A DNA stretch of 64,000 bases from Rufibacter sp. LB8 (lineage in GTDB: Bacteria; Bacteroidota; Bacteroidia; Cytophagales; Hymenobacteraceae), in the NCBI RefSeq assembly GCF_014876185.1, contig NZ_JADALJ010000001.1:434001-498000 (forward strand). Reading direction: 5' to 3'. Below the pieces are notes generated by a model. It ran no database searches. It was not told where the DNA came from and saw nothing but the letters and a program-made list of their open reading frames with translations. Below are positions 1 through 64,000 of this stretch, piece by piece (position 1 is the stretch's first letter; every line of letters begins with the position of its first letter). The position numbers were made by a program, and so were the translations under genes.

Positions 1-37
1 ACCATACGACGAACTGCGTATTTTTGGTACTAACTTT

Positions 38-682
38 CTAAAAAAGATGATTGTCATGGGCCTTCTGAATGGCCTGCACTTTGTTGTTGACCTGTAGTTT
101 GCGGTAGATGTTCTCAATGTGCTTGCGCACCGTGCCGTAACTGATAAATAAATTTTGCGCTATTTGTTCATAGCTGAGGCCATTCTTCAATTGCTCCAGC
201 AACTCAATCTCACGTTTGGTCAGGTTGAATTCTTGGGTAGTGGCAGTGGGCCGGGCTTCTGGGGAACGGAGCAGGTGCAACACTTTCAAGGCAATGCCCG
301 GTGACATGGCCGCGCCGCCGTGTATGGTGTCTAAAATGGCTTGGTGCAGAGATTCAGCGGTTTCTTCCTTGAGCAAATAACCAGAGGCACCGGCTAAAAT
401 GGCTTCAAAAATAGAGTCATCGTCATCAAAGGTGGTGAGCATGACAATCTTTATATGCGGGTGATTTTGTTTGACCAGACGGGTGCAGGCAATGCCGCCC
501 ATGCCCGGCATCTGAATGTCCATCAATACCAAATCTACGGGGTGTTCACTTATGCGGGCCGCCAACTCCTCACCGTTAAAAGAGGTTAGCACCACTTTGA
601 ATTCAGGAAACAGCGCGAGTTTAGAAAGACAGACTTTAAGCGCGAAGCTGTTGTCTTCGGCAATGGCTAAGGAAATGGACAT
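38..682 (-). CDS. LuxR/NarL-type response regulator
   Basis: A 214-residue DNA-binding response regulator. The N-terminal receiver domain (about 1-120) has the acidic pair E9/D10, the phospho-acceptor D55 in LVLMDIQMPGMGG and the conserved lysine in YLLKEE. A C-terminal LuxR helix-turn-helix (about 150-212) carries LTKREIELLEQLKNGLSYEQIA and GTVRKHIENIYRKL (split here as seen in the protein). It follows the histidine kinase at 751-2550 on the same strand with a 68-nt gap, so the two probably form one operon and one phosphorelay. An inverted repeat (728-747) lies in the gap. The target genes cannot be read from the sequence. Identification of the family is secure. Confidence 0.95.
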   Translation of the reverse strand: MSISLAIAEDNSFALKVCLSKLALFPEFKVVLTSFNGEELAARISEHPVDLVLMDIQMPGMGGIACTRLVKQNHPHIKIVMLTTFDDDDSIFEAILAGASGYLLKEETAESLHQAILDTIHGGAAMSPGIALKVLHLLRSPEARPTATTQEFNLTKREIELLEQLKNGLSYEQIAQNLFISYGTVRKHIENIYRKLQVNNKVQAIQKAHDNHLF

Positions 683-727
683 AAGACAGGGTTAATCTCA
701 AACTTCCCGCTTTTTTCAAGGAATTAC

Positions 728-747
728 AATACGCAACTTTGCGTATT
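728..747. promoter_or_regulatory. TGCGTATT inverted repeat, possible operator
   Basis: AATACGCA and TGCGTATT form a perfect 8-bp inverted repeat with a 4-nt spacer between the kinase stop and the regulator start. There is no T-run on the minus strand after it, so it is a poor terminator; an operator site is an alternative. The half-site TGCGTATT recurs at 15-22, beyond the regulator's end, and at 4557-4564 upstream of the HAD gene. The function is inferred only. Confidence 0.3.
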
Positions 748-750
748 CTG

Positions 751-2550
751 CTAGACGGGTACAGTCACTGAGATTTTGGTGCCTTGGCCTTCCACCGTTT
801 GAATAGAGCAAGTGCCGTTCACTTCACTTGACCTGGCATTCATGTTCTTCAGGCCGTACCCATCCCTATCCACAAACAGGTTAAATCCCACCCCGTTGTC
901 ACTGATTTGTAGAGCCAATTGGTTGCCATTGCCTTGCATGGTGACTTCTATGCGGCTTGCCTGGGCGTATTTCAGGGCATTGTTCACACCTTCCTGAATT
1001 ATCCTGAAAACGTTGGTGGCGGTCATGGAAGGCATGGTGGCATCTCCCTCAAATGCTACCTGTAAGAGGGTGGTGGCATGAAGCGCTTGCAAGGGTTTGA
1101 AATAGTCTTGCACCTTCATGGCAAATTCATCTAGGCCTACTTCTTGCTTGTTAATGAACCACACCGTCCTTCTAAGTTCAGACATGGTGTTCTGCGCAAT
1201 TTTCTGGGTTTCTGGCAGCAGACTTAAATCTGGTTGCGTTGAGTTCAAGTTCTGGATGGAAGAGGTGATGTAGGTGAGTTGGGAGCCTATGTTGTCATGC
1301 AGTTCCCGAGAGATGCGGAGTTTTTCCTCTTGGAGTTTATTCCGGGCCTGGGCGTCAGCTAATTGCAGGTTGAATTCGTTTTCAGCTCTCATTTGCCGTT
1401 GCCGGTTGCGGGCGTGCACGTACAAGAAAATCGCCAGACTAATAATTGCCGCCAGGCCCAACCCGGCATACACTAATAAGTTGTTTTTGCGGGTGAGCTG
1501 CATCTGGCTTTGCAAATAAGCTGACTTGCTGTTGGCTAGGTCTTTCTCTTTTTTAGTTGCTTCATACACCGTCTGCAGGCGGGTTACTTCCTTGGTATTT
1601 TCTTCGTTGATAAATTCATTGCGGGCCAGGGCAAACTGTTGATGAAAGGCAAACGCTTTTTGGTAATCTTTCTGGCGCGCGGCATTGGTCGCCAGGTTTT
1701 CCAGCGTTTCATAAATCAATTCATTGGCTTTAATGCTTCTGGAAATCTGCAGCGCCTTGTTTAAGTAAACCTCACTCTCTGCGGTGTTGCCCATCTCACT
1801 CAGCAGATTTCCTAAGTTGGTACTAATGGCCGCCGTGAGCCAGGCGTTGCCAGATTGGTCTGCATACTTTACAGATTGCTTGTAATAGGCAGCGGCGCTT
1901 TTTAAATCTTTGGTGACTTTGGAGAGTATGGCCAGGTTGTTATAAGTCAACGCGATGCGCGGCGCCAAATCTGCTTTTTTATACAAGTCCAGGGCTTGGT
2001 TGTAGACAAAAAAAGCTTCGTGGTGTTTCTGCTGCTGTTCATAGACGGTTCCTTTGTTGTTGAGGATGTCTGCGGTAGTGATGGTGTCTTGGGCTGCCTT
2101 GGCCAGTTCCTCTGCAAGGTTGTAGTAATGCAGTGCTTGGTTCAGATTCTTCCAACTTAGAAAAACAGCGCCTATGTTTTTGTGGATTTTTGCCTTAAGC
2201 GAAAGATCTTGCGAGGGGCACAGCTTTAAGGCTTTCTGGTACGTGGTGAAGGCGGCTTCATTGTTGCCCAAATCTGAGTAGGCATTCCCAATTTCATTGT
2301 AGGCCGCTGGTATTTTCTCGGGTTGCCGGGAGATTTTATAAAGCGAAATTAAAGAGGAATAGGTAGTAATGGCTTTCTCAAACTGACCTTCATTGGCATG
2401 CCGCGTGCCCAGTTGCTGATACGCTTCAATCTTGGCGGCCAACGTCTGCGCCTTCGGCATGATTTGCCCCATACTATCAGCAGTAAGGGGTGCAGCCATT
2501 CCCCGATGCGCCAAAAGTACCCATAAGAATACAAGGAAGGTAGTTTTCAT
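751..2550 (-). CDS. TPR-containing sensor histidine kinase (HisKA_3 type)
   Basis: A 599-residue membrane sensor kinase. A signal peptide (1-20, ending GMAA) is followed by a long tetratricopeptide array (about 40-310, units such as AYNEIGNAYSDLGNNEAAF), a coiled stretch (315-350), one membrane helix (about 358-378), a dimerisation/phospho-acceptor segment with H418 in RISRELHDNIGSQL, and a C-terminal HATPase_c domain with NALKYAQ and DNGVGF/GYGLKNM motifs. This layout (periplasmic TPRs, one TM, HisKA_3) is typical of Bacteroidota NarL-class kinases. The cognate regulator is the next gene, 38-682. The TPR domain presumably senses a protein or envelope signal; the ligand is unknown. Confidence 0.93.
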   Translation of the reverse strand: MKTTFLVFLWVLLAHRGMAAPLTADSMGQIMPKAQTLAAKIEAYQQLGTRHANEGQFEKAITTYSSLISLYKISRQPEKIPAAYNEIGNAYSDLGNNEAAFTTYQKALKLCPSQDLSLKAKIHKNIGAVFLSWKNLNQALHYYNLAEELAKAAQDTITTADILNNKGTVYEQQQKHHEAFFVYNQALDLYKKADLAPRIALTYNNLAILSKVTKDLKSAAAYYKQSVKYADQSGNAWLTAAISTNLGNLLSEMGNTAESEVYLNKALQISRSIKANELIYETLENLATNAARQKDYQKAFAFHQQFALARNEFINEENTKEVTRLQTVYEATKKEKDLANSKSAYLQSQMQLTRKNNLLVYAGLGLAAIISLAIFLYVHARNRQRQMRAENEFNLQLADAQARNKLQEEKLRISRELHDNIGSQLTYITSSIQNLNSTQPDLSLLPETQKIAQNTMSELRRTVWFINKQEVGLDEFAMKVQDYFKPLQALHATTLLQVAFEGDATMPSMTATNVFRIIQEGVNNALKYAQASRIEVTMQGNGNQLALQISDNGVGFNLFVDRDGYGLKNMNARSSEVNGTCSIQTVEGQGTKISVTVPV

Positions 2551-2731
2551 ACGCAGTATTTCTTAAAGAGCGCCCAGCGTCTAGGTTGGTGAATAAAAGA
2601 ATAGGTGCTGCTAATATACTCTAAATCTACTTGTTAGCAAGTCTTCTTGGGGTAGGGGTTAAAGAAATGGTGCAAATAATACTATTCATAGTATCAATTG
2701 GCGTAGGAGGAAGTCTCTGGAATTTTAATAT

Positions 2732-2770
2732 CCGTTTTGGGGCTCATTTCCAGAAATGAGCCCCAAAACG
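2732..2770. repeat. Palindromic repeat family 1, copy 1
   Basis: CGTTTTGGGGCTCATTT, loop CCAG, then the complementary arm AAATGAGCCCCAAAACG. It sits just past the stop of the site-2 protease gene and before the kinase start. The rest of the 2551-2777 gap shows nothing else I can name. Confidence 0.9.
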
Positions 2771-2777
2771 CAATTTT

Positions 2778-3902
2778 TTAGTTGATGATGAAAGGGGCCG
2801 GGCTGAAGCAAAGGACAAATAGCAAAACAGCAAACCACCCCAAAAGATTGCGGCCTTGGCTAAGTGGTTGCTCATCTGGGCTGGGCGGGTGAAAGACGCC
2901 CATGAACCTGGACAAGATTAACCCAAACACTAGCCACCCGTTGTAGCCGCTTACCTCAGGCCAATACAATTCCACGGCCGCTTGCCCCGCCAACACGCCC
3001 GCCGCCAAATACAAACCACGGGTCATGTCTGGAAACAGGGGCCGGAAAATGATGACCAAATAAAGGGCATAACCCGCCCAGTGCCACCAGGACGCGTCCC
3101 AGCCTTGCTCCAGGGGCAAGAACCCCAGGCCCGCATAAAAGATAAAGGCCGTAAAAAGGATGGGAGACAGCTTCACAAACCGTTCATATCCCAGCATGCC
3201 GTACAGGATATGCCCGCCGTCCAATTGCCCAATGGGCAGCAAATTGAGCGCCGTGAAAAACAACCCCAGAAACCCCGCGAAGAGGAACGGGTAATGCATG
3301 ACTTCGTACTGGTTAGGCACCAGGGCCGGGTCGGCGAGCCAGGTTTCCAGCGCCCAGAACAAGAGGTTATTGCCCAGGGCCATCTGCCCCGGCTGGTTGT
3401 ACACATAGTTCGCGTATTGTGACCCGTACAGCTGATATTCCGGGTGAATGCTGAATATATAGTCGGGCGGCGGAAGATGCGTGAACCCGTAGCACAACAC
3501 GCCCACGGCCACCACAAACCCGGCCAACGGACCGGCAATGCCAATGTCAAAGTATTCCTTCCGGGAGAAGATGCGCTCCTTGATCTTGATGAACGCGCCC
3601 ATGGTGCCAATGCCGGCTGTCACGCCCAACCACACCGGTATGTAATAGGGCAGGCTCACCCGCACCTTGTAGTAGCGCGCAGTGAGGTAATGCCCAAATT
3701 CATGCACGGTGAGAAAGCCCAGGAACGCCAGGGAGAACGCCAGCCCACCCAGGAAATCTTTCATTGGAATGCCCGCCGTCAGACTGAAGCCCTCTGGCCC
3801 CAAAAAATACGCCTTTCCGTACCGCCATTCGGCCCCGGCTATGGTGGTGGTGACCAGGGTGAGCAGAAACAGCAGCAGGTGCAGCGCCAGCTTACGCTTC
3901 AT
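2778..3902 (-). CDS. Site-2 protease family membrane metallopeptidase (M50)
   Basis: A 374-residue polytopic membrane protein with the S2P zinc site: HEFGH (H67, E68, H71) inside a hydrophobic segment, and the distal ligand motif NLLPIGQLDGGH (220-231, D228). Family members cleave membrane-embedded substrates such as anti-sigma factors or signal-peptide remnants; no PDZ domain is visible, so this belongs to the compact YwhC/aq-like branch rather than RseP. The start codon overlaps the end of the HAD gene (3892-4536) by 11 nt, implying translational coupling. The substrate is unknown. Confidence 0.9.
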   Translation of the reverse strand: MKRKLALHLLLFLLTLVTTTIAGAEWRYGKAYFLGPEGFSLTAGIPMKDFLGGLAFSLAFLGFLTVHEFGHYLTARYYKVRVSLPYYIPVWLGVTAGIGTMGAFIKIKERIFSRKEYFDIGIAGPLAGFVVAVGVLCYGFTHLPPPDYIFSIHPEYQLYGSQYANYVYNQPGQMALGNNLLFWALETWLADPALVPNQYEVMHYPFLFAGFLGLFFTALNLLPIGQLDGGHILYGMLGYERFVKLSPILFTAFIFYAGLGFLPLEQGWDASWWHWAGYALYLVIIFRPLFPDMTRGLYLAAGVLAGQAAVELYWPEVSGYNGWLVFGLILSRFMGVFHPPSPDEQPLSQGRNLLGWFAVLLFVLCFSPAPFIIN

Positions 3903-4536
3903 GCGGGGGCAGGGCTTCTTTCAGGGCTTGGTTGATGGTAAGCGGCGGCGCCAGGTGCAGGGTCTGCAGGCCAAGTTGCTGGGCGCCCTCAATGTGCTGA
4001 ATGCTGTCGTCAATAAACAACGTCTCTTCGGCGCGTAGCTTGTTTTCCTTCAGAATATGCTCAAAGACCTCGGTGCCCGGCTTGCGCTTACGCACCATAT
4101 GGGAATAATAGGGCTTCTCAAACAATTCGTCTAAACTGGGAATCTGAAAACTGTTGGCCACAATCTCATTGAAGGCAATCAAATGAATGGCGTTGGTGTT
4201 GCTGAGCAAAAACAGGCGGTAATGTTTGCCTAACTCCCGCAGCAGCTTAATGCGCTCCGCCGGAATGTCCAGCAGCATGGAGTTCCAGGCCTGGTCTAAC
4301 TGCTCGTCTGTGGCGGTGAGGCCATACTCCTGGCGCAGGCCGTCTCTGAATTCCTGCGGGGTGATGTCGCCGGTCTCCAGCAGGTCAAACAGCTCTGACT
4401 GTGCCTTTTGGCTGAAATCTACCTGGGTGTCCTGGGCCGCGAACTGGCGGAGGGCGTCTGTACTTTTGGCGTAGTCAATGTTGAGGATGACCCCGCCCAG
4501 ATCAAAGATGATATTCTTGATGGAAGAAAAATTCAC
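3892..4536 (-). CDS. HAD-family hydrolase (YihX-like phosphatase)
   Basis: A 214-residue HAD phosphatase. Motif I is IIFDLGGV with nucleophile D12 (the second Asp of the classical DxD is Gly, as is usual in this subfamily), motif II is LLSNTNA, motif III lysine is in KRKPGTEVFEHI, and motif IV is LFIDDS. A helical cap lies between motifs I and II. The likely role is dephosphorylation of a small sugar phosphate or nucleotide. It is the first gene of a two-gene unit with the S2P protease and ends inside that gene's start. Confidence 0.92.
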   Translation of the reverse strand: MNFSSIKNIIFDLGGVILNIDYAKSTDALRQFAAQDTQVDFSQKAQSELFDLLETGDITPQEFRDGLRQEYGLTATDEQLDQAWNSMLLDIPAERIKLLRELGKHYRLFLLSNTNAIHLIAFNEIVANSFQIPSLDELFEKPYYSHMVRKRKPGTEVFEHILKENKLRAEETLFIDDSIQHIEGAQQLGLQTLHLAPPLTINQALKEALPPHEA

Positions 4537-4610
4537 AGAATGATGGGTTTTTGTTTTGCGTATTGCTGCGCAAATTTGTAAAATTGCACTCCCAAATCAA
4601 AGGTTTGGAC

Positions 4611-4684
4611 GGGCCTATAGCTCATTCGGTTAGAGCAACTGACTCATAATCAGTAGGTGCTTGGTTCGATTCCAAGTGGGCCCA
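4611..4684 (+). tRNA. tRNA with CAU anticodon (Ile2 or Met)
   Basis: A complete cloverleaf can be folded: acceptor GGGCCTA/TGGGCCC, D-arm GCTC/GAGC, anticodon stem ACTGA/TCAGT with loop CTCATAA (anticodon CAT), T-arm CTTGG/CCAAG with loop TTCGATT, and discriminator A at 4684. CCA is not fully encoded. CAT may be elongator Met or lysidine-modified Ile2. The C4-G69 and C5-G68 pairs resemble the features used by TilS in E. coli tRNA-Ile2, which favours Ile2, but this is an inference. Its 3' half is duplicated at 5974. Confidence 0.96.
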
Positions 4685-4739
4685 CCCTCAAAATGAAGCA
4701 CTTATCTCACAAAACGAGGTAAGTGCTTTTTTGTTGGCG
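4636..4739 (+). repeat. Attachment-site-like direct repeat, left copy (tRNA 3' half plus terminator)
   Basis: The 104 bp from the tRNA anticodon stem to past its terminator recur at 5974-6077. The first 59 bp are identical between copies; the remaining 45 bp are diverged but colinear and of equal length. A partial tRNA 3' duplication of this kind is the usual footprint of integration by a tyrosine recombinase at a tRNA gene. Only the left copy is a functional tRNA. Confidence 0.85.
4696..4732 (+). terminator. Intrinsic terminator of the tRNA gene
   Basis: AAGCACTTA pairs perfectly with TAAGTGCTT and is followed by a T-run. In the duplicated copy (about 6034-6072) the left arm has decayed while the T-run survives. 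Confidence 0.8.
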
Positions 4740-4815
4740 AAATACAGACCCAAAAATTCATCTAGGGTAGCCTTCCTTTGTGGCGTTTCCTTTCTACTGT
4801 CCTAGATTTCTTGCT

Positions 4816-4823
4816 TATATTTG
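4816..4823 (+). promoter_or_regulatory. Bacteroidota-type -7 element upstream of the DUF1016 gene
   Basis: TATATTTG matches the TAnnTTTG -7 consensus and lies 53 nt before the ATG at 4877. The -33 element is weak (TTTC-like sequence about 20 nt upstream). The site lies inside the duplicated-tRNA-bounded segment, so the cargo gene would bring its own promoter. Confidence 0.4.
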
Positions 4824-4876
4824 ATAAAAGGCCTTTCTCAATTCTACGTTGAGTTGTAACATAAAGTACTATCTAC

Positions 4877-5959
4877 ATGAGCAATACGGTGACCTCCAAA
4901 ACGATAGATCAACCAGATGAGCAGCTTTTTGAAAAGATAGCGGCCCTTATTGCTGACGCCCGCCGCAAAGTAATGGCAACGGTTAATCTTGCCATGGTGC
5001 ATACCTACTTTGAGATTGGGCGCATGATTGTAGAAGATGAGCAACAGGGCAATGAACGCGCGGCCTACGGCAAAGCTGTCTTAAAGGAGCTTTCACTGAG
5101 GTTGAGCAAAGAATTTGGGAAAGGCTTTTCGGTGGAGAACCTTGATAGGATGCGTTTTTTCTACAAGACATACTCTCTCTCAAATTCGTCAACAGCGTTG
5201 ACGAATTTGCAGGGAAAAGACGAACGCGGAAAACAGGAGACACCGTCTCGTATTTTCGAACTTTCCTGGTCGCATTACATCAGGCTCATGCGCATTGACA
5301 ACCCTGATGAACGCCGATTCTATGAACTGGAGAGTGCCCAAAACAATTGGAGCCTGAAAGAATTGCAGCGGCAATTTGACAGCGCCCTGTATGAACGCCT
5401 GGCGCTAAGTCGAAACAAGGACCAAGTAAAAGAATTAGCTCAAAAAGGGCAGCAGATCCAGCGTCCGCAAGATGTGATCAAAGACCCGTATGTGCTGGAG
5501 TTTCTGGGACTGAAAGAAGCAGCAGCCTATTCAGAGTCCACCCTGGAGCACCGCATTATTGACGAACTTCAGCATTTCTTATTGGAACTGGGCAAAGGCT
5601 TCGCGTTTGTGGGCCGGCAGGTGCGGTTTTCCTTTGACGACAAGCATTTTAGGGTAGACCTGGTGTTCTACAACCGTTTCCTGCGGAGTTTTGTACTCCT
5701 AGACTTGAAAATTGGCGAAGTCAGCCACCAGGATTTAGGGCAGATGCAGATGTACGTGAACTACTATGACCGCTTTGTGAAAACAGAAGACGAAAACCCC
5801 ACTATTGGCATCATTCTTTGCAAAGAGAAAAACAATGCCTTGGTAGAAATAACGCTACCCAAAGAGAACAACCAAATTTTTGCCAGTAAGTATCAAACGT
5901 TTCTTCCTAGTAAGGAAGAATTAAAGGCGGTGTTGAATGATGCTGTGGAAGAGGTATAG
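4877..5959 (+). CDS. DUF1016 (YhcG-type) PDDEXK nuclease family protein
   Basis: A 360-residue protein with the YhcG architecture: an N-terminal helical domain (about 10-170, with TYFEIGRMIVEDEQQGNERA and LSWSHYIRLMRI) and a C-terminal PDDEXK nuclease-fold domain (about 195-350). Candidate catalytic residues are D261 in VDLVFYNRFL and D276/K278 in LLDLKIGE, followed by HQDLGQMQMYVNYYD. Family members are frequent passengers of type I restriction loci and defence islands; the substrate is unproven. It is the only gene between two copies of a tRNA 3' end, which argues for acquisition by transfer. It ends 14 nt before the right repeat. Confidence 0.9.
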   Translation: MSNTVTSKTIDQPDEQLFEKIAALIADARRKVMATVNLAMVHTYFEIGRMIVEDEQQGNERAAYGKAVLKELSLRLSKEFGKGFSVENLDRMRFFYKTYSLSNSSTALTNLQGKDERGKQETPSRIFELSWSHYIRLMRIDNPDERRFYELESAQNNWSLKELQRQFDSALYERLALSRNKDQVKELAQKGQQIQRPQDVIKDPYVLEFLGLKEAAAYSESTLEHRIIDELQHFLLELGKGFAFVGRQVRFSFDDKHFRVDLVFYNRFLRSFVLLDLKIGEVSHQDLGQMQMYVNYYDRFVKTEDENPTIGIILCKEKNNALVEITLPKENNQIFASKYQTFLPSKEELKAVLNDAVEEV

Positions 5960-5973
5960 TAAGTCTGTTTAAC

Positions 5974-6077
5974 CAACTGACTCATAATCAGTAGGTGCTT
6001 GGTTCGATTCCAAGTGGGCCCACCCTCAAAATTAACCACTCATCTCACAAAGCCAAGTAGGTGCTTTTTTGTTGGCG
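5974..6077 (+). repeat. Attachment-site-like direct repeat, right copy (truncated tRNA)
   Basis: It repeats 4636-4739: identical for 59 bp from CAACTGACTC to CCCTCAAAAT, then 45 bp of diverged terminator sequence ending in TTGTTGGCG. The 5' half of the tRNA is absent, so this is not a functional tRNA gene. Confidence 0.85.
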
Positions 6078-6218
6078 CTCTTCCTAGCCAAAAATTCAAA
6101 TACATAAGCCAAGTGGACAGCTGTGTAAAATATAAAATGCCATAATTTTCTAACACAGGAAGGCAAGTCATAGGTAAGCTAAAAACCTCACAATAGTTAG
6201 TTTCTAACTAACCTGAAA

Positions 6219-6380
6219 CTAATCTTCATCCTTACTCTTATTGTCGTCTGTATCCTCCTTCTCAGATGTGCTTCGCTTGGCTTGTTGGGCAGCCGCTTTC
6301 AGGCGGGCCTGGTTTTCTTTTCGCTCCTTAAATTCTTTCTGGCGCTGCTTCTTCTGTTGGTCTGCTGATCTGGTACTCAT
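6219..6380 (-). CDS. Small charged hypothetical protein (53 aa)
   Basis: An ATG at 6380 opens a 53-codon frame ending in TAG at 6219. The product begins MSTRSADQQKKQRQKEFKER and ends in a very acidic tail (EKEDTDDNKSKDED). The first two thirds are Lys/Arg/Gln-rich and predicted helical or coiled; there are no hydrophobic segments. Codon use is coherent, and the composition resembles small basic proteins found in Bacteroidota, but I recognise no family. It lies just outside the right tRNA repeat. It may be spurious because of its size. Confidence 0.5.
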   Translation of the reverse strand: MSTRSADQQKKQRQKEFKERKENQARLKAAAQQAKRSTSEKEDTDDNKSKDED

Positions 6381-6685
6381 AGGCTAGGGTATTTTTTATA
6401 TCTACGGACCTGGTGAACGCTTGTTAATCTTTGATTACCAAGGGATGGGATATACCATCTGGAGCATCGCTTTATATAGGGGCCTTGCCCGCATAGCATA
6501 AAGAAAACGGTAGATTCATGAGATACCTTATATTGCTTTTCTGGTAATGACCTTACGGCTCCGGATTCTATATTATTTGAAGCTGGTTCATTTGCCAAAA
6601 TCAAATTTAAAGGCGTTCTTTAGTGACCTGCAACGTACTTCTGCTGCCCATGAACACCTTTACATCCCCCAAAAACTGAGTTTGC

Positions 6686-7432
6686 ATGTCTACTTCAAAT
6701 TTCAGGTTTTTAGAAGAGGAGTTTCCTATTTTGTTCAATTTAGGGCAATCGGCGGAATTTAACTTGTATCAAGACCCGGTTACGGCCTCGTTTAAAATAA
6801 GGCAATTTGGGGAGCGGCTTACAGAGAAATTGTTTGAGGAACATAAGTTGGAGTTCCCGGCTGAGAATTCTTTTCATAACCGCATCAAAACACTTGAGTT
6901 TGGCAGGATTCTACCCAATAACATCAAAGACCTTTTCTTTCATATCAAAGAGAAAGGGAATATTGCAGTCCATCAGAACAAAGCCACGGTAGATGAGGCT
7001 AAACACGCTCTCTTTCTGTGTTATAAGATAAGCAAGTGGTTTTATGAAACCTACGCCACTGTTCCCGCAGACATAACTGCCTTCAAGTTTCAAATGCCGG
7101 CGGAACTTGACACCCGCCATGCCCTGTATGTTCTGGAAACCGATTACAAGAACCTAGAGCAACGGTTTGAGCAATTACTGCAGGAACGGCAAACTACAGG
7201 ATTGCCAGAAGAGACGCAGCAAGTTATTCAGCAAAGATCTGAGAAAGCGGCCAGCAAGATAGACCAGCTTCCGCAGGCCTTGCTGGCCAAAGCGTTCAGA
7301 GGCGAACTGGTACCGCAAGACCCGCAAGACGAGCCCGCCAGCGTACTGCTGCAAAAGATAAAAGCCGCTCAAGCTAGCACCCCCAAGGCCAAGAAAACCA
7401 AAGGAGAAAACCAAACGGAACTGGCGCTGTAA
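6686..7432 (+). CDS. HsdR N-terminal (DUF4145)/HsdS C-terminal chimeric protein
   Basis: A 248-residue protein combining parts of two type I restriction subunits. Residues 1-125 (SNFRFLEEEFPILFNLGQSA, KIRQFGERL, HIKEKGNIAVH) match the DUF4145 region that opens many HsdR subunits. After a helical linker (145-190), residues 193-227 (LPQALLAKAFRGELVPQD, then EPASVLLQKI) match the conserved C-terminal tail of HsdS specificity subunits. Neither the ATPase/nuclease of HsdR nor any target-recognition domain remains, and no hsdM is nearby. It is either an in-frame deletion relic of a type I operon or a small stand-alone family. The ATG at 6686 fits the HsdR-like start. Confidence 0.8.
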   Translation: MSTSNFRFLEEEFPILFNLGQSAEFNLYQDPVTASFKIRQFGERLTEKLFEEHKLEFPAENSFHNRIKTLEFGRILPNNIKDLFFHIKEKGNIAVHQNKATVDEAKHALFLCYKISKWFYETYATVPADITAFKFQMPAELDTRHALYVLETDYKNLEQRFEQLLQERQTTGLPEETQQVIQQRSEKAASKIDQLPQALLAKAFRGELVPQDPQDEPASVLLQKIKAAQASTPKAKKTKGENQTELAL

Positions 7433-7871
7433 CACCGGCTCCCTCTTTTTGTCATCCTGAAAGGACCTTGTGGGCCAGCTAGAAAAGCGCTGTCGTAAAC
7501 GCTAAACCTCAGAGGTTTTGAAAACCTGTGAGGATTTTACAGTACGTTTTCGGCCTCATTTTGAGAAATAAAGCCGAAAGCAGCTTCTAAGTAGGCATAT
7601 TGACAACCAATTGCTGTTCAGGATTTCCTAATCCCCGACAGAGGGCTTTCGGATTGATAAATCCGAAAGAGCAAGGGAGCAAGTTCCTGCCCTTCGCCCA
7701 CAAGGCCTTTCCAAGATGATAGGAAGGGGAGGCGTATTCGGCCTCACTTTGGGAAATGAAGCCGAAAACGTTTTTCAAGCAAATTGGGGCAGAAGCTTTA
7801 TCATATTTCAATTTATTAGTAGTTTGTAAAAATTCTATAGACCTATTTTTATTTAAATATTTGAGAAAGAC
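7433..7871. repeat. Intergenic nest of degenerate repeats
   Basis: No convincing gene lies here. It holds two decayed family 1 palindromes (7544-7580, CGTTTTCGGCCTCATTTTG...; 7737-7771, TTCGGCCTCACTTTG...GCCGAAAACG), a dyad in CCTCAGAGGTTTTGAAAACC (about 7505-7535), a dyad GGCTTTCGGATT/AATCCGAAAG (about 7646-7670), and GTCATCCTGAAAGGA followed by GTGGGCCAGCTA (7451-7480), of which GTGGGCCAGCTA recurs near 37880. The end (7800-7871) is AT-rich and probably holds the promoter of the next gene. Confidence 0.6.
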
Positions 7872-8114
7872 ATGGCCAGTTGTTACAGATGTGGTGCGTC
7901 AGGCGCAGACTATAGAAGGTCAGTGGTAACAGGTTCATCTTTTGGAGGCTGGGTGAGTTCTAGGTCTTCTGGCGGAAGTTCAAGGACCTATTATGGCGTA
8001 AGAAGCCATTGTGAAAGTTGCGCCGCCAGAATTGATATGTGGGGCCATATTAAGTGGGCAGCTATCTATTTTGGTTTGTTCTTTATCCTGTTTAAATACC
8101 TTTATGTAGGATGA
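7872..8114 (+). CDS. Small zinc-ribbon membrane protein
   Basis: An 80-residue protein with two cysteine pairs, CYRCG (4-7) and CESC near residue 48, likely a zinc ribbon, separated by a Ser/Gly-rich loop. A single C-terminal membrane helix follows (WAAIYFGLFFILFKYLYV). Its stop overlaps the start of the J-domain gene by 4 nt (ATGA), so the two are translationally coupled and probably work together at the membrane. I recognise no named family. The base composition of this gene and the next is visibly AT-richer than the flanking backbone, suggesting transfer. Confidence 0.75.
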   Translation: MASCYRCGASGADYRRSVVTGSSFGGWVSSRSSGGSSRTYYGVRSHCESCAARIDMWGHIKWAAIYFGLFFILFKYLYVG

Positions 8115-9049
8115 AAACATATTACGAAACACTAGGTGTCTCAGAAGAAGCATCTCAGGATGAAATTAAACAAGCATATCGTAAACTTGCCATTAAGCTC
8201 CATCCAGACAAGAACAGTAATGATACTTTCTTTGACCAATTATTTAAAAGCATTAATGAAGCCTACGAGGTAATAGGAGACGAAAAAAAGCGGGCTGCCT
8301 ACAACCATACGTTACGTGCAACAAAGAGAGGTAAAACACAGAATTCCCCTTTTGAAACAGAAGATTTTGATTTCCTTTTAGTAAATGCTACGTGCCTCAT
8401 CTTAGTAACCAGACAGGTTTCTTCTACCGGTCTGCAAAGAAATTTTAAAATTGGGTATGGCAGAGCAGGCCGCATTATTGACCAACTTGAACATTTGGGC
8501 ATTATATCTCCTTTTGATGGCCATGCTCCCAGAAAATTGCTGGTGAGTTATGACGGCGCACTTGAGCTATTAAGGAAAAATATTCCTGGGTTTTCTTTAC
8601 CTGTCTTCCAGAGCCAGTTTAAAAGCAACCAAGCGGCTTTTAAAGCCAATGCTTCACCAGTAGCAACTACTCCCCCTGCCTCACCTACAATAAGAAAGAA
8701 GAACAGAAAGCCAGCTTCTGTTTGGGCAAAAGTAACTTGTTGGAAATGGGTAAAACGGTTTTTTCTGTTTGCTAACTTACTTTTAGTATCAATTTATTTT
8801 TTCAGAGAAAGTCTCACTAACGCCAAAATTACGGCCACTAAAGGACTAAAAATAAGAGAGACTCCCCATGTAGATGCCGTCCCTATTACAGGCGTTCCCA
8901 ATAATCAGAGGGTGGAAATATTGCGTACAGATGGCCCGCTGGAAAAAATAGAAGGCAGGAAAGATAATTGGTATTATATCAGGTATAAAAATAAAGAGGG
9001 CTGGGCCTGGGGCGGTTTTATAAAAAGAGATAGCAAAGAAATTAGGTAA
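8111..9049 (+). CDS. J-domain / FtsK-gamma-like winged helix / SH3b membrane protein
   Basis: A 312-residue fusion. Residues 3-68 are a canonical J-domain with HPD at 31-33 (LAIKLHPDKN) and the YEVIGDEKKRAAY end; this should stimulate a DnaK-type chaperone. Residues about 86-147 (VTRQVSSTGLQRNFKIGYGR, then AGRIIDQLEHLGIISP) closely resemble the FtsK gamma winged-helix domain, which in FtsK reads KOPS DNA motifs. A linker rich in Ala/Pro, a short membrane helix (about 218-232, FFLFANLLLVSIYFF) and a C-terminal bacterial SH3 domain (about 241-306, DNWYYIRYKNKEGWAW) follow. The J and winged-helix parts would be cytoplasmic and SH3b periplasmic. Function of the combination is unknown. Confidence 0.85.
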   Translation: MKTYYETLGVSEEASQDEIKQAYRKLAIKLHPDKNSNDTFFDQLFKSINEAYEVIGDEKKRAAYNHTLRATKRGKTQNSPFETEDFDFLLVNATCLILVTRQVSSTGLQRNFKIGYGRAGRIIDQLEHLGIISPFDGHAPRKLLVSYDGALELLRKNIPGFSLPVFQSQFKSNQAAFKANASPVATTPPASPTIRKKNRKPASVWAKVTCWKWVKRFFLFANLLLVSIYFFRESLTNAKITATKGLKIRETPHVDAVPITGVPNNQRVEILRTDGPLEKIEGRKDNWYYIRYKNKEGWAWGGFIKRDSKEIR

Positions 9050-9078
9050 TATGACCTTAGTTTAATATTAAATTCACA

Positions 9079-10863
9079 ATGCAAAAATACTCCGTCAATC
9101 AATACCTTATAGAAACCGTGCTCGCCTGGGTAAAATCTGGCGAGATTGCCATACCAGAAATTCAACGCCCATTTGTCTGGGATAGCTCCAAAGTGCGTGA
9201 CCTTATGGACAGCCTGTACCAGGGCTATCCGGTAGGCTACGTCATCGCCTGGAAGAACCCCAACGTGAAACTGAAAGACGGCACGCTGAGTGACGGCAAA
9301 AAGGTGCTCATTGACGGGCAGCAGCGCATCACGGCCCTCACTGCCGCTATTCTGGGGCAGTACGTGGTAAACAAGAACTACAAGCGGGTTAAGATTAAGG
9401 TGGCGTTCCACCCCATAGACCAGCGGTTTGAGGTACAGAACCCCGCTATCTTAAAAGACAAAACTTGGCTGCCAGACATTGCCGAAGCCATTAACGGTGA
9501 CCTTTTTGAAATAGCTGAGAACTACTTTGAGCTGAACCCAGACGTAGACAAAAAACAGGTCCGCAATGCCTTCTCCACGCTCATCAACATTCCTAAAAAA
9601 CAAATAGGCATGATTGAATTGGCCCCAGACCTGGACATTGAAACCGTCACGGAGATTTTCATCAGAATTAACTCCAAAGGCGTGGTCCTGAGCCAGGCAG
9701 ACTTTGCCATGAGCAAAATTGCCTCCAACTCAGAATACAACGGCAACGAGCTGCGCAAAGCCATAGACTACTTTTGCCACCTGGCCATTGCGCCAGAGTT
9801 CTTCCGGCATATTGTAGACAATGACCCAGAGTTTGCCAAGACAAATTTCTTCCAGAAAATGCAATGGCTTAGGTCAGAGACAGAAGACCTCTATGACCCA
9901 GAATACACAGACTTAATCAGGGTGGCTTTTACGTCTAAATTCAACCGCGGCAAGCTGTCAGATTTAGTGAGCCTGCTATCAGGGCGAAATTTTGAGGCCA
10001 GAACGTTTGAGGCCGCCATTGCAGAGCAATCTTTTGCCACCTTGAGAGAAGGCGTGTACAACTTCATTAATGAAACCAACTACAAACGGTTCATCATGAT
10101 TGTGAAGTCGGCGGGCTTTATCTCGCCCAAGCTCATACGGTCGCAGAACGTGCTCAATTTCGCGTACATCCTGTTTCTAAAGCTTCGGGAACTGGGGGTG
10201 AATTCTGTTTCCATTGAGACCTACGTGCGTCGTTGGCTGGTGTATTCCATCTTAACGGGTCGCTATTCCGGCTCTGCCGAAAGTTATTTTGATTATGACA
10301 TCAAGCAAATCTCTGAGCGGTCCTTTGCCGAGTATCTAAAGGAAAAAGAAGAAGGTGAATTGTCTGAGGCTTTCTGGAATTTCTCACTGCCCCAGAGTTT
10401 AGATACCTCTGTGGCCAGCAGTCCGTACTTTCTGGTTTTTCTGGCGGCCCAGGTTAAAGCCAATGACAAAGGTTTTCTGTCTAAAGACATCACGGTGGCA
10501 GACCTTATTTCCCACAAAGGCGATATTCACCACCTCTTCCCCAAAGAATACCTGAAAAGAAACGGGCTTGACCGCAGCAAGTACAACCAGATTGCCAACT
10601 ACGCTTACATGCAAACCGAAATCAACATTAAGGTAGGCAGTAAATCTCCTAAAGAGTATTTCGGTCTTCTCTCAGCTCAAATGCAGGAACAGAATCTGCA
10701 ACTAAGCGGCCTAGCTAACCCAGAGGAGCTTTCCCATAACCTAAAGATGAATGCAGTACCAGTATCTTTGGCGCACATGGAGATACAGCACTACACAGAT
10801 TTTTTAATTGGCCGCCGGCGGCTGATGGCAGAAAAGATTAAAGATTATTATTTTTCGCTTTAG
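9079..10863 (+). CDS. DUF262-DUF1524 protein (GmrSD-like, single chain)
   Basis: A 594-residue protein. The N-terminal DUF262 domain has IPEIQRPFVW (25-34), YQGYPVGYVI and DGQQR (79-83), the ParB-like nucleotide-binding/hydrolysing signature of GmrS. A long helical middle follows. The C-terminal DUF1524-type His-Me nuclease motif is DIHHLFPKEYL at 482-492, with the downstream asparagine-rich NQIANYAYMQTEINIKVGSK. Proteins of this type include type IV modification-dependent restriction enzymes and related phage-defence nucleases. It lies 29 nt after the J-domain gene on the same strand and ends at a strong terminator, so it is plausibly in that operon. Its codon use is closer to the chromosome than that of the J-domain gene. 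Confidence 0.9.
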   Translation: MQKYSVNQYLIETVLAWVKSGEIAIPEIQRPFVWDSSKVRDLMDSLYQGYPVGYVIAWKNPNVKLKDGTLSDGKKVLIDGQQRITALTAAILGQYVVNKNYKRVKIKVAFHPIDQRFEVQNPAILKDKTWLPDIAEAINGDLFEIAENYFELNPDVDKKQVRNAFSTLINIPKKQIGMIELAPDLDIETVTEIFIRINSKGVVLSQADFAMSKIASNSEYNGNELRKAIDYFCHLAIAPEFFRHIVDNDPEFAKTNFFQKMQWLRSETEDLYDPEYTDLIRVAFTSKFNRGKLSDLVSLLSGRNFEARTFEAAIAEQSFATLREGVYNFINETNYKRFIMIVKSAGFISPKLIRSQNVLNFAYILFLKLRELGVNSVSIETYVRRWLVYSILTGRYSGSAESYFDYDIKQISERSFAEYLKEKEEGELSEAFWNFSLPQSLDTSVASSPYFLVFLAAQVKANDKGFLSKDITVADLISHKGDIHHLFPKEYLKRNGLDRSKYNQIANYAYMQTEINIKVGSKSPKEYFGLLSAQMQEQNLQLSGLANPEELSHNLKMNAVPVSLAHMEIQHYTDFLIGRRRLMAEKIKDYYFSL

Positions 10864-10867
10864 TTAC

Positions 10868-10908
10868 AAATAAAGCCCTCTCTGGTTAAACCAAAGAGGG
10901 CTTTATTT
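10868..10908 (+). terminator. Strong intrinsic terminator
   Basis: AAATAAAGCCCTCT and AGAGGGCTTTATTT form a perfect stem around a 13-nt loop, immediately after the DUF262 gene stop. Its A- and T-rich edges would let it act in both directions. Confidence 0.9.
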
Positions 10909-10990
10909 TCATTTCACCTTCTGACTAAAAGACGGAATTTAAATGGATTTAGAGAGCCTGTATAATAAAGTGGGAAAGATGTTATACTAA

Positions 10991-11070
10991 GCCGCCCTTA
11001 TTAGTGTTATCACCAACAAACCCTTTTACTGGGCTATTTTGCTTGTTGGTGATAACACCAACAAGGGCGC
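10991..11070. repeat. Inverted-repeat family 2, copy 1
   Basis: The left arm (GCCGCCCTTATTAGTGTTAT then CACCAACAA) pairs with the right arm (TTGTTGGTGATAACACCAAC then AAGGGCGC) around a loop of about 23 nt. A related copy sits at 41253-41332. Each arm also contains its own dyad (TTGTTGGTG/CACCAACAA). No coding sequence is present in 10909-11120. Confidence 0.8.
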
Positions 11071-11120
11071 AGGTCCATGGGCTTTTTTTACTAAACATGC
11101 TCTCAGGCAACCAATGATTA

Positions 11121-12542
11121 CTACCGCCATTCCTCGGTATTCTTAATCCCCAATTTCTCCGCATTAAACACCGGATCTAACCCTGCTTTCCGCTGGGTCT
11201 GGTAATCTTTGAGGGCGCGCATGGCAGGTTTTTGAAGCAATAGAATGGCCACAATGTTGAGCCAGGCCATGACGCCTACGCCAATATCGCCCAGGGCCCA
11301 GGCAGACTCGGCGGTTTTGATGGTACCGTAAAAAGTAGCACCCAGAATAAGGACACGTAAGCCCCAGAGCATCCATTTGTTGGTGCCTTTGCGCATGAGG
11401 TAACTCAGGTTGGTTTCGGCTATGTAGTAATAAGCCATGATGGTGGTAAACGCGAAGAGCAGTAGCGCAATGGCCACAAACCCACCGCCCAAGGCCGGGA
11501 AGTGCGTGTTCACCGCTTGCTGGGTAAACTCAGAACCAGTGGGCACGCCGGGCAAATGCTCTACCAGAAAGCCACCTGCTGGGTTCACCACATTGTATTG
11601 GCCGGTAAACAAAATCATAAACGCGGTGGCGGTACAGACAAAGAGCGTGTCTACGTACACAGAGAACGCCTGCACCAAACCCTGTTTTACTGGGTGACTG
11701 ACCTCCGCGGCGGCGGCGGCATGGGGCGCAGTGCCCTGTCCGGCTTCATTAGAGTAGATGCCTCTTTTCACGCCCCAGGAAACGGCCATGCCAAAAACAC
11801 CGGCAAAGGCAGGTTCCAGGTTGAAGGCAGAACGTATAATTAAGCTAAAGACTTCTGGCACCTGGCCAATGTTCATGAAGATGATGATAACCGCCATCAA
11901 GATATAGGCACCCGCCATAAAAGGCACCAGCACTTCTGCCACTTTGCCTATTCTCTTCACGCCGCCAAAGATGATGAGCCCCAAAGCAAGGGTAACGGCA
12001 CCGCCTGTGATGGCTGGCGGAATAGCAAACGCTTTGGTGATGCCCAAGGCAATACTGTTGCTTTGCACTCCCGGTAACAGTACCACCATGCTCACAATGG
12101 TAGCTACCGCAAAAACCACGGCATACCATTTTACACCTAGTCCTTTTTCAATGTAGAAGGCAGGTCCACCCCGGTACTGCCCGTCTTTCACCTCTTTGTA
12201 GATCTGACCTAGCGTGGCCTCCATAAACGCCGAGGCACTGCCCAGAAACGCAATCATCCACATCCAGAATATGGCACCGGGGCCACCCATGGCAATGGCG
12301 GTGGCCACGCCGGCAATGTTACCCGTACCCACACGCCCGGCAATAGCCACAGCAAAGGCCTGGAAAGAACTGATACCATTAGCAGAACTCGTATTATTAA
12401 AAAGCAGGCGAATCATCTCCTTGAAATAGCGCACCTGCAGAAAACCCGTTCTCACAGAAAAGTAAACACCTGTGCCCAGGCAAAGAATAATCAAGGCATT
12501 GCTCCAAACAATAGCATTGATATCGGCAATTAGTTTTTCCAT
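11121..12542 (-). CDS. Alanine/glycine:cation symporter (AgcS family)
   Basis: A 473-residue transporter with about eleven membrane helices, importing alanine or glycine with Na+ or H+. Family signatures are GRVGTGNIAGVATAIAMGGP near residue 70 and SNEAGQGTAPHAAAAAE in the middle. Full length for the family. The ATG at 12542 starts right at the first helix region. It is transcribed alone on the minus strand; the upstream gap to 13009 is divergent. An alanine dehydrogenase lies far away at 58 kb, so alanine catabolism may connect the two. Confidence 0.95.
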   Translation of the reverse strand: MEKLIADINAIVWSNALIILCLGTGVYFSVRTGFLQVRYFKEMIRLLFNNTSSANGISSFQAFAVAIAGRVGTGNIAGVATAIAMGGPGAIFWMWMIAFLGSASAFMEATLGQIYKEVKDGQYRGGPAFYIEKGLGVKWYAVVFAVATIVSMVVLLPGVQSNSIALGITKAFAIPPAITGGAVTLALGLIIFGGVKRIGKVAEVLVPFMAGAYILMAVIIIFMNIGQVPEVFSLIIRSAFNLEPAFAGVFGMAVSWGVKRGIYSNEAGQGTAPHAAAAAEVSHPVKQGLVQAFSVYVDTLFVCTATAFMILFTGQYNVVNPAGGFLVEHLPGVPTGSEFTQQAVNTHFPALGGGFVAIALLLFAFTTIMAYYYIAETNLSYLMRKGTNKWMLWGLRVLILGATFYGTIKTAESAWALGDIGVGVMAWLNIVAILLLQKPAMRALKDYQTQRKAGLDPVFNAEKLGIKNTEEWR

Positions 12543-12945
12543 GGTAAAAGGGTAGGCAGAGAATAGTTAAGGGTGAGGTTTTAAGAGAAAACAGTTTTCC
12601 TATTTTAGCCCAAAGTAAGGAAAAATGTCAGGTAAAATTCTATGCCGCCCCAAAATCTAATGGGTTGTGGTCTGAAACCTTCGTGTGGTTTTTTAAATCC
12701 ACAATAATTCAGCCAGCACTGCCTACATCATGATTTGTAAAGGTTTACTAGAGAATTGCGCTTGCCTTTACCTATATAAACGAAGTCTTTTCCAACCTTA
12801 CCAGGTGTGGGCCGTTCTACCAAGACACGCCTATTGGCCAGCGCACCAACTTTGGGTTTCAAATCCTTCCTCTTGCCTTCCTTTGCCTGACCCCAACCGG
12901 GTAGGCACCAACCACTATACTATTTTCTTATTACTGCTTTCAAGC

Positions 12946-12984
12946 TGTTTTAGGCGCTATTTCCAAAATACAGCCTGAAAACGG
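12946..12984. repeat. Degenerate family 1 palindrome
   Basis: CTGTTTTAGGCGCTATTTCC and CAGCCTGAAAACGG preserve the outline of family 1 (arm, loop TTCCAAAA, arm) with several mismatches. The surrounding gap 12543-13008 contains the divergent upstream regions of the AgcS gene and the next gene and no gene I can support. Confidence 0.5.
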
Positions 12985-13008
12985 CCGCTTATACGCAACT
13001 ATTCTTTT

Positions 13009-13689
13009 ATGAACTATACCCTCACCATTGCCAGTGCCACCACGGTAAATGAAATTCCGGCGTACTGGACTACCCAGGACTATATTCAGCTGTTGGAGAA
13101 ATTCAATTTCCCAGATGCCGGCACCGCCAGCCCAGACACCTTGCCTGAATTACTGGCCATGGCCATTACCGATTTTGAGCCCAATGAAGCGGCTGCCATT
13201 ATCTTAGACTACAAACTGTCTGAGCACCTGACCGAAGGCCAGATTCAGCAGATTTCCAATGACATGCTGCTGGACAAAATCTCAGAGGAATACCCAGACA
13301 TTACCCTGCACGCGCGCTTGTTCCATATCAACCAGCTGTTGTACAAGGCGTTCAACGGCAAATTCCCGAATGCCAAAGCCACGTGCATTGACTTCACGGC
13401 CACGCCTCAAGAGGCACAAGTAGAGGTGGTTCTCACCAAGGCAGGAGCGTTGCAGCTTTTACACCAAGGCTTGTCAGATAGCAATTTGATCAAGCGCCTG
13501 TTCCCCGACCAAATGGCGGGCACCGTTTCTTTCCCGGAGGCCGAAGGCATTGTCTGGGAACTGGAAAGCAAGGGCAACCATGCGTATACACTGCTGACTT
13601 CGGCGTACTGGCTAAGCAAGGAAGACCTGGTGGCCCAGAACTTTGAAGGCAGTTATGAACCCCTGGCCCAACCGCAGGAAGCCGTTTAA
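13009..13689 (+). CDS. Hypothetical protein (226 aa)
   Basis: A soluble, mildly acidic protein with no signal peptide or membrane helix. It has an alternating helix/strand pattern and the stretches FEPNEAAAIILDYKLSEHL, ISNDMLLDKISEEYPD and LFHINQLLYKAFNGKFPNAK. I do not recognise a family. Codon use and the long clean frame starting at ATG 13009 make it a real gene. The next gene follows after 105 nt on the same strand, so cotranscription is possible. Confidence 0.8.
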   Translation: MNYTLTIASATTVNEIPAYWTTQDYIQLLEKFNFPDAGTASPDTLPELLAMAITDFEPNEAAAIILDYKLSEHLTEGQIQQISNDMLLDKISEEYPDITLHARLFHINQLLYKAFNGKFPNAKATCIDFTATPQEAQVEVVLTKAGALQLLHQGLSDSNLIKRLFPDQMAGTVSFPEAEGIVWELESKGNHAYTLLTSAYWLSKEDLVAQNFEGSYEPLAQPQEAV

Positions 13690-13794
13690 AGAAATTTAGC
13701 GGTTGTAGACCTTAAATCAAATTAAAACAACAGTGCCAGTAAGCTGCATGCGTCAGCGGCCTGGTAACACATAGTACACTTAAAACAAAACAAG

Positions 13795-14172
13795 ATGTTA
13801 GGAAAAAACAGTAAGCAATTTGGGGTTTGGTTAGATTCAGTGCAGGCCACGGTGGTAGGTAGAAAAGACCTGGACTCCGGTGAATTTGTGGTCTTGGGTC
13901 AGGCCAAGAACGAAGGCCAGGGCAGCAATTCCAATGAAAACACGGCCCATAACGCTAAGCAGGGCTTGCAGCAAAAGTTCTTCAAGGAAATCTGTGCGCT
14001 CATGCAGAACGCCGAGGAAGTGCACGTAACGGGCACCGGCATCACGCAGGAGCAGTTCATGCACTTTTTAGCCAACACGGCCCAGTTCAAAAACACCCAA
14101 ACCAAAGAAAGTACCTCGCAGCACATGGCAGATGAGAAACTGGTGCAATATGTCACGGCGCAGTTCAACTAG
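13795..14172 (+). CDS. Hypothetical protein, possibly eRF1/Pelota-like
   Basis: A 125-residue soluble protein. The start (FGVWLDSVQATVVGRKD) and the core (FFKEICALMQNAEEVHVTGT, then GITQEQFMHFLANTAQFK) resemble the alpha/beta unit of bacterial eRF1/Pelota-like proteins, a match made by eye and weak. The central part is Asn/Gln/Lys-rich and probably flexible. It is followed by a clear terminator at 14196. Treat as a hypothetical protein. Confidence 0.75.
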   Translation: MLGKNSKQFGVWLDSVQATVVGRKDLDSGEFVVLGQAKNEGQGSNSNENTAHNAKQGLQQKFFKEICALMQNAEEVHVTGTGITQEQFMHFLANTAQFKNTQTKESTSQHMADEKLVQYVTAQFN

Positions 14173-14195
14173 GTAGCCTTACTGGATTCATGTAG

Positions 14196-14231
14196 AAAGC
14201 GGCTTCTCTTAACAGGGAGGCCGCTTTTTTT
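14196..14231 (+). terminator. Intrinsic terminator
   Basis: AAAGCGGC and GCCGCTTT pair around a partly paired TTCTC/GGGAG inner stem, followed by a run of seven T, 24 nt after the stop of the 125-aa gene. Confidence 0.85.
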
Positions 14232-14343
14232 GATATTATTTAGGATTTTCTTTCGTTTTTTTCACTTCCGGGGGGTTGCTTAAGCTGAAGAAAGGCAAGA
14301 ATGTTTACCTTAGATTTTCAAGTAAGCGCACAACCAGTACCAT

Positions 14344-14847
14344 ATGACCACCACAGATCAAAAACAGGCGGTTTTCCAGGAAATAGAACAAACATTAAAG
14401 GGCCAGGGCTTCACCATTGTGAGCCAGGACCCGCACCGGCCTTGGGGAGGTTTTTTTGTGATGGCCGAAGACCAGGCGCAGAAATTTGCCGAGACCTATT
14501 TTGAGGGGCTGAACGTGGAAGGCCTGCGCATCTCCGGCAAACTGAGTCCCAAGATTTTGGTGGTGGCCCCAGAGAAACGCCTGTCCTGGCAATACCACCA
14601 TCGCCGTGCCGAAATCTGGAAAGTGTTGCGTGGCCCGGTGGGTGTGGTGACCAGCGCTACTAATGTTGAAGGCGAATTACAGGAATTAGGGCCCGGAGCG
14701 TTGATCAGGCTGCAGCAGTCTGAGCGCCACCGCCTGGTGGGCCTGCGGGAATGGGGCGTTCTGGCCGAGATCTGGCAGCACACAGATGCCCATAATCCCT
14801 CTAATGAAGATGATATTGTGCGGGTGCAGGACGATTTCGGAAGGTAA
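14344..14847 (+). CDS. Cupin-fold phosphomannose isomerase type II-like protein
   Basis: A 167-residue cupin similar to the C-terminal isomerase half of GDP-mannose pyrophosphorylase/phosphomannose isomerase. PHRPWGGF near residue 30 is the family entry motif; KRLSWQYHHRRAEIWKVLRG carries the metal-binding histidines and glutamate, and ERHRLVGL gives the last histidine. The likely reaction is mannose-6-phosphate/fructose-6-phosphate interconversion, but stand-alone short members are often unassigned. Single gene; a long family 1 palindrome follows. Confidence 0.8.
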   Translation: MTTTDQKQAVFQEIEQTLKGQGFTIVSQDPHRPWGGFFVMAEDQAQKFAETYFEGLNVEGLRISGKLSPKILVVAPEKRLSWQYHHRRAEIWKVLRGPVGVVTSATNVEGELQELGPGALIRLQQSERHRLVGLREWGVLAEIWQHTDAHNPSNEDDIVRVQDDFGR

Positions 14848-14867
14848 TATTCCTTAAAAATTTGAAA

Positions 14868-14925
14868 ACACAGCGGGCGTTTTTGGCCTCATTTCTGGAA
14901 ATGAGGCCAAAAACGCCCGCTGTGT
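14868..14925. repeat. Family 1 palindrome with extended arms
   Basis: The core (TTTTTGGCCTCATTT, loop CTGG, complementary arm) is extended outward by ACACAGCGGGCG matched perfectly with CGCCCGCTGTGT, giving a 27-bp uninterrupted stem. It lies 21 nt after the cupin gene stop and may act as its terminator. Confidence 0.9.
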
Positions 14926-15000
14926 TTAAAGGGCTGCACTTCCAAAAGGAATTGGTGCCTATTTTATTGAAAGCAACAGGTCACGTGCAGCTACCAAATG

Positions 15001-15163
15001 AGAGCATGTTTAAATTTCTCTTTTGCGCTACAAAAAGGCCGTAACAAGAACCTGCTTTTGCCTTTTTATCGTACTGTAGCGCTACTACGCTGCTCAAAAA
15101 ACGCTTCCGCAGAACCTTATTCTGGCTATTTTCGCCAGCAAAAGAGAAATTTAAACAAGCTCT
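15001..15163. mobile_element. MITE-like element with 26-bp terminal inverted repeats
   Basis: The left end AGAGCATGTTTAAATTTCTC plus TTTTGC matches the right end GCAAAAGAGAAATTTAAACA plus AGCTCT at 25 of 26 positions. The 163-bp interior has no coding capacity but contains an internal GCGCTAC/GTAGCGC dyad. This is the structure of a non-autonomous element mobilised by a DDE transposase; the ends remind me of IS5-family elements, which is an inference. No target duplication is clear (flanks AAATG and TAACA). The right end abuts the stop codon of the universal stress gene. Confidence 0.75.
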
Positions 15164-16047
15164 TAACAGAAAGCGCCAGGCTGGCTGGTGGCGGAGGCGT
15201 TTTTCTTCTTCTGCTGGTAGGGCAGGGCCGGTAAAGTCAGGAACGGTACGGTGCTGGCATAGGCCAACTCAGCAGAAACGCTTTTGTGGAAGAAGCCTTC
15301 CCAGAACGTGCGTTTTTCCAGGGCTACCGCCAATACTTCAGTGTGGTTCTTTTTCTGAAACGCTTGCACGCCTTTCAGTACCGTGTCGGCTTGCACCTGG
15401 GTTAGTTGGTAGGCGTGGCCCGCCAGCGTTTCCTCTATGTCTGTTACTACCTGCTGGTCAGACACTAAATCCAGTTCCTCTTCGGTTTTAATGTTCAGGA
15501 CCTGAATGACCGCCGCCATGGGTTTGGCAAGCGCCAAGAGTTGCTGCAGGTAGGGCGCTTCGTCTTTCTCAAAATCTGAGGCGTAGGTAATGCTGTTAAA
15601 CCCCTGAAACTGCACATTAGCCGGAATGGCCAACACAGGGCAGGGCACTTCTTCCATGACAATGCGGGTGTTGGTGCCAATCAGTTTGTCTAGGAACGTG
15701 CTGGCGCCTTTGGTACCCATCACCACCAAATCTACCTGGTGCTGCACCACCAATTTACTCAGGGTTTGGTACAGGGGCGCGGGCTCACAGATACACTCCA
15801 CCTCAAATCTAAAGCCATGCTCCAACCTAATGGTGCGGGAGATTTTCTCCAACTCGCCTAAATAGCCTTCCTGTAGCAAAACCCCGGGTTGCACGGCATT
15901 GGGCTCCTCTGGCGTGGAAATGATCAATTCATGCAGCGCATGGAACAGAATAACCTTGCCTTTTACCACGCTGGCCATGTCAGAAGCATATTGAATGGCG
16001 TTCAAGGCGTTGGCAGAAAAATCGGTGGGGACCAGAATGGTGTTCAT
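15163..16047 (-). CDS. Universal stress protein, tandem UspA domains
   Basis: A 294-residue cytoplasmic protein with two Usp folds (about 1-145 and 150-285). Domain 1 begins NTILVPTDFSANALNAIQYA and ends with the nucleotide-binding pattern VMGTKGASTFLDKLIGTNTR; domain 2 is degenerate, with TYASDFEKDE and no clear GxxGxxG loop. Usp proteins bind ATP and support survival in stress or starvation. The TAA stop coincides with the inner boundary of the MITE-like element, so the last residues may have been altered by that insertion. Confidence 0.9.
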   Translation of the reverse strand: MNTILVPTDFSANALNAIQYASDMASVVKGKVILFHALHELIISTPEEPNAVQPGVLLQEGYLGELEKISRTIRLEHGFRFEVECICEPAPLYQTLSKLVVQHQVDLVVMGTKGASTFLDKLIGTNTRIVMEEVPCPVLAIPANVQFQGFNSITYASDFEKDEAPYLQQLLALAKPMAAVIQVLNIKTEEELDLVSDQQVVTDIEETLAGHAYQLTQVQADTVLKGVQAFQKKNHTEVLAVALEKRTFWEGFFHKSVSAELAYASTVPFLTLPALPYQQKKKNASATSQPGAFC

Positions 16048-16386
16048 GACGTTGGACTTTAGGGTTTAGGAGTATCGAGTTTGTTTTGTTTTGCTTTCGG
16101 TTCAGGCCAGGGAAAAAGCCACGTTGCTGTTTTTCAATGCCTGGTTCTGTGGCCACCACTTAAATTGACGTAATGGTTTCGGGTTTTGCTGGTGTTTGGT
16201 TTGTACTGTTTGATGAAGCAAAGTTATGGAGGCCCAGACACTTATGAGATGACCTTGGTTGGGCCGGGATATGATCTTTGTCACTAAGAGAAAGACTGGT
16301 AACCAAAAGGTGACCCTTGGGGTAGCGCTTGAAAATCAATGGTTTACTACCTGGCATTTGGTCATTGACGCAACAGGTAGGCTCTT

Positions 16387-16420
16387 TTGGTGGGTTCTGG
16401 GCCTTTGGGTTGTACCTTTG
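16387..16420 (+). promoter_or_regulatory. Promoter of the Bcr/CflA gene
   Basis: TTGG (16387-16390), a 22-nt spacer and TACCTTTG (16413-16420) match the TTTG / TAnnTTTG Bacteroidota promoter pattern. Transcription would start near 16427, which fits the ATG at 16438 and excludes an upstream in-frame start. Confidence 0.5.
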
Positions 16421-16437
16421 TTTTTCGCAACGTTATC

Positions 16438-17664
16438 ATGACCAGAAAACAATATATCCTCATCATCCTTATCCTGGGGGCGCTCAGCACCATCTCGCCC
16501 TTTTCCATTGACATGTACCTGCCGGGGTTTCCGGCCATTGCCCAGGACCTGAACACGTCCATTGCCACCATCCAACTGTCGTTGACCGCTTATTTTGTCG
16601 GTATTTCAGTGGGGCAGTTGCTCTACGGGCCTTTGCTGGACCGGTTCGGGCGGAAGTACCCGCTGTACGCCGGTCTGTTGGTGTACATCGTCGCCTCGGT
16701 GGGCTGTGCCTATGCAGATTCCCCGGACATGCTCATTGCCATGCGTTTTCTGCAGGCCATTGGCGGGTGCGCGGGCATGGTGGCGGCGCAGGCCCTGGTG
16801 CGTGATTTGTTTCCGGTCACCGAGACGGCCAAAGTGTTTTCCTGGCTTATTCTGGTCATTGCCGTGTCACCCATGATTGCCCCAACCGTGGGCGGGTACA
16901 TGACGGCGGCGTTTGGGTGGCCCTCGGTTTTTCTGGCCCTGGGCGTGATTACGTTACTCATTATGGTGGGCGTGTATTTTGCCCTGCCCGAAGGCCGGAA
17001 AGGTGACCCCGGCATGTCATTGAAGCCAAAGGCGGTGTTGGGGAATTTTTCAAAGGTGCTGCAGAACCCGCAGTTTCTGGTGTTTACCTTGGTGGGCGGC
17101 ATTGCTTCGGCGGCGCCGTACGCCTACATTGCCGGTTCCCCAGATGTGTTCATGAACATATACAAGGTGAGCGAGCAGGAGTACGGCTGGATTTTCGCGT
17201 TTCTGTCCATTGCCCTCATCGGCTCGCCGCAGTTGAACCACATTTTGCTCCGCCGGCTTTCCAGCGAACAAATTATCAACGTGGCTTTGGTTTACCAGAT
17301 GGTGGTGGGGGCGGTGATGGTACTGGGCGTGTACAACGGGTGGTTCGGGAAAACCAGTTTGATTGCGGTGCTGTTCCTGTTCATGCTGGGACAGGGGCTC
17401 ACGGCGCCCAACGCCTCGGCCTTGTCCATTGCGCCTTTCTCCAAATACGTGGGCAGCGCCTCTGCACTGGGCGGAAGTTTCAGGATGGGCATGGGCGCCC
17501 TAGTGTCTGCCGTGGTGAGTATGTTTCATAATGGCACCGCCCTGCCCATGGTGACCGTCATGACCCTGTGTACTTTGGTAGGCATTGTGCTGTACTTTCT
17601 GGGCCGGGGCTCTTCCAGAGCCTACACCAAAGCCGTGGAAGCCGGTACCGTGACGGAGGTGTAA
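16438..17664 (+). CDS. Bcr/CflA family drug-efflux MFS transporter
   Basis: A 408-residue major-facilitator protein with twelve helices, exporting drugs or metabolites by proton antiport. Signatures: SPFSIDMYLPGFPAIAQDL after helix 1, GQLLYGPLLDRFGRKYPL (the loop 2-3 motif), and RFLQAIGGCAGMVAAQALVRD. The ATG at 16438 is chosen because the protein then begins MTRKQYILI, as in homologues, and because a promoter precedes it. Stand-alone gene followed by a family 1 palindrome. Confidence 0.94.
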   Translation: MTRKQYILIILILGALSTISPFSIDMYLPGFPAIAQDLNTSIATIQLSLTAYFVGISVGQLLYGPLLDRFGRKYPLYAGLLVYIVASVGCAYADSPDMLIAMRFLQAIGGCAGMVAAQALVRDLFPVTETAKVFSWLILVIAVSPMIAPTVGGYMTAAFGWPSVFLALGVITLLIMVGVYFALPEGRKGDPGMSLKPKAVLGNFSKVLQNPQFLVFTLVGGIASAAPYAYIAGSPDVFMNIYKVSEQEYGWIFAFLSIALIGSPQLNHILLRRLSSEQIINVALVYQMVVGAVMVLGVYNGWFGKTSLIAVLFLFMLGQGLTAPNASALSIAPFSKYVGSASALGGSFRMGMGALVSAVVSMFHNGTALPMVTVMTLCTLVGIVLYFLGRGSSRAYTKAVEAGTVTEV

Positions 17665-17680
17665 AAAGAGAAGGATAGAT

Positions 17681-17726
17681 TTTCCGTTTTCGGGCTCATT
17701 TCCAGAAATGAGCCCGAAAACGGAAA
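17681..17726. repeat. Family 1 palindrome
   Basis: TTTCCGTTTTCGGGCTCATT-type arms with loop CCAG; perfect stem of 21 bp. It lies between the convergent Bcr/CflA and exosortase N genes. Confidence 0.9.
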
Positions 17727-17764
17727 CCGGCTCTATGGAAAGCAGGTACTGATGCGGAACAAAA

Positions 17765-19096
17765 TTACTGTTTCATAGAAAGCTGCCAAGCTTTGACAGA
17801 TGCTTCTAATTTGGCAGAGGTGGCCGCGGTAATATTTACCAAATAATAGGGAGGTTCCCCTTTTAGCATGCGCCAGCGCCAGTCCAGTTGGTCAATTGTT
17901 TGCTGTTGTCCATTGTCCATCCACCAGGCGGTGTAAAGGGTGTCTGTGCCGTTATTCAGGGTGGCAAGGTAAACAAGTTTATTAGCTACTACTTGTTGCT
18001 GCACATTGGTGAATTCATAGCCGCTGCCTTGCCAGCAGATAAACGGATGATGCTCTACCGTGTAAAATCTTCTGGTAGATTTTAAGTAAACAAGCATTTC
18101 CCCATTGGTCCATTTCTGCACATTGTTGGGCATGCTTTCTACGGTAAACCCAGCTTTGGTCTGAACCAATGGGCTAGCCTCTACTGTAGGCCTCGTCAAA
18201 ACCTGATACCCCGCAAAAGTTAGGCCGGCCAGCAAAAAGAAGTTGAGAGCCAAGGCCGCCCTGGAAACTGAAGATGCCGGAGGCTGCTGTGGAAATAATT
18301 TGTGTTGTCTTTGACGCTTGGCAAGCCATTTCGCTACAGCATAAAACGGTACAACGGCATACACCAACAAGCAGAGCAACCCCATTATTTCATGCAGCGC
18401 GTCTTGGGGCATGATCTTGAATTGGACCAGGAGCACAATTCTAATGAGGTTGCTGGCTACATTGAGGAGTACCATGCATAAGAGCATCAAAATCAACTCC
18501 CACCACGCCCACCTGAATTGGTACTGTTTCTGAAATTGTGCCAAAACCGCCACCGCCAGCAAAAGGGAAAAAGAAAGCATGCTCAAACCTGCGCAGGCAG
18601 GGTCCACGGAGAATTCCTGACCGTTCAGCAGAATTAGGTTCCCTTGCGACGTCGCCGATTTGTAGAGCGGTGAAAGTAGCTGGGCCGCCCACCCTGACAA
18701 CTTCAATCTAAGCGGGAAGCTCCAAATGTCAGTGACATACACAAAGATGGGTGAACTTACCAGCAACAACAGCAAAGGCAATCTCCCTGCTATGCCAAAG
18801 AGCGTCTGCGCCGCCACCCACCCCGCCAATAAGAAGGCTACATAAAAAATGGTATTTAATTTCAATATGGCGGTCAACCCAATAAAAACGGCAGTCAGGG
18901 TGATTATGACAGGTGGAACCGCTTGGCGCGGAGCATTTTGCGCTACCAGTGGTATTAATGCAAATGCCAGCAGAAACGGCAGATTCCATTGCAGATAATA
19001 GCGCAAGGTGATCCCAGCTACCAACAAGAAACCTGCCGCCAAAAGAAGTTTCAGCGGCACAGAATATTTGACAGGTGCTTTTAGTAGGAATTGCAT
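17765..19096 (-). CDS. xrtN: Exosortase N
   Basis: A 443-residue polytopic membrane protein of the exosortase/archaeosortase superfamily. The catalytic triad is visible: C168 in DPACAGLSM, R219 in ASNLIRIVLL and H235 in LHEIMGLL. An additional soluble C-terminal domain (about 300-443) follows, as in the XrtN subfamily. Exosortases cleave and probably transfer proteins with a PEP-CTERM-like tail. The start codon shares one base with the stop of the VIT-domain gene, so the two are cotranslated. XrtN is a known but functionally uncharacterised Bacteroidota system. Confidence 0.88.
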   Translation of the reverse strand: MQFLLKAPVKYSVPLKLLLAAGFLLVAGITLRYYLQWNLPFLLAFALIPLVAQNAPRQAVPPVIITLTAVFIGLTAILKLNTIFYVAFLLAGWVAAQTLFGIAGRLPLLLLLVSSPIFVYVTDIWSFPLRLKLSGWAAQLLSPLYKSATSQGNLILLNGQEFSVDPACAGLSMLSFSLLLAVAVLAQFQKQYQFRWAWWELILMLLCMVLLNVASNLIRIVLLVQFKIMPQDALHEIMGLLCLLVYAVVPFYAVAKWLAKRQRQHKLFPQQPPASSVSRAALALNFFLLAGLTFAGYQVLTRPTVEASPLVQTKAGFTVESMPNNVQKWTNGEMLVYLKSTRRFYTVEHHPFICWQGSGYEFTNVQQQVVANKLVYLATLNNGTDTLYTAWWMDNGQQQTIDQLDWRWRMLKGEPPYYLVNITAATSAKLEASVKAWQLSMKQ

Positions 19097-21639
19097 CAGA
19101 AAAATCTAGGCTTGATGGCAGTGTAGAAAACTACGAGCACCACTAAAATAATCAAGGCCCATTCATGTGGTTCCGGCACCGCGCCTGACGATTTCATGGT
19201 GGCATTGCCCAGGGCGTCTTTGTTTTCTTCAATGCCAAACCGTTCATAGTCCTCCTGTTTCTCCAGCACTACCAAACTGGACAAAGGACTCACCACATTG
19301 GCTTGCGCAGCTTCGGCAATCAGGTTTTCCTCCAAATAGCCTTTCTTGAAATAATTAGGCCCAATTTGATGCAACAGGTGATTGTAGGCAAAGAGTCGCA
19401 TTAAATGGTCTGGTGCTGTCGTTTGTGAGTTTATTGAAGTTTCCGTTCTCTTGATTTGGGTACCAGATGCTCCTAACACCACGGTATTGGCATCTGTTTG
19501 GTCAAGCACAAATTTTTGTCGTTTCAGCAAATGAACTATTTCATCTGTAGTGCCTTGGTCATACCGCAAGAGGCGGAGCTCCTTCAATGTTTTGATGTAC
19601 GGCGTAAGGTCCTGGCCTAAATGGAAGAACCGCACGGGCTGCTGGTTTAGCGCCGATTTGGAAAACAGAGCCGAAAAACGACTCTCCTTTATATCTTGCA
19701 GATTGGGAGACACTCCATTGCCTTTGCTAATGATTAAAGCGTTTTCAGGGTCTTTTACTAAATGCAAAGGGAACAATGTGAAGTTAGACGTCCGCAGAGA
19801 TGCTAGCAAAGCCTCTTTATTAAGGTTGGTCAGCTTAATCATTGAATCTTGGAAAACATACACGGGCTTGCCTTTCACAACCTCAACTATGGTAGCGATT
19901 TCTTCCTGTGTCCAGGCTTTGTTAATATCCAGGTATATGCGGGTGGGAGTGAAATCACTGTACTTTTTAACGTGGGCTTGCATGTGGTATTGGTTGCCCC
20001 TGAAATTAAAAGAAACGGGTGAGATTGGTGAAACCGGAAATTGCAATCGCCAATCTGGTTGATACTCCCCGAAGCGCTCGTACCGACCGTTTCCTTTGAC
20101 TTTGTACTCAGAAGGAAGGTTTCGGCCGATGGCGTCATTGGGCAAACGGATCACTGTTGTTTCAGTGGCTTGGGAAGCAGAAGGTCCATCAAAGTAAATG
20201 TTTTGGTATTGCAATTGATTGCCCAGTACTTTCAATGGCGAGGTAATGCCTAATTTGAATTGCCTGTTCTCCTGCGGCGTGCAGGGGAAAACTCGTACAC
20301 TCACTGTGTTGCCTTCCTGCCAATGCACCACAGATGGGTCGCGCACTTCTACGCCCACTATGGTATTGTAGGCGCTGTCGGCTTTGCTTTGGGTGGTGAG
20401 GTAGCCTTTCTCTTCCTTGCCATTTATCCAGAGTGACAGTGAGGTCACCACGCTGCCTACAGGCAAGTGAAAGGTGTATATGGCTTCTTCTTGTGACCAT
20501 TCAACTGGCATGCTATTGTGCACGTTCAGGATTTTCTCTGTGTAGCTCATGCGGTATTCCGGGAAAATTTGTGCCTGGGTGATTACATTGCTGGTAGTGA
20601 GGTGCTGCCCACTCCATAACCGGTCAAGCGCTAAGTGACGTGCATCATACATGCTTTCCAGTATTTTGATGCGTTCCTCCGTTTGCAGTTCCGGCTTTTG
20701 AAAGAAACGAGTGGCCATCACTACCAAAGGGTCATGCTGAAGCGTTTCATCAAAGTTTCTGGTAGGCAAGTCAAACATGTCAAACCGTTCTGATGCCGTT
20801 TGGTACACTAGGTCAGATTTAATAATGCGTTCATACACGGGTGTCACAGGTATTTTTTGGGCTACAACCAACCACTTCGGCAAATCTTGCTGGTCCTGGG
20901 TTTGGTAATGGTTCAAGGTTTGGTTGATATGTGTACTTCCCTGGTACCAGAGAACAAGAAAAGTGATAGCCGCTAAAAGAGGCAGAAGAATGCCTGCCAA
21001 AAAAGTGCGTTGTAAGGCCAGGTCATGTTTGTACATCCTTCGGGCAGCGGTTACCAAGGCAAATACTGCACATACCGGAATAAATACATGAAGGCCCAAA
21101 CCAAGCATAAGGGCTCCCACCAAACCAATAAGGTAGAAAGGGGCCAGATAAAAGGCAAAGTAACCGAAAGCCACCAGCCCTGTTCCCAGTAAGAAAATGA
21201 CCACAAAGTTTAGGGCCCTTGGTATTAATTGCCTGAAGGAAAACCCAATCATACCTAATGAAACCAGTACCAGCCAGGCAGAAAACCAATCTACTGAGGG
21301 ATAAAAAATGCGTATCTGCCGGTTCAAAGCAAAGTCACTGATCAGGCCTAGGACCAAAAACAGCATGAGGTATTCCAAGTATTGAAAACTCTTCTTGAAC
21401 TTAAAAAGCTTATTGAAAACCAAGACCAGGAAATAACCACCCGCCAAGGCATACTGCAGCATGAAAATGCCTCCTTGGCCTTGCTGGCCATTCTGCAGTT
21501 GTTGCTCCTGAAAAAGGAACAATCCAAAGGAAAGGAGAATGCAAATCAATCCTGCCAGGAGTAACGATTTACGGTGTGGGTTCTGAGGGGAGATTTGCGT
21601 GCTTTTTTCAGTTAAAGCAGTTTCTAAGTCTACTTGCAT
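19096..21639 (-). CDS. XrtN-system VIT-domain membrane protein with sorting tail
   Basis: An 847-residue protein. After a short cytoplasmic N-terminus there are about seven membrane helices (residues 25-235), then a large extracytoplasmic part with a VIT (vault inter-alpha-trypsin) domain (about 365-480, EEAIYTFHLPVGSVVTSLSL). The C-terminus (817-847) has VPEPHEW, a hydrophobic helix and the basic end KPRFF: this is a PEP-type sorting signal, likely cleaved by the adjacent exosortase N. VIT domains usually pair with a VWA domain; a clear VWA MIDAS motif is not seen here. Dedicated partner and probable substrate of XrtN. Confidence 0.85.
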   Translation of the reverse strand: MQVDLETALTEKSTQISPQNPHRKSLLLAGLICILLSFGLFLFQEQQLQNGQQGQGGIFMLQYALAGGYFLVLVFNKLFKFKKSFQYLEYLMLFLVLGLISDFALNRQIRIFYPSVDWFSAWLVLVSLGMIGFSFRQLIPRALNFVVIFLLGTGLVAFGYFAFYLAPFYLIGLVGALMLGLGLHVFIPVCAVFALVTAARRMYKHDLALQRTFLAGILLPLLAAITFLVLWYQGSTHINQTLNHYQTQDQQDLPKWLVVAQKIPVTPVYERIIKSDLVYQTASERFDMFDLPTRNFDETLQHDPLVVMATRFFQKPELQTEERIKILESMYDARHLALDRLWSGQHLTTSNVITQAQIFPEYRMSYTEKILNVHNSMPVEWSQEEAIYTFHLPVGSVVTSLSLWINGKEEKGYLTTQSKADSAYNTIVGVEVRDPSVVHWQEGNTVSVRVFPCTPQENRQFKLGITSPLKVLGNQLQYQNIYFDGPSASQATETTVIRLPNDAIGRNLPSEYKVKGNGRYERFGEYQPDWRLQFPVSPISPVSFNFRGNQYHMQAHVKKYSDFTPTRIYLDINKAWTQEEIATIVEVVKGKPVYVFQDSMIKLTNLNKEALLASLRTSNFTLFPLHLVKDPENALIISKGNGVSPNLQDIKESRFSALFSKSALNQQPVRFFHLGQDLTPYIKTLKELRLLRYDQGTTDEIVHLLKRQKFVLDQTDANTVVLGASGTQIKRTETSINSQTTAPDHLMRLFAYNHLLHQIGPNYFKKGYLEENLIAEAAQANVVSPLSSLVVLEKQEDYERFGIEENKDALGNATMKSSGAVPEPHEWALIILVVLVVFYTAIKPRFF

Positions 21640-22238
21640 GGGCTTTGGTTTATAAGTTAATCATGTTCAATTCAAGAGATTTGGAAGTCTTTGGATGGAA
21701 TAGGTGAAAAGCTGGTATATAATCAGTAAAGTAAGGTTAAGGGAAGCATAATTTGTATTTGTAAAGTACTTTGAGTTTCAAAGTTAGTTTTACTTTTGTA
21801 TGAATCAAGAGTTTCTGTAAATTTTTTACAGTAAAACTCATAATCGCTTTCTCGGGCCCAGCAAGCCAGCTTAGCCAGGCATGGGAAAAGGAAAGGCAAC
21901 CCTTTAGCCTTTAACCTTCAGTACTTACATTTTTCTTCCTTACTTTCTTTCCGCAGTATTATCCCTTTCACAAGTAGAGGTCCTGACACGAAGTTGATGA
22001 AGGTTTCCGATTTCGGGCTCATTTCCAGAAATGAGCCCGAAATCGGAAAACCAATGCCTTTTCAATGCCAACAAATCCTACTGATTGGAGCTTGCAGAAA
22101 TCACGTTCATATAAATTTTGTTAGTGATTACTGCTGTGAAGGTTTTCTTCCCTACTTTAGAAGTTCAAAATAGGCATTCCAAGTCATAAGCCTTTAAAAC
22201 TGGACCGCTAACCCATTTATTACCATTTTACTTGCCAG
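21640..22238. other. Divergent intergenic region with one family 1 palindrome
   Basis: A 600-nt non-coding gap between the XrtN operon (minus) and the DUF4178 operon (plus). It holds a family 1 copy at 22004-22049 (TTTCCGATTTCGGGCTCATT arm, loop CCAG) with a variant compensated pair (CCGAT/ATCGG). AT-rich stretches at 21740-21840 and 22095-22150 are candidate promoter regions, but I cannot assign a clear TTTG/TAnnTTTG pair. Confidence 0.6.
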
Positions 22239-22886
22239 ATGCTACTCACTCCAGGCAGCGCCTTTCCTTGTACATCCTGCGGAGCCTCTTTGGTGTTCAG
22301 AACGGAGGAGTGTTTGGCCCTGAGTTGTATGACCTGCCAGACCATTGCTAGACGGGTAGAAGTGCAGGGAACCGGCTCAGCCAAAGCACCCCAGCCTAAG
22401 GAAGTGTTGAGCATCATTCAGGTGGGCACCACCGGTTATAACCAAGGCAGCAAGTTTGAGGTCATTGGGCGGCTGCAATATTTTTTCACCGAAGGGTACC
22501 GCAACCACTGGTTTATCTTATATGAAAATGGCACCACCGCTTGGTTGGGTGATTGGGCTGGTAGTTACAGTATATTTCAGCAAGGCGTTTATTCTGGCAA
22601 AGCGCTTATTAGTGGGTACACCGTTGGCGGGAAGGTAGAAATCTCTCAGGTGACCTTGCTGGTAGAAGTGAAAGACTTAATCCAGGAAATTTTCTGGGAA
22701 GGGGAGGTGCCCAACCATGGTTTGCAGGAAATTGGGCAGGCAGCAGTTGAACTGTACATGACAGACGGGCAAATGGGCTTGCTGCATGCTGTAAGCTCCG
22801 GAAAACCCATGGCTTATTACGGCAGATACTATGCGTTGCCGCAACTTCAACTTCAAAACGTGAGGGCGCACCATGAGTGGCTTTAA
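22239..22886 (+). CDS. DUF4178 domain protein
   Basis: A 215-residue soluble protein. An N-terminal zinc ribbon (PCTSCGASLVF and ALSCMTCQT, four cysteines) is followed by the DUF4178 beta-rich domain (about 65-205: YNQGSKFEVIGRLQYFF, HWFILYENGTTAWLGDWAG). DUF4178 genes recur next to aminopropyltransferase and DUF350 genes, where a membrane-stress or polyamine-linked role has been proposed. It overlaps the next DUF4178 gene by 14 nt and is the first gene of the operon running to 28827. Confidence 0.85.
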   Translation: MLLTPGSAFPCTSCGASLVFRTEECLALSCMTCQTIARRVEVQGTGSAKAPQPKEVLSIIQVGTTGYNQGSKFEVIGRLQYFFTEGYRNHWFILYENGTTAWLGDWAGSYSIFQQGVYSGKALISGYTVGGKVEISQVTLLVEVKDLIQEIFWEGEVPNHGLQEIGQAAVELYMTDGQMGLLHAVSSGKPMAYYGRYYALPQLQLQNVRAHHEWL

Positions 22887-24192
22887 GAAAAACGGAATGG
22901 TCGCGCTTCCTGGGCCTTTGGTAAAAACGTGCCCCCAATGTCAGAAGGCCCTGCAGATAATCACCCATTTCCAGGCTAAAAATGTGGCTTGTCCGGCCTG
23001 CAACAGAGTTTTGGAAGTGCGGTCAGCTTCTCTTGAGGTGGTAAAATTCCAAAACAAAGGAAAGCACGAGCCTTTGTTGCCAATTGGGCAAAAAGGAAAG
23101 TTGAAAGATATTCCCTACACGGTGGTGGGGTTTCTGGTTAATAAAGAAAAGAATTTCAAATACTACTGGCGCGAATACATGTTGTTCAACGCCGTGCACG
23201 GGTACGCCTTCTTGTCTGAATATGACGGCCACTGGAATTACTTTACGTTAATCTCTGATTTTGCCAGAAGCACCTCCAGTATCAATGACCCATGCCATTA
23301 TATGGGGCGTGAGTTCAGGCTGTTCCATAAATACGGCACTGAGGTTGTTTTTGCGCAAGGCGAATTTTTCTGGAAAATCTACGAAGACAAAAGCCGGCAG
23401 ATAGAATACATTTCGCCGCCTTACATGCTGGCCCGATCCATCAGTGCAGAGGAGCAAACCTGGATGTTAGGTGAATACCTGGAGCCAGAAGAAATACAAC
23501 AGGCCTTTGCCTTAGAGGCTGAAATGCCCCAGCAATATGACGTGGGTTCCATTGAGCCGTTCTCCCAGGATTTCTCCATTAAAAAAGTAGGGAAGATGGC
23601 TGGTATTGCAGCGGCTATTGTATGTGTGCTGCAGGTTCTATTCTTTTCCTTCCATCAAAACAAAGTGCTGTTGGAGGAACAGTACAGCTTGCCCTCAGAT
23701 TCCTATATCCAGCCGCTGCCACCTGTCTCAAGCTCTGTGGTAGAGGTGACGTCTACCCTGGGCGGAGGTTCCAGCTTAGAGATGGAATTATATGCTCCCG
23801 TGAACAATTCCTGGCTGTCAGCGGGTGTGTCTTTGATGAACACCCAAACAGGCAAAGAATATTATATTGAGATAGGGGTTGAATATTACAGCGGCACCTC
23901 TGAAGGTGAAAATTGGTCAGAAGGAAGCCCTAGAACCTCAGAGATTCTATCGGCCATTCCAGCGGGCAAGTACCAGGTGTTGATTCAACCGTTCAGGGAA
24001 AGCGGGACGTACGGGAGTAATACACCAACTTGGTTTTCGCTCACCATCAGAAATGACGTACCTATTTGGTCTAATTTTCTGGTTTGTCTCCTGTTTCTAG
24101 GCGCCATACCCTTGGTGCAAGGCATACGCGCCTATTCTTTTGAGAGATCCAGGTGGATGAGCAGTGATTACAGCCCTTACGCTCAAGAATAA
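22873..24192 (+). CDS. DUF4178 domain protein with membrane anchors
   Basis: A 439-residue paralogue-like protein. A zinc ribbon (CPQCQKA, CPACNRV) and a DUF4178 domain (about 70-200, YYWREYMLFNAVHGYAFLSE) are followed by a membrane helix (about 240-258), an extracytoplasmic beta-rich segment (265-395, with SAGVSLMNTQTGKEYYIEIG) and a second helix near 400-420. The first DUF4178 gene is the soluble counterpart; the two likely form a complex at the inner membrane. Overlaps the previous gene by 14 nt. Confidence 0.85.
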   Translation: MSGFKKNGMVALPGPLVKTCPQCQKALQIITHFQAKNVACPACNRVLEVRSASLEVVKFQNKGKHEPLLPIGQKGKLKDIPYTVVGFLVNKEKNFKYYWREYMLFNAVHGYAFLSEYDGHWNYFTLISDFARSTSSINDPCHYMGREFRLFHKYGTEVVFAQGEFFWKIYEDKSRQIEYISPPYMLARSISAEEQTWMLGEYLEPEEIQQAFALEAEMPQQYDVGSIEPFSQDFSIKKVGKMAGIAAAIVCVLQVLFFSFHQNKVLLEEQYSLPSDSYIQPLPPVSSSVVEVTSTLGGGSSLEMELYAPVNNSWLSAGVSLMNTQTGKEYYIEIGVEYYSGTSEGENWSEGSPRTSEILSAIPAGKYQVLIQPFRESGTYGSNTPTWFSLTIRNDVPIWSNFLVCLLFLGAIPLVQGIRAYSFERSRWMSSDYSPYAQE

Positions 24193-24198
24193 CACGTC

Positions 24199-24378
24199 AT
24201 GAGAAAAAGACTCAAACTTATTTTTTTAGGATACCTGGCGTTGGTGGTAGGCAGCTTTTCTTATGCCAGCTTTACCGGCACCAGGCTTTTAGGCGATGAC
24301 GCCGAAGAATTTGAACCCAACGGCCCCGGCAGCCAATCGTCGGGCCGCGTACGTGTACACCGCTATTATCATAAATAA
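24199..24378 (+). CDS. Tiny exported or membrane-tethered protein (59 aa)
   Basis: ATG at 24199, TAA at 24376-24378. It starts MRKRLKLIFLGYLALVVG: two Arg and two Lys followed by a hydrophobic stretch to about residue 24, i.e. a signal peptide or N-terminal anchor. The mature part is acidic (DDAEEFEP), then Gly/Ser-rich (GPGSQSSG), ending in the basic RVRVHRYYHK. It sits 6 nt after the second DUF4178 gene and 5 nt before DUF350 with matching codon use, so it belongs to the operon. No family recognised. Confidence 0.75.
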   Translation: MRKRLKLIFLGYLALVVGSFSYASFTGTRLLGDDAEEFEPNGPGSQSSGRVRVHRYYHK

Positions 24379-24383
24379 AACCT

Positions 24384-24602
24384 ATGGAATCTTTAGTTAG
24401 CTACAAACTTATTTCGGCTTCGCTCATTTACTCGTTTATGGGCATAGCTATTCTGGTTTTCTCTTTCTGGCTCATTGAGATGATCACGCCGGAGAATATC
24501 TGGAAAGAGATTCTGGAGAAACAGAACATGGCCCTGGCCATCATTTTTGCGGCGTTCATTTTAGCCGTTGCCATCATCATTGGTGCCTCAGTACACGGTT
24601 AA
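24384..24602 (+). CDS. DUF350 family small membrane protein
   Basis: A 72-residue protein with two membrane helices (about 12-32 and 48-68) separated by a short charged loop (EMITPENIWKEILEKQN), matching the DUF350 (YjfL-like) unit. Larger DUF350 proteins have this unit repeated; this one is a single unit. In E. coli a DUF350 gene lies with PspA-like and polyamine-linked genes, and here it directly precedes an aminopropyltransferase. Role inferred: membrane component of the operon's system. Confidence 0.85.
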   Translation: MESLVSYKLISASLIYSFMGIAILVFSFWLIEMITPENIWKEILEKQNMALAIIFAAFILAVAIIIGASVHG

Positions 24603-24614
24603 GGATAAAACTAC

Positions 24615-26129
24615 ATGCGGGTAAATGTACAGGCCCTACTCCTCTTCTCAGTATTTGTGGTGGCTACGTGTGGGTTGGTGTATGAGTTGGTGGCTGGTAC
24701 GTTGGCAAGTTACCTCCTGGGAGATTCTGTCACGCAGTTCTCCACCATTATTGGCGTGTACCTGTTTTCAATGGGTATTGGCAGCTACTTCTCAAAGTTC
24801 TTCCACAAGAACTTGGTGGCGTGGTTTATACAGGTAGAAGTGCTGGTGGCCTTGGTGGGCGGGTTCAGCTCTACCATTCTCTTTCTGCTCTTTGACCGCG
24901 TGGCTTCCTTTCAGATTGTGCTGTATATGCTGGTGTCTTTAACGGGTATTCTGGTAGGGCTGGAAATACCTTTGATCATGCGCATTCTGGAGCACCGTTA
25001 TGAATTCAAAGACTTGGTTTCCAAGATTTTCACCTTTGATTACATTGGGGCATTATTGGCTTCAGTTATTTTTCCATTGGTGCTCATGCCGCATCTGGGT
25101 TTATTGCGCACGTCTTATTTCTTTGGGTTGTTGAATGCAGGCGTGGCCTTATGGCTGTGCTTTTACTTCACCAAAGAAATACGCGGCATCAATTATCTCA
25201 AGGTTTCCTGCGTGGTGTCTATTCTCTGTCTGCTGGCTGGTTTTGTGTTGAGCGACCGCATTTTGGCCTTTACGGAGAGCCTTACCTATTCAGATAAAAT
25301 CATCCATTCTGTGCAGAGCCCATACCAGCGCATTGTGCTCACCAAAAATGACCGCGAGATCCGTCTTTTCCTGAATGGGAACCTGCAGTTCAGCTCAGCA
25401 GATGAATACCGCTACCATGAGGCCTTGGTCCACCCTGGTTTAAACTCAGTGCCCAATCCTAAGAAAGTGCTTGTGTTGGGCGGTGGCGACGGCTTTGCGG
25501 TACGGGAAGTTCTGAAATATGCTTCCGTAGAAAAAGTGGTGCTGGTAGATTTAGACAAAGCGGTCACAGATTTGTTTTCATCTTACCCTACGCTCACCGT
25601 TTTAAACCAGAAAGCCCTGCATTCCAAAAAAGTGACTATCATAAATGCAGATGCCTTTAAATGGCTGAAAGACCAGAACCAGGAACAGTTTGACTTTGTG
25701 GTCATTGACTTCCCAGACCCGGCCAACTATGCCATTGGCAAACTGTATTCCAACACGTTTTACAAGGTGTTAAGAGCAGCCATTAGGCCAGGCGGCGCCG
25801 TGGTGATTCAAGCCACGTCGCCATTTGTGGCTCCAAACGCCTATTGGTGCGTGGTGAATACCTTGGCCAGCTGCGGGTTTAAAACATTGCCGTACCATGC
25901 GCATGTCCCTTCTTTTGGGGATTGGGGCTTTGTGTTGGCCGCCCCTGATAAACCGGTGCAGGTAAACAGCCAATTCTTAGCGCAACTCAAATTTCTGGAC
26001 AAACCCACCTTTGAGCAGATGCGCGTTTTCCCCAAAGACATGCCCGCCCGGCAGACAGAGGTGAACAAACTCAACAACCAAGCCTTGGTGCATTATTTTG
26101 AAGCGGAGTGGGCAAACTATCTGAATTAA
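24615..26129 (+). CDS. Membrane-anchored polyamine aminopropyltransferase
   Basis: A 504-residue protein with an N-terminal membrane domain of about seven helices (residues 5-220) and a C-terminal spermidine-synthase domain (about 225-490). The latter shows the decarboxylated-SAM site VLVLGGGDGFAVREVLKY, the catalytic-loop motif VVIDFPDPANYAIGKLYS, and HEALVHPGL. It should transfer an aminopropyl group from decarboxylated S-adenosylmethionine to a polyamine or another amine, near the membrane. No SAM decarboxylase gene is in the window. Next gene 3 nt downstream. Confidence 0.92.
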   Translation: MRVNVQALLLFSVFVVATCGLVYELVAGTLASYLLGDSVTQFSTIIGVYLFSMGIGSYFSKFFHKNLVAWFIQVEVLVALVGGFSSTILFLLFDRVASFQIVLYMLVSLTGILVGLEIPLIMRILEHRYEFKDLVSKIFTFDYIGALLASVIFPLVLMPHLGLLRTSYFFGLLNAGVALWLCFYFTKEIRGINYLKVSCVVSILCLLAGFVLSDRILAFTESLTYSDKIIHSVQSPYQRIVLTKNDREIRLFLNGNLQFSSADEYRYHEALVHPGLNSVPNPKKVLVLGGGDGFAVREVLKYASVEKVVLVDLDKAVTDLFSSYPTLTVLNQKALHSKKVTIINADAFKWLKDQNQEQFDFVVIDFPDPANYAIGKLYSNTFYKVLRAAIRPGGAVVIQATSPFVAPNAYWCVVNTLASCGFKTLPYHAHVPSFGDWGFVLAAPDKPVQVNSQFLAQLKFLDKPTFEQMRVFPKDMPARQTEVNKLNNQALVHYFEAEWANYLN

Positions 26130-26132
26130 GGC

Positions 26133-27779
26133 ATGGCGAAACGCAAAGATAGAAGGACGTTTATAAAGCAGAGCGCCTTGGCCTTGGGAGGCCTGGCGTT
26201 GGCCGGAAGTTATGTGCCTGCCTGTGCGCCACCAGAGAAGAAAGCACTTGCCGGACAATTATTTGGCCCTTCGCACAAAGCGGGTCATTTGCTCCGCACC
26301 GGAATCACAATCACTCCAAAGTTCACTGAAAAAGTAGCAGTGGTGATTGTGGGTGGTGGGGTGGCAGGGTTATCTGCGGCGCGGTGGATCAAGAAGGAAA
26401 CCAATTTGGCTTGCTGCCTGCTGGAACTGGAGGACCAAACCGGAGGTAACAGCCTATCAGGTAAAAATGACGTATCTGCGTACCCCTGGGGCGCACATTA
26501 CCTGCCGTTGCCCAACAATACCAACAAAGATCTCCTGACTTTTCTGGAAGAAGAAAAAGTGGTGACCGGCTACAATGCAGAAGGCCTGCCTTTTTACAAT
26601 GAATATCACCTGAACTTTGACCCAGAGGAACGCTTGTTTATCAACGGCTATTGGCAGGAAGGATTGGTGCCCACCTTTGGCGTGCCCAACGCAGATCAAA
26701 AACAAATTGAACGCTTCCTGCACCTCATGGAAGAAATGAAAGTGGCCAAAGGCTCTGATGGCCGCTTTGCGTTTGACATTCCCTTAGAATACTCTTCAGC
26801 AGATAAAACCTTTAGAGAATTAGATAATCTGTCTTTTCAGGAGTGGCTGACTTCCCAAAACCTGAATTCTAACTACCTGCGCTGGTACGCAGACTACTGT
26901 TGTTTAGATGATTTTGGGGCAACGGCAGCTCAGACCTCGGCGTGGGCCGGCATCCATTATTTTGCCGCCCGCAAAGCCCAGGCTGCCAACTCAGATGGCC
27001 ACCGCGTACTTACCTGGCCCCAAGGAAACCATTGGTTGACAGAGCGTTTAAAGAACCAGGCAGGAGCAGACCTACGAACCGGAAGTCTGGTCTATCACCT
27101 GGAGATAATGGACGGGAAAGTAGTAGTAGAGTACCTCAATCTCCAGACCAAGCAGCCCACCCGCCTTATAGCAGATACGTGTATTATAGCCACGCCGCAT
27201 TTTGTCAGGAATCGTTTATTGGCAAAAGTTCTGGACGCTACCGTACCCACCAAGGTGTCTGAGTTTAGCTATGCTCCTTGGTTGGTAGCAAATGTTACCT
27301 TAAATCAAGTGCCACCCGGCAAGGGAGCGCCTTTGTCATGGGATAATGTGATTTATGGCAGTGCTTCCTTGGGGTATGTATATGCCAACCACCAGTCTGT
27401 AGAAGGTTTTCCAGAGAAGCAGGTAATTACCTATTACCAACCATTGCCAGACGCATCGCCCGCTGCCAGGCAAGAAGCGTACCGTAAAACGCATACAGAT
27501 TGGGCTGAACAGGCCATTGCTGAGCTGGAAAAGGCGCACCCAGGTATAAGGGCGGTGATTGAAAGGGTTGACGTATGGGTGTGGGGCCATGGCATGATCA
27601 AACCAACACCGGGGTTTCTATGGGGGCAGGAGCGGGCGCTTGCCGGGGAACCTATCCAGGGGAAAATCTCCTTTGCCCATTCAGATTTGAGCGGAATTTC
27701 CATATTTGAAGAAGCTTTTTACCAAGGCATTAAAGCAGCGAAGCAACTTTTGAAACAGAATGGGAATGAAACGGCTTAG
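26133..27779 (+). CDS. Tat-exported FAD-dependent oxidoreductase (amine-oxidase-like)
   Basis: A 548-residue flavoprotein. The N-terminus KRKDRRTFIKQSALALGG is a twin-arginine signal, with a possible lipobox-like C near residue 31 (YVPACAP). The FAD-binding Rossmann motif is VAVVIVGGGVAGLSAARWI (about 68-87). The remainder resembles flavin-containing amine oxidoreductases. Being next to an aminopropyltransferase, a polyamine or an aminopropylated product is a plausible substrate, but this is context only. It overlaps the next gene by 20 nt. Confidence 0.85.
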   Translation: MAKRKDRRTFIKQSALALGGLALAGSYVPACAPPEKKALAGQLFGPSHKAGHLLRTGITITPKFTEKVAVVIVGGGVAGLSAARWIKKETNLACCLLELEDQTGGNSLSGKNDVSAYPWGAHYLPLPNNTNKDLLTFLEEEKVVTGYNAEGLPFYNEYHLNFDPEERLFINGYWQEGLVPTFGVPNADQKQIERFLHLMEEMKVAKGSDGRFAFDIPLEYSSADKTFRELDNLSFQEWLTSQNLNSNYLRWYADYCCLDDFGATAAQTSAWAGIHYFAARKAQAANSDGHRVLTWPQGNHWLTERLKNQAGADLRTGSLVYHLEIMDGKVVVEYLNLQTKQPTRLIADTCIIATPHFVRNRLLAKVLDATVPTKVSEFSYAPWLVANVTLNQVPPGKGAPLSWDNVIYGSASLGYVYANHQSVEGFPEKQVITYYQPLPDASPAARQEAYRKTHTDWAEQAIAELEKAHPGIRAVIERVDVWVWGHGMIKPTPGFLWGQERALAGEPIQGKISFAHSDLSGISIFEEAFYQGIKAAKQLLKQNGNETA

Positions 27780-28827
27780 GCAACCCTGGCTACATTCTGC
27801 GTGGTTAGATGGGGTGTTTATCTTGTCTCCGCCGTTTCTCTGTTTGTTGGCCATTCTACTGTTTCCTGCCTTTTTTCAGCAGCATGTCAGCACCATTCCG
27901 GTCACGGCCTGGGTATTGCTCATTCTCTTGATAGATGTGGGCCACGTGTACAGCACGCTGTTCAGGACCTATTTTGAAAAAGAGACCTTTCAGAAGCACA
28001 GACAATTTCTTTTGTGGGCACCGGGGGGCGCCTGGGTAGTAGGCGTTCTTTTATACAGCCTTGGAGGTAATGTCTTCTGGCGGATTCTGGCGTATCTGGC
28101 GGTGTTTCATTTTGTGCGGCAGCAGTACGGTTTCATGCGCCTGTACGCACGCAAAGAGCAAAAGCCAGCCTGGGAGCAGCAACTAGATACCGTCGCCATT
28201 TATGCCTTCACCCTGTTACCCATTCTGTACTGGCACTTAGAAGGCAATAGACAATTCAATTGGTTTATTGACAATGATTTCATTGGCTTGCCATTCCCAA
28301 GGCTGGCTTCTATGGTTTCTCTGCTAAACCTTGGCTTGTTTCTAGGGTATGTGGGCAAGGAAATTTGGTCTTTCACCCAAACCAGAAAAATCAACCTGCC
28401 CCTAAATCTAATAATGGTCGGTACTTTTTTGGCGTGGTACGTGGGTATTGTGTTCTACAACGGCGATTTGATTTTCACCAGTTTTAACGTGATATCCCAC
28501 GGAGTGCCGTATTTGGCCCTGGTTTGGATTTACAGCCGGAAAACGAAGGAAACCAACACGCCCTCCGCAGAAAAGAAGAAAACCTTAGGGTGGGCGGCGC
28601 TCGGTTCTTTTCTGGGTTTGGTGATGGTGCTGGCGTATGTGGAGGAAGGCCTCTGGGATTCTTTGGTATGGCGGGAGCATGCGCAGGTTTTTCCATTGTT
28701 CAGCGGTATAAACCAAATTAAGGACAATTTGCTGCTTTCCCTCTTGGTTCCGCTGTTGGCCTTGCCGCAAATCACGCATTACGTGGTGGACGGGTTCATC
28801 TGGAAAATCTCTAAAAACCAAAATTGA
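27760..28827 (+). CDS. Polytopic membrane protein of the polyamine-linked operon
   Basis: A 355-residue protein with about nine membrane helices and no recognised domain. Histidine- and charge-containing segments at helix ends include LIDVGHVYSTLFRTYFEKE, AYLAVFHFVRQQYGFMRLY and FNVISHGVPYLAL; the recurring His in membrane segments recalls heme- or metal-binding or desaturase-like proteins but is not diagnostic. It overlaps the oxidoreductase gene by 20 nt and ends the operon, which is followed by a family 1 palindrome. Confidence 0.8.
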   Translation: MGMKRLRQPWLHSAWLDGVFILSPPFLCLLAILLFPAFFQQHVSTIPVTAWVLLILLIDVGHVYSTLFRTYFEKETFQKHRQFLLWAPGGAWVVGVLLYSLGGNVFWRILAYLAVFHFVRQQYGFMRLYARKEQKPAWEQQLDTVAIYAFTLLPILYWHLEGNRQFNWFIDNDFIGLPFPRLASMVSLLNLGLFLGYVGKEIWSFTQTRKINLPLNLIMVGTFLAWYVGIVFYNGDLIFTSFNVISHGVPYLALVWIYSRKTKETNTPSAEKKKTLGWAALGSFLGLVMVLAYVEEGLWDSLVWREHAQVFPLFSGINQIKDNLLLSLLVPLLALPQITHYVVDGFIWKISKNQN

Positions 28828-28849
28828 AAAACTTATTTTACCAATTAAC

Positions 28850-28895
28850 TTTCCGTTTTGAGGCTCATTTCTGGAAATGAGCCCCAAAACGGAAA
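28850..28895. repeat. Family 1 palindrome
   Basis: TTTCCGTTTTGAGGCTCATT arm with loop CTGG and the complementary arm containing GCCCCAAAACGG; one G-A mismatch in the stem. It lies 23 nt after the operon end. Confidence 0.9.
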
Positions 28896-28967
28896 CCGGG
28901 CTTTGCCTTTTCCTGCCCTGTGGTTTTAAGGGTTTCTGGCGTATCTTTAGGCGTCAACCCACAACCC

Positions 28968-29654
28968 ATGAAAATTCTCCTGATTGAAGATGAACCCAAG
29001 GTAAGCGCTTTCATTAAAAAGGGCCTGGAAGAGCAGACCTTTGAGGTAGATGCCGCCTATGATGGTTTTTACGGGGCCAAGCTGGCTCTGGAGCAGGAGT
29101 ATGACCTGGTCATTCTTGACGTGATCCTGCCGCGCATGAACGGGGTGGAAGTGTGCAAGACCATCAGGCAGCAAAATGTGGCCGTGCCCATTCTCATGCT
29201 CACTGCGCTGGGCAGCACCGAAGACAAAATTCTGGGCCTTGACTCCGGCGCCGATGATTATCTGGTCAAACCTTTCGAGTTTCAGGAATTGCTGGCGCGC
29301 ATTAGAGCGCTCACCCGCAGAACTCAGGAAGCTGTCGGGACGGAGGTGTTGAAATTAGCCGACCTGGAACTGGATGTGCAGCGGAAGACGGTGCACCGGC
29401 ACGGCGTCCCCATTTCCCTCACCGCCCGCGAGTTTGCCCTGCTGCATTACCTGTTGCGCAACAAAGAACGCGTGGTTTCCAGGGTAGACATTATTGAGCA
29501 GGTCTGGGAAACGTCTTTTGACACCGGGAGCAACGTGATAGATGTGTACATCAACTTCCTCAGAAAGAAAATAGACAAAGATTTCAGCCCCAAGTTAATT
29601 CACACGCTGGTGGGCATGGGGTATGTGATCAAAGAACTCACGGAGAGCAAATGA
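28968..29654 (+). CDS. OmpR-family response regulator
   Basis: A 228-residue regulator. The start at ATG 28968 gives MKILLIEDEPKVSAF, the normal receiver beginning; an upstream in-frame start would add 16 atypical residues. The receiver has D8, phospho-acceptor D51 (LVILDVILP) and K at LVKPFEF; the C-terminal winged helix has LTAREFALLHYLLRN and NVIDVYINFLRKKID. It overlaps the kinase gene by 4 nt (ATGA). Signal and regulon are unknown; heavy-metal or envelope stress is common for this class. Confidence 0.94.
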   Translation: MKILLIEDEPKVSAFIKKGLEEQTFEVDAAYDGFYGAKLALEQEYDLVILDVILPRMNGVEVCKTIRQQNVAVPILMLTALGSTEDKILGLDSGADDYLVKPFEFQELLARIRALTRRTQEAVGTEVLKLADLELDVQRKTVHRHGVPISLTAREFALLHYLLRNKERVVSRVDIIEQVWETSFDTGSNVIDVYINFLRKKIDKDFSPKLIHTLVGMGYVIKELTESK

Positions 29655-31036
29655 AAATAAAAACCAGACTGACGCTGCAGTTCGCGGCTATTTTCACGGG
29701 TATTCTGTTGGTCTTCTGTCTGGCGGTGTATTATTTCAGTTCTGAGTTCAGGCAGAATGACTTTTACGCGCGCATCACCAACCGGGCCATTATCACGGCC
29801 AACTACGTGCTGGGCGCAGACACGGCCAGCGCCGCCACCAAGGCAGCGCAACTGCGCCAATATTACCAGGTGTTGCCCAAGGAAGTGGTGCACGTGTATG
29901 ACGCAAATCAAAAATTGCTGTTTGCGGAAGGGGAGGGAAATCTCCTGTTATCCCGTGATTTTTTCAGCCAAATAAAGGATCAGGGCCAGGCCCAGGACTT
30001 ACACGAGGACCGGCAGATGGTGGGCATAAAGCGGCGGCACCAGGGCCAGGAATATTTTGTGGTGGCTTCGTCTGTGGATATGTACAACCTGACCAAACTC
30101 CACCACCTGCGCACGTTGCTCATCATTGGTTTTTTTCTGTCGGTGGTCATCGTGGTCTTGTCGGGTATTGCTTTCTCCAGGGCCGCGTTGGCGCCGTTCC
30201 TGAAAGTGGTGTCTGAGGTGAAGACCATTAAAGCCTCAGCGCTGCATCGCCGGCTTTCCCGCGCTGATGGCACCGACGAGGTGGCGTATTTGGCCCAGAC
30301 GTTCAACAATTTGCTGGACCGCCTGGAAACGGCGTTTGAGTCGCAGCGCACGTTTGTGTACAGCGCTTCGCATGAATTGCGCACCCCGCTCACCGCCATG
30401 ATTGGTGAGCTGCAGGTGGCGCTTATGAGTAAGCGCAGCCCAGAGGAATACGAACGCGTGCTGGCTTCTATCTTAGATGATGCCCATTTGCTGACGCAGC
30501 TCTCCAACGGATTGCTGCAGATGGTGCAGGCCAGTACAGATTATTCTAAAATACCCATGACGCACCTGCAGCTGGATGAACTCATCTGGCAAGCCTGCGC
30601 CGAAGCCCGCAAACGGCAACCCGCCCTGAACCTGGATGTGTCCTTCGTGAATTTGCCAGATGATGAAAACGAACTCATGATCAACGGCAATGAGGCGCTC
30701 CTGCTCATTGCCACGGTGAACGTGCTGGAGAATGCCGCCAAATTTTCTGGTCCAAACCCCACCATTACCGCTTCTATTGAGGTAAGTGACAAAAGAGTGG
30801 TGTTTTGCGTGCAGGACAAAGGCATAGGCATGTCGCCAGATGACGTGAAGAAAGTCTTTGTGCCATTTTTCAGGGCAGAAAATGTGCGGGACATTTCTGG
30901 GCACGGCATTGGCCTGCCCCTGGCAGAGAAAATAATTCAACTGCACCGCGGTACCATTCAGATAGAGTCCATGCTGAACAAAGGCACCAAGGTCTGCATT
31001 TCGTTGCCAAAACTGTACAGCACTATCAAGCTGTAG
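29651..31036 (+). CDS. HAMP-containing sensor histidine kinase
   Basis: A 461-residue kinase: membrane helix 1 (about 9-28), periplasmic sensor (30-150), membrane helix 2 (about 155-178), HAMP (180-232), HisKA with H241 (YSASHELRTPLTAMIGE), and HATPase_c with NVLENAAKFSG, DKGIGMSPDD and GHGIGLPLAEKI. It partners the overlapping OmpR-type regulator. The CusS/ArlS-like layout is typical; the ligand is unknown. Confidence 0.94.
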   Translation: MKIKTRLTLQFAAIFTGILLVFCLAVYYFSSEFRQNDFYARITNRAIITANYVLGADTASAATKAAQLRQYYQVLPKEVVHVYDANQKLLFAEGEGNLLLSRDFFSQIKDQGQAQDLHEDRQMVGIKRRHQGQEYFVVASSVDMYNLTKLHHLRTLLIIGFFLSVVIVVLSGIAFSRAALAPFLKVVSEVKTIKASALHRRLSRADGTDEVAYLAQTFNNLLDRLETAFESQRTFVYSASHELRTPLTAMIGELQVALMSKRSPEEYERVLASILDDAHLLTQLSNGLLQMVQASTDYSKIPMTHLQLDELIWQACAEARKRQPALNLDVSFVNLPDDENELMINGNEALLLIATVNVLENAAKFSGPNPTITASIEVSDKRVVFCVQDKGIGMSPDDVKKVFVPFFRAENVRDISGHGIGLPLAEKIIQLHRGTIQIESMLNKGTKVCISLPKLYSTIKL

Positions 31037-31047
31037 CCGGTTTTAAT

Positions 31048-31092
31048 TTCCTGTTTTCGGGCTCATTTCCAGAAATGAGCCCGAAAACGGAA
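31048..31092. repeat. Family 1 palindrome
   Basis: Arms CTGTTTTCGGGCTCATTT and AAATGAGCCCGAAAACGG around CCAG, 12 nt after the kinase stop. Confidence 0.9.
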
Positions 31093-31248
31093 GGCAGCCT
31101 TGCCCGGTTTTTTATCCTTTCCTTCAATTTTAATCGAATTTTAATCTCGTTTTAATTCGGCCTTAATGTACGCGCCGCACCTTTGCTCCATAAAATAACC
31201 TTACGTGTTTAAACCGGTTACACTGCTTTGACACTTGATGCAACATTT

Positions 31249-32811
31249 ATGAGGGAAAAAGGAATATTCAGTACTATTGGCAAAGACCTTTCTGCAGGCT
31301 TGGTAGTGTTTTTGGTGGCCCTGCCGCTTTGTTTGGGCGTGAGCCTTGCCTCTGGCGCACCGTTGTTTGCGGGCTTAATTGCCGGCGTGATTGGTGGTTT
31401 GGTGGTGTCTTGGCTTAGTGGGTCGCAGTTGAGTGTGAGTGGCCCGGCCGCCGGCTTGACCGTGATTGTTCTCAACGGCATTACAGAGATGAACACGTTT
31501 GAGGCCTTTTTAACGGCGGTAGTGCTGGCCGGGGTGATGCAGATTGTGTTGGGCTACCTCAAAGCGGGCATTATTGGTTTGTACTTCCCTTCTTCGGTGA
31601 TCAAAGGAATGCTGGCCGCCATTGGCCTTATCCTAATCCTGAAGCAGATTCCTCACTTTTTAGGGGCAGATGAAGACTTCTTCGGTGATTTCAACTTTTT
31701 GCAGAGCGATGGCCGCAACACCTTCACCGAGATCACTTATGCCCTGGGTCAGATTCAGGTAGGCTCCCTCATAGTAGGCGTGGTTTCCTTGTTTATCTTG
31801 ATTTTCTGGGAATCTAAGCTGGTGAAAAGCGTAAAATACCTGAAGCTGGTGCCTGGCGCGCTCATTGCGGTGGTGGTGGCTATTGTGCTGCACTTGCTGT
31901 TCAAAAGCACTTACCCAGGACTGACAATTGCAGATTCTCACCTGGTGCAGTTGCCTGAGATTTCCGGCCCGGCCTCTCTTTTAGGCGAACTTCGGTTCCC
32001 TGACTGGTCTGCCCTGACGAACCCGGCGGTGTATGTTTTGGCGGCAACCCTGGCCATTGTGGCGTCTTTAGAAAGTTTGCTGAGTTTGGAGGCCGTTGAC
32101 AAGTTGGACCCTTACAAGCGCCGAAGCCCCAATAACCGCGAACTGAAAGCCCAGGGCGTGGGTAACCTGTTGAGTGGTTTGATTGGCGGTATTCCCTTGA
32201 CAGCCGTAATTGTAAGAAGCTCCGCCAACGTGAACGCCGGCGCTGAGTCTAAAATGGCCAGTTTCTTCCACGGTGTGTTCCTGTTGCTGAGCATTCTGTT
32301 CCTGACCACATTCCTGAAAAATATTCCGTTGGCAGCTTTGGCGGCGGTGCTGTTGCACGTTGGGTTTAAGCTTACCAAACCAGCACTTTACAAGGCCCAG
32401 TGGCGCCTGGGTTCAGAACAGTTCCTGCCGTTTATCATCACCATTCTGGCAATCTTGTTCACTGACTTGCTCAAAGGTATAAGCATTGGTCTGGTAGTGG
32501 GCGTGTTCTATATATTGAAAGCCAACTACAAGACGCCTTATTTCTACAACCGCGAGAAAGAACACGAGGGGCATGAGCGCATACATCTTAAGTTAAGCGA
32601 GAACGTGACCTTCCTGAACAAGGCCAGCCTGGCCCTTACCCTGGATCATCTGCCCGCCAAAAGCGATGTGATTATTGACGGTTCCCAGTCTACGTTTATT
32701 GATTATGACGTGCTGGAAGCCATTGAGAACTTTAAAACCGTGGCACGGGAAAAAGACATCAGGCTAACCCTGAAAGACATTCCCTCTGTCACCACCATGA
32801 ACGTACACTAA
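31249..32811 (+). CDS. SulP family anion transporter (likely bicarbonate)
   Basis: A 520-residue SulP/SLC26 protein with the membrane core of about 10-12 helices (GLVVFLVALPLCLGVSLASG, GPAAGLTVIVLNG) and a C-terminal STAS-like domain (about 440-515, DVIIDGSQSTFIDYDVLEAI). The ATG at 31249 is preferred; a TTG 21 nt upstream is in frame. It is followed after 14 nt by a beta-carbonic anhydrase, a pairing that points to Na+-dependent or other bicarbonate uptake rather than sulfate. Confidence 0.9.
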   Translation: MREKGIFSTIGKDLSAGLVVFLVALPLCLGVSLASGAPLFAGLIAGVIGGLVVSWLSGSQLSVSGPAAGLTVIVLNGITEMNTFEAFLTAVVLAGVMQIVLGYLKAGIIGLYFPSSVIKGMLAAIGLILILKQIPHFLGADEDFFGDFNFLQSDGRNTFTEITYALGQIQVGSLIVGVVSLFILIFWESKLVKSVKYLKLVPGALIAVVVAIVLHLLFKSTYPGLTIADSHLVQLPEISGPASLLGELRFPDWSALTNPAVYVLAATLAIVASLESLLSLEAVDKLDPYKRRSPNNRELKAQGVGNLLSGLIGGIPLTAVIVRSSANVNAGAESKMASFFHGVFLLLSILFLTTFLKNIPLAALAAVLLHVGFKLTKPALYKAQWRLGSEQFLPFIITILAILFTDLLKGISIGLVVGVFYILKANYKTPYFYNREKEHEGHERIHLKLSENVTFLNKASLALTLDHLPAKSDVIIDGSQSTFIDYDVLEAIENFKTVAREKDIRLTLKDIPSVTTMNVH

Positions 32812-32825
32812 CGCTAAATACCTAT

Positions 32826-33476
32826 ATGGACAATATGGAAAAACGCCACCCAGACATGGAGCTTATCTTTGAAGGCAACAAGCAATGGGTAGAAAGAAAA
32901 CGCCTGGAAGACCCTGAGTTCTTTGAGCGTCGCGCCAAGGGCCAGTCGCCTAAATACTTGTACATTGGCTGCTCAGACAGCAGAATTCCTGCCAATGAAA
33001 TTTCTGGCCGGGAACCCGGTGAAATGTTTGTACACCGCAACATCGCCAACATGGTAGTACACACAGACGTGAACCTGTTGTCTGTGCTGCAGTATGCCAT
33101 TGAAGTGCTGAAAGTAAAACACGTGATAGTGGTAGGCCACTACGGTTGCGGAGGCGTAGCTGCCGCCATGAGCGACAAACAATTTGGTCTGATTGACAAT
33201 TGGCTCACCAACATTAAAGACGTGATCAGGCTGCATGAAGAGGAATTCCACAGCATTGAAGATGAGGAAGCCCGTTTCCGTCGCTTGGTGGAATTGAACG
33301 TGGTAGAGCAGGTGATCAACCTGTCCAAGACCTCCATTATTCAGAACGCCTTGAGAAGAGAAGACCCGCCGCAGCTGCACGGTCTGGTGTATGACCTGCG
33401 CGAAGGTATTCTCAAGGATCTGAACGTACAGACTGACCACATCAAACAATACGACCGCATCTACGGCATGCAATAA
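32826..33476 (+). CDS. Beta-class carbonic anhydrase
   Basis: A 216-residue cytoplasmic zinc enzyme hydrating CO2 to bicarbonate. Zinc ligands and the Asp-Arg dyad are visible in YIGCSDSRIPANEI (Cys, Asp, Arg) and in VVGHYGCGGVAAAM (His, Cys). Length and ends fit the family. It is cotranscribed with the SulP gene and probably balances bicarbonate delivered by that transporter for anaplerotic carboxylation. Confidence 0.95.
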   Translation: MDNMEKRHPDMELIFEGNKQWVERKRLEDPEFFERRAKGQSPKYLYIGCSDSRIPANEISGREPGEMFVHRNIANMVVHTDVNLLSVLQYAIEVLKVKHVIVVGHYGCGGVAAAMSDKQFGLIDNWLTNIKDVIRLHEEEFHSIEDEEARFRRLVELNVVEQVINLSKTSIIQNALRREDPPQLHGLVYDLREGILKDLNVQTDHIKQYDRIYGMQ

Positions 33477-33490
33477 TTGCTGCCTCTACT

Positions 33491-33536
33491 TTTCTGTTTT
33501 GGGGCTCATTTCCAGGAATGAGCCCCAAAACAGAAA
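33491..33536. repeat. Family 1 palindrome
   Basis: TTTCTGTTTTGGGGCTCATT arm, loop CCAG followed by one G replacing A (CCAGGAATG), and the complementary CCCCAAAACAGAAA. It lies between convergent genes, before a separate terminator. Confidence 0.88.
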
Positions 33537-33576
33537 GTTGTTTCAAGAGTGAAAAAGTTTTTTAGTTTGAATTGAC

Positions 33577-33617
33577 AAAAAGAAAGCCCCGCCAAAAAAT
33601 GGCGGGGCTTTCTTTTT
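33577..33617. terminator. Bidirectional intrinsic terminator
   Basis: AAAAAGAAAGCCCCGCCA and TGGCGGGGCTTTCTTTTT form a perfect 18-bp stem around AAAAA. It separates carbonic anhydrase from the convergent Gly/Ser-rich gene and has A/T tracts for both directions. Confidence 0.93.
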
Positions 33618-33638
33618 AAAAGGTTCTGCAGTGGATTC

Positions 33639-34910
33639 TTACCAACCAGCGTTGTTAGAACCTGAACCGTAGTTATAGGGAGGGCTGCCGGCAGAACCAC
33701 TGCGGCTAGAGCCTCTGTCATTGTTGTTATAGTCATCATCACCAACTACGCTGTTCCAGGCGTCTCTGATTCCGTGGCCAATGCGCTCAAAGAATCCTTC
33801 CTCATCCTGGCCACCGTGGCTGCGGTTGTCACGGTTTTGCATGTAACGGTCCTGGTCATACTGGTTACCGCCGCGGTTCATGCTGCCCATGTTCTGGGAG
33901 CTGCCGTAGTTGTCTGAGTAGCGGTTCTGGCTAGCGTTGCCGTGGCTGTACTGGGCGTGGTCGTTGTCTTGGTCATTCATCCAGCTGGAATTTCCGCTTT
34001 GGCGGTTGCTGCTGCCCATGTTGCCGGAGCCGTAGCCGCTGTTGCCCATGCTTCTGGAAGACTGCCCGTAGTTGGAGCCAGCGCCAGAGCCATAAGAAGA
34101 ACCACTGTGCCCAAATGAGCTGCCCTGGTTAGAAGAACCGGAGCCTTGGCTTGAGCGGTTGCTGCTGCCGTAGTTAGAGTTGCTTCCGTAGTTATTGGAA
34201 GAGCCCATGCTGCCAGAAGAGCCGTAGCCTGAGTTAGAACCACGGTAGTCATTAGAACCGCCATAGTTGCTGTAAGCATTGCCACGGTCCATGGCACCGC
34301 CCATGGAGTTTCCGGAAGAAGAACCGGCATAGCCTGAACGTGCGCCGCCGTATGTTCCTATTTCTCTGGATGAGCCCCCAGAGTTGGAGGAACCGCTCTG
34401 GCCGTAGCTATTGGAAGGTCTGTCATAGCTGCTTGGCCCGCCGTAGTTGCCAGAATGGCTCATGCTGTAATCTGTGGTGCCGCTGTTGCGGTTAGAAGAA
34501 CCTCCCTGGTTAGAGGAGCCGGAGCCATAGGCGCCGTAGCCACCGGAGTTCATGCTGTTCTGGCTCCCCATAGAAGAGTTGCCCATATTGTTGTTTTGCA
34601 TGGAGTGGCCGCTCCAGCCGCTGCTGCTGCCATACTGGCCACCGCGGCTCATGCCGGAGTTGGCGTCACTGTTGCCGCTGCGGTATTGGTTGCCGCCGTA
34701 GTTGTTGCCTTGGCTGCTATAGTGGCTTTCTGAGCGGTCATTACCAGAGTTGCCTCGGTTTTGGCTGCTGCCGTATGATTGATGTTCTGATGAGGTACCT
34801 TGTCCTTCCGTTCTATTTCCCATACTACCCCACTGGTTTCTGCCGGTGTTTTCGTGTCCTGAACGATACGTGTTGAAGGTATCGTGACCAGAATTCTCAT
34901 GATTTCTCAT
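33639..34910 (-). CDS. Gly/Ser/Asn-rich disordered protein with SWFGD-like C-terminal motif
   Basis: A 423-residue protein made almost wholly of G, S, N, Y, Q and R in irregular repeats (NYGSSNRSSQGSGSSNQGSS and similar), without signal peptide or membrane helix: an intrinsically disordered, low-complexity chain. Near the C-terminus (about 373-395) EEGFFERIGHGIRDAWNSV resembles the amphipathic FFERAGDEVRSWFGD-type segment seen in short stress-related proteins of Hymenobacteraceae. It is flanked by a bidirectional terminator. The opposite strand is open in places only because of the repetitive composition. Role unknown; desiccation or stress protection or phase separation are guesses. Confidence 0.8.
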   Translation of the reverse strand: MRNHENSGHDTFNTYRSGHENTGRNQWGSMGNRTEGQGTSSEHQSYGSSQNRGNSGNDRSESHYSSQGNNYGGNQYRSGNSDANSGMSRGGQYGSSSGWSGHSMQNNNMGNSSMGSQNSMNSGGYGAYGSGSSNQGGSSNRNSGTTDYSMSHSGNYGGPSSYDRPSNSYGQSGSSNSGGSSREIGTYGGARSGYAGSSSGNSMGGAMDRGNAYSNYGGSNDYRGSNSGYGSSGSMGSSNNYGSNSNYGSSNRSSQGSGSSNQGSSFGHSGSSYGSGAGSNYGQSSRSMGNSGYGSGNMGSSNRQSGNSSWMNDQDNDHAQYSHGNASQNRYSDNYGSSQNMGSMNRGGNQYDQDRYMQNRDNRSHGGQDEEGFFERIGHGIRDAWNSVVGDDDYNNNDRGSSRSGSAGSPPYNYGSGSNNAGW

Positions 34911-35151
34911 AGTTGTTTTGGTTTAAGGTGAATGATGTAAGGTGATGCCGCTTAGACATCGGCTTTTAATATACGAGACCACTACCTGCGGGTTCAGGCC
35001 TTACTTTAAAATTATGCAAGTTTTGTAATGGGTAGTGTAATTTTAAACGCCTGCTAACTAATTGATTTTTACTTGGTAGGCAAAAGCGGGAGATGATTGA
35101 AAAAATGTTAAAATATAGGCATTGTTATATGTTTGGTCCGAAGGCGGGGCG

Positions 35152-35183
35152 TTGGCGTTTGGCCGCGGGATTGCGTACCTTTG
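35152..35183 (+). promoter_or_regulatory. Promoter of the topoisomerase III gene
   Basis: TTGG (35152-35155), 20 nt, then TACCTTTG (35176-35183), a good match to the Bacteroidota promoter. It lies downstream of an alternative in-frame TTG at 35122 and 35 nt before the TTG at 35218, supporting the latter as start. Confidence 0.5.
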
Positions 35184-35217
35184 CGTTCCGTTTTTGACCT
35201 CCATTTCCCAAACAGCC

Positions 35218-37695
35218 TTGAAACTCTGCATCGCCGAAAAACCCAGTGTCGCCCGTGAGATTGCCCATGTGTTGGGGGCCAAGACCAAGAAAGACGGCTA
35301 CTTTGAGGGCAACGGCTACCAAGTCACCTGGACCTTCGGGCACTTCTGCCAACTCTGCGAACCCGACGACTATAACCCCGGCTGGAAACGCTGGCATTTA
35401 CCGGATTTACCTTTGCTGCCGGAGCGCTTCGACATCAAACTGATCAGCAACAAAGGAGTAGAGCAACAGTTCAAGGTCATCAAAAAATTGCTGGATGCCG
35501 CCGAGGAAGTCATCAACTGCGGGGATGCCGGGCAGGAGGGCGAGGTGATTCAGCGTTGGGTGTTGCACCAGGCTCGTTATAGAAAACCATTCAAACGTCT
35601 CTGGATTTCATCTTTGACCGAAGAAGCTATACGTCAGGGCTTTGCGCAGCTGCGTGACGGAAAGGAGTTTGACCAGCTATACTACGCCGGTAAAAGCCGT
35701 GCCATTGGCGATTGGTTGTTGGGCATTAACGCCACGCGTTTGTTTACCTTGAAATACGCGCAGGGGCGGCAGTTGCTTTCCTTGGGCCGCGTGCAGACGC
35801 CCACACTGGCCATGATTGTGCAGCGCCACCTGGAGATTATGAACTTCAAATCTGAGCCATTCTGGGAACTGAAAACCGTGTATAGAGACGTTAATTTCAG
35901 TAGCACCTCTGGCCGTTTCAAAGACGAGGCCAAGGCGCTAGAAGTGCTGGAGCAAATCAAACCTTCTGAGTTCGAGATCAAAGATGTAGAGACCAAGAAA
36001 GGAATCGAGAGTTCGCCGCGCCTTTTTGACTTGACTTCTTTGCAGGTGGAGTGCAATAATAAATTTGGGCTGTCTGCCGATGAAACGCTCAAGACGGTGC
36101 AGAGTCTCTATGAAAAGAAAGTAGTGTCGTACCCGCGGGTTGATACCACGTACCTGCCAGATGATATCTACCCCAAAATCCCCAACATTCTGAGCGGGTT
36201 GCACCAGTACAGCCAGTTCACGCAGCCGCTGTTGGGCCAGAAAATCAGGAAATCAGCCAAAGTTTTCAACAACAACAAAGTCACGGACCACCACGCCATT
36301 ATTCCCACCGGCGCCAACGCTGGCGGACTGTACGGCACTGAGGCGAAGGTCTTCGATTTGATTGCCCGCCGGTTTATTGCCGCGTTTTACCCAGACTGTA
36401 TTGTAAGCAACACTGTGGTGAACGGCGAAGCGGCCAAGCACGCGTTCCGGGCCAAAGGCAAGCAGATTCTGGAGCCGGGCTGGCGCGTGGTCTATGCCCA
36501 GGAAGAACCCGCCAACCCCGCCAAGCCCAGCGTACCAAAAACAAACGCAGATGGCGCCGAGGAGAAGGAAGAGGAATTGGCCGTGCTTCCGCATTTTGAC
36601 GCCGGTGAGCGCGGCCCGCACACACCTTTATTAGAACGAAAGTCCACCAGTCCGCCCAAAGATTACACCGAGGCCACGCTGTTGCGCTCCATGGAAACCG
36701 CCGGCAAGCAAGTAGATGACGAGGAATTGAAAGAGGCGCTCAAGGAAAATGGCATCGGTCGGCCGTCTACGCGGGCGGCTATTATTGAGACCCTGTTCAA
36801 ACGCAACTACATCAGAAAAGAAAAAAAGAAAATCATTCCTACCCAGATGGGGATTGACTTGATTCAGGTTATTAGGAACCCAACGCTCAAATCGGCGGAG
36901 ATGACGGGGCAGTGGGAGAAAAAGCTTCGGATGATTGAAGGCGGCGAGTTCGCGCCCGAGGAATTCATGCGCGAATTGCAGCAGCTGGTCTTTGAAATGG
37001 TGCAGGAAGTGAAGCAGGACCGGCAAACGGTTACCATTCAGCCTGCTGAAACCGCCAAACCTGCCGCCAAGGAAGAGCCTGCCAAAAAAGCCACCAAAGC
37101 TAAAAAGGAAAACGCCCCGGCTACCGCGTCGGCGCCAGGGGAGGGCCTGGGACTTTGCCCGGTCTGCAAAGCTGGCGTGGTCTTGAAAGGCAGCACCGCC
37201 TACGGCTGCAAACGGTTCCGGGAAGGTTGTACGTTTAGGTTGCCTCTGACCTATGGTGGTCAACCACTTACCGAGAAACTGGTTCAAACGCTCCTGAAAA
37301 AAGGCAAAAGCGGGCTGGTGAAAGGCTTTGAAGGCGCGGGCTCCGGCGAAACCTTTGACGGCCATTTCGTGCTGGGGCCAAACCAGGAACTACAGGCCAT
37401 TAAAGCGGAAGTAAAAGAGAAAAAGCCCACCGTGATTATCTGCCCCAAATGCAGCCAAGGCCAAATGCTGAAAGGCAAAGCCGCTTTCGGGTGCAGCCGT
37501 TTCAGGGAAGGTTGCCAGTTTGTGGTGCCGTTTGAAGTGCATGGCAAAACCATTCCAGAGGCACAACTGAATGCGCTGATGTTGAAAGGCAAAACCGCTA
37601 AACTCAAAGGCTTCACTTCGCCCAAAACCGGTAATAAGTTTGACGCGGCGTTGAAGTTGAATGAAGAGTTTAAGGTGGTGTATTTGTTTGATTAG
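35218..37695 (+). CDS. topB: DNA topoisomerase III
   Basis: An 825-residue type IA topoisomerase. Starting at TTG 35218 gives MKLCIAEKPSVAREIA, the usual opening of the Toprim domain (acidic NCGDAGQEGE about 99-108). The active-site tyrosine is Y305 in SYPRVDTTYLP. After the core (to about 620) and a Lys/Ala-rich linker come two C-terminal topoisomerase repeat/zinc-ribbon units (CPVCKAGVVLKG...YGCKRFREGC and CPKCSQGQMLKG...FGCSRFREGC). It decatenates single-stranded intermediates. The TTG start is supported by the promoter at 35152-35183. Confidence 0.93.
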   Translation: MKLCIAEKPSVAREIAHVLGAKTKKDGYFEGNGYQVTWTFGHFCQLCEPDDYNPGWKRWHLPDLPLLPERFDIKLISNKGVEQQFKVIKKLLDAAEEVINCGDAGQEGEVIQRWVLHQARYRKPFKRLWISSLTEEAIRQGFAQLRDGKEFDQLYYAGKSRAIGDWLLGINATRLFTLKYAQGRQLLSLGRVQTPTLAMIVQRHLEIMNFKSEPFWELKTVYRDVNFSSTSGRFKDEAKALEVLEQIKPSEFEIKDVETKKGIESSPRLFDLTSLQVECNNKFGLSADETLKTVQSLYEKKVVSYPRVDTTYLPDDIYPKIPNILSGLHQYSQFTQPLLGQKIRKSAKVFNNNKVTDHHAIIPTGANAGGLYGTEAKVFDLIARRFIAAFYPDCIVSNTVVNGEAAKHAFRAKGKQILEPGWRVVYAQEEPANPAKPSVPKTNADGAEEKEEELAVLPHFDAGERGPHTPLLERKSTSPPKDYTEATLLRSMETAGKQVDDEELKEALKENGIGRPSTRAAIIETLFKRNYIRKEKKKIIPTQMGIDLIQVIRNPTLKSAEMTGQWEKKLRMIEGGEFAPEEFMRELQQLVFEMVQEVKQDRQTVTIQPAETAKPAAKEEPAKKATKAKKENAPATASAPGEGLGLCPVCKAGVVLKGSTAYGCKRFREGCTFRLPLTYGGQPLTEKLVQTLLKKGKSGLVKGFEGAGSGETFDGHFVLGPNQELQAIKAEVKEKKPTVIICPKCSQGQMLKGKAAFGCSRFREGCQFVVPFEVHGKTIPEAQLNALMLKGKTAKLKGFTSPKTGNKFDAALKLNEEFKVVYLFD

Positions 37696-38012
37696 GCACC
37701 TTTAGAGACGTACTACTTTGCGTTTGGCGTGCACCATCGTTCCATAGAGAGAAGACGCAAGGTATTGCGTCTCTACAAAACCAGCCAAGGCTCTTTCTGT
37801 TTTCGGGCTCATTTCCCAAAATGAGCCCGAAAACAGAAAGAGCTAATTTCTAACAGAATTGCCGTCTTGGAAAAATCTAGTGGGCCAGCTACAAATATGG
37901 TGGTTCCAAGCAATATCACTTCGCCAACAAAAACTCATTTTAGAATGATAACTATGTGGGAGGCAATCGTATAAATTAGCGTTTATACTTCACCTCAGAC
38001 CAACATTCTACC
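37696..38012. repeat. Intergenic region with family 1 palindrome and GACGCAA dyad
   Basis: No gene. It holds a GACGCAA/TTGCGTC inverted repeat (37755-37772, part of a GAGACGCAATACC-type intergenic repeat common in Bacteroidota) and a family 1 copy at 37790-37843 whose arms are extended by GCTCTTTCTG/CAGAAAGAGC, with loop TCCCAAAA. GTGGGCCAGCTA (about 37881) matches a piece of the 7433-7871 repeat nest. Confidence 0.75.
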
Positions 38013-38237
38013 ATGCAACCCATCGGCAAATACATAGTCTTCCTCGGTCTGGCCATTGTGGTGATTGGGCTGGTGCTGTGGCTGCTTGGTCCAAAGTTAG
38101 ACTGGTTTGGGAGCTTGCCCGGCGATTTGCGGGTGGAAAAGCCTGGGTTTAAGCTATTCGCGCCCTTCACTACCATGCTCCTGGTGAGCGTGCTGCTGAG
38201 TTTGGTGCTTTGGCTGATTAGGCGTTTCTTTGGGTAG
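38013..38237 (+). CDS. DUF2905 family small membrane protein
   Basis: A 74-residue protein with two membrane helices (about 6-26 and 50-68) and the DUF2905 signature between them, LDWFGSLPGDLRVEKPGFK. Function unknown; the family is widespread. It lies 65 nt before the YdcF gene on the same strand. Confidence 0.9.
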   Translation: MQPIGKYIVFLGLAIVVIGLVLWLLGPKLDWFGSLPGDLRVEKPGFKLFAPFTTMLLVSVLLSLVLWLIRRFFG

Positions 38238-38302
38238 TTTATTTTTTCTACCGTCCGCCCGCTGCCGTTCATACTGCTGGCGGCAGATGTACCCAATAGC
38301 CT

Positions 38303-39067
38303 ATGTTTTTTGTGCTCTCCAAACTTTTGCAATACCTGGTCATGCCGCTGTTGTGGGTGCTGGCACTGCTCGTTTTCGGGCTCATTTCTAGAAACAAGGC
38401 CAAAAGCAGGAAAGCCTTTTTAATGGCCACCGGGCTGCTGCTATTTTTCTCTAACACGCTCATCAGTAATGAAGTCTGGCTGGCTTGGGAACCCAAACCC
38501 GTGCTCATGAAAGATGTGGCGCTTTATGACGCCGCCATTGTTTTGACCGGTGTAACCCGCCATGAGAAAAGCCCCCATGACCGTACCCACTACAGCGAAG
38601 GCTCAGAACGCATCTTAGACGCCATTCAACTCTACAAACTGGGCAAGATCAAGAAAATCATCATCACCGGCGGGTCGGGTTCCTTGGTGTCCGTGGCCAA
38701 CACAGAGGCGCAGGATTTGCGGCAGACGGCCTTGTATGCGGGCGTGCCCACGGCAGATATTCTACTGGAGGAGAAAAGCCGAAACACCCGCGAGAACGCC
38801 CAGTTTACCAAAGAACTCCTGCAAGCCCACCCAGAGTTGAAAAAACTGCTGCTCATCACCTCTGCTTTTCACATGCGACGCGCGCAAGGCTGTTTTACCA
38901 AGGCTAATGTCGCGTTTGACGCCTTTCCGGCAGATTTCCAGACCCAGGACAGGCGCTATACCCTAGATGACGTGCTCATTCCCAACGTAGATGCCCTTAA
39001 AAACTGGAGCAAGATTCTGCATGAGTGGTTGGGGTTTGTCACCTATAAACTGCTAGGGTATGCCTAA
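38303..39067 (+). CDS. YdcF/ElyC family protein (DUF218)
   Basis: A 254-residue inner-membrane protein with two N-terminal helices (about 5-30 and 38-55) and a periplasmic DUF218 domain (about 70-240). Visible motifs are IVLTGVTRHE, IIITGGSGSL, EEKSRNTRENAQFTK and LLITSAFHMRRAQGCF. ElyC/SanA relatives affect envelope polysaccharide metabolism and vancomycin tolerance. The loop between the two helices (VFGLISRNKAKSRK) is encoded by a degenerate family 1 palindrome (38368-38407). Confidence 0.9.
   Translation: MFFVLSKLLQYLVMPLLWVLALLVFGLISRNKAKSRKAFLMATGLLLFFSNTLISNEVWLAWEPKPVLMKDVALYDAAIVLTGVTRHEKSPHDRTHYSEGSERILDAIQLYKLGKIKKIIITGGSGSLVSVANTEAQDLRQTALYAGVPTADILLEEKSRNTRENAQFTKELLQAHPELKKLLLITSAFHMRRAQGCFTKANVAFDAFPADFQTQDRRYTLDDVLIPNVDALKNWSKILHEWLGFVTYKLLGYA
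38368..38407. repeat. Family 1 palindrome copy inside the YdcF coding region
   Basis: CTCGTTTTCGGGCTCATTTC matches the left arm, the loop is TAGA, and the right arm AAACAAGGCCAAAAGC is degenerate. The reading frame passes through it. Confidence 0.75.
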
Positions 39068-39312
39068 ACCAATCCTGTCTGTTACAGGCACCGTCAGAAA
39101 AGAATTCGGCCTTTGAATTAATAATGGGCAGAAGGACAATCTTATTACGGGGAATCCGTATAAATGCCATTAGTAAGAGTTTCCCGCAAATTTTTTAAAC
39201 AATTTCCAGAGAAAGGGGTTTCCAATTCTGCGTACCGCAGGGGCGTTTATTCCTCATTCTACAGTCTCCACTGCCGCAACAGAATAGAGAAGTGGCTAAA
39301 CATTTTGTTTTG
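39068..39312. other. Upstream region of the ECF sigma gene
   Basis: About 245 nt without a gene. An AT-rich stretch (39115-39210) is the probable promoter region. I cannot assign promoter boxes with confidence. Confidence 0.4.
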
Positions 39313-39858
39313 GTGAACACAATTGAAAATATTTCCTCTGAAGAAGAGTTGGTGGCGCAGCTGAGAGCCCAGGACCAGCGTGCCATCTCTTTGCTGTACA
39401 GAAACTACTCTGCCGCCCTGTACGGGGTGATTCTGCGCGTGGTCAAGCAGGAAGAAGTGGCCGAGGATGTGCTGCAGGAGACCTTCGTGAAGATTTGGTC
39501 TGCCTTTGCCTCATATGACCCCCAGAAAGGACGCCTTTTCACCTGGATGCTCAACATTGCCAGAAATCTGGCCATTGATAAAATCCGGTCCAAGCAATAT
39601 CGCGTAGGTGCCAAGACCAAACCCATGGAAGATGCGGTGACCTACAACTTGGTGAGCCCAGACGGCATTAAGCCTGACCATATTGGGATACAGGAAATGA
39701 CCGATCGGCTGAACCCGGACCAAAAAATTATCATTGATTTGATGTATTTTAACGGTTTCACCCAGACCGAGGTAGCAGAGGAGCTCAACATACCCTTGGG
39801 CACTGTGAAAACCAGGGCCAGAATGGCCATTAAATTTTTGGGCAAACTAATCAAATAG
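39313..39858 (+). CDS. ECF sigma-70 factor
   Basis: A 181-residue alternative sigma factor (GTG at 39313, giving MNTIENISSEEELVAQL; an in-frame GTG lies 21 nt upstream). Region 2 (about 25-90) has RNYSAALYGVILRVVK, DVLQETFVKIWSAF and FTWMLNIARNLAIDKIRSK; region 4 (about 125-180) has DLMYFNGFTQTEVAEELNIP and LGTVKTRARMAIKFL. It ends 2 nt before the anti-sigma gene, the classical arrangement for a membrane-sequestered ECF factor. The start is uncertain within 21 nt. Confidence 0.92.
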   Translation: MNTIENISSEEELVAQLRAQDQRAISLLYRNYSAALYGVILRVVKQEEVAEDVLQETFVKIWSAFASYDPQKGRLFTWMLNIARNLAIDKIRSKQYRVGAKTKPMEDAVTYNLVSPDGIKPDHIGIQEMTDRLNPDQKIIIDLMYFNGFTQTEVAEELNIPLGTVKTRARMAIKFLGKLIK

Positions 39859-39860
39859 CC

Positions 39861-40685
39861 TTGAATACACAGGAATACATAGATTCTGGCGTGCTGGAAC
39901 TGTATGTGGCGGGCGGTCTCTCAGAGGCTGAAAGCGCAGAGGTGGAGCAGATGGCCGGGCAGCACCCTGCGGTGAAAGAGGCTTTGGCCCAGGCCCAGCA
40001 GGCAATGGAGGCGTACGCCCTCACCCATGCGCAGGTTCCCCGCCCAGAACTGGAAGACATTATCTTAAACAAAATAGCTAGCCTGCAGCAGCCAGCGGCA
40101 GAAATACCAGGCGCCACCAACCCAGAAGCCAGAGTTGTTCCTATGCGCGCGCCTGGTCAATCCTCGCCGTTCAGTTCTTTTAAAGTAGCTGCCGCAGTCG
40201 CCCTGCTGGTGAGCATAGCCACCAACATTTACCTCTACAGCAGCTGGCGAGATTCACAGGATGAACTGTTGGTGGCGCAAGCCTCCACCCGCCAGTATGC
40301 CTTGCAAGCCAGTCAACTGGAAGTGCAGAATGTGCAAACCGAAAACCTGTTGGCCATAGTGCGGGACCCACAGACCAGGATTGTGCAACTCAAAAGCGTA
40401 GCTACCGGCACGCAGGCCCAAGGCACCGTTTTCTGGAATAATGATACCAAAGAAGTGTTTTTTGATGCCAGCAGATTACCCGCCGCCCCCGCCGGAAAGC
40501 AATACCAACTCTGGGCCCTGGCCGACGGCAAACCCATTGACGCCGGCGTGGTTGGCATGGTGAGCAAGCCCCTGCACAAAATGAAGATCATAGACCAGGC
40601 CCAGGCCTTCGCGGTGACGTTGGAACCTACGGGCGGCAGCCAGAACCCAACCCTTGCGGCCATGCAGGTCATGGGCAGTATTTAA
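39861..40685 (+). CDS. RskA-type anti-sigma factor
   Basis: A 274-residue single-pass membrane protein (TTG start at 39861; no earlier ATG). An N-terminal zinc-less anti-sigma region (LELYVAGGLSEAESAEVEQM) is followed by a membrane helix (about 109-128), a coiled segment and the C-terminal extracytoplasmic anti-sigma-K domain (about 180-270, GKQYQLWALADGKPIDAGVV). It should hold the upstream ECF sigma at the membrane until proteolysis. The site-2 protease at 2778 is a candidate for intramembrane cleavage but is not linked here. Confidence 0.9.
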   Translation: MNTQEYIDSGVLELYVAGGLSEAESAEVEQMAGQHPAVKEALAQAQQAMEAYALTHAQVPRPELEDIILNKIASLQQPAAEIPGATNPEARVVPMRAPGQSSPFSSFKVAAAVALLVSIATNIYLYSSWRDSQDELLVAQASTRQYALQASQLEVQNVQTENLLAIVRDPQTRIVQLKSVATGTQAQGTVFWNNDTKEVFFDASRLPAAPAGKQYQLWALADGKPIDAGVVGMVSKPLHKMKIIDQAQAFAVTLEPTGGSQNPTLAAMQVMGSI

Positions 40686-40709
40686 GTAAACAACCCTCTC
40701 CGTTTTATT

Positions 40710-40752
40710 TTCCGTTTTTGGGCTCATTTTCAGAAATGAGCCCAAAAACGGA
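40710..40752. repeat. Family 1 palindrome
   Basis: TTCCGTTTTTGGGCTCATTT arm, loop TCAG, complementary AAATGAGCCCAAAAACGGAA; a 19-bp stem between the anti-sigma gene and the arsenosugar genes. Confidence 0.9.
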
Positions 40753-40802
40753 ATTTACAATTACTAACTTTCCTACTAGCACCAACCTTTACCTCAATTT
40801 CC

Positions 40803-41138
40803 ATGGAAAAAACATACTACAACCCCGCAGACCTGGCCAAATTTGGGAACATTGCCGAATACCAACCGCAACTGGCCGCCAAATTTTTTGATTACTACGG
40901 CGAGGTCTTCAAAGAAGGCGCCCTTTCTGAACGCGAGAAAGCCCTCATAGCCCTGGCAGTGGCCCACGCCGTACAATGCCCGTACTGCATAGACGCCTAC
41001 ACTACCGGTTCCCTGGAGAAAGGCGCCGATGAAGCCCAGATGATGGAAGCCATTCACGTAGCCGCCGCCATTAAAGGCGGTGCCGCCCTGGTCCATGGCG
41101 TGCAAATGATGAACAAAGTGAAAGAGGTGATGATGTAA
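40803..41138 (+). CDS. Arsenosugar-associated AhpD/CMD-like protein
   Basis: A 111-residue carboxymuconolactone-decarboxylase-fold protein with the AhpD-type redox CxxC in VQCPYCIDAYT and a conserved distal His (EAIHVAAAIKGG). Short members of this kind accompany ArsS in arsenosugar loci. It lies 320 nt before arsS on the same strand, separated by repeats, so it may have its own transcript end. Probable function: peroxidase-like protection or a step on the arsenic product; the reaction is not established. Confidence 0.88.
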   Translation: MEKTYYNPADLAKFGNIAEYQPQLAAKFFDYYGEVFKEGALSEREKALIALAVAHAVQCPYCIDAYTTGSLEKGADEAQMMEAIHVAAAIKGGAALVHGVQMMNKVKEVMM

Positions 41139-41457
41139 TGATTTGAAAATTTGGAGATTTGTAAATTTGCAAATGGGTGAATTTCGGAAAGCAGATGGCT
41201 GGTAAAAGATCTGCCGAAGAAGGTAGTTGAAGGAAGTTAGGAAAAGATAGAAGCCGCCTTTGTTGGTGTTCTGACCAACAAACTAGCAACCAGGCCTAGA
41301 TTTTTGGTAAGTGAGAACACCAACAAGGGCGAAGGCTTGCATGAAACCAAACGTACCATCACTGTCCAAAAGAATAACCTTCAAATACCCACATCTTCAA
41401 ATTTCCAAATCTTCAATTTCCACATCTTCAAATTCCCACATATTCAAATTATAAAAA
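41139..41457. repeat. Intergenic repeats: AT-rich iterated tracts and inverted-repeat family 2 copy
   Basis: No gene. An inverted repeat related to 10991-11070 spans 41253-41332 (GCCGCCTTTGTTGGTGTTCT arm; right arm GAGAACACCAACAAGGGCG). It is bracketed by low-complexity tracts: 41143-41180 (ATTTGAAAATTTGGAGATTT) and 41385-41455, where CTTCAAATTTCC-like units of 10-13 nt recur about five times up to the arsS start. Confidence 0.75.
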
Positions 41458-42513
41458 ATGAAATCCCTCCTCGCCAGCCAGAACCCATTAGCAGACACCG
41501 GCTTTCAGTTGGAGGTCTTGTCGCAGCCCACGGCGTTGGGCCAACGGTTCAAAGGGTTTGGGCAACGGTTGAAGGAACACGGGCTTTTTCCGCTGAAGCC
41601 TACGGGCATTTCCATTCTGCAGGTGAACGTGGGCAAGATGTGCAACCAGGTTTGTAAGCATTGCCACGTAGACGCCGGCCCAGATAGAAAAGAAATCATG
41701 ACCCGCGCCACCATGGGTTATATTCTGCAAGCAGTGGCAGCCACGCCAGAAATCACCACCATTGACCTCACCGGCGGCGCCCCTGAAATGAATCCTGACT
41801 TCAGGTGGTTTGTGGAGGAATTGTCGTTGCTGGGGCGTCAGGTGCTGGTGCGCTGCAACCTCACCATTATTCTGGCCAACAAAAAGTACCATGACCTGCC
41901 GGAGTTCTTCAAAAAGCACCGGGTGCATGTGGTGTCTTCGTTGCCATATTTCACGGCTTCGCGCACAGACACCCAGCGCGGAGATGGCGTATTTGAGAAA
42001 TCCATCAAAGCCCTGCAAATGCTGAACGCCGTTGGTTATGGGCAGGAGGGAACCGGTTTGGAACTGGATCTGGTGTACAACCCGGCAGGCGCTTTTCTGC
42101 CCGGCAGCCAAAAGTCCCTTGAGAAAGAATTCAAGCAACGGCTTCTGCAAACGTACGGCATTACCTTCAACCAATTGTTCGCCATTACTAATGTGCCCAT
42201 CAGCCGGTTTCTGGATTACCTGATTTCGGCCGGAAACTATGACGCCTACATGGAAAAACTGGTGACCGCGTTTAACCCAGTGGCGGCGGCCAATGTCATG
42301 TGCCGGAACACGGTATCGGTGGGTTGGGAAGGCACGCTCTATGACTGCGACTTTAACCAAATGCTGGAATTGCCGGTGGAGTCCCGCGCCCCGCGCCATA
42401 TCAAAGAATTCAGCGCCGAGGCGTTAAAAGAAAGAAACATTATCTTGAACCAGCACTGCTACGGGTGCACGGCCGGGGCCGGGTCTAGTTGCGGCGGTGA
42501 AATAGCATCTTGA
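41458..42513 (+). CDS. arsS: Arsenosugar biosynthesis radical SAM protein
   Basis: A 351-residue radical SAM enzyme. The 4Fe-4S site is C62, C66 and C69 in GKMCNQVCKHCHVDAGPDRK (CxxxCxxC), followed by the glycine-rich TGGAPEMNPDF. The C-terminus has further cysteines (CYGCTAGAGSSCGG) as in the family. ArsS is thought to transfer the 5'-deoxyadenosyl group to dimethylarsenite on the way to arsenosugars. It leads an arsenosugar gene run ending at 44327. Confidence 0.93.
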   Translation: MKSLLASQNPLADTGFQLEVLSQPTALGQRFKGFGQRLKEHGLFPLKPTGISILQVNVGKMCNQVCKHCHVDAGPDRKEIMTRATMGYILQAVAATPEITTIDLTGGAPEMNPDFRWFVEELSLLGRQVLVRCNLTIILANKKYHDLPEFFKKHRVHVVSSLPYFTASRTDTQRGDGVFEKSIKALQMLNAVGYGQEGTGLELDLVYNPAGAFLPGSQKSLEKEFKQRLLQTYGITFNQLFAITNVPISRFLDYLISAGNYDAYMEKLVTAFNPVAAANVMCRNTVSVGWEGTLYDCDFNQMLELPVESRAPRHIKEFSAEALKERNIILNQHCYGCTAGAGSSCGGEIAS

Positions 42514-42515
42514 TC

Positions 42516-43028
42516 ATGAATTTACGCTGGCTTTTCCTTCTGCCCATGTTTTGTTGGGCGCACCTCAGCACTGCTCGGCAAGCCAGCCAAGGGTACGCGC
42601 TCATGCTCAGAGGCCTCTATAAAAACTCGGTTCCAGTCATACAACCCAGCCAATTGGCCGCCCAGTTGAAAACCAATCCGCAAAACTTCGTGCTCTTAGA
42701 TGTCAGAACTCCAAAAGAATATCAGGTGAGCCATCTTACCGGGGCCAGGTTTCTGCATTACAACAAGGTGAGTGACAAACAACTCAAGGCACTTCCCAAA
42801 GACAAAACCATGGTGGTGTACTGCAGCGTGGGTTATAGAAGTGAGCGGCTGGGCGAAAAACTTCTGGCGCTGGGCTACAAAAACGTGGTCAATCTCTACG
42901 GCGGCTTATTCCAGTGGGTGAACGAAGGGCTACCCGTGGTTAATGAAAAAGGTCCCACCGCCAAAGTGCACGCCTATTCCAAAACCTGGGGCATTTGGCT
43001 AACCAAAGGCGAAAAAGTCTATGACTAA
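42516..43028 (+). CDS. Exported rhodanese-like protein
   Basis: A 170-residue protein with a signal peptide (1-21, LFLLPMFCWAHLSTARQA) and a single rhodanese domain (about 50-145) with active-site loop CSVGYRSERLGEKL and DVRTPKEYQVSHLTGA. The ATG at 42516 is used; in-frame TTG and ATC codons before it overlap the arsS stop. It overlaps the next gene by 8 nt. Rhodanese genes occur in arsenosugar loci; the sulfur-transfer substrate is unknown. Confidence 0.88.
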   Translation: MNLRWLFLLPMFCWAHLSTARQASQGYALMLRGLYKNSVPVIQPSQLAAQLKTNPQNFVLLDVRTPKEYQVSHLTGARFLHYNKVSDKQLKALPKDKTMVVYCSVGYRSERLGEKLLALGYKNVVNLYGGLFQWVNEGLPVVNEKGPTAKVHAYSKTWGIWLTKGEKVYD

Positions 43029-43629
43029 ACCCTTACTGCTTTTGTTTGTGCGCCAACCGGAGTTAGGCAAGGTAAAAACCCGCCTGGCCAAAACCATGGG
43101 TCCTGAAAAAGCCTTGCACGTGTACCAGAATCTTCTGCAGCATACCCATACGGTGGTCAAAGACCTGGCGGTAACCAAATGGGTCTGCTATGCTGATGCC
43201 ATTCCCCAGGAATCTGATCTCTGGTCCAAGTCCGGTGGATTTGAGCCGAAACTACAGCCTGCCTTTGAGGATTTAGGCGCCCGCATGGCCCACTTTTTCT
43301 CGCTGGGTCTGGTGGAAGGATACGGGCCTATCATCATCATCGGGAGTGACTGCCCGGGCCTAACCCCAGACATACTTCAAGAAGCCTTTCATGCTTTGGA
43401 AACCCATGACCTGGTGCTTGGCCCGGCCCAAGACGGCGGATATTACTTATTAGGCCTCAGGTTTCTGGTGCCCGAACTGTTCCTAAACAAGCCCTGGAGT
43501 ACGGCTAACGTGTTGGCAGAAACTCTGGCAGATGCCAAACGCTTAGGGCTCTCAGTAGCGCTCTTACCCGAACTTTCTGATATTGACGAAGAAGCAGATT
43601 TGCAGGCCTGGCCCCATTTATTGCATTGA
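43021..43629 (+). CDS. Arsenosugar biosynthesis glycosyltransferase (TIGR04282 type)
   Basis: A 202-residue protein of the DUF2064 / GT-A-like family: LLLLFVRQPELGKVKTRLAKTM opens it, and IIIGSDCPGLTPDILQEA and GPAQDGGYYLLGL are the nucleotide-sugar-binding motifs. Members in arsenosugar clusters are thought to act in sugar attachment. Overlaps the rhodanese gene by 8 nt and lies 11 nt before the second glycosyltransferase. Confidence 0.9.
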   Translation: MTKPLLLLFVRQPELGKVKTRLAKTMGPEKALHVYQNLLQHTHTVVKDLAVTKWVCYADAIPQESDLWSKSGGFEPKLQPAFEDLGARMAHFFSLGLVEGYGPIIIIGSDCPGLTPDILQEAFHALETHDLVLGPAQDGGYYLLGLRFLVPELFLNKPWSTANVLAETLADAKRLGLSVALLPELSDIDEEADLQAWPHLLH

Positions 43630-43640
43630 AGGCTGGTGAG

Positions 43641-44327
43641 ATGAAAATTTCCATCGTGATTCCTACCCTGAACGAGGAGGCGTTGATTGGTCCTTTGGTG
43701 CGGCATCTCTTGACCGTTTCTGCCGGGTTGGTGCAGGAAGTGATTGTAGCCGACGGCGGCAGCCAGGACCAAACGGTGACCATGGCCCAGCAAGCAGGTG
43801 CCCGAATTGTGCGCTGCGCCGGGGCCAGCCGTGCCAAACAAATGAACGCCGGGGCCAGGGCCGCCCATCATGACATTCTCCATTTCATTCATGCCGATTC
43901 CTGGCCGCCTGCTGGCTATGCTGCCGAGGTAGTGAATGCCGTAAAAGCGGGCTACAAATGCGGCTGTTTCCGGAGCAAGTTTCTCACCACCAACCGTTTC
44001 CTGCTACTTAATTCTTATTTCACGCGCTTTAAGGGTTTAGTGTTCAGAGGTGGCGGGCAGACCTTGTTCGTGGAAAAGCAGCTGTTCTGGCAGGTGCAAG
44101 GCTATGACGAGCGGCTGCTGCTCATGGAAGAGTATGACCTCATCAAACGTTTGTCGGGGCAAGGACGATTTACCGTGTTGCCCCAGACCGTGCTGGTCTC
44201 GGCCAGGAAATACGCGCAGGTGGGCAACGTGAAACTGCAGATGGCCTATGGGTTGGTCATGCTCTTTTATTTTTTGGGCGCGCCGCAGCAAAAGCTTCAG
44301 CAGATTTACAAGAGATTCATATCTTGA
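43641..44327 (+). CDS. Arsenosugar biosynthesis glycosyltransferase (TIGR04283 type)
   Basis: A 228-residue family 2 glycosyltransferase. ATG 43641 gives MKISIVIPTLNEEALI, the usual start (an in-frame TTG lies 15 nt upstream, inside the previous gene). Visible motifs are VIVADGGSQDQTV, LHFIHADSWPPAGY and MEEYDLIKRLSGQGR, plus a hydrophobic segment near the C-terminus. It completes the ars sugar set. No ArsM methyltransferase gene is adjacent. Confidence 0.9.
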   Translation: MKISIVIPTLNEEALIGPLVRHLLTVSAGLVQEVIVADGGSQDQTVTMAQQAGARIVRCAGASRAKQMNAGARAAHHDILHFIHADSWPPAGYAAEVVNAVKAGYKCGCFRSKFLTTNRFLLLNSYFTRFKGLVFRGGGQTLFVEKQLFWQVQGYDERLLLMEEYDLIKRLSGQGRFTVLPQTVLVSARKYAQVGNVKLQMAYGLVMLFYFLGAPQQKLQQIYKRFIS

Positions 44328-44500
44328 CCTGCCTTTCAAAACCGGGGCGAATTTCGGTCTAAAACCATTTTTTTTAGGAACTCAAAACACCATTTTCCAG
44401 CCCATTTATAAGAACTTAGTTGAGGCCAGGTGTGTTGTTTTGGGAGCGAATTTGGGCAGATGTTTTTTCTCAAAATGGAAATGTACTACTGCCTTGAAAC

Positions 44501-44540
44501 CCGTTTTTGGGCTCATTTCTGGAAACGGAGCCAAAAACGG
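44501..44540. repeat. Family 1 palindrome, partly degenerate
   Basis: CCGTTTTTGGGCTCATTTCT and GGAAACGGAGCCAAAAACGG: outer arms pair, two inner mismatches. It lies 25 nt upstream of the DUF2461 start in a 238-nt gap that holds no other gene. Confidence 0.85.
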
Positions 44541-44565
44541 CATCGCTGCAAATTAATCTCTCAAC

Positions 44566-45255
44566 ATGAAGAAACACTTAGAACAAGCCACCTTAGATTT
44601 TGTGCGGGACCTGCGTTTAAACAACCAGCGCGAATGGTTTGAGCAGAACCGCCAACGCTATGAAGATGCCCGCCAGGATTTCATTCAGTTCCTGACCACG
44701 CTGCTGGAGGGCGCCGCCGCTTTTGAGCCCGCCCTGGAAGGCCAGCAACCCAAAGACCTCATGTTCCGGATTTACCGAGACGTGCGTTTCTCCAATGACA
44801 AGCGGCCTTACAAAGACCACATCTGCGCCTATCTAGCTGATGGTGGCCGCAAGACCATCAATCCCGGTTTTTACCTGCACATCAGCCCAGACAACCAGTC
44901 GTTTCTGGCGGGCGGCGTCTGGATGCCCCCGGCCCCGGAGTTGAAAGCCATTCGGCAGGAGATTGACTATAACCTGGACGAGCTGAATAATTTGTTGGGC
45001 AAGCCAGACTTTCAGAAATACTTCAAGCACCTGCAGGGCGATAAACTGAAGACCACACCCAAAGGATATGACGCCGAGAACCCCGCTATTGACCTGCTTC
45101 GGCATAAAAGCTGGAACGCCACCTATGCCTTGCCAGACGCCGTGGTGACAAGTGAAAAGCTCTATGACGAGGTGCTGGGTGCCATGAAAGCCGTGAAACC
45201 GATTAATGATTTCTTCCTAAGACCTATGAAAGAACTGAAAAGCGTGGAGGCATAA
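44566..45255 (+). CDS. DUF2461 domain protein
   Basis: A 229-residue soluble protein of the TIGR02453 family: LDFVRDLRLNNQREWFEQNR, MFRIYRDVRFSNDKRPYKDH and YLHISPDNQSFLAGGVWMPP are its conserved blocks. Function unknown; members are widespread in Bacteroidota. It is a stand-alone gene followed by a strong terminator. Confidence 0.93.
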   Translation: MKKHLEQATLDFVRDLRLNNQREWFEQNRQRYEDARQDFIQFLTTLLEGAAAFEPALEGQQPKDLMFRIYRDVRFSNDKRPYKDHICAYLADGGRKTINPGFYLHISPDNQSFLAGGVWMPPAPELKAIRQEIDYNLDELNNLLGKPDFQKYFKHLQGDKLKTTPKGYDAENPAIDLLRHKSWNATYALPDAVVTSEKLYDEVLGAMKAVKPINDFFLRPMKELKSVEA

Positions 45256-45281
45256 AGGCACTGAAATCTTTTGGTCTTAAT

Positions 45282-45326
45282 AAAAAAAGCCGCTGGTTCC
45301 ATGGAGGAGCCAGCGGCTTTTTTTTT
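45282..45326. terminator. Bidirectional intrinsic terminator
   Basis: AAAAAAAGCCGCTGG and CCAGCGGCTTTTTTTTT form the stem (with TTCC/GGA inside) between the DUF2461 gene and the convergent glycosyltransferase. Confidence 0.92.
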
Positions 45327-45341
45327 CAAAATAAGGTGAAG

Positions 45342-46709
45342 CTACTTTCCGTTTTCGGGCTCATTTCCAGAAACAAGCCCGAAAACGCGATGTCTGTTTT
45401 CCCAGAAGAGCCAGCCAAACACTACCGTGTATTCCAGGGTCACCAGCCACAGGTTTTCCTGGTAGCTAGGACTTCTGTACGCCGCATAAGACAACACCGC
45501 CATGGCAGACCACACCATCGCAAACCTATATCTGGTGCCTGCCGCCAGCGCCACTAACGAGGTAATGTACCATGGGTGCACAATGGTGGCCAACAGAAAA
45601 TAGACCGTCAGCAAGGCCAAAGCGGCGTGTACCAGCCATTGTACATCTTCATGTTTTGTTTGTTTTTTCAACCCCAACCATAAGGCAAAACCCAAGGTCA
45701 CCAGAGAAAGCGCCAAGCCCAGCACCGAAATGATGTTGAATCCCGTCAGCCAAAATCCCAGCCCCCGCAGCAGGTAGTATATACTGGCGTTGAACTCAAA
45801 TTTCTGGAAATATAAGGTCAAACTGCTACCAATGTGGGCAAGTAAATCCTGGCTCAGGAAGGGCAGGAAAAACAGCATCACGGTGGCCACCACTATTACG
45901 CTGTACGCCAAAGCCCGGGGCCACCCCAACACACGCACCAGCAAGGGCAGCAGCAGCAAAGGCAGTAACTTACTGGCTACCGCGCACCCCAAAGCTATAG
46001 CAGATGCCCACCAATTACCGCAGGACAGCAAATACAGCGCACTCACCAGAAAGAAAATCAGGAAGGCTTCAAAATGCAGGTTGCCCGTGAGTTCTACAAT
46101 TACCAGCGGATTAAATGCGTACCAAAGCGCCTGCCGGGGCGGCACCGATAGTTTTTGTAACAATTTAGGCAGCAACAGCAAAGTACCCACCTCCGCGGCT
46201 ACCAAGCAAAGCCGCATTGTCACCAGACTTGCCATACTAGACGTGCCCGCCCAGGCGCTTAACCCAAAAACCCATTGGCACACGGGCGGGTACACGGAGT
46301 AATAGTTTGGGGAATTCAAGCCAGAGAAAAGCGCTGGGCTCAATCCTGGCGGAAGTGTTTGGCCGGCTTGCATCCAGTCAGTGGGCAAACTCAGGTAGGG
46401 GTTATGGCCATTGATGAGCAAATGGCCATCCCAGAGAAACCGGAAATAGTCATCAGACAGAGCCGGCACCACCACCAGAAAAATCAGCCGGAACCCAAGG
46501 GCCAGCAGCAGTCCGGTCCTGAGCGATGGTTTTGCCCTTATTTGGAAAACAAAGGCCAAAAACGCCAGCCCAAACCAAAACAGCAATTCCCCAAACGCCG
46601 AACGAGATGTATTGTACCCCAACTGGTAGAAAGCCACCGCAGAAACCGCCACGCTAGCCGATAAAACCCAGATAGGGAGAGAATTGGAAATGGGGAATGC
46701 GGGTTTCAT
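45342..46709 (-). CDS. Membrane mannosyl/glycosyltransferase (GT87/DUF2029-like)
   Basis: A 455-residue protein with about twelve membrane helices, resembling polyprenol-phosphate-dependent mannosyltransferases. The early luminal loop has VVPALSDDYFRFLWDGHLLINGHNPY (acidic DD pair, read as two overlapping parts), the usual catalytic region, and FNPLVIVELTGNLHFEAFL follows. It overlaps the processive GT2 gene by 4 nt and ends an operon with the two GT2 genes. The last 16 residues (RVFGLVSGNEPENGK) are encoded by a family 1 palindrome (45347-45387), so the native C-terminus has been replaced or extended. Confidence 0.85.
   Translation of the reverse strand: MKPAFPISNSLPIWVLSASVAVSAVAFYQLGYNTSRSAFGELLFWFGLAFLAFVFQIRAKPSLRTGLLLALGFRLIFLVVVPALSDDYFRFLWDGHLLINGHNPYLSLPTDWMQAGQTLPPGLSPALFSGLNSPNYYSVYPPVCQWVFGLSAWAGTSSMASLVTMRLCLVAAEVGTLLLLPKLLQKLSVPPRQALWYAFNPLVIVELTGNLHFEAFLIFFLVSALYLLSCGNWWASAIALGCAVASKLLPLLLLPLLVRVLGWPRALAYSVIVVATVMLFFLPFLSQDLLAHIGSSLTLYFQKFEFNASIYYLLRGLGFWLTGFNIISVLGLALSLVTLGFALWLGLKKQTKHEDVQWLVHAALALLTVYFLLATIVHPWYITSLVALAAGTRYRFAMVWSAMAVLSYAAYRSPSYQENLWLVTLEYTVVFGWLFWENRHRVFGLVSGNEPENGK
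45347..45387. repeat. Family 1 palindrome overlapping a coding 3' end
   Basis: TTCCGTTTTCGGGCTCATTT, loop CCAG, AAACAAGCCCGAAAACG; one arm has an ACA in place of ATG. The stop codon of the GT87-like gene lies just outside it. Confidence 0.88.
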
Positions 46710-48172
46710 CTGTGGTGCCGAAGACTATACCCAAACACCAACCCAAAACCCAGGCACAAGAGGACATGGTACGCCAGAAAACCGAAATCACCTGACCAAA
46801 ACGCCATGACCACCGCGCCTGCAAAATAAAGGCAGAGCACGCCTTCGGCCCACGTGACCCAAGACAACCGGGAAAGTTGGTAGTGGCGCTGCCGCCAGCT
46901 AGAGGTAGTGGTGGTATCAAGGTTGAATTTCGGTGTCCGGACGAATGGCGTTTTTCGACCTGAGAGCCCTTCCAGCACGGCCACCGAATTGTGCAAAGAC
47001 AAACCCAGCGACATGGTCAGAAAAAGCAGGAACCGAAGAGGGAACGTGAAAATGTTCTTGCTTTGGGCGTACAATTTCCGCTCCGCAGTAAAGTAGAAAA
47101 GCCCTAAAATAAGCAAGCTGGCCTTAAACACCGAAGACGCCGCAAACCAAGCCTGCAACCCCGGGTAATCTTCCCGAATGACCATAACGGGCACGCTCAG
47201 CAGCGCCGCCAGCAGCACCGCCAAAAAGACGCTGCTGTTCAACAAATGGAACGTGGCCAGCCATTTGGTGGACCAGGATTTAGAGGAAGCCAGCACGTTC
47301 TTTAAATGCTTGCGGGCGGTTTCGGCGGCTCCTTTGGTCCAGCGGTATTGCTGTGATTTGAGGGCGGGCATGGTCACGGGCAGTTCGGCGGGCACGGCCA
47401 GGTTTTCCACGTAGACAAACTGCCAACCTTTCAGCTGGGCGCGGTAACTGAGATCCAGGTCTTCGGTGAGTGTGTCATGGTGCCAACCACCAGCGCTTAA
47501 AATGGTTTCCTTGCGCCAGATGCCGGCCGTTCCGTTGAAATTGATGAAGTGTCCGCCGCTGTTTCTAGCCCCTTGCTCCACCGTAAAATGCGCGTCTAAC
47601 CCAAAGGCCTGCAGGCGCGTGAGCCACGAATAGTCCTTGTTCAAGTGGCCCCAGCGGGTCTGTACCACGCCAATATCTTTGTGGGCGAAATAGGGGAGGG
47701 CCTTTTGTAGAAAATCTGAATTCGGGACAAAATCTGCGTCAAAAATACAGATGAATTCCCCCGTGGATTTGGAAAGTGCATCTTGCAAGGCCCCTGCTTT
47801 GTAGCCTTGGCGGGTTTGCCGCCGAACGTGTTCAATGGTGAGGCCAGCTTCCTCCAACGCTTTTACGTTGGTAGCCACCAAGTTTACCGTTTCATCAGTG
47901 GAATCGTCTAGGACCAGAATTTGCAGTTTTTCTTTGGGGTATTTCAACGCGCCCACGGCAGTCAGTAACCGCTCCACCACATACTTCTCGTTGTATAGGG
48001 GCAATTGCACCGTGACGGTTGGGAACGTAGAAAGCGCTGCCGTGCATTTAGAATGTTGTTTTTTGAAGAGATACAGCAACGTGAGCTGAAATTGCACCAG
48101 GCTGTAGAGGAACAGAAAAACCAGGCTTCCGCCATACAGCGCTAACAGGAGCATGTCCAACCCTTCGCCCAT
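46706..48172 (-). CDS. Processive family 2 glycosyltransferase
   Basis: A 488-residue membrane GT2 of the cellulose synthase/hyaluronan synthase type: an N-terminal helix, then VTVQLPLYNEKYVVERLL, VLDDSTDET, FICIFDADFVPN (DxD) and the acceptor motif QQYRWTKGAAET, followed by four or five helices. It lacks any PilZ domain. It probably builds or extends a lipid-linked or extracellular glycan. Overlaps the GT87 gene by 4 nt. Confidence 0.88.
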   Translation of the reverse strand: MGEGLDMLLLALYGGSLVFLFLYSLVQFQLTLLYLFKKQHSKCTAALSTFPTVTVQLPLYNEKYVVERLLTAVGALKYPKEKLQILVLDDSTDETVNLVATNVKALEEAGLTIEHVRRQTRQGYKAGALQDALSKSTGEFICIFDADFVPNSDFLQKALPYFAHKDIGVVQTRWGHLNKDYSWLTRLQAFGLDAHFTVEQGARNSGGHFINFNGTAGIWRKETILSAGGWHHDTLTEDLDLSYRAQLKGWQFVYVENLAVPAELPVTMPALKSQQYRWTKGAAETARKHLKNVLASSKSWSTKWLATFHLLNSSVFLAVLLAALLSVPVMVIREDYPGLQAWFAASSVFKASLLILGLFYFTAERKLYAQSKNIFTFPLRFLLFLTMSLGLSLHNSVAVLEGLSGRKTPFVRTPKFNLDTTTTSSWRQRHYQLSRLSWVTWAEGVLCLYFAGAVVMAFWSGDFGFLAYHVLLCLGFGLVFGYSLRHHR

Positions 48173-48174
48173 AC

Positions 48175-48873
48175 CTACCGCCGTTTGAATGAATATTTAG
48201 CGATGGTCCAGAGAATCTTGTGACCGGCCAACACCACTCCTTTCACCGTGCCAGATATTTTGGAGACGCCAATCCGTTTCCGGTAGGTCACGGGCACTTC
48301 TACGCTGCGCATTTTGTGCAACGTGGCCTTCAACTGCATCTCCACCGTCCAGCCGTAGGTTGGGTCTTGCATGTTCAGTTGCAGCAATTTCTGGGTTTTA
48401 ATGGCTCTGAATGGACCTAAATCGGTGAACTGTGCGCCATACAGGATTCTTAATAAATTGGTAGCCAGCCAATTGCCCGCCAACTGCGGAACGGTCATGG
48501 AGCCCGGTTCCCTGTGCCCCAAAGCCCTTGAGCCAATCACCAGATCAGCGTCATAATGTAGAATGGGAGCCAACAGCAAGGCAATCTCGCCCGGATAATC
48601 AGAATAATCGGCGTCCATGAAAACCAAAATGTCTGGGGCCGGAACCTGGGCGGTGGCATAGGCTATTCCTGTGAGGCATGCCTGCCCGTAGCCTTGGCGC
48701 GGTTCGCTTAGAACAGTGGCGCCAGCCTGCGCGGCTACCTGACCGGTGCCATCGGTGGAGTTGTTGTCCACCACAATAATTTCCTGCACCAATTCCTTCG
48801 GGATGTCACGCACCACGTTCTGAATAGAAAGGGCTTCATTAAAGGCAGGAATGATGACTGAAACGCGCGGCAT
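48175..48873 (-). CDS. Family 2 glycosyltransferase (dolichol-phosphate mannose synthase-like)
   Basis: A 232-residue protein; ATG 48873 gives MPRVSVIIPAFNEALSIQ, the normal GT2 opening (a GTG in frame upstream adds 12 residues). VVDNNSTDGT, ILVFMDADYSDYPGEIALL (DxD) and VIGSRALGHREPGSM fit polyprenyl-phosphate-sugar synthases without a membrane domain. It would charge a lipid carrier used by the GT87-like enzyme. 2 nt before the processive GT2. Confidence 0.9.
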   Translation of the reverse strand: MPRVSVIIPAFNEALSIQNVVRDIPKELVQEIIVVDNNSTDGTGQVAAQAGATVLSEPRQGYGQACLTGIAYATAQVPAPDILVFMDADYSDYPGEIALLLAPILHYDADLVIGSRALGHREPGSMTVPQLAGNWLATNLLRILYGAQFTDLGPFRAIKTQKLLQLNMQDPTYGWTVEMQLKATLHKMRSVEVPVTYRKRIGVSKISGTVKGVVLAGHKILWTIAKYSFKRR

Positions 48874-48977
48874 GCCAAATATTAGGTACTCAAAGATGGG
48901 TAAATTCACCGGGTTAAACTAATTTACACCACAGCCTCACGCAAGGGCCAGGCTAAAATTCCACTAGTGAAAAATAT

Positions 48978-49892
48978 ATGTTAAATAGTATAATGTCTTT
49001 TAGAAAGTGCCCCGTAGTCTTCGGTCTGGCCATGCTTGGTTTTTGCTCTGTAGTAGGAGAAACTTCTGCCCAGGCTGTACCCGACACCGATATCTTTTTG
49101 GTAGACCTTTCTCTGAAAGGCAAAAGCCTAAAAGTAGGGCAGCCCCGCAACATCACCCAGCGCCCCGGCTATGACAACCAGCCCAGCTTCACGCCCAAGG
49201 GCAAATCGGTGCTTTTCACGGCGCAGCACCCTGGCCGCCAAACCGACATTTTTGAATTCCAGCTTAGTTCCAGGAAAACCAGCCAACTGACCAACACGCC
49301 AGAGGCAGAATATTCGGCTTTGGTTACGCCAGATGGAAAGCATTTCACGGTGATCAGGGGCAAGGAGCAGCATTTGTGGCAGTTCCCGTTACAGCCCACG
49401 GCTGGCGCCGGAAAGTCTCTGTTGGAAATGAAGCAGTTGATTGGTTACCACGTGTGGTCCACCCCCGAGGAGTTTTTTGTAGCCGCCTTTCCGCAGCAAC
49501 CACCAATGGCCTTGTACAGCGTCAACGCCTTGTCAAAAGCCGCCATAAAAGTGGAGGAGACCGTAGGCCGAAGCCTCCATAAAATCCCCGGGCAGCGGGC
49601 CATCAGTTATTTGGTCCCGGTCTCAGATTCTGTGGCCCACATCCAGAAATGGAACCTGAAAACCGGTGAGAAAACAACGGTCATCCAGGCCTTGCCCGGC
49701 AGCCAGGATTTCGCTTGGAGCCCATCGGGGCACGTGCTCATGGCCAGAGGCTCCAAGCTTTACATCTATAAACCAGGCACAGATCCCAGATGGAAAGAAA
49801 TCGCTGATTTTGGTGCACAGGGCATCAGAAACATCACCCGCCTGGCCGTGAGCCCCAAAGGCAATGTGTTGGCGTTTGTGGCTGAGAAATAA
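48978..49892 (+). CDS. Exported TolB/PD40-type beta-propeller protein
   Basis: A 304-residue protein with a signal peptide (about 1-32, LAMLGFCSVVGETSAQA) and PD40/TolB-like propeller blades: RPGYDNQPSFTPKGKSVLFT, EAEYSALVTPDGKHF and GSQDFAWSPSGHVLMA. It is periplasmic or surface located; the partner is unknown. ATG 48978 is used; ATG 48993 in frame is equally possible. Followed by two palindromes. Confidence 0.82.
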   Translation: MLNSIMSFRKCPVVFGLAMLGFCSVVGETSAQAVPDTDIFLVDLSLKGKSLKVGQPRNITQRPGYDNQPSFTPKGKSVLFTAQHPGRQTDIFEFQLSSRKTSQLTNTPEAEYSALVTPDGKHFTVIRGKEQHLWQFPLQPTAGAGKSLLEMKQLIGYHVWSTPEEFFVAAFPQQPPMALYSVNALSKAAIKVEETVGRSLHKIPGQRAISYLVPVSDSVAHIQKWNLKTGEKTTVIQALPGSQDFAWSPSGHVLMARGSKLYIYKPGTDPRWKEIADFGAQGIRNITRLAVSPKGNVLAFVAEK

Positions 49893-49918
49893 TTAGAAGC
49901 GAACGAGGAACAAACCAC

Positions 49919-49964
49919 TTTCCGTTTTCGGGCTCATTTCCCAAAATGAGCCCGAAAACGGAAA
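49919..49964. repeat. Family 1 palindrome
   Basis: TTTCCGTTTTCGGGCTCATT arm with loop CCCAAAA-type centre (TTTCCCAAAATG). Together with the copy at 50137 it brackets 172 nt of non-coding sequence. Confidence 0.9.
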
Positions 49965-50089
49965 TGTAGCGCCGTTATCCTGGAAGGACGTGGACCTACT
50001 TAGCAGTTATGATCAAAATTAGGGGAAGCGTCTTTTCAACAAATACTGCCTTGGTGTAAAAGCTATGGTTCATGGAGATGTGGTTGTTC

Positions 50090-50174
50090 CATAGAAAAAC
50101 GTCGGTCCGGTGAAACGACGCTTCTTTCTATGAATGCGTTTTGGGGCTCATTTCCAGAAATGAGCCCCAAAACG
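50090..50174. repeat. CATAGAAA dyad followed by family 1 palindrome
   Basis: CATAGAAA/TTTCTATG (50090-50132) with inner CGTCG/CGACG arms forms one imperfect dyad; the family 1 copy (CGTTTTGGGGCTCATTT, CCAG, complementary arm) follows at 50137-50174 just before the ABC gene stop. The gap 49893-50185 has no gene. Confidence 0.75.
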
Positions 50175-50185
50175 GAAACCGCCTG

Positions 50186-50830
50186 TTATAGATTTGACTT
50201 TCGGGAAGGGGCTTGGTAATGGAATTGGTTGATGGGCAGTTGCTCGTCGCAGAAGCTGTATTCATGGGGCACGTTGGACCCAATAATCACCAAGCGGTTT
50301 TGGCGGTTCTGCTCCAGGTGTTCCAGGTACCAGTTCACGCCGGCTTGGTCCATGTTGGTGGTGGGTTCGTCCAGTAACAACAGCGGCGTATCTGAATACA
50401 AGGCCAGGCCCAGTTTCAGGCGCTGTTTCATGCCCGAGGAGAAGTTGCGGATGTGTTTGTGGCGCGCGGCCTGCAGTTGCAGAATATCTGGGAGTTGAGA
50501 AGGGGAGATGTTCCGGAGGCCTTTGAACCGCGTGTGGAACTGAATCATTTCGTCCAGGGTGAATTCCTCCAGCAGATCCTGGTAAGGTGCCGCCAGGGCC
50601 AGATGGCGGTACAGCTGTTCCACCGGCACATCCTTGTTCTGAAGCGAATAAGAGACGGTTCCCTCAGACAGCATCTGAAAACCACTCAAAATAGAAAGCA
50701 AAGTGGATTTTCCGGAACCATTGTGCCCCAGCACGGCATAGGCCTTGCCAGAGACAAATTCAAAGGTCAGATTCCGGAAAATCCACTCGTAATTAAAGCG
50801 TTTGCCAACAGCCGTTAGCTTAATCTGCAT
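50186..50830 (-). CDS. ABC transporter ATP-binding protein
   Basis: A 214-residue ATPase: Walker A GHNGSGKSTL, signature FSSGMKQRLKLGLAL, Walker B LLLLDEPTTNMD. ATG 50830 gives MQIKLTAVGKRFNYEWIF, preferred over an upstream start 45 nt earlier that lies inside lpxA. It overlaps lpxA by 11 nt. No permease is next to it, so its partner is elsewhere; this gene order after lpxA is common in Bacteroidota. Confidence 0.92.
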   Translation of the reverse strand: MQIKLTAVGKRFNYEWIFRNLTFEFVSGKAYAVLGHNGSGKSTLLSILSGFQMLSEGTVSYSLQNKDVPVEQLYRHLALAAPYQDLLEEFTLDEMIQFHTRFKGLRNISPSQLPDILQLQAARHKHIRNFSSGMKQRLKLGLALYSDTPLLLLDEPTTNMDQAGVNWYLEHLEQNRQNRLVIIGSNVPHEYSFCDEQLPINQFHYQAPSRKSNL

Positions 50831-51611
50831 CCCGCTGATAGCCTTTAATGATGCCCCGGCCAGAATTCCGCACAAAGTTCACAATCTCATCACGCTCCGG
50901 GCTAGGGGGCAGGTCAATTTCTATTTTTTCCACGGCCGTGGCAGTGTTCAGCCCGCTCATAAACAAGATGCGGTAAATCTGCTGGATGTCGTTGATCTGC
51001 TCGTTGTTGAACCCTCTTCGGCGCAAGCCAATGGAATTCACGCCGGCGTAGGAAAGGGGCTCACGGGCGGCCTTGATGAACGGCGGCACGTCTTTGCGCA
51101 CCAAAGATCCCCCAGACACCATGGCATGGGCGCCTATGCTCACAAACTGATGCACCGCAGAGGTCCCGCCAATGAACACGTGGTCATGGATCATGATATG
51201 CCCGGCCAGCTGCACGCCATTGGCCACAATCACGTTGTTGCCAATAATGCAGTCATGCGCCACGTGTACATAGGCCATAATCAGGCAGTTAGAGCCAATG
51301 GAGGTGGTGTTTTTGTCCAGGGCGGTGCCGCGGTTCAAGGTCACGCATTCCCGTATGATGGTGTTGTCGCCAATCTGCACGGTGCTGGCCTCGCCTTTGT
51401 ACTTTAAATCCTGCGGCGGGGCCGAAATCACAGCGCCGGGATAGATCTGGCAGTTTTTGCCAATGCGGGCACCTTCCATGATGGTCACGTTGGGACCTAT
51501 CCAGGTACCTTCGCCAATCTCCACGTTCTTGGAGATGGTGGTGAAGGGTTCTACTACCACGTTGGTGGCAATCTTGGCTTCGGGGTGAATGTAGGCTAAG
51601 GGCTGGTTCAT
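50820..51611 (-). CDS. lpxA: Acyl-ACP--UDP-N-acetylglucosamine O-acyltransferase
   Basis: A 263-residue left-handed beta-helix enzyme, first step of lipid A synthesis. Hexapeptide repeats (IGEGTWIGPNVTIMEGARIG) run to about 190; the catalytic His lies in VHVAHDCIIGN, and the C-terminal helical part has GLRRRGFNNEQINDI. It is coupled by 4-nt overlap to lpxC-fabZ. Confidence 0.95.
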   Translation of the reverse strand: MNQPLAYIHPEAKIATNVVVEPFTTISKNVEIGEGTWIGPNVTIMEGARIGKNCQIYPGAVISAPPQDLKYKGEASTVQIGDNTIIRECVTLNRGTALDKNTTSIGSNCLIMAYVHVAHDCIIGNNVIVANGVQLAGHIMIHDHVFIGGTSAVHQFVSIGAHAMVSGGSLVRKDVPPFIKAAREPLSYAGVNSIGLRRRGFNNEQINDIQQIYRILFMSGLNTATAVEKIEIDLPPSPERDEIVNFVRNSGRGIIKGYQRDAD

Positions 51612-53002
51612 GCGTCTTTTCTTACAATGCTTGCCAACATTTCGGCCTCCATCACCAGCTGACCCGCCACATAGGCGTGGCCGTGCATTCTGGCAATGCC
51701 CCGTTTAATGGGGGCCAAGAGTTCGCATTTAAATACTATGGTATCACCGGGCACTACTTTGCGGCGGAAGCGGCACTTGTCCACGCCCATAAAATAGGTC
51801 CAGTAATTCTCTGGGTCTGGCACGGTGCTCAGTACGTAAATACCGCCGGTCTGCGCCATGGCCTCAATCAAGATCACGCCGGGCATAACCGGGTTGCCGG
51901 GGAAGTGGCCCTGAAAGAAAGACTCGTTCATGGTCACGTTCTTCACGCCGGTCACAGTGGTCTCGTCCAGATGGATGATCTTGTCAATCAACACAAACGG
52001 GTAGCGGTGCGGCAAGGTCTGCATGATGCGGGTGATGTCCATGACCGGGGTCTTTTTGGGATCATACACCGGCACGTTTTTCACCGCCGTTTCTGTGATG
52101 TATTTCTTGATTTTCTTCGCGAAGGAGACATTGGCTGCGTGGCCGGGTCTGGCCGCCAGAATCTGTCCTTTCAGCGGTCTACCCACCAAGGCCAAATCCC
52201 CAATCAAATCCAGGAGTTTGTGGCGGGCAGGTTCGTTTTTATACCGTAGGTCTACGTTGTTGAGAATTCCTTCTTTCTTAACGGCAACCTTCGGTTTTTT
52301 GAGCAGGTCAGAAAGGTAGTCCAGTTCATTTTCCTCCACCACGCGGTCTACCACCACAATGGCGTTACTGAGGTCACCTCCTTTGATCAGGTTCTGCTTG
52401 TAGAGCATTTCCAGCTCATGCAGAAAGCAGAAGGTGCGGCAAGAGGCAATCTCGTCTTTGAATTGGCTGAGGTCTGTGAGAGAGGCGTGTTGGCTGCCCA
52501 AAACGGGGCTGTGGTAGTCCACCATCACGGTTACGCGGTAATCATCTAAGGGAAGAATGGCGATCTCGGTTTCGCGGGACCCGTCTCTGAACCTGATTTC
52601 CTCGGGCACCTCAAAGAAGTTGCGCAGCGCGTTCTGCTCCTGAAACCCTACCTCCAGCAAAGGCTGCACAAACAAAATAGAGGAACCGTCCATGATAGGA
52701 GGCTCCGGTCCGTCAATCTGAATGAGTACGTTGTCAATCTCCAGGCCCACCAAGGCGGCCAATACGTGCTCCACGGTGTTGATGCGGGCGCCGTTCTGCT
52801 CAATGGTGGTGCCGCGGCTCAAGTCAACTACGTTGTCTACGTCAGCATCTACAATAGGCTGGTCTGGCAAATCTATGCGTTGGAATTTATACCCGTGGTT
52901 GATGGGGGCCGGCATAAACGTCATATTAGACACCACCCCCGTATGCAATCCAATACCGGATACCGTCACCGGCGCCTTTATGGTATGCTGTTTATCGTTC
53001 AT
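51608..53002 (-). CDS. lpxC-fabZ: Bifunctional LpxC deacetylase / FabZ dehydratase
   Basis: A 464-residue fusion. The N-terminal LpxC part (about 1-305) carries the zinc site in TVEHVLAALVGLEIDN and HKLLDLIGDLAL, and deacetylates UDP-3-O-acyl-GlcNAc. The C-terminal FabZ part (about 318-464) carries PHRYPFVLIDKI and FFQGHFPGNPVMPGVILIEA with the catalytic His/Glu, dehydrating 3-hydroxyacyl-ACP. This fusion is known and typical of Bacteroidota; it links the acyl supply to lipid A. Confidence 0.96.
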   Translation of the reverse strand: MNDKQHTIKAPVTVSGIGLHTGVVSNMTFMPAPINHGYKFQRIDLPDQPIVDADVDNVVDLSRGTTIEQNGARINTVEHVLAALVGLEIDNVLIQIDGPEPPIMDGSSILFVQPLLEVGFQEQNALRNFFEVPEEIRFRDGSRETEIAILPLDDYRVTVMVDYHSPVLGSQHASLTDLSQFKDEIASCRTFCFLHELEMLYKQNLIKGGDLSNAIVVVDRVVEENELDYLSDLLKKPKVAVKKEGILNNVDLRYKNEPARHKLLDLIGDLALVGRPLKGQILAARPGHAANVSFAKKIKKYITETAVKNVPVYDPKKTPVMDITRIMQTLPHRYPFVLIDKIIHLDETTVTGVKNVTMNESFFQGHFPGNPVMPGVILIEAMAQTGGIYVLSTVPDPENYWTYFMGVDKCRFRRKVVPGDTIVFKCELLAPIKRGIARMHGHAYVAGQLVMEAEMLASIVRKDA

Positions 53003-53033
53003 GAAGCACTTTATAGGTAAAGAGAGGCCAAAG

Positions 53034-54056
53034 TTAAAGCTTTTCTCTCAGTTCATCTACCTGTTTCTGCAACTCGGGTAGTTTTCTGAAGATAGCCATG
53101 GCCCGCAGGTTCTGTTTGTAGTCAAACGCCGGGGCGCCCTGCACAAAAGTGCCTTCTTCTTTAATATTTTTAGAAATTCCTGATTTTGCGCCCACAATGG
53201 TTTTATCGGCAATGCTGATGTGGCCTACCACGCCCACCTGCCCGGCAATGGTGCAGTAATTGCCCACTTTAGACGAACCCGCAAACGCTGTCTGCGCGGC
53301 CACCACCGTGTGTCTACCAATTTCCACGTTATGCGCCACCTGCACCAAATTGTCTATTTTAGAACCGGTTCTGATGATGGTGGAACCCATGGTGGCGCAG
53401 TCAACGGTGGTGTTGGCGCCAATGCGCACGTGGTCTTCCAGCACCACATTGCCCGTCTGCGGAATGGCTATATACGTGCCGTCTTTCTGCGGCGCAAACC
53501 CAAACCCGTCTGAGCCAATCACACAGCCGGCGTGCAGCATGCAATGACTGCCAATAACTGAATCTGCGTAAATCTTGGCTCCGGCCTGAATAATGGTGTT
53601 GTCCCCAATGGTCACGTTGTCGCCTATGTACGCGTGCGGGTAAATGTGCACGCCCTCGCCAATGGTGCAGTTCTTACCTATGTAGGAAAACGCGCCGCGG
53701 TAATGGCGTGGCCCGATGGTGGAGTTCTGCCCCATGAAACAAGGTTCCTCCACACCTTCGCGGGAAGCAGCCACGGCTTTCTGGTAAATATCCAGGAGGG
53801 TGGTAAAGGCAGAATACGGATCTTCTACCTTGATCAAAGCCGCAGACACCGGTTGTTTGATTTCCAGCGTGTTGGAGACAATCACCGCTGAGGCGCCGGT
53901 GGTATATAGAAACGGTTCATATTTAGAATTGGACAGGAAAGACAGGGCACCGGGGGTTCCTTCCTCTATTTTGGCAAGCCGGTTCACTTTGGCATTTCCA
54001 TCTCCCTGTACCTGACCCTGCAGTAAATCAGCAATCTGTTGAACGGTGAATTCCAT
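53034..54056 (-). CDS. lpxD: UDP-3-O-acylglucosamine N-acyltransferase
   Basis: A 340-residue beta-helix acyltransferase. N-terminal uridine-binding domain (about 1-100) with LSFLSNSKYEPFLYTT; hexapeptide repeats (YIGDNVTIGDNTIIQAGAKI); the catalytic His is in LVQVAHNVEIG. C-terminal helix present. It is first of the lpxD, lpxC-fabZ, lpxA, ABC run, with a 31-nt gap to lpxC-fabZ. Confidence 0.95.
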   Translation of the reverse strand: MEFTVQQIADLLQGQVQGDGNAKVNRLAKIEEGTPGALSFLSNSKYEPFLYTTGASAVIVSNTLEIKQPVSAALIKVEDPYSAFTTLLDIYQKAVAASREGVEEPCFMGQNSTIGPRHYRGAFSYIGKNCTIGEGVHIYPHAYIGDNVTIGDNTIIQAGAKIYADSVIGSHCMLHAGCVIGSDGFGFAPQKDGTYIAIPQTGNVVLEDHVRIGANTTVDCATMGSTIIRTGSKIDNLVQVAHNVEIGRHTVVAAQTAFAGSSKVGNYCTIAGQVGVVGHISIADKTIVGAKSGISKNIKEEGTFVQGAPAFDYKQNLRAMAIFRKLPELQKQVDELREKL

Positions 54057-54206
54057 AGAACAAAGGTAAAGAAACTATTGATACGGTGTTTGGGGCGGTA
54101 TCTCAGTTAGGCGGGAATCATGGTTTAAGCGCACGGGTGGGCGGTTGCCTCCCAGAAACTACTTGGAAGTAAGTAGGCCCGCTAAGCCAAACCAAGGCGC
54201 TGTTCT

Positions 54207-54252
54207 TTTCCGTTTTGGGGCTCATTTTCAGAAATGAGCCCCAAAACGGAAA
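54207..54252. repeat. Family 1 palindrome
   Basis: TTTCCGTTTTGGGGCTCATT arm, loop TCAG, complementary arm. It lies between lpxD and the small STAS-like gene. Confidence 0.9.
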
Positions 54253-54258
54253 TGTTTT

Positions 54259-54672
54259 CTATACTTCGGTTTTCACGGCGGCCTTGAGCCAGGTTTCGGC
54301 TTCGGCGCGGTCTAGAAAGGTTCTGAGTTCCACAGAGAGGTTTACTTCCTGGCGGGCTTGTTCTACCTGCTGTTCGCGGGCGCGGTCTTTGGTGAGCACG
54401 CGCGCCACTTTCTGCAGGCGGGTGGTCATGAGGTTCTTCCCGAACTCCTTCAGGATTTCCTTGTATTCATCGCCCTGCAGGTCCAGCTTGGTTTTGGAGG
54501 AGTCAATCAAGAGCCGTTTGATGTCATAATTCTTGATGTTCTCAATGAGCACCAGCAACGCTTGCCGCACTTCTGGAATTACCACTTCCTGTATGTCGGG
54601 CCATTCCACAAACACAATGTCAGTGGCCGGGTCATAGTCAAGGGTCAAGATGCCGCTGTGGTAGATGATCAT
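54259..54672 (-). CDS. Small STAS/SpoIIAA-like protein
   Basis: A 137-residue soluble protein. ATG 54672 gives MIIYHSGILTLDYDPATDIV; a longer frame upstream would include a family 1 palindrome and is rejected. The core alternates strands and helices (VFVEWPDIQEV, IKNYDIKRLLIDSSKTKLDL) as in STAS-like domains of Bacteroidota. No catalytic motif. Function unknown. Confidence 0.72.
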   Translation of the reverse strand: MIIYHSGILTLDYDPATDIVFVEWPDIQEVVIPEVRQALLVLIENIKNYDIKRLLIDSSKTKLDLQGDEYKEILKEFGKNLMTTRLQKVARVLTKDRAREQQVEQARQEVNLSVELRTFLDRAEAETWLKAAVKTEV

Positions 54673-54721
54673 AAAAGGGTGGGCTAGGGTCTGTTTAAAG
54701 AACGGGTCAAGTGGCTGTTTA

Positions 54722-54767
54722 TTTCCGTTTTGGGGCTCATTTCTGGAAATGAGCCCCAAAACGGAAA
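54722..54767. repeat. Family 1 palindrome
   Basis: TTTCCGTTTTGGGGCTCATT arm, loop CTGG, complementary arm, perfect stem. It lies between the STAS-like gene and the HD gene stop. Confidence 0.9.
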
Positions 54768-54778
54768 ACGATAATTGG

Positions 54779-56017
54779 TTACAAGGCCAAGTTGGCGATG
54801 TCTTTGGGGTAGCACACATAGTACTTCTCCACCTTCTTGCTCAGGGCCTGAATGTTGGGTAAGTCTGAGGCATGGGCCACGTCAATCACCCGGCTTTCCT
54901 TGGTAAGTACGTTAATGTTCTCGCCCCCGGATTCATAGGCGTTGTTACTGATTTTGCCTTCCATCACCAGATAATGTACTTCGTCTTGGGAAATTTGGAA
55001 ATGGTCCATGGCCAACTCACGCACGCCTTCCAAAAACTCCAATTCAAACGGGGTAGGCGAGAGCTGAATCTTAAACAAGCGGCGCTCCAGCAGGCTGGAA
55101 GAAAGGTAACTCAGGATTTTATCCGGGTGTTCGGCCCACAGTTTAATGGCGCTCCAGACATCGTAGTCATCCAGGGAGACAAAGCGTTTCATAATGCTGG
55201 GGTCGCGCTCAAAATCCAGCATGGAGAGGTTTTCGCGCAGGAAAAACTGCAGGTTGGGGCTGGCGGGCACGTCCACGTTCTCTTGCGTGAGTTGCCGGGC
55301 GCGTTGCATGATTTTAAGCACCATTTGCTCGGCAGAGGTCACGGTTTTGTGCATGTACACCTGCCAGTACATGAGGCGGCGGCTCACCAGAAAACTCTCA
55401 ATGGAATAGATGCCTTTTTCCTCCACTACCAGCTGGTCATCATGCACGTTCAGCATTTTCAGCAAGCGGTCAGCGCCAATCTTGCCCTCCGACACGCCGG
55501 TGTAAAAGCTGTCGCGGTTGAGGTAATCCAGGCGGTCCACGTCCAGTTGGCTGCTCACCAGTTGGTGGAAAAAGCGGCGCTCGTAGCTGTCGGTGAAAAT
55601 GTCCATGGCCAGCTGTAGCCGTCCGCCAAACTGTTGATTGAGCAGCTCCATGATGTGCAAAGACACCTGCTCATGCGGCACCTGGTCAAAAATGGCGTGC
55701 TCCAGCGCGTGCGAAAACGGGCCGTGGCCCACATCATGCAGCAGAATGGCGGCCATGGAGGCCTCACATTCTTTTTCAGAAATGCGATTATCTTTGCTGC
55801 TCAGGCTCTGGATGGCAATGTTCATGAGGTGCATGGCCCCCAGCGCGTGGTGAAACCGCGTATGCAGCGCGCCCGGGTACACAAACTCGGTCAGACCTAA
55901 CTGCTTTATCCGGCGCAGCCGCTGGAAGTACGGGTGCTGGATGATGTCAAAAAGCAGTTCTGAGGGCACAGTGATGAAACCATACACCGGGTCATTGAAG
56001 ATTTTTTTCTTATTCAA
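54779..56017 (-). CDS. HD-superfamily phosphohydrolase
   Basis: A 412-residue cytoplasmic metal-dependent hydrolase. TTG 56017 gives MNKKKIFNDPVYGFITVPSE, the usual opening; upstream in-frame codons are less likely. The HD domain (about 45-200) has HTRFHHALGAMHL and LLHDVGHGPFSHALEH, giving the metal ligands. It resembles dNTPase-like HD proteins (YdhJ type). It heads the minus-strand operon with the lpx genes and is divergent from porX. Confidence 0.9.
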   Translation of the reverse strand: MNKKKIFNDPVYGFITVPSELLFDIIQHPYFQRLRRIKQLGLTEFVYPGALHTRFHHALGAMHLMNIAIQSLSSKDNRISEKECEASMAAILLHDVGHGPFSHALEHAIFDQVPHEQVSLHIMELLNQQFGGRLQLAMDIFTDSYERRFFHQLVSSQLDVDRLDYLNRDSFYTGVSEGKIGADRLLKMLNVHDDQLVVEEKGIYSIESFLVSRRLMYWQVYMHKTVTSAEQMVLKIMQRARQLTQENVDVPASPNLQFFLRENLSMLDFERDPSIMKRFVSLDDYDVWSAIKLWAEHPDKILSYLSSSLLERRLFKIQLSPTPFELEFLEGVRELAMDHFQISQDEVHYLVMEGKISNNAYESGGENINVLTKESRVIDVAHASDLPNIQALSKKVEKYYVCYPKDIANLAL

Positions 56018-56159
56018 GATAACTAAGTTCTCTGGTGTGCGTTGGCGGTTATTGACAAGACGTGCGTATCTGCTCTGTTGGCACAACTTCTAAGCAAAAG
56101 AATTGTTTTAACGGGCAAGCACACCGCCACAACCTAAACTATGAAAATAATTTAATGCC

Positions 56160-57722
56160 ATGCAAAGATATACTATTTTGTGGGCCGACGACGAGATTGA
56201 CCTTCTCAAGCCCCATATTCTGTTCTTAGAAGAGAGAGGCTATGACATCACCCCGGTGAACAGCGGCGCCGATGCCGTGGAGAAGGTGCAGGAACAAACC
56301 TATGACCTGGTGTTCCTGGACGAAAACATGCCCGGCATCTCCGGTCTGGAGACGCTCAGCGAAATCAAAGCCATCAGACCAACCATTCCGGTGGTCATGA
56401 TCACCAAAAGCGAGGAAGAGCATATCATGGAAGAGGCCATTGGTTCTAAAATAGCCGACTACCTCATTAAGCCCATCAACCCCAACCAAATCCTGCTTTC
56501 GGCCAAGCGCATCTTAGATAACCGCCGTCTGGTGGAGGAGAAAACCAACAGTTCTTACCAACGCGATTTCAGAACCTTGGGCATGGCCTTCGGCGAACGG
56601 TTGAGTTACCAGGAATGGGCCGATGTCTACAAGAAACTGGTGTACTGGGAACTGGAGATTGCCGAAACCGAAGGCAAAAGCATGGCCGACGTGATCAACA
56701 TGCAGAAAGATGAGGCCAACACCAACTTCGCCCGGTTCATCATGGACAATTACGAGGAATGGGTGAACGACGAGACCGATGAGATTCCGTTGATGTCGCA
56801 CAAACTCTTCAAAGACCGCGTGTTCCCCATGATGAAAGAAAACGACACGCCGGTGTATTTCATCTTGATTGACAACCTGCGCTATGACCAGTGGAAGGTG
56901 CTGGAACCCATCATCACAGACTATTTCAACGTGGACCATGAGGAGATGTACTATTCCATCTTGCCCACCACCACGGCCTACGCCCGCAACGCCATCTTCT
57001 CCGGCATGCTCCCCGCCGACATCGCCAAGAAATACCCCAACCTGTGGGTGAGTGACGACGAGGAGGAAGGCAAAAACATGCACGAAGAAGATTTCCTGGA
57101 GATTCAGCTGCAGAACAACAACGTCAAAGAGAAGTTCAGCTATCATAAAATCACCAACAACACCGCCGGGAAAGAGTTGCTGGCCAAGTTCAACAACCTG
57201 GAGAACAACAAGCTCAACGTGATCGTCTACAACTTCGTGGACATGCTCTCTCATGCGCGCACTGACATGCAGATGATACGCGAACTGGCCGCCGATGAAG
57301 CTGCTTACCGGTCACTCACGCGTTCCTGGTTTCTGCATTCGCCGCTGTTTGACACGCTCAAAGCCATCGCTGAAAAAAAAGGCCGCCTGATTATTACCAC
57401 AGACCACGGCACCGTGCGCGTGAAAAAACCGTTCAAGATCATAGGTGACCGCAACACCAACACCAACCTGCGCTACAAGCACGGCAAAAACCTGGGCTTC
57501 ACGGAGAAAGATGTGCTGGTGTGCCGCAAGCCCGAGCGTTTCCATTTGCCCAAGAGCAACGTGAGCACGGCCTACGTCTTCGCCATGAATGATGACTTCT
57601 TTGCCTACCCCAACAACTATAACTACTACGTGAACCACTACAAAGACACGTTCCAGCACGGCGGCGTCTCTCTGGAGGAAACCATTATCCCGTTTATCAC
57701 GCTTTCGTCTAAAAATGCCTGA
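56160..57722 (+). CDS. porX: PorX: response regulator/PglZ-phosphodiesterase of type IX secretion
   Basis: A 520-residue protein. The receiver domain (1-120) has acidic D10/D11, phospho-acceptor D54 (LVFLDENMPG) and K in YLIKPINPNQ. The remainder (about 205-510) is an alkaline-phosphatase-fold PglZ domain: VYFILIDNLRYDQWKVLEP with the metal-binding Asp, TTTAYARNAIFSGMLP, IITTDHGTVRVKKP and FQHGGVSLEE. PorX with kinase PorY controls the type IX secretion genes. It overlaps tsaE by 8 nt. Confidence 0.95.
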   Translation: MQRYTILWADDEIDLLKPHILFLEERGYDITPVNSGADAVEKVQEQTYDLVFLDENMPGISGLETLSEIKAIRPTIPVVMITKSEEEHIMEEAIGSKIADYLIKPINPNQILLSAKRILDNRRLVEEKTNSSYQRDFRTLGMAFGERLSYQEWADVYKKLVYWELEIAETEGKSMADVINMQKDEANTNFARFIMDNYEEWVNDETDEIPLMSHKLFKDRVFPMMKENDTPVYFILIDNLRYDQWKVLEPIITDYFNVDHEEMYYSILPTTTAYARNAIFSGMLPADIAKKYPNLWVSDDEEEGKNMHEEDFLEIQLQNNNVKEKFSYHKITNNTAGKELLAKFNNLENNKLNVIVYNFVDMLSHARTDMQMIRELAADEAAYRSLTRSWFLHSPLFDTLKAIAEKKGRLIITTDHGTVRVKKPFKIIGDRNTNTNLRYKHGKNLGFTEKDVLVCRKPERFHLPKSNVSTAYVFAMNDDFFAYPNNYNYYVNHYKDTFQHGGVSLEETIIPFITLSSKNA

Positions 57723-58191
57723 GAAGCCAGTGCTGGAAAAAATAATCAGGATTTCGTCTAAAGCAGAATTGCCCCGGGCCGCTGATGAATTGTTAGCATT
57801 TATCGGGCAAAAAAAGGTAATTTTGTTTGAAGGCGAGATGGCGGCCGGAAAAACCACCTTCATCAAAGCCATCTGTGAACGTCTGGGCGTGAAGGAATCG
57901 GTGAGTAGCCCTACCTTTGCCCTGGTAAATGAGTATGCCACCACCCACGGGGAATTGGTGTATCATTTTGATTTTTACAGAATTGACAGTGAGGCCGAAG
58001 CCCTGGACATGGGCGCCCTGGAGTACTTTAGCTCCGGGAATCTGTGTCTGGTGGAATGGCCCTCAAAAGTGGCCGGTATCTTGCCGGATGAGGTAGTGGA
58101 AGTGACCCTGGAGACCGGGGAAACAGACGAAGCACGAATCATAAGCATAAGCGCAAATGGAGGACATGACGGAGAAGACCACCGGGTTTGA
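57715..58191 (+). CDS. tsaE: tRNA threonylcarbamoyladenosine ATPase
   Basis: A 158-residue P-loop protein of the t6A complex with TsaB and TsaD: Walker A GEMAAGKTTFIKAIC, SPTFALVNEY, HFDFYRID and CLVEWPSKVAG. Length is normal. It overlaps porX by 8 nt and alanine dehydrogenase by 35 nt, so it is cotranscribed with both. Confidence 0.95.
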   Translation: MPEKPVLEKIIRISSKAELPRAADELLAFIGQKKVILFEGEMAAGKTTFIKAICERLGVKESVSSPTFALVNEYATTHGELVYHFDFYRIDSEAEALDMGALEYFSSGNLCLVEWPSKVAGILPDEVVEVTLETGETDEARIISISANGGHDGEDHRV

Positions 58192-59395
58192 GGCCCTGAC
58201 CAAAGCCACGGCCCGCAGCCTGATGCCCAAGGAGTCAATGCTGGCGGTAGAGACCCGCAAGCGGTCTCTGTTCATCGGCATTCCCAAGGAGTCGTCGTTG
58301 CAGGAGAACCGCATTGGCCTTACCCCAGAGGCGGTGAAACAGCTCACCAACCACGGCCATGAAGTCTGGGTTGAGGCGGGGGCCGGCGCGCCGTCTAAGT
58401 ACTCAGACCATGAGTTCTCAGAGGCCGGCGGCGTGATTGTTTACTCCACCAAAGAAGTCTATGAAGCCGATGTGTTGCTCAAGATAGCCCCGCCCACGCT
58501 AGAGGAAATGGATTATCTGCGGCCGGGCCAGACCTTGATTTCTGCTTTGCAGATTGGCAGCCTCACCTCAGAATACATTACCGCCCTTTCTAAGAAAAAA
58601 GTAAACGCCATCTCGTTTGAGTTGCTCAAAGATAAATCGGGCTCTAAGCCGGTGGTGCGTGCTATGAGTGAGATTGCGGGCAGTACCGTCATGCTGATTG
58701 CCGCCGAATACCTGAGCAGCAGCAATGAAGGCAAAGGTGTGATTCTGGGCGGTATTACGGGCGTTCCGCCGTCTAAAGTAGTGATCATTGGCGCCGGAAC
58801 CGTGGCCGAATACGCCACCCGCGCCGCCTTGGGCCTTGGCGCCGAAGTGAAGGTTTTCGATGACCATCTTTATAAACTCCGGAGGTTGAAGCAGAACGTG
58901 GGTGCGCAATTGTTCACCTCTACGCTGGACCACACCGTGCTGCACAAAGAGATTCAGGACGCCGACGTGGTCATTGGGGCTGTCACCGCCGATGAAGGCC
59001 AGGTGCCCTGCATGATCCCCGAGGAAGTGGTTTCCCGCATGAACCCCGGCTCAGTGATTATTGACGTGAGCATTGACGAAGGCGGCTGTTTTGAAACCTC
59101 TGAGATGACCACCCACAAACGGCCCGTGTACCGCAAGTATGACGTGATTCATTACTGCGTGCCCAACATTCCGTCGCGCGTGCCTCGTACCGCCACCCGG
59201 GCCCTCAGCAACATCTTCACACCCATGTTTCTGGAGATTTCTAAATACGGGGGCGTGAACGAAGCGCTTTTCACCCATGAGCATTACCGCAGCGGCGTCT
59301 ACATCTACAAAGGCAGTCTTACCAACGCCGCCATCGCCAAGAAATTCAACATGCGGTATAAAGAGTTGAGTTTGATGATTGCGGTGCGGAATTAA
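58157..59395 (+). CDS. ald: Alanine dehydrogenase
   Basis: A 412-residue NAD-dependent enzyme oxidising L-alanine to pyruvate and ammonia. The N-terminal substrate domain has IGIPKESSLQENRIGLTPEA (Arg and Lys catalytic contacts), the NAD domain (about 195-300) has VVIIGAGTVAEYATRAALGL and the catalytic His loop is in RKYDVIHYCVPNIPSRVPRT. Start either ATG 58157 or ATG 58166. Downstream is a palindrome followed by T residues. Confidence 0.93.
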   Translation: MEDMTEKTTGFEALTKATARSLMPKESMLAVETRKRSLFIGIPKESSLQENRIGLTPEAVKQLTNHGHEVWVEAGAGAPSKYSDHEFSEAGGVIVYSTKEVYEADVLLKIAPPTLEEMDYLRPGQTLISALQIGSLTSEYITALSKKKVNAISFELLKDKSGSKPVVRAMSEIAGSTVMLIAAEYLSSSNEGKGVILGGITGVPPSKVVIIGAGTVAEYATRAALGLGAEVKVFDDHLYKLRRLKQNVGAQLFTSTLDHTVLHKEIQDADVVIGAVTADEGQVPCMIPEEVVSRMNPGSVIIDVSIDEGGCFETSEMTTHKRPVYRKYDVIHYCVPNIPSRVPRTATRALSNIFTPMFLEISKYGGVNEALFTHEHYRSGVYIYKGSLTNAAIAKKFNMRYKELSLMIAVRN

Positions 59396-59418
59396 AATTT
59401 AGACAGCCAATAAAGACA

Positions 59419-59476
59419 AATCCTTCCGTTTTCGGGCTCATTTCCAGAAATGAGCCCGAAAACGGAAGGATTTTTT
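59419..59476 (+). terminator. Family 1 palindrome acting as a terminator
   Basis: The palindrome is extended by AATCCTTCCG/CGGAAGGATT and runs straight into TTTTTT, making it a good intrinsic terminator 24 nt after ald. It is the only copy in the window with a T-run this tight. Confidence 0.85.
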
Positions 59477-59673
59477 GTGGGGTTAATTTGATGTATAGGT
59501 GTGGCTTATTCAAGAATGACAGATAATTTTCTTAAATCCCTCTACCTGGCAACTTGTAAAGCTATCGGTGTTAAAATTTAAAGGTTCCACAGCTTGCCAC
59601 CAAGATCCTTTCAGGAGGGCAAAACAATGGGATTGCGTTAGCCCAACTCATTTATGGAACCCGTAAATTCTAC

Positions 59674-59719
59674 TTTCCGTTTTCGGCTCCATTTCCAGAA
59701 ATGAGCCCCAAAACGGAAA
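59674..59719. repeat. Family 1 palindrome, one arm altered
   Basis: TTTCCGTTTTCGGCTCCATT pairs with AATGAGCCCCAAAACGGAAA with three mismatches. It lies just outside the flavin reductase stop. The 59477-59673 stretch shows no gene. Confidence 0.88.
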
Positions 59720-59724
59720 CGCTT

Positions 59725-60624
59725 TTAATTCTGAAGTGACAGCAATGCTTTCCAGGCATCTGTGACGCGGCCTTCCTCCAGCAATTTTTTGGCTAACAGA
59801 TGGATTTGGCGCGCCAACTCAGCGGGGTTTTGCTGGTGGGTTTGCATTAAGTACCGGTACATGGGTTCACTGGCGAAAGCACTAATTTCATCTGTAGTCG
59901 GAAAGCTTTCGGTGTTCCCTAAACGGGCCAGGTGGTTGCCGGTAAGCACCGAACTGGTCTTGATGTGGTTCGGCAATTGGTCAATGCCCATGCCCTTGTT
60001 ACGGAGCGGCTTGGGCAATTCAAACAAGCAGTCACCTTGCGCGCGCAAGTACCAGTCGCCGCCCAGGCGCGCCACGGCGTCCAGTTTGAACGGGTCAATG
60101 GTCTTGCCGTCTTCGCCGAAAACTTCATCTTTCACGTGCAGCAACAAAGCCTCACAGATGACCAGGTTGGCCGCGCCGCCTTTGTCACCAATGGGTTTCA
60201 CTTCCAACACCTTGCATTCAAAAGCGGCGGGCGCCTCGGCCACACGGGGCGGTTTGATCAAGGTAGAGGGCGCAGGAGTGAGGCCGGCTTTTATGAATTC
60301 GTTCACGCCTTTGTCATACTCGGTGCTGGCCAGTGACATCTGCTCTACCATGGCGTAATTGCCGATGTTGATGACCACCTCCCCGGTTTCCAGCACATTC
60401 TCCAGCGTATGTTTGCCGGTGTTGTCGCGCACGCGGCGGGCAGGCGAGAAGATAAGCACCGGCGGATTAGACCCAAAACAGTTGAAAAAACTAAAAGGAC
60501 TCAGGTTCACATTGCCTTCATTGTCAACTGTGCTGGCAAACGCAATAGGCCGCGGCGCAATAGCCCCCAGCATAAGACTGTGGAACTCGCCGGTGGGTAT
60601 ATCTTTGGGGTTGAAGGTTTTCAA
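59725..60624 (-). CDS. Flavin reductase-like protein
   Basis: A 299-residue FMN-binding split-barrel protein (DIM6/NTAB family): FHSLMLGAIAPRPIAFASTV and LSPFSFFNCFGSNPPVLIFS, the FMN-binding blocks. A C-terminal extension beyond about 210 carries MGIDQLPNHIKTSSVLTGNH. It is immediately downstream (11 nt) of fumarylacetoacetase, so a role in aromatic amino acid degradation is suggested by context. Confidence 0.88.
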   Translation of the reverse strand: MKTFNPKDIPTGEFHSLMLGAIAPRPIAFASTVDNEGNVNLSPFSFFNCFGSNPPVLIFSPARRVRDNTGKHTLENVLETGEVVINIGNYAMVEQMSLASTEYDKGVNEFIKAGLTPAPSTLIKPPRVAEAPAAFECKVLEVKPIGDKGGAANLVICEALLLHVKDEVFGEDGKTIDPFKLDAVARLGGDWYLRAQGDCLFELPKPLRNKGMGIDQLPNHIKTSSVLTGNHLARLGNTESFPTTDEISAFASEPMYRYLMQTHQQNPAELARQIHLLAKKLLEEGRVTDAWKALLSLQN

Positions 60625-60635
60625 GTTTTCCAGAT

Positions 60636-61913
60636 TTAAAGAGCGGGCAAAATCTCAGTGCGCACTTCGCCAAAACCAACGCGCACGCCATTTTTTTCGG
60701 CGTAGCCGCGTAGGGTGACCACATCGCCGTCGTTGATGAATTTTCTTTCGGAACCATCTGGTAGGGTGAGCGGTTTGGTGCCACGCCAGGTGAGTTCCAG
60801 CATAGACCCGAAGGAATCTGGCGTAGGCCCGGAAATGGTGCCAGAGGCGTACATGTCGCCCACTTCAAGGTTACAGCCGTTGACCGTGTGGTGCGCCAAC
60901 TGCTGGTTCATGTTCCAGTACAGATGCTTGTAGTTGGAGCGACAAAGGAGGGCTTCCTGGTCCAGGCCGGGGGCTTGCAGGGTGACTTCCAGGTTGATGT
61001 CTATGTTCTTGTTTCCAGAGAATTCCAGATAAGGCAAAACCTTGGGTTCCTGCGCTTGCCCTTCCACCCTGAACGGTTCCAGGGCATCTAAGGTCACTAC
61101 CCACGGCGAAATGGAAGACCCGAAGTTCTTGGCCAGAAACGGACCCAACGGCACGTATTCCCAGGCCTGAATGTCTCTGGCCGACCAGTCATTGAACAAC
61201 ACCAGCCCAAAAATGTATTCCTCGGCCTCCTGAGTGGTGAGCGAAGTGCCCAGCGCCGTTGGCTGACCAGTGATAAACGCTACCTCCAATTCAAAATCAA
61301 GCTGCTTGGTAGGCCCAAGAACAGGAGCATCAGCATCGGCGGGTTTGGTTTGGCCCTTTGGTCTTCTGATGGGCACGCCAGACGGCACAATTGACGAGGC
61401 ACGACCATGGTAGCCCACCGGTAAGTGTTTCCAGTTGGGCAAAAGCGCGTTGGCCGGGTCCCGGAACATGGTGCCCACGTTGGTGGCGTGGTCAATGCTG
61501 GAGTAGAAATCTGTGTAGTTGGGCACGTGTACGGGCATGAGCATCTGCACGTCTTTCTGTTTGAGAAGGCATTCGGCCATTAAAGTGCGGTTGTCGCGTA
61601 TCTCAGGGTTGTCGTTGCGGAGGAGTTCTGAGATGCGGCCGCGCACCTGCCGCCAGATGGGTTTACCCAGCGCCATGAAGGCGTTGAGCGTGGGCTGATG
61701 GAAAACGGTGGGGTCTTCCAGATCCAGCATGTCAAAGAGCCGGTGCTGGGTGAGCACGTACACGTCCAGTACATAGTCGCCAATGGCTACGCCCACCCGC
61801 GGGTCACGGTCCTGCGCCTGAAAAATCCCGAAGGGGAGGTTCTGAATCTGGAAATCACTCTGGGGGTTAATCTCAATCCAGGAGTGGAGCGAAGGGTCGT
61901 TGGCAGAAATCAT
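60636..61913 (-). CDS. fahA: Fumarylacetoacetase
   Basis: A 425-residue enzyme cleaving fumarylacetoacetate, the last step of tyrosine degradation. ATG 61913 gives MISANDPSLHSWIEI; an upstream ATG would add 9 residues. Motifs are DFYSSIDHATNVGTMFR, VGYHGRASSIVPSGVPIRRP and LVLFNDWSARDIQAWEYVPLG with the metal-binding Asp/Glu. No other tyrosine-pathway gene lies in the window. Head gene of a two-gene unit. Confidence 0.94.
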   Translation of the reverse strand: MISANDPSLHSWIEINPQSDFQIQNLPFGIFQAQDRDPRVGVAIGDYVLDVYVLTQHRLFDMLDLEDPTVFHQPTLNAFMALGKPIWRQVRGRISELLRNDNPEIRDNRTLMAECLLKQKDVQMLMPVHVPNYTDFYSSIDHATNVGTMFRDPANALLPNWKHLPVGYHGRASSIVPSGVPIRRPKGQTKPADADAPVLGPTKQLDFELEVAFITGQPTALGTSLTTQEAEEYIFGLVLFNDWSARDIQAWEYVPLGPFLAKNFGSSISPWVVTLDALEPFRVEGQAQEPKVLPYLEFSGNKNIDINLEVTLQAPGLDQEALLCRSNYKHLYWNMNQQLAHHTVNGCNLEVGDMYASGTISGPTPDSFGSMLELTWRGTKPLTLPDGSERKFINDGDVVTLRGYAEKNGVRVGFGEVRTEILPAL

Positions 61914-62047
61914 AGCGTAGGTTGAGGTCTTGTCATACAAAGTAGAAAGCTACGGGAATTGCCTTTGGTAGGCAAGTGATAAGCAGGCATGCGTAAAAGT
62001 TTATCCTGCTGGAGTATTTATTTTTGGCGATGAAGGAGTCAATATCT

Positions 62048-62085
62048 CGTTTTCGGGCTCATTTCTGGAAATGAGCCCGAAAACG
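62048..62085. repeat. Family 1 palindrome
   Basis: CGTTTTCGGGCTCATTT, CTGG, AAATGAGCCCGAAAACG, perfect. It lies in the 234-nt gap between the PhzF gene stop and the fahA start, which otherwise shows an AT-rich stretch. Confidence 0.92.
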
Positions 62086-62147
62086 GCTTTGCGCAAAAAA
62101 ATAAATTATAATGATCAGTCGGTTTAACAACGCTGACGGTTTCTGAG

Positions 62148-63077
62148 TTACGACACAAACCATTCGCCCTTGGCGATCAACTGTACCTGGCCGCCCACGT
62201 TGATTTCATATTGGCCTGGTGCGTGTTTCTTGCCTTGCAGTTTGATGGTGGCGTTCCTTTTGATTTCATAGCCCTGCTCCACCAATAGGTTCAACTCCTC
62301 ATTTGGGTAATAATCATGGTGCAGCAGATAGCCTAAAAGACAGCCGTTGGCACTGCCCGTGGCGGCGTCTTCAATTATATGGCCGTTTTCCAGGGCAAGC
62401 ATGCGCGCGTTGATTTGGTGCGTTGGGTGGTAGGTTTGGGGGCAGAAAAAATAAAGCGCTACCGTGAGGCCGTCGGGACGTTGCGTTTTGTAGAGTTCAT
62501 GTTTTTCAAGGTAGGCCTGCATCGGTTTCGGGTCTATGCACACGTTTTGAATATCGGCTAGCGTCTTCAGCGGAATGATGAGGAACGGAAGCCCCGTGGA
62601 AACTTCCTGAATAGGAAACTGAAAATTAAACGCCGCCTCTGGCAAGCCTAACGCTTCCGCGAATTCCTGCGTGGGCAGGGGAGGGCCAAACGTTGGGTTG
62701 ATTTGGCGCATAGACAGAAAATGCGGTCGGTTGCCTTGGTACATGATTTCAACGGGAATTTCGCCTACGGCCACGTGGAGGGACAGCTGCGGGACTTCCT
62801 GCTTCAAGATAAACTGTTGCAGCACAAAGGCTGTGCCCAAGGTGGGGTGCCCCGCAAACGGGACCTCATATTCCACTGTAAAGATGCGTACCGGAAACCC
62901 TTGTTCGGTGGGTTGGTCGGCCATGAGAAAGGTAGATTCCGCGAAGCCTATTTCCTGTGCAATCTGGAGCATCTGCTCGGTGGTTAGGTGCTGCGCCTGC
63001 TGGAAAACCGCTAATTGGTTGCCTTTGAACGGCGCATCTGCGAAAACGTCAACTATGTAAAAGGGAATTGTTTGCAT
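62148..63077 (-). CDS. PhzF family isomerase/epimerase-like protein
   Basis: A 309-residue protein of the diaminopimelate-epimerase fold: IVDVFADAPFKGNQLAVFQQA, FAESTFLM (with the catalytic Glu), FTVEYEVPFAGHPTLGTAFV and DAATGSANGCLLGYLL. PhzF-like proteins isomerise small compounds; the substrate here is unknown and no phenazine genes are nearby. Stand-alone gene. Confidence 0.92.
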   Translation of the reverse strand: MQTIPFYIVDVFADAPFKGNQLAVFQQAQHLTTEQMLQIAQEIGFAESTFLMADQPTEQGFPVRIFTVEYEVPFAGHPTLGTAFVLQQFILKQEVPQLSLHVAVGEIPVEIMYQGNRPHFLSMRQINPTFGPPLPTQEFAEALGLPEAAFNFQFPIQEVSTGLPFLIIPLKTLADIQNVCIDPKPMQAYLEKHELYKTQRPDGLTVALYFFCPQTYHPTHQINARMLALENGHIIEDAATGSANGCLLGYLLHHDYYPNEELNLLVEQGYEIKRNATIKLQGKKHAPGQYEINVGGQVQLIAKGEWFVS

Positions 63078-63149
63078 GGCCTGAAGGTAATACCTATCCT
63101 TTTCAGGACATAACTCTTAAGCCACTACAGAGAGATTTTGTTGTTGCCG

Positions 63150-63950
63150 CTATGTTAACTGAATGGTACTGTACCTGGCCTGCACCAGCATGAACACGCC
63201 GTAGCACATAAGCCCAAGGGCCACCACCCCCAATAGGTAACTCCCAAATGGGGATGTTTGCAAAAAGGTGAAGGCGCCTTCGGTCCCCTCGGCCCGATTG
63301 GGGTTATTGCTCCAAACTGCCCTTAAAAAGAGAAACCCAATGATAGCGAAGACAATGCCCCGGGCCGTGAACCCTGCCTTGCCGGCTTTTTTTAACGTTG
63401 TGTACTGGCCCGATGGCAGCCCTTCCACTTCCTTCATGAAGGATCCTTTATAGGCTTTTATTATTTGATAGACTCCGTTGGCCACAATAATTAATCCCAG
63501 CGCTATAGCTGCATATTTGCCCCAAGAGCTGCTCAGTAATTCAGAAGCTATTTCTTTTTCCCTTGATCCGCCCGACGAAGAATTTTGGCTACCAATAGCT
63601 ATTTTAAAAGCCAGAAATGCCAGTGCTCCATGCAACACCCCACTTACAGCAAAAGCCACCCGTTGTACGAGTCCTTTTGCCTCATTTCCTTTATCTTCTG
63701 TGTCTTTAATTGCTTGAATGAATCGCCATACACTATACCCCACCAAACCCAAGCCTAACAGAGCCAACAAGAAATCTCCGCCCGGCCAGGAATTTACTTC
63801 TTTTAGCGCGTCTGAGTTAGAAGCCTTTTCGCCACCAATACCAACAGCGGTCATAGCAGTAAGAGCGCCCATTAAGAAATAAACAATACCTTTGGCTGCG
63901 TGCCCAAACTTTGCAAATGTTTCAATCCAGCCTTTCTCTCGTTGGTTCAT
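63150..63950 (-). CDS. DUF1206 family membrane protein
   Basis: A 266-residue protein with six membrane helices in three internally similar pairs: FAKFGHAAKGIVYFLMGAL, LVQRVAFAVSGVLHGALAFL and LKKAGKAGFTARGIVFAIIG, the DUF1206 repeat. Function unknown. The ATG at 63950 lies 50 nt before the window end, with its upstream region out of view. Confidence 0.92.
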   Translation of the reverse strand: MNQREKGWIETFAKFGHAAKGIVYFLMGALTAMTAVGIGGEKASNSDALKEVNSWPGGDFLLALLGLGLVGYSVWRFIQAIKDTEDKGNEAKGLVQRVAFAVSGVLHGALAFLAFKIAIGSQNSSSGGSREKEIASELLSSSWGKYAAIALGLIIVANGVYQIIKAYKGSFMKEVEGLPSGQYTTLKKAGKAGFTARGIVFAIIGFLFLRAVWSNNPNRAEGTEGAFTFLQTSPFGSYLLGVVALGLMCYGVFMLVQARYSTIQLT

Positions 63951-64000
63951 ATAAAAATTAGTTATTGCGTAAATCTGGTTTTGGTAGGTTAAATGGTTGA

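Follow-up and report, generated by a model that had tools for sequence, protein, structure and literature searches.

Type I restriction subunits of the PRK11448/EcoEI kind of HsdR carry a DUF4145 domain together with ResIII and EcoEI_R_C regions. DUF4145 has been assigned to the HEPN superfamily, and its fusion to restriction endonuclease-helicase proteins has been noted (PMC3710099). In the context of engineered type I fusions and truncations, rearrangements that delete or fuse parts of hsdR, hsdM and hsdS have been proposed as steps by which type I systems became type IIB/IIG enzymes (PMC6158711). Those constructs retain catalytic and recognition domains, whereas the chimeric open reading frame described here retains neither.

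The frame lies in a window of 64,000 nucleotides from Rufibacter sp. LB8, the window being the whole stretch of DNA that was analysed. Residues 1-192 of its product correspond to the HsdR N-terminus and residues 193-248 to the HsdS C-terminal tail (Table 1). A comparison with HsdR of the PRK11448/EcoEI type reveals that residues 1-192 represent the DUF4145 domain and the coiled coil of this subunit, whereas the nuclease, helicase and C-terminal domains (approximately residues 195-1081) are absent. In the same manner, residues 193-248 represent the conserved tail of the type I specificity subunit HsdS through the stop codon, whereas both target-recognition domains (TRDs) and the central conserved region are missing. 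The chimera is very probably the scar that a deletion left of a type I restriction-modification operon (hsdR-hsdM-hsdS, EcoEI/DUF4145 type), most likely a non-functional one, and it looks like an ordinary remnant rather than a new kind of protein.

Table 1. Coordinates of the chimeric frame, of its neighbours in the window and of an intact operon in a relative (positions refer to the window unless a locus is named)
Feature	Position	Strand	Remarks
Chimeric ORF, 248 aa	6686..7432	+	ATG-to-TAA frame with HsdR and HsdS profile matches
hsdR-derived part, codons 1-190	6686..7255	+	DUF4145 (HEPN-like) domain and coiled coil; ends just ahead of the nuclease domain
Junction overlap, 8 bp	7256..7263	+	AAGATAGA; K-I-D/E in one codon phase common to hsdR and hsdS relatives
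hsdS-derived part	7264..7432	+	Conserved C-terminal tail LPQALLAKAFRGELVPQDPQDEPASVLLQKIKA...; ends at the hsdS stop codon
tRNA-Met	4611-4686		Beside the same HAD gene in 7/7 congeners examined
DUF1016/YhcG nuclease gene	4877-5959		After tRNA-Met
Second, partial tRNA-Met 3' end and terminator	5964-6098		135 nt, 87% identity to 4626-4760
DnaJ-FtsK gamma-bacterial SH3 protein, 312 aa	8111-9049		Unusual domain combination (Pfam); directly upstream of the DUF262/GmrSD_N gene
Intact DUF262/GmrSD_N gene, 594 aa	9079..10863	+	Pfam GmrSD_N, E 9e-31
hsdR, intact operon	L037 (G039) 6064-9309		One strand with hsdM and hsdS; Pfam-confirmed
hsdM, intact operon	L037 (G039) 9313-10773		One strand with hsdR and hsdS; Pfam-confirmed
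hsdS, intact operon	L037 (G039) 10770-12542		One strand with hsdR and hsdM; Pfam-confirmed

Profile matches and predicted structure of the chimera

The Pfam model PF13643 (DUF4145) matches residues 24-109 of the chimera (E 2e-9; score of 37.8 bits, with the cut-off at 23.1), and PADLOC HsdR models match residues 1-179 or 3-192. The NCBIfam model PRK11448 (type I endonuclease) matches residues 2-230 with an E value of 8e-33 and a score of 113 bits, which falls under the cut-off of 729, as the chimera lacks the greater part of the 1123-position model. Many PADLOC HsdS models match from approximately residue 180 to residue 242, and mostly it is the C-terminal end of these models that is aligned (best E 2.8e-17); the HsdS of EcoKI (PDB 2y7c) matches residues 180-235. 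With Pfam, no match to ResIII, HSDR_N or EcoEI_R_C is detected in the chimera, whereas such models do match intact HsdRs, and PF01420 (Methylase_S) gives no match either, only the tail beyond the last TRD being left. No N6_Mtase gene is present in this region of the window, and all five N6_Mtase matches of the genome are located elsewhere. The initial annotation had described an intact 248-aa frame that joins the DUF4145-bearing N-terminus of HsdR to the C-terminus of HsdS and lacks everything between them, including hsdM. This description is borne out by the ATG-to-TAA frame, by the matches and missing matches above, and by identities of 71-72% and 74% to the two subunits; both halves match their own families (HsdR and HsdS), and neither proves to be unrelated to them.

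In the AlphaFold2 prediction, residues 1-120 form a confident helical domain with pLDDT values mostly above 90, the coiled coil is predicted with lower confidence than this domain, and the HsdS tail is mostly disordered, with pLDDT values below 50 at residues 199-222 and 231-248. Among the best-scoring Foldseek matches, HEPN or HEPN-like structures predominate (1o3u, 2q00, 2hsb and 6m6u), with probabilities of 0.9-1 but E values above 0.05. The catalytic R-x4-6-H motif of HEPN RNases is not found in the chimera, in which the alignment reveals K90-GNIAV-H96, with lysine for arginine; lysine is also present at this position in many intact HsdR relatives. The product, if made, would consist of the HEPN-like N-domain of HsdR in folded form, followed by a coiled coil and by an HsdS tail that is loose. 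The chimera has no nuclease, helicase, methylase or DNA-recognition part and therefore cannot restrict or modify DNA. Upstream of the chimera, no site with a Bacteroidota-type promoter pattern is detected and sigma-70-like sites occur at the chance level, both of which are uninformative.

In the type I methylases whose structures have been solved, the conserved regions of HsdS are in contact with HsdM. The HsdS tail of the chimera is well conserved in sequence and the EcoKI tail matches it, as would be expected if the chimera acted as a decoy or dominant-negative assembly factor and used this tail to bind a resident type I methylase; a decoy or an immunity factor had also been considered in the initial annotation. 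An intact type I system is indeed present elsewhere in the genome (G000:C1, approximately 2.577-2.583 Mb), with a 991-aa HsdR that contains HSDR_N, a 456-aa HsdS and a 572-aa HsdM. However, this resident system is of another type, as its HsdR is without DUF4145 and exhibits no detectable similarity to the chimera. Additionally, no second gene with the HsdS tail of the chimera is found in its own genome, and the structure prediction shows the tail by itself as disordered, which makes a decoy or assembly factor very improbable; an immunity factor is likewise not supported. In a different part of the same genome (L089 6320-10201; G000:C1, approximately 1.152-1.156 Mb), an HsdM-like methylase match continues through TAG and TAA past a 499-aa frame, and this region is possibly another decaying type I system.

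Parental operon and junction

Full-length HsdRs of 1081 aa from the same bacterial family exhibit 71-72% protein identity to residues 1-193 of the chimera, and HsdS tails from this family exhibit 74-82% identity over parts of residues 187-239. An intact hsdR-hsdM-hsdS operon of this kind is listed in Table 1, and the same pair of matches is observed in further family members, in which the HsdS tail follows the start of HsdR at a distance of approximately 5.3-6.1 kb. The intact operons carry the halves of the chimera at their outer ends, and the chimera therefore represents the two outer ends of an hsdR-hsdM-hsdS operon.

The parental operon is not found in the genus, and the junction was therefore placed by comparison with relatives that are approximately 70% identical. 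In base-by-base pairwise DNA alignments, the hsdR similarity stops at 7263 and the hsdS similarity starts at 7256, which leaves an overlap of 8 bp. The BLAST limits agree, with the hsdR genes of two loci (L037 and L038) matching to 7263 and the hsdS gene of a third (L039) matching from 7256. The DNA identity to hsdS is 79% over 7256-7365 in L039 and 76% over 7258-7431 in L041, where the match to the hsdS 3' end runs through the last codon. The overlap is read as K-I-(D/E) in an identical phase in both genes, as shown by a listing of the codons at the junction in 11 hsdR and 7 hsdS relatives: AAG ATA GAG in hsdR, and AAA ATA GAT or AAG ATT GAC in hsdS. The exact fusion point of the chimera is at residues 191-193.

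According to this comparison, a single loss of approximately 5.0-5.5 kb joined codon 191-193 of hsdR to hsdS approximately 55 codons ahead of its stop, and the HsdR nuclease and helicase, the entire HsdM and all of the HsdS DNA-recognition domains were lost in this deletion, the size of which would be 5495 bp (G039) or 4957 bp (G082) when measured on intact operons. The event was presumably RecA-independent recombination or replication slippage between the 8-bp repeats. This microhomology is read in one codon phase in hsdR and hsdS alike, so that the deletion yields an in-frame product automatically, without selection. The junction-level comparison with intact operons thus supports the origin by one deletion across a type I operon that had been suggested at first reading.

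A misassembly could in principle also give an in-frame junction at a short repeat, but an 8-bp repeat is far too short for assembly collapse, and the genome is assembled in 2 contigs with 99.8% completeness. A search of the genome itself reveals one copy of the chimera and no other copy of either half elsewhere, and a sequencing or assembly artefact is scarcely credible.

The chimera protein was searched in the genomes of 197 relatives and in 390 order, 395 phylum and 204 family genomes, which are overlapping sets that comprise approximately 860 genomes. In the six-frame protein search of these genomes, no HsdR-HsdS fusion of the same kind is found, and no single frame contains both halves; the matches to the N-terminal part are hsdR genes or truncated hsdR fragments, and the matches to the tail are hsdS genes. 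The GTDB contigs, which cover close relatives only, give 3 matches, all of which are HsdRs over residues 1-193 with no fusion. No fusion is found in plasmids (query coverage of 56% or less among the matches listed, with 0 of 116 records reaching 80%) or in phages (query coverage of 55% or less), and viral contigs give no match to the chimera. The small family reused in defence islands that had been envisaged is thus not supported, with 0 homologues of the same architecture in the genomes, plasmids, phages and viral contigs, and a fusion that is unique among the searched genomes is what the initial annotation had itself equated with a deletion scar. Two other frames were considered and rejected. 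The 255-aa hsdS product of G082, which matches residues 108-248 and resembles half of the chimera, proves to be a short HsdS that has a single Methylase_S domain and is encoded downstream of an intact hsdM, and a 294-aa ORF in G052 is an HsdR cut within the nuclease domain to which no HsdS is joined.

A second hsdR remnant in the genus and selection on the hsdR-derived part

In a congener (G003), a 358-aa frame (L040 9214-10290, minus strand) contains hsdR residues 1-192 followed by the C-terminal part of DUF262, which is joined in frame from codon 400 onward and contains a frameshift near its end. The hsdR part of this remnant is 67% identical to that of the chimera, and the same N-terminal part is broken within approximately 10 bp of the codon at which the chimera is broken. 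However, the HsdS tail is present in the chimera only, and the DUF262 partner stands intact downstream in the window. The five bases past AAGATA in G003 fit hsdR at 4 of 5 positions and are followed by CCTGAAAGTGTG, as in DUF262 orthologues. The hsdR similarity thus appears to extend approximately 5 bases beyond the fusion point of the window, and G003 seems to have undergone its own deletion, which led from hsdR into DUF262. In trees of the N-terminal part, the window and G003 group together with modest support (79% and 63% in two trees).

Selection on the hsdR N-terminal part was evaluated with a branch codon model of 15 taxa, in which synonymous sites are saturated and the tree is weakly supported. 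The omega value of the window branch is 0.185 and that of the remaining branches is 0.042 (2dlnL 5.9; nominal p of approximately 0.016, uncorrected for the branches tested), with an undefined upper bound and a rise that is modest. The G003 branch has an omega value of 0.091, which is not significant, and the two nearest intact HsdR control branches exhibit no rise (2dlnL 0.05 each). In an earlier 9-taxon codon model, the rise on the window branch is not significant (2dlnL 1.9). Because of the saturation, these omega values give direction and not size. Where at least 90% of the intact HsdRs agree, 4/62 sites are changed in the window and 6/62 in G003, compared with 1/62 in each of the two nearest intact relatives, and up to 13/68 such sites are changed in more distant intact HsdRs. 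The raised omega and the conserved-site changes fit a recent scar that has started to drift.

Two hsdR breaks approximately 10 bp apart within a 3.2-kb gene are poorly explained by plain chance, and the possible causes are an older chimera common to both genomes, a site prone to breakage, or selection that preserves the N-domain. If the chimera predated the split from G003 and had since been retained as a small protein with a function, its HEPN-like N-domain from HsdR would act alone or with another partner and the HsdS tail would be incidental. The open frame of G003, with the same hsdR part, its nearby break and its own link to DUF262, agrees with such a history, as do the dN/dS point estimates below 1 on both branches and the position of the break at a domain boundary just ahead of the HSDR nuclease domain, with an N-domain that is predicted to fold alone. 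However, G003 is without the HsdS tail, and the apparent continuation of its hsdR similarity past the fusion point of the window points to a separate deletion. Additionally, the DUF262 half of the G003 remnant is frameshifted, near-invariant HsdR residues are changed more often in both remnants than in their nearest intact relatives, and low dN/dS values on long branches are expected if both deletions are recent, which renders an older, functional chimera unlikely. Since the frame is intact and the sequence is mostly HsdR-like, a retained function keeps a low probability, and a retained HEPN-like domain is the principal alternative to a scar. It is quite unlikely that, after the loss of the type I operon in the genus, the HEPN-like N-domain of HsdR survived as a small stand-alone protein and took on a new role next to the DUF262 defence gene, with both breaks at one domain boundary reflecting selection for the domain. 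The chimera is probably a fairly recent deletion scar with no function.

Surroundings of the probable scar and its meaning

The region 4611-6098 is likely an insertion of a single YhcG gene at the tRNA, with the target end duplicated. The adjacency to DUF1016 that had been pointed out at first holds insofar as the gene is present nearby, but the gene lies beyond the duplicated tRNA-Met 3' end and may belong to a separate insertion. The chimera, the DnaJ-FtsK-gamma-SH3 protein and the DUF262 gene are located between this YhcG/tRNA insertion and a gene that is presumably, as named from its sequence alone, a Na:alanine symporter-like gene. In G013, a homologue of 6295-6395 of the window is located approximately 2 kb from the same symporter-like gene, and the chimera block is therefore probably an insertion separate from the YhcG one. 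Downstream of the chimera, a 35-nt sequence is present at 7545-7579 and again at 7733-7767. Similar copies occur elsewhere in the window, around 37.8, 49.9 and 59.7 kb, and the sequence is an interspersed short repeat.

The DUF262 gene of the window is 84-89% identical to its orthologues in genus g3, and the codon model indicates strong purifying selection for this gene along the window branch. No hsdR-like or hsdS-tail match is found in the fetched flanks of these orthologues, and the chimera is therefore not part of a fixed DUF262 system.

The locus provides a clean, base-level example of the death of a type I operon by a single short-repeat deletion that leaves an open frame. It also carries a warning for annotation, in that HsdR and HsdS profile matches within a single short protein can point to a scar rather than to a new defence factor.

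Follow-up and report, generated by a model that had tools for sequence, protein, structure and literature searches.

An FtsK gamma domain inside a J-domain protein encoded by a two-gene cassette of a Rufibacter genomic island

The window analysed in this work is a 64,000-nt stretch of the genome of Rufibacter sp. LB8 (contig NZ_JADALJ010000001.1, positions 434,001 to 498,000). Within it, the end of a gene for a small CxxC protein overlaps by 4 bp the gene for P0001, a protein that joins a J-domain, an FtsK gamma winged helix, a probable membrane helix and an SH3b domain, and a GmrSD_N gene starts 29 bp after the P0001 gene (Table 1). This architecture, with an HPD-type J-domain, had been proposed in a preliminary description made from the letters of the sequence, and it was recovered here by Pfam and hydropathy. 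Pfam assigned DnaJ (85.4 bits against a cut-off of 27.8, E = 2.8e-24), FtsK_gamma (65.4 bits against 30.6, E = 3.8e-18) and SH3_3 (32 bits against 27, E = 1.5e-7), and nothing beyond these three at E ≤ 1, while the HPD motif is intact at residues 31-33. According to Pfam, a motor (ATPase) domain is absent ahead of the gamma domain; the FtsK of the host genome is encoded elsewhere. Neither the zinc domain nor the C-terminal domains of DnaJ gave a Pfam match in P0001, and the NCBIfam DnaJ models were confined to its first 89 residues, all of them under their cut-offs. By its domain composition, P0001 is thus classified as a type III J-domain protein and not as a canonical type I DnaJ.

Table 1. 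Features of the cassette and of the surrounding island (positions in the window)
Feature	Position	Strand	Basis
Intact tRNA-Met, synteny break, presumed integration hotspot	4611..4686	+	ARAGORN; same-genus synteny
YhcG/DUF1016 nuclease, between two tRNA-Met copies	4877..5959	+	PADLOC PDC-S02, best E 1e-144
51-bp direct repeat of the tRNA-Met 3' end, presumed attachment-site relic	5974..6024	+	Sequence repeat
DUF4145 ORF with HsdS-like C-terminus	6686..7432	+	PADLOC, best E 4e-30
80-aa partner, CxxC...CxxC head and C-terminal hydrophobic helix	7872..8114	+	Sequence; homologues before J genes
P0001, J-FtsK gamma-membrane helix-SH3b protein	8111..9049	+	312 aa, ATG start; ORF and Pfam
J-domain of P0001, residues 3-65	8117..8305	+	Pfam DnaJ, AF2
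FtsK gamma winged helix of P0001, residues 87-145	8369..8545	+	Pfam, AF2, Foldseek
Probable membrane helix of P0001, residues 217-235	8759..8815	+	Hydropathy, charge, AF2 helix 202-233
SH3b domain of P0001, residues 245-305, predicted extracytoplasmic	8843..9025	+	Pfam SH3_3
GmrSD_N (DUF262) protein	9079..10863	+	Pfam E 9.4e-31; PADLOC HEC-05 E 5e-30

Of the parts of P0001, the membrane helix is assigned with the least certainty, being probable and weak by hydropathy: the best 19-residue stretch of the protein scored 1.53, and helices at the same place in three related proteins (see below) scored 2.16, 1.13 and 1.38. Net charge amounts to +7 over the 20 residues before the helix and to +2 over the 20 residues after it. 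These positive charges on the N-terminal side predict an N-in orientation, with the J and gamma domains inside and SH3b outside, and P0001 probably sits anchored in the inner membrane, its N-terminus facing the cytoplasm. In the AlphaFold2 model of the full-length protein, the J-domain scored 89-98 by block, followed by the helix and by strands from residue 239 to 306; the gamma stretch, for which the alignment held no gamma rows, was poor (blocks of 42-79), and with a pTM of 0.36 the model makes no statement on the arrangement of the domains. Gamma and full-length P0001 were modelled apart because the first full-length alignments misplaced the gamma rows.

The preliminary description had named a profile search and a structure prediction as checks on the gamma domain, and both agreed with it. 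In addition to the Pfam match given above, the model of the gamma domain alone (AlphaFold2, alignment of 17 sequences; mean pLDDT 89.6, pTM 0.80) adopted the FtsK gamma fold, with 13 Foldseek matches in the PDB at E ≤ 0.001, all of them FtsK gamma (2ve8, 2ve9, 2j5p, 2j5o), and a XerD-gamma fusion (5dcf) as the fourteenth at E = 0.014. A profile built from 17 gammas, with that of P0001 as the lead sequence, retrieved six distinct PDB sequences at E ≤ 0.01, every one an FtsK or a XerD-FtsK fusion. A chance match, or a winged helix of another kind, is ruled out by Pfam, the PDB profile search and Foldseek.

We compared the binding surface of the P0001 gamma with those of 29 distinct FtsK-type and 17 other (non-FtsK) gammas. 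QR and GY are kept in P0001, and so are the equivalents of E. coli R1297 and R1300, as in 29 of 29 FtsK-type gammas; at E1303 P0001 has Asp, which is also found in all 29. Where E. coli has Q1288, R1289, R1292, I1293, G1294 and N1296, P0001 has Q, R, K, I, G and G, the Lys at 1292 being shared with 28 of the 29 FtsK-type gammas. The Gly at 1296 replaces an Asn present in 27/29 FtsK-type and 15/17 other gammas. In the E. coli domain, N1296, R1300 and E1303 have a role in KOPS reading. Given the change of this conserved recognition-helix Asn, reading of a KOPS-like sequence is not supported, and sequence-specific reading by the P0001 gamma may be lost or altered. Judged by these residues, a working gamma surface is nevertheless likely in P0001. 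According to the available portion of PMC5052618, FtsK gamma binds KOPS DNA with three domains per site, and DNA and XerD share one surface of the domain; the XerD contacts in its Table 1 are Q1288, R1289, R1292, I1293, G1294 and N1296, with R1289 among the changes having the greatest effect on XerD binding.

Homologues of the CxxC protein are rare. They were found in 3 of 390 genomes of the order (≤14 candidates scored per genome) and in 2 of 277 genomes of the class (≤20 scored), the host genome counted in both, and among 84,980 species genomes scanned by pattern there were four loci, two of which were already in the order sample. Plasmids and phages gave no match at E ≤ 0.001, and 32 pattern matches in viral contigs included no relative. 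The protein thus occurs in six places: the window, Fulvivirga sediminis, Hymenobacter sediminis, H. terrestris, a Phycisphaerae MAG and one further genome (G731). In four of the six, its gene lies directly before a gene coding for a J-x-helix-SH3b protein; the two genes overlap by 4 bp in the window, abut with 0 bp between them in two of the other cassettes and are 1 bp apart in the third. SH3_3 exceeded its cut-off in three of the four J-proteins and fell just under it in that of H. sediminis (26.7 versus 27 bits). On the short contig of the Phycisphaerae MAG, the CxxC gene is found without J or SH3b and the next gene is, by eye, pheS-like. In G731 (L168 6994-7506), a single protein of 170 aa, which has no J-domain, joins the CxxC head to helix-SH3b; it matches the CxxC protein of the window at 49% over 76 aa and the P0001 SH3b at 35% over 69 aa. 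This fusion suggests that both cassette products meet in the membrane, where they probably work together. By eye, the G731 gene sits among housekeeping-like genes, a setting from which the cassette may have had an ancestor outside islands.

The cassette of the window lies to the right of the tRNA-Met gene. In the same-genus genomes examined (8 of 15 others), the two genes left of tRNA-Met were kept in 8/8, and in the 12.6-13.7 kb to its right none of the 54 window ORFs had a match in any of the eight (tblastn, E ≤ 1e-15), DNA similarity stopping within ~60 bp of the tRNA gene. Four genes lying outside the island have a GC content of 52-57%, against 46-47% for the YhcG, DUF4145 and GmrSD genes; the CxxC gene has 44.9% and the J-gamma gene 39.5%. 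PADLOC models matched three of the five island ORFs scanned at E ≤ 1e-29, and none of 10 other window proteins (two left and eight right of the island) at E ≤ 1e-5; P0001 and the CxxC protein matched no PADLOC family at E ≤ 1. The cassette lies in a variable, low-GC island at the tRNA-Met, among defence-type genes. Within it, the ORF at 6686-7432 joins a DUF4145/HsdR-like N-terminus to an HsdS-like C-terminus and is probably, from this composition, a remnant of a type I restriction system. At 4611-6024, the YhcG gene stands alone between tRNA-Met and the repeat, like a minimal tRNA-flanked insert without integrase.

The surroundings of the other three cassettes differ. An IetS-like subtilase gene lies just before that of H. 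sediminis, with a type II methylase and a nuclease within ~5 kb; TIR and, weakly, PLD genes lie within ~5 kb of that of Fulvivirga; and that of H. terrestris is accompanied by a primase gene, an HTH gene under the Pfam cut-off and, ~5 kb away, an integrase gene found by Pfam. Eight neighbours from these three loci, picked by eye, were given to PADLOC, and six of them matched while two did not. No neighbour gene common to the four loci was seen, and no GmrSD gene was seen beside the other three cassettes (by eye, partly Pfam), which rules out GmrSD as a conserved partner of the cassette. The preliminary description had placed P0001 in a defence-like island next to a GmrSD-like nuclease. The island-like character is borne out by the synteny break, the low GC and the PADLOC contrast; a partnership with GmrSD is not supported.

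Among the cassette J-proteins, the gamma domain is the exception. Those of Fulvivirga and the two Hymenobacter species, of 217, 271 and 271 aa, show a J-linker-helix-SH3b architecture, none of the three has a gamma domain by Pfam, and the place of gamma is taken, by eye, by a short linker or by a charged, coiled-coil-like stretch. A search with full-length P0001 returned no other protein combining J and gamma in 58 other relatives, in 389 other genomes of the order and 394 of the class (≤5 candidates scored per genome in each), or in 72,556 plasmids and 50,697 phages; the genome samples partly coincide, and the window's own genome is among them. None of the 421 matching plasmid records and none of the 190 matching phage records covered 80% of P0001, the 15 listed matches of each covering at most 37% and 52%, and the three matches opened were a J-domain with a protein kinase (huge phage), an FtsK and an RdgC-gamma protein. 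A pattern scan of viral contigs likewise found no J-gamma protein; the scans of viral and genome contigs, being seeded with short peptide patterns, detect close relatives only, and the profile model searched in 296 genomes was without the gamma columns. Within the searched samples, the J-gamma fusion is a singleton. Gamma as the core of a defined system is not supported, since 3/3 other J cassettes do without it; judged by this distribution, gamma is a module swapped into a J-protein of modular, membrane-bound type and not the core of a system. With four unrooted cassettes, it may have been either gained in the lineage of the window or lost elsewhere. The literature search, its wider part covering titles and the beginnings of abstracts, found no paper joining FtsK gamma with a J-domain protein, so that the link of gamma to J and DnaK seems undescribed, as the preliminary description had held.

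Other J-proteins came to light in the loci fetched. The protein at L049 1495-2529 (LR745208.1, a 485-kb phage) joins a J-domain to a protein kinase (Pfam DnaJ 1e-14, Pkinase 7e-29). Several Bacteroidota J-proteins (L033, L037, L038, L042, L044, L048, L055-L059) have one hydrophobic helix and WG, Sel1 or unnamed domains, and these one-helix proteins perhaps form a large uncharacterised group.

Gamma domains outside FtsK were then considered. All of 109 genomes of the phylum carried an FtsK-type gamma, as judged by open-frame length, and the only one with gamma outside FtsK was that of the window, included by design; the odd cases were, by eye, an FtsK-like protein of 613 aa (G498) and a split FtsK frame (G464), and what looks, by coordinates, like a contig break (G413). 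Two of 60 genomes of the family had gamma outside FtsK, that of the window and one of the same genus (G009), in which Pfam found gamma fused to an HNH nuclease (L164 5898-6884). Tyrosine-recombinase-like and resolvase-like genes (by eye) and a DarG-like gene (PADLOC) neighbour the latter, and a viral contig (L124) encodes a protein of the same gamma-HNH architecture. In viral contigs and phages, Pfam showed fusions of gamma to RdgC (L129), a DnaG-type primase (L118), HNH (L124) and DUF4236 (L099), and fusions to BT4734-like primases (L120, L125) and to further RdgC and DUF4236 proteins were recognised by eye, together with a gamma after an N-terminal hydrophobic segment (L122). At the position of the gamma match, many Vibrio phages among the 40 listed of 256 records bear RdgC-type names, and so do Aeromonas and Rhodanobacter plasmids. 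The available part of PMC8190038 describes a gamma fusion in the phage small terminase of Sam46/Sam112. Gamma is thus a module of mobile DNA, found with RdgC, primases, HNH nucleases, terminase and DUF4236 proteins.

Some of these proteins have layouts of their own. RdgC carries gamma at its C-terminus in L050 2131-3291, L127, L129, L131, L132 and Vibrio phages. The DnaG-type primase of the viral contigs L118/L119 (1997-5188) has gamma placed after its zinc ribbon and ahead of its catalytic core. DUF4236, a hydrophobic segment, gamma and a TPR-like part make up proteins of ~400 aa in the viral contigs L099/L117, L126 and L128 (Pfam for L099 only).

As for the source of the P0001 gamma, local alignment gave 31 of 58 identical residues with the FtsK gamma of its own genome and 33 of 67 with the closest DUF4236-type gamma. 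In the tree, the P0001 gamma stood outside the Bacteroidota FtsK group and beside the RdgC/phage group, with a support of 85 and long branches. Forcing it together with 25 FtsK gammas was marginally rejected by the AU test (p = 0.042) and not by KH (0.064) or SH (0.098), while grouping it with two DUF4236-type gammas was not rejected (AU p = 0.44). Recent copying from the FtsK gamma of its own genome is disfavoured by the identity of 31/58 and by the tree, though not firmly rejected; a stretch of ~60 residues is too short to show where the domain came from.

Type III J-proteins are suggested, in the available sections of PMC3486835, to deliver specific substrates or to give Hsp70 a location, and DjlA may do so at the membrane. 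If type III proteins lend DnaK an address, that of P0001 would be the membrane, through helix and SH3b, plus gamma. We propose, with confidence evenly divided, that P0001 is a type III co-chaperone bringing DnaK to DNA, or to a DNA-bound protein target, at the membrane. SH3b would hold P0001 to the envelope, and the cytoplasmic gamma, as its fold and kept basic residues suggest, would dock the protein onto double-stranded DNA located at the membrane or close by. Acting as J-proteins do, the J-domain would then fire the DnaK ATPase on a protein bound there, and DnaK would load on and remodel the DNA-bound complex. In its simplest form, the proposal has DnaK loaded either onto a protein sitting on DNA or onto a recombinase, close to the membrane. 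The CxxC protein may serve as a membrane co-receptor or as a client-binding head, considering the recurring gene pair and the L168 fusion. In this proposal, P0001 comes from a modular two-gene cassette found in genomic islands, CxxC-helix plus J-linker-helix-SH3b, and in this one genome gamma fills the linker. A bolder form of the proposal, a DNA-addressed Hsp70 in which DnaK is placed on DNA at the envelope and dismantles incoming nucleoprotein of phage or mobile DNA, with gamma as an exchangeable specificity head of a general envelope-island system of CxxC, J and SH3b parts, is in our judgement very unlikely.

The gamma surface also admits a reading in which the domain docks on protein, tying P0001 to a XerD-type tyrosine recombinase or integrase, and DnaK to recombination complexes. 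The equivalent of R1289, important for XerD in the available part of PMC5052618, is kept in P0001, and the H. terrestris cassette lies near an integrase gene; but N1296, a XerD contact too, is lost, the surroundings of the window cassette showed no integrase (by eye, and by Pfam on 8 ORFs), and the common DNA/XerD surface means that the P0001 residues cannot separate DNA docking from recombinase docking. We regard this reading as unlikely. We see just as little probability in P0001 being an ordinary envelope J-protein, DjlA-like in role, in which gamma is carried along, neutral and with no role on DNA. Decay would be expected of such an insert, and the kept gamma (profile, QR, GY, two Arg, open frame) counts against such a passenger, even if the recognition-helix Asn is lost, 3/3 other cassette members lack gamma and one-helix J-proteins with other C-terminal domains (Sel1, WG, unnamed) are recurrent in the phylum loci fetched. 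A defence role of the cassette is possible by analogy, and plausible because, in the accessible part of PMC12169576, phage sensing by bNACHT25 needs DnaJ with an intact J-domain. That P0001 would be a membrane sensor of injected phage DNA, recruiting DnaK as part of an anti-phage system, as the preliminary description had imagined, is the least probable reading: to this precedent, to the island with YhcG, a restriction remnant and a GmrSD-type gene (PADLOC 3/5 versus 0/10) and to the defence-type genes within ~5 kb of two of the three other cassettes (H. sediminis, Fulvivirga) are opposed the lack of any PADLOC match at E ≤ 1 for P0001 and its CxxC partner, the choice by eye of the neighbours at the other loci, with 2/8 unmatched and no control there, and the fact that no neighbour gene was seen common to the four loci and nothing points to phage DNA as the target.

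Should the proposal of a co-chaperone bringing DnaK to DNA at the membrane be true, P0001 would be, to our knowledge, the first case in which the DNA-reading domain of a chromosome motor tells DnaK where to act, and a modular exchange of J-protein address domains, like that of restriction specificity subunits, would become testable. Even with an idle gamma, the CxxC/J-x-helix-SH3b cassette and gamma as a module of mobile DNA remain.

Each part of P0001 is already known, and the protein belongs to the type III J-proteins. Its gamma is like that of FtsK/SpoIIIE (PF09397; 2ve8, 2ve9, 2j5p) in profile match, predicted fold, QR, GY, R1297 and R1300, and unlike it in having Gly at N1296 and in lying within a J-protein instead of at the end of a DNA motor. 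With the non-FtsK gamma fusions, which come mostly from phages and mobile elements, P0001 shares the use of gamma as a module added outside the FtsK motor and, by eye, hydrophobic segments in L099 and L122; none of the fusions seen has a J-domain, whereas P0001 has one. CbpA is soluble, has DnaJ-type C-terminal domains and binds DNA by means other than a gamma domain. As described in the available part of PMC4063869, it combines a J-domain and DNA binding in one protein, as P0001 would on the strength of its gamma. In layout, P0001 also resembles the type III J-proteins DjlA and Rki of phage RB43, in which, going by the accessible sections of PMC3486835, the J-domain is the sole DnaJ-type part and the remainder acts as an address; the placement of DjlA at the membrane is likely for P0001 too, whose address differs from those of DjlA and Rki in including a DNA-reading domain and an SH3b domain.
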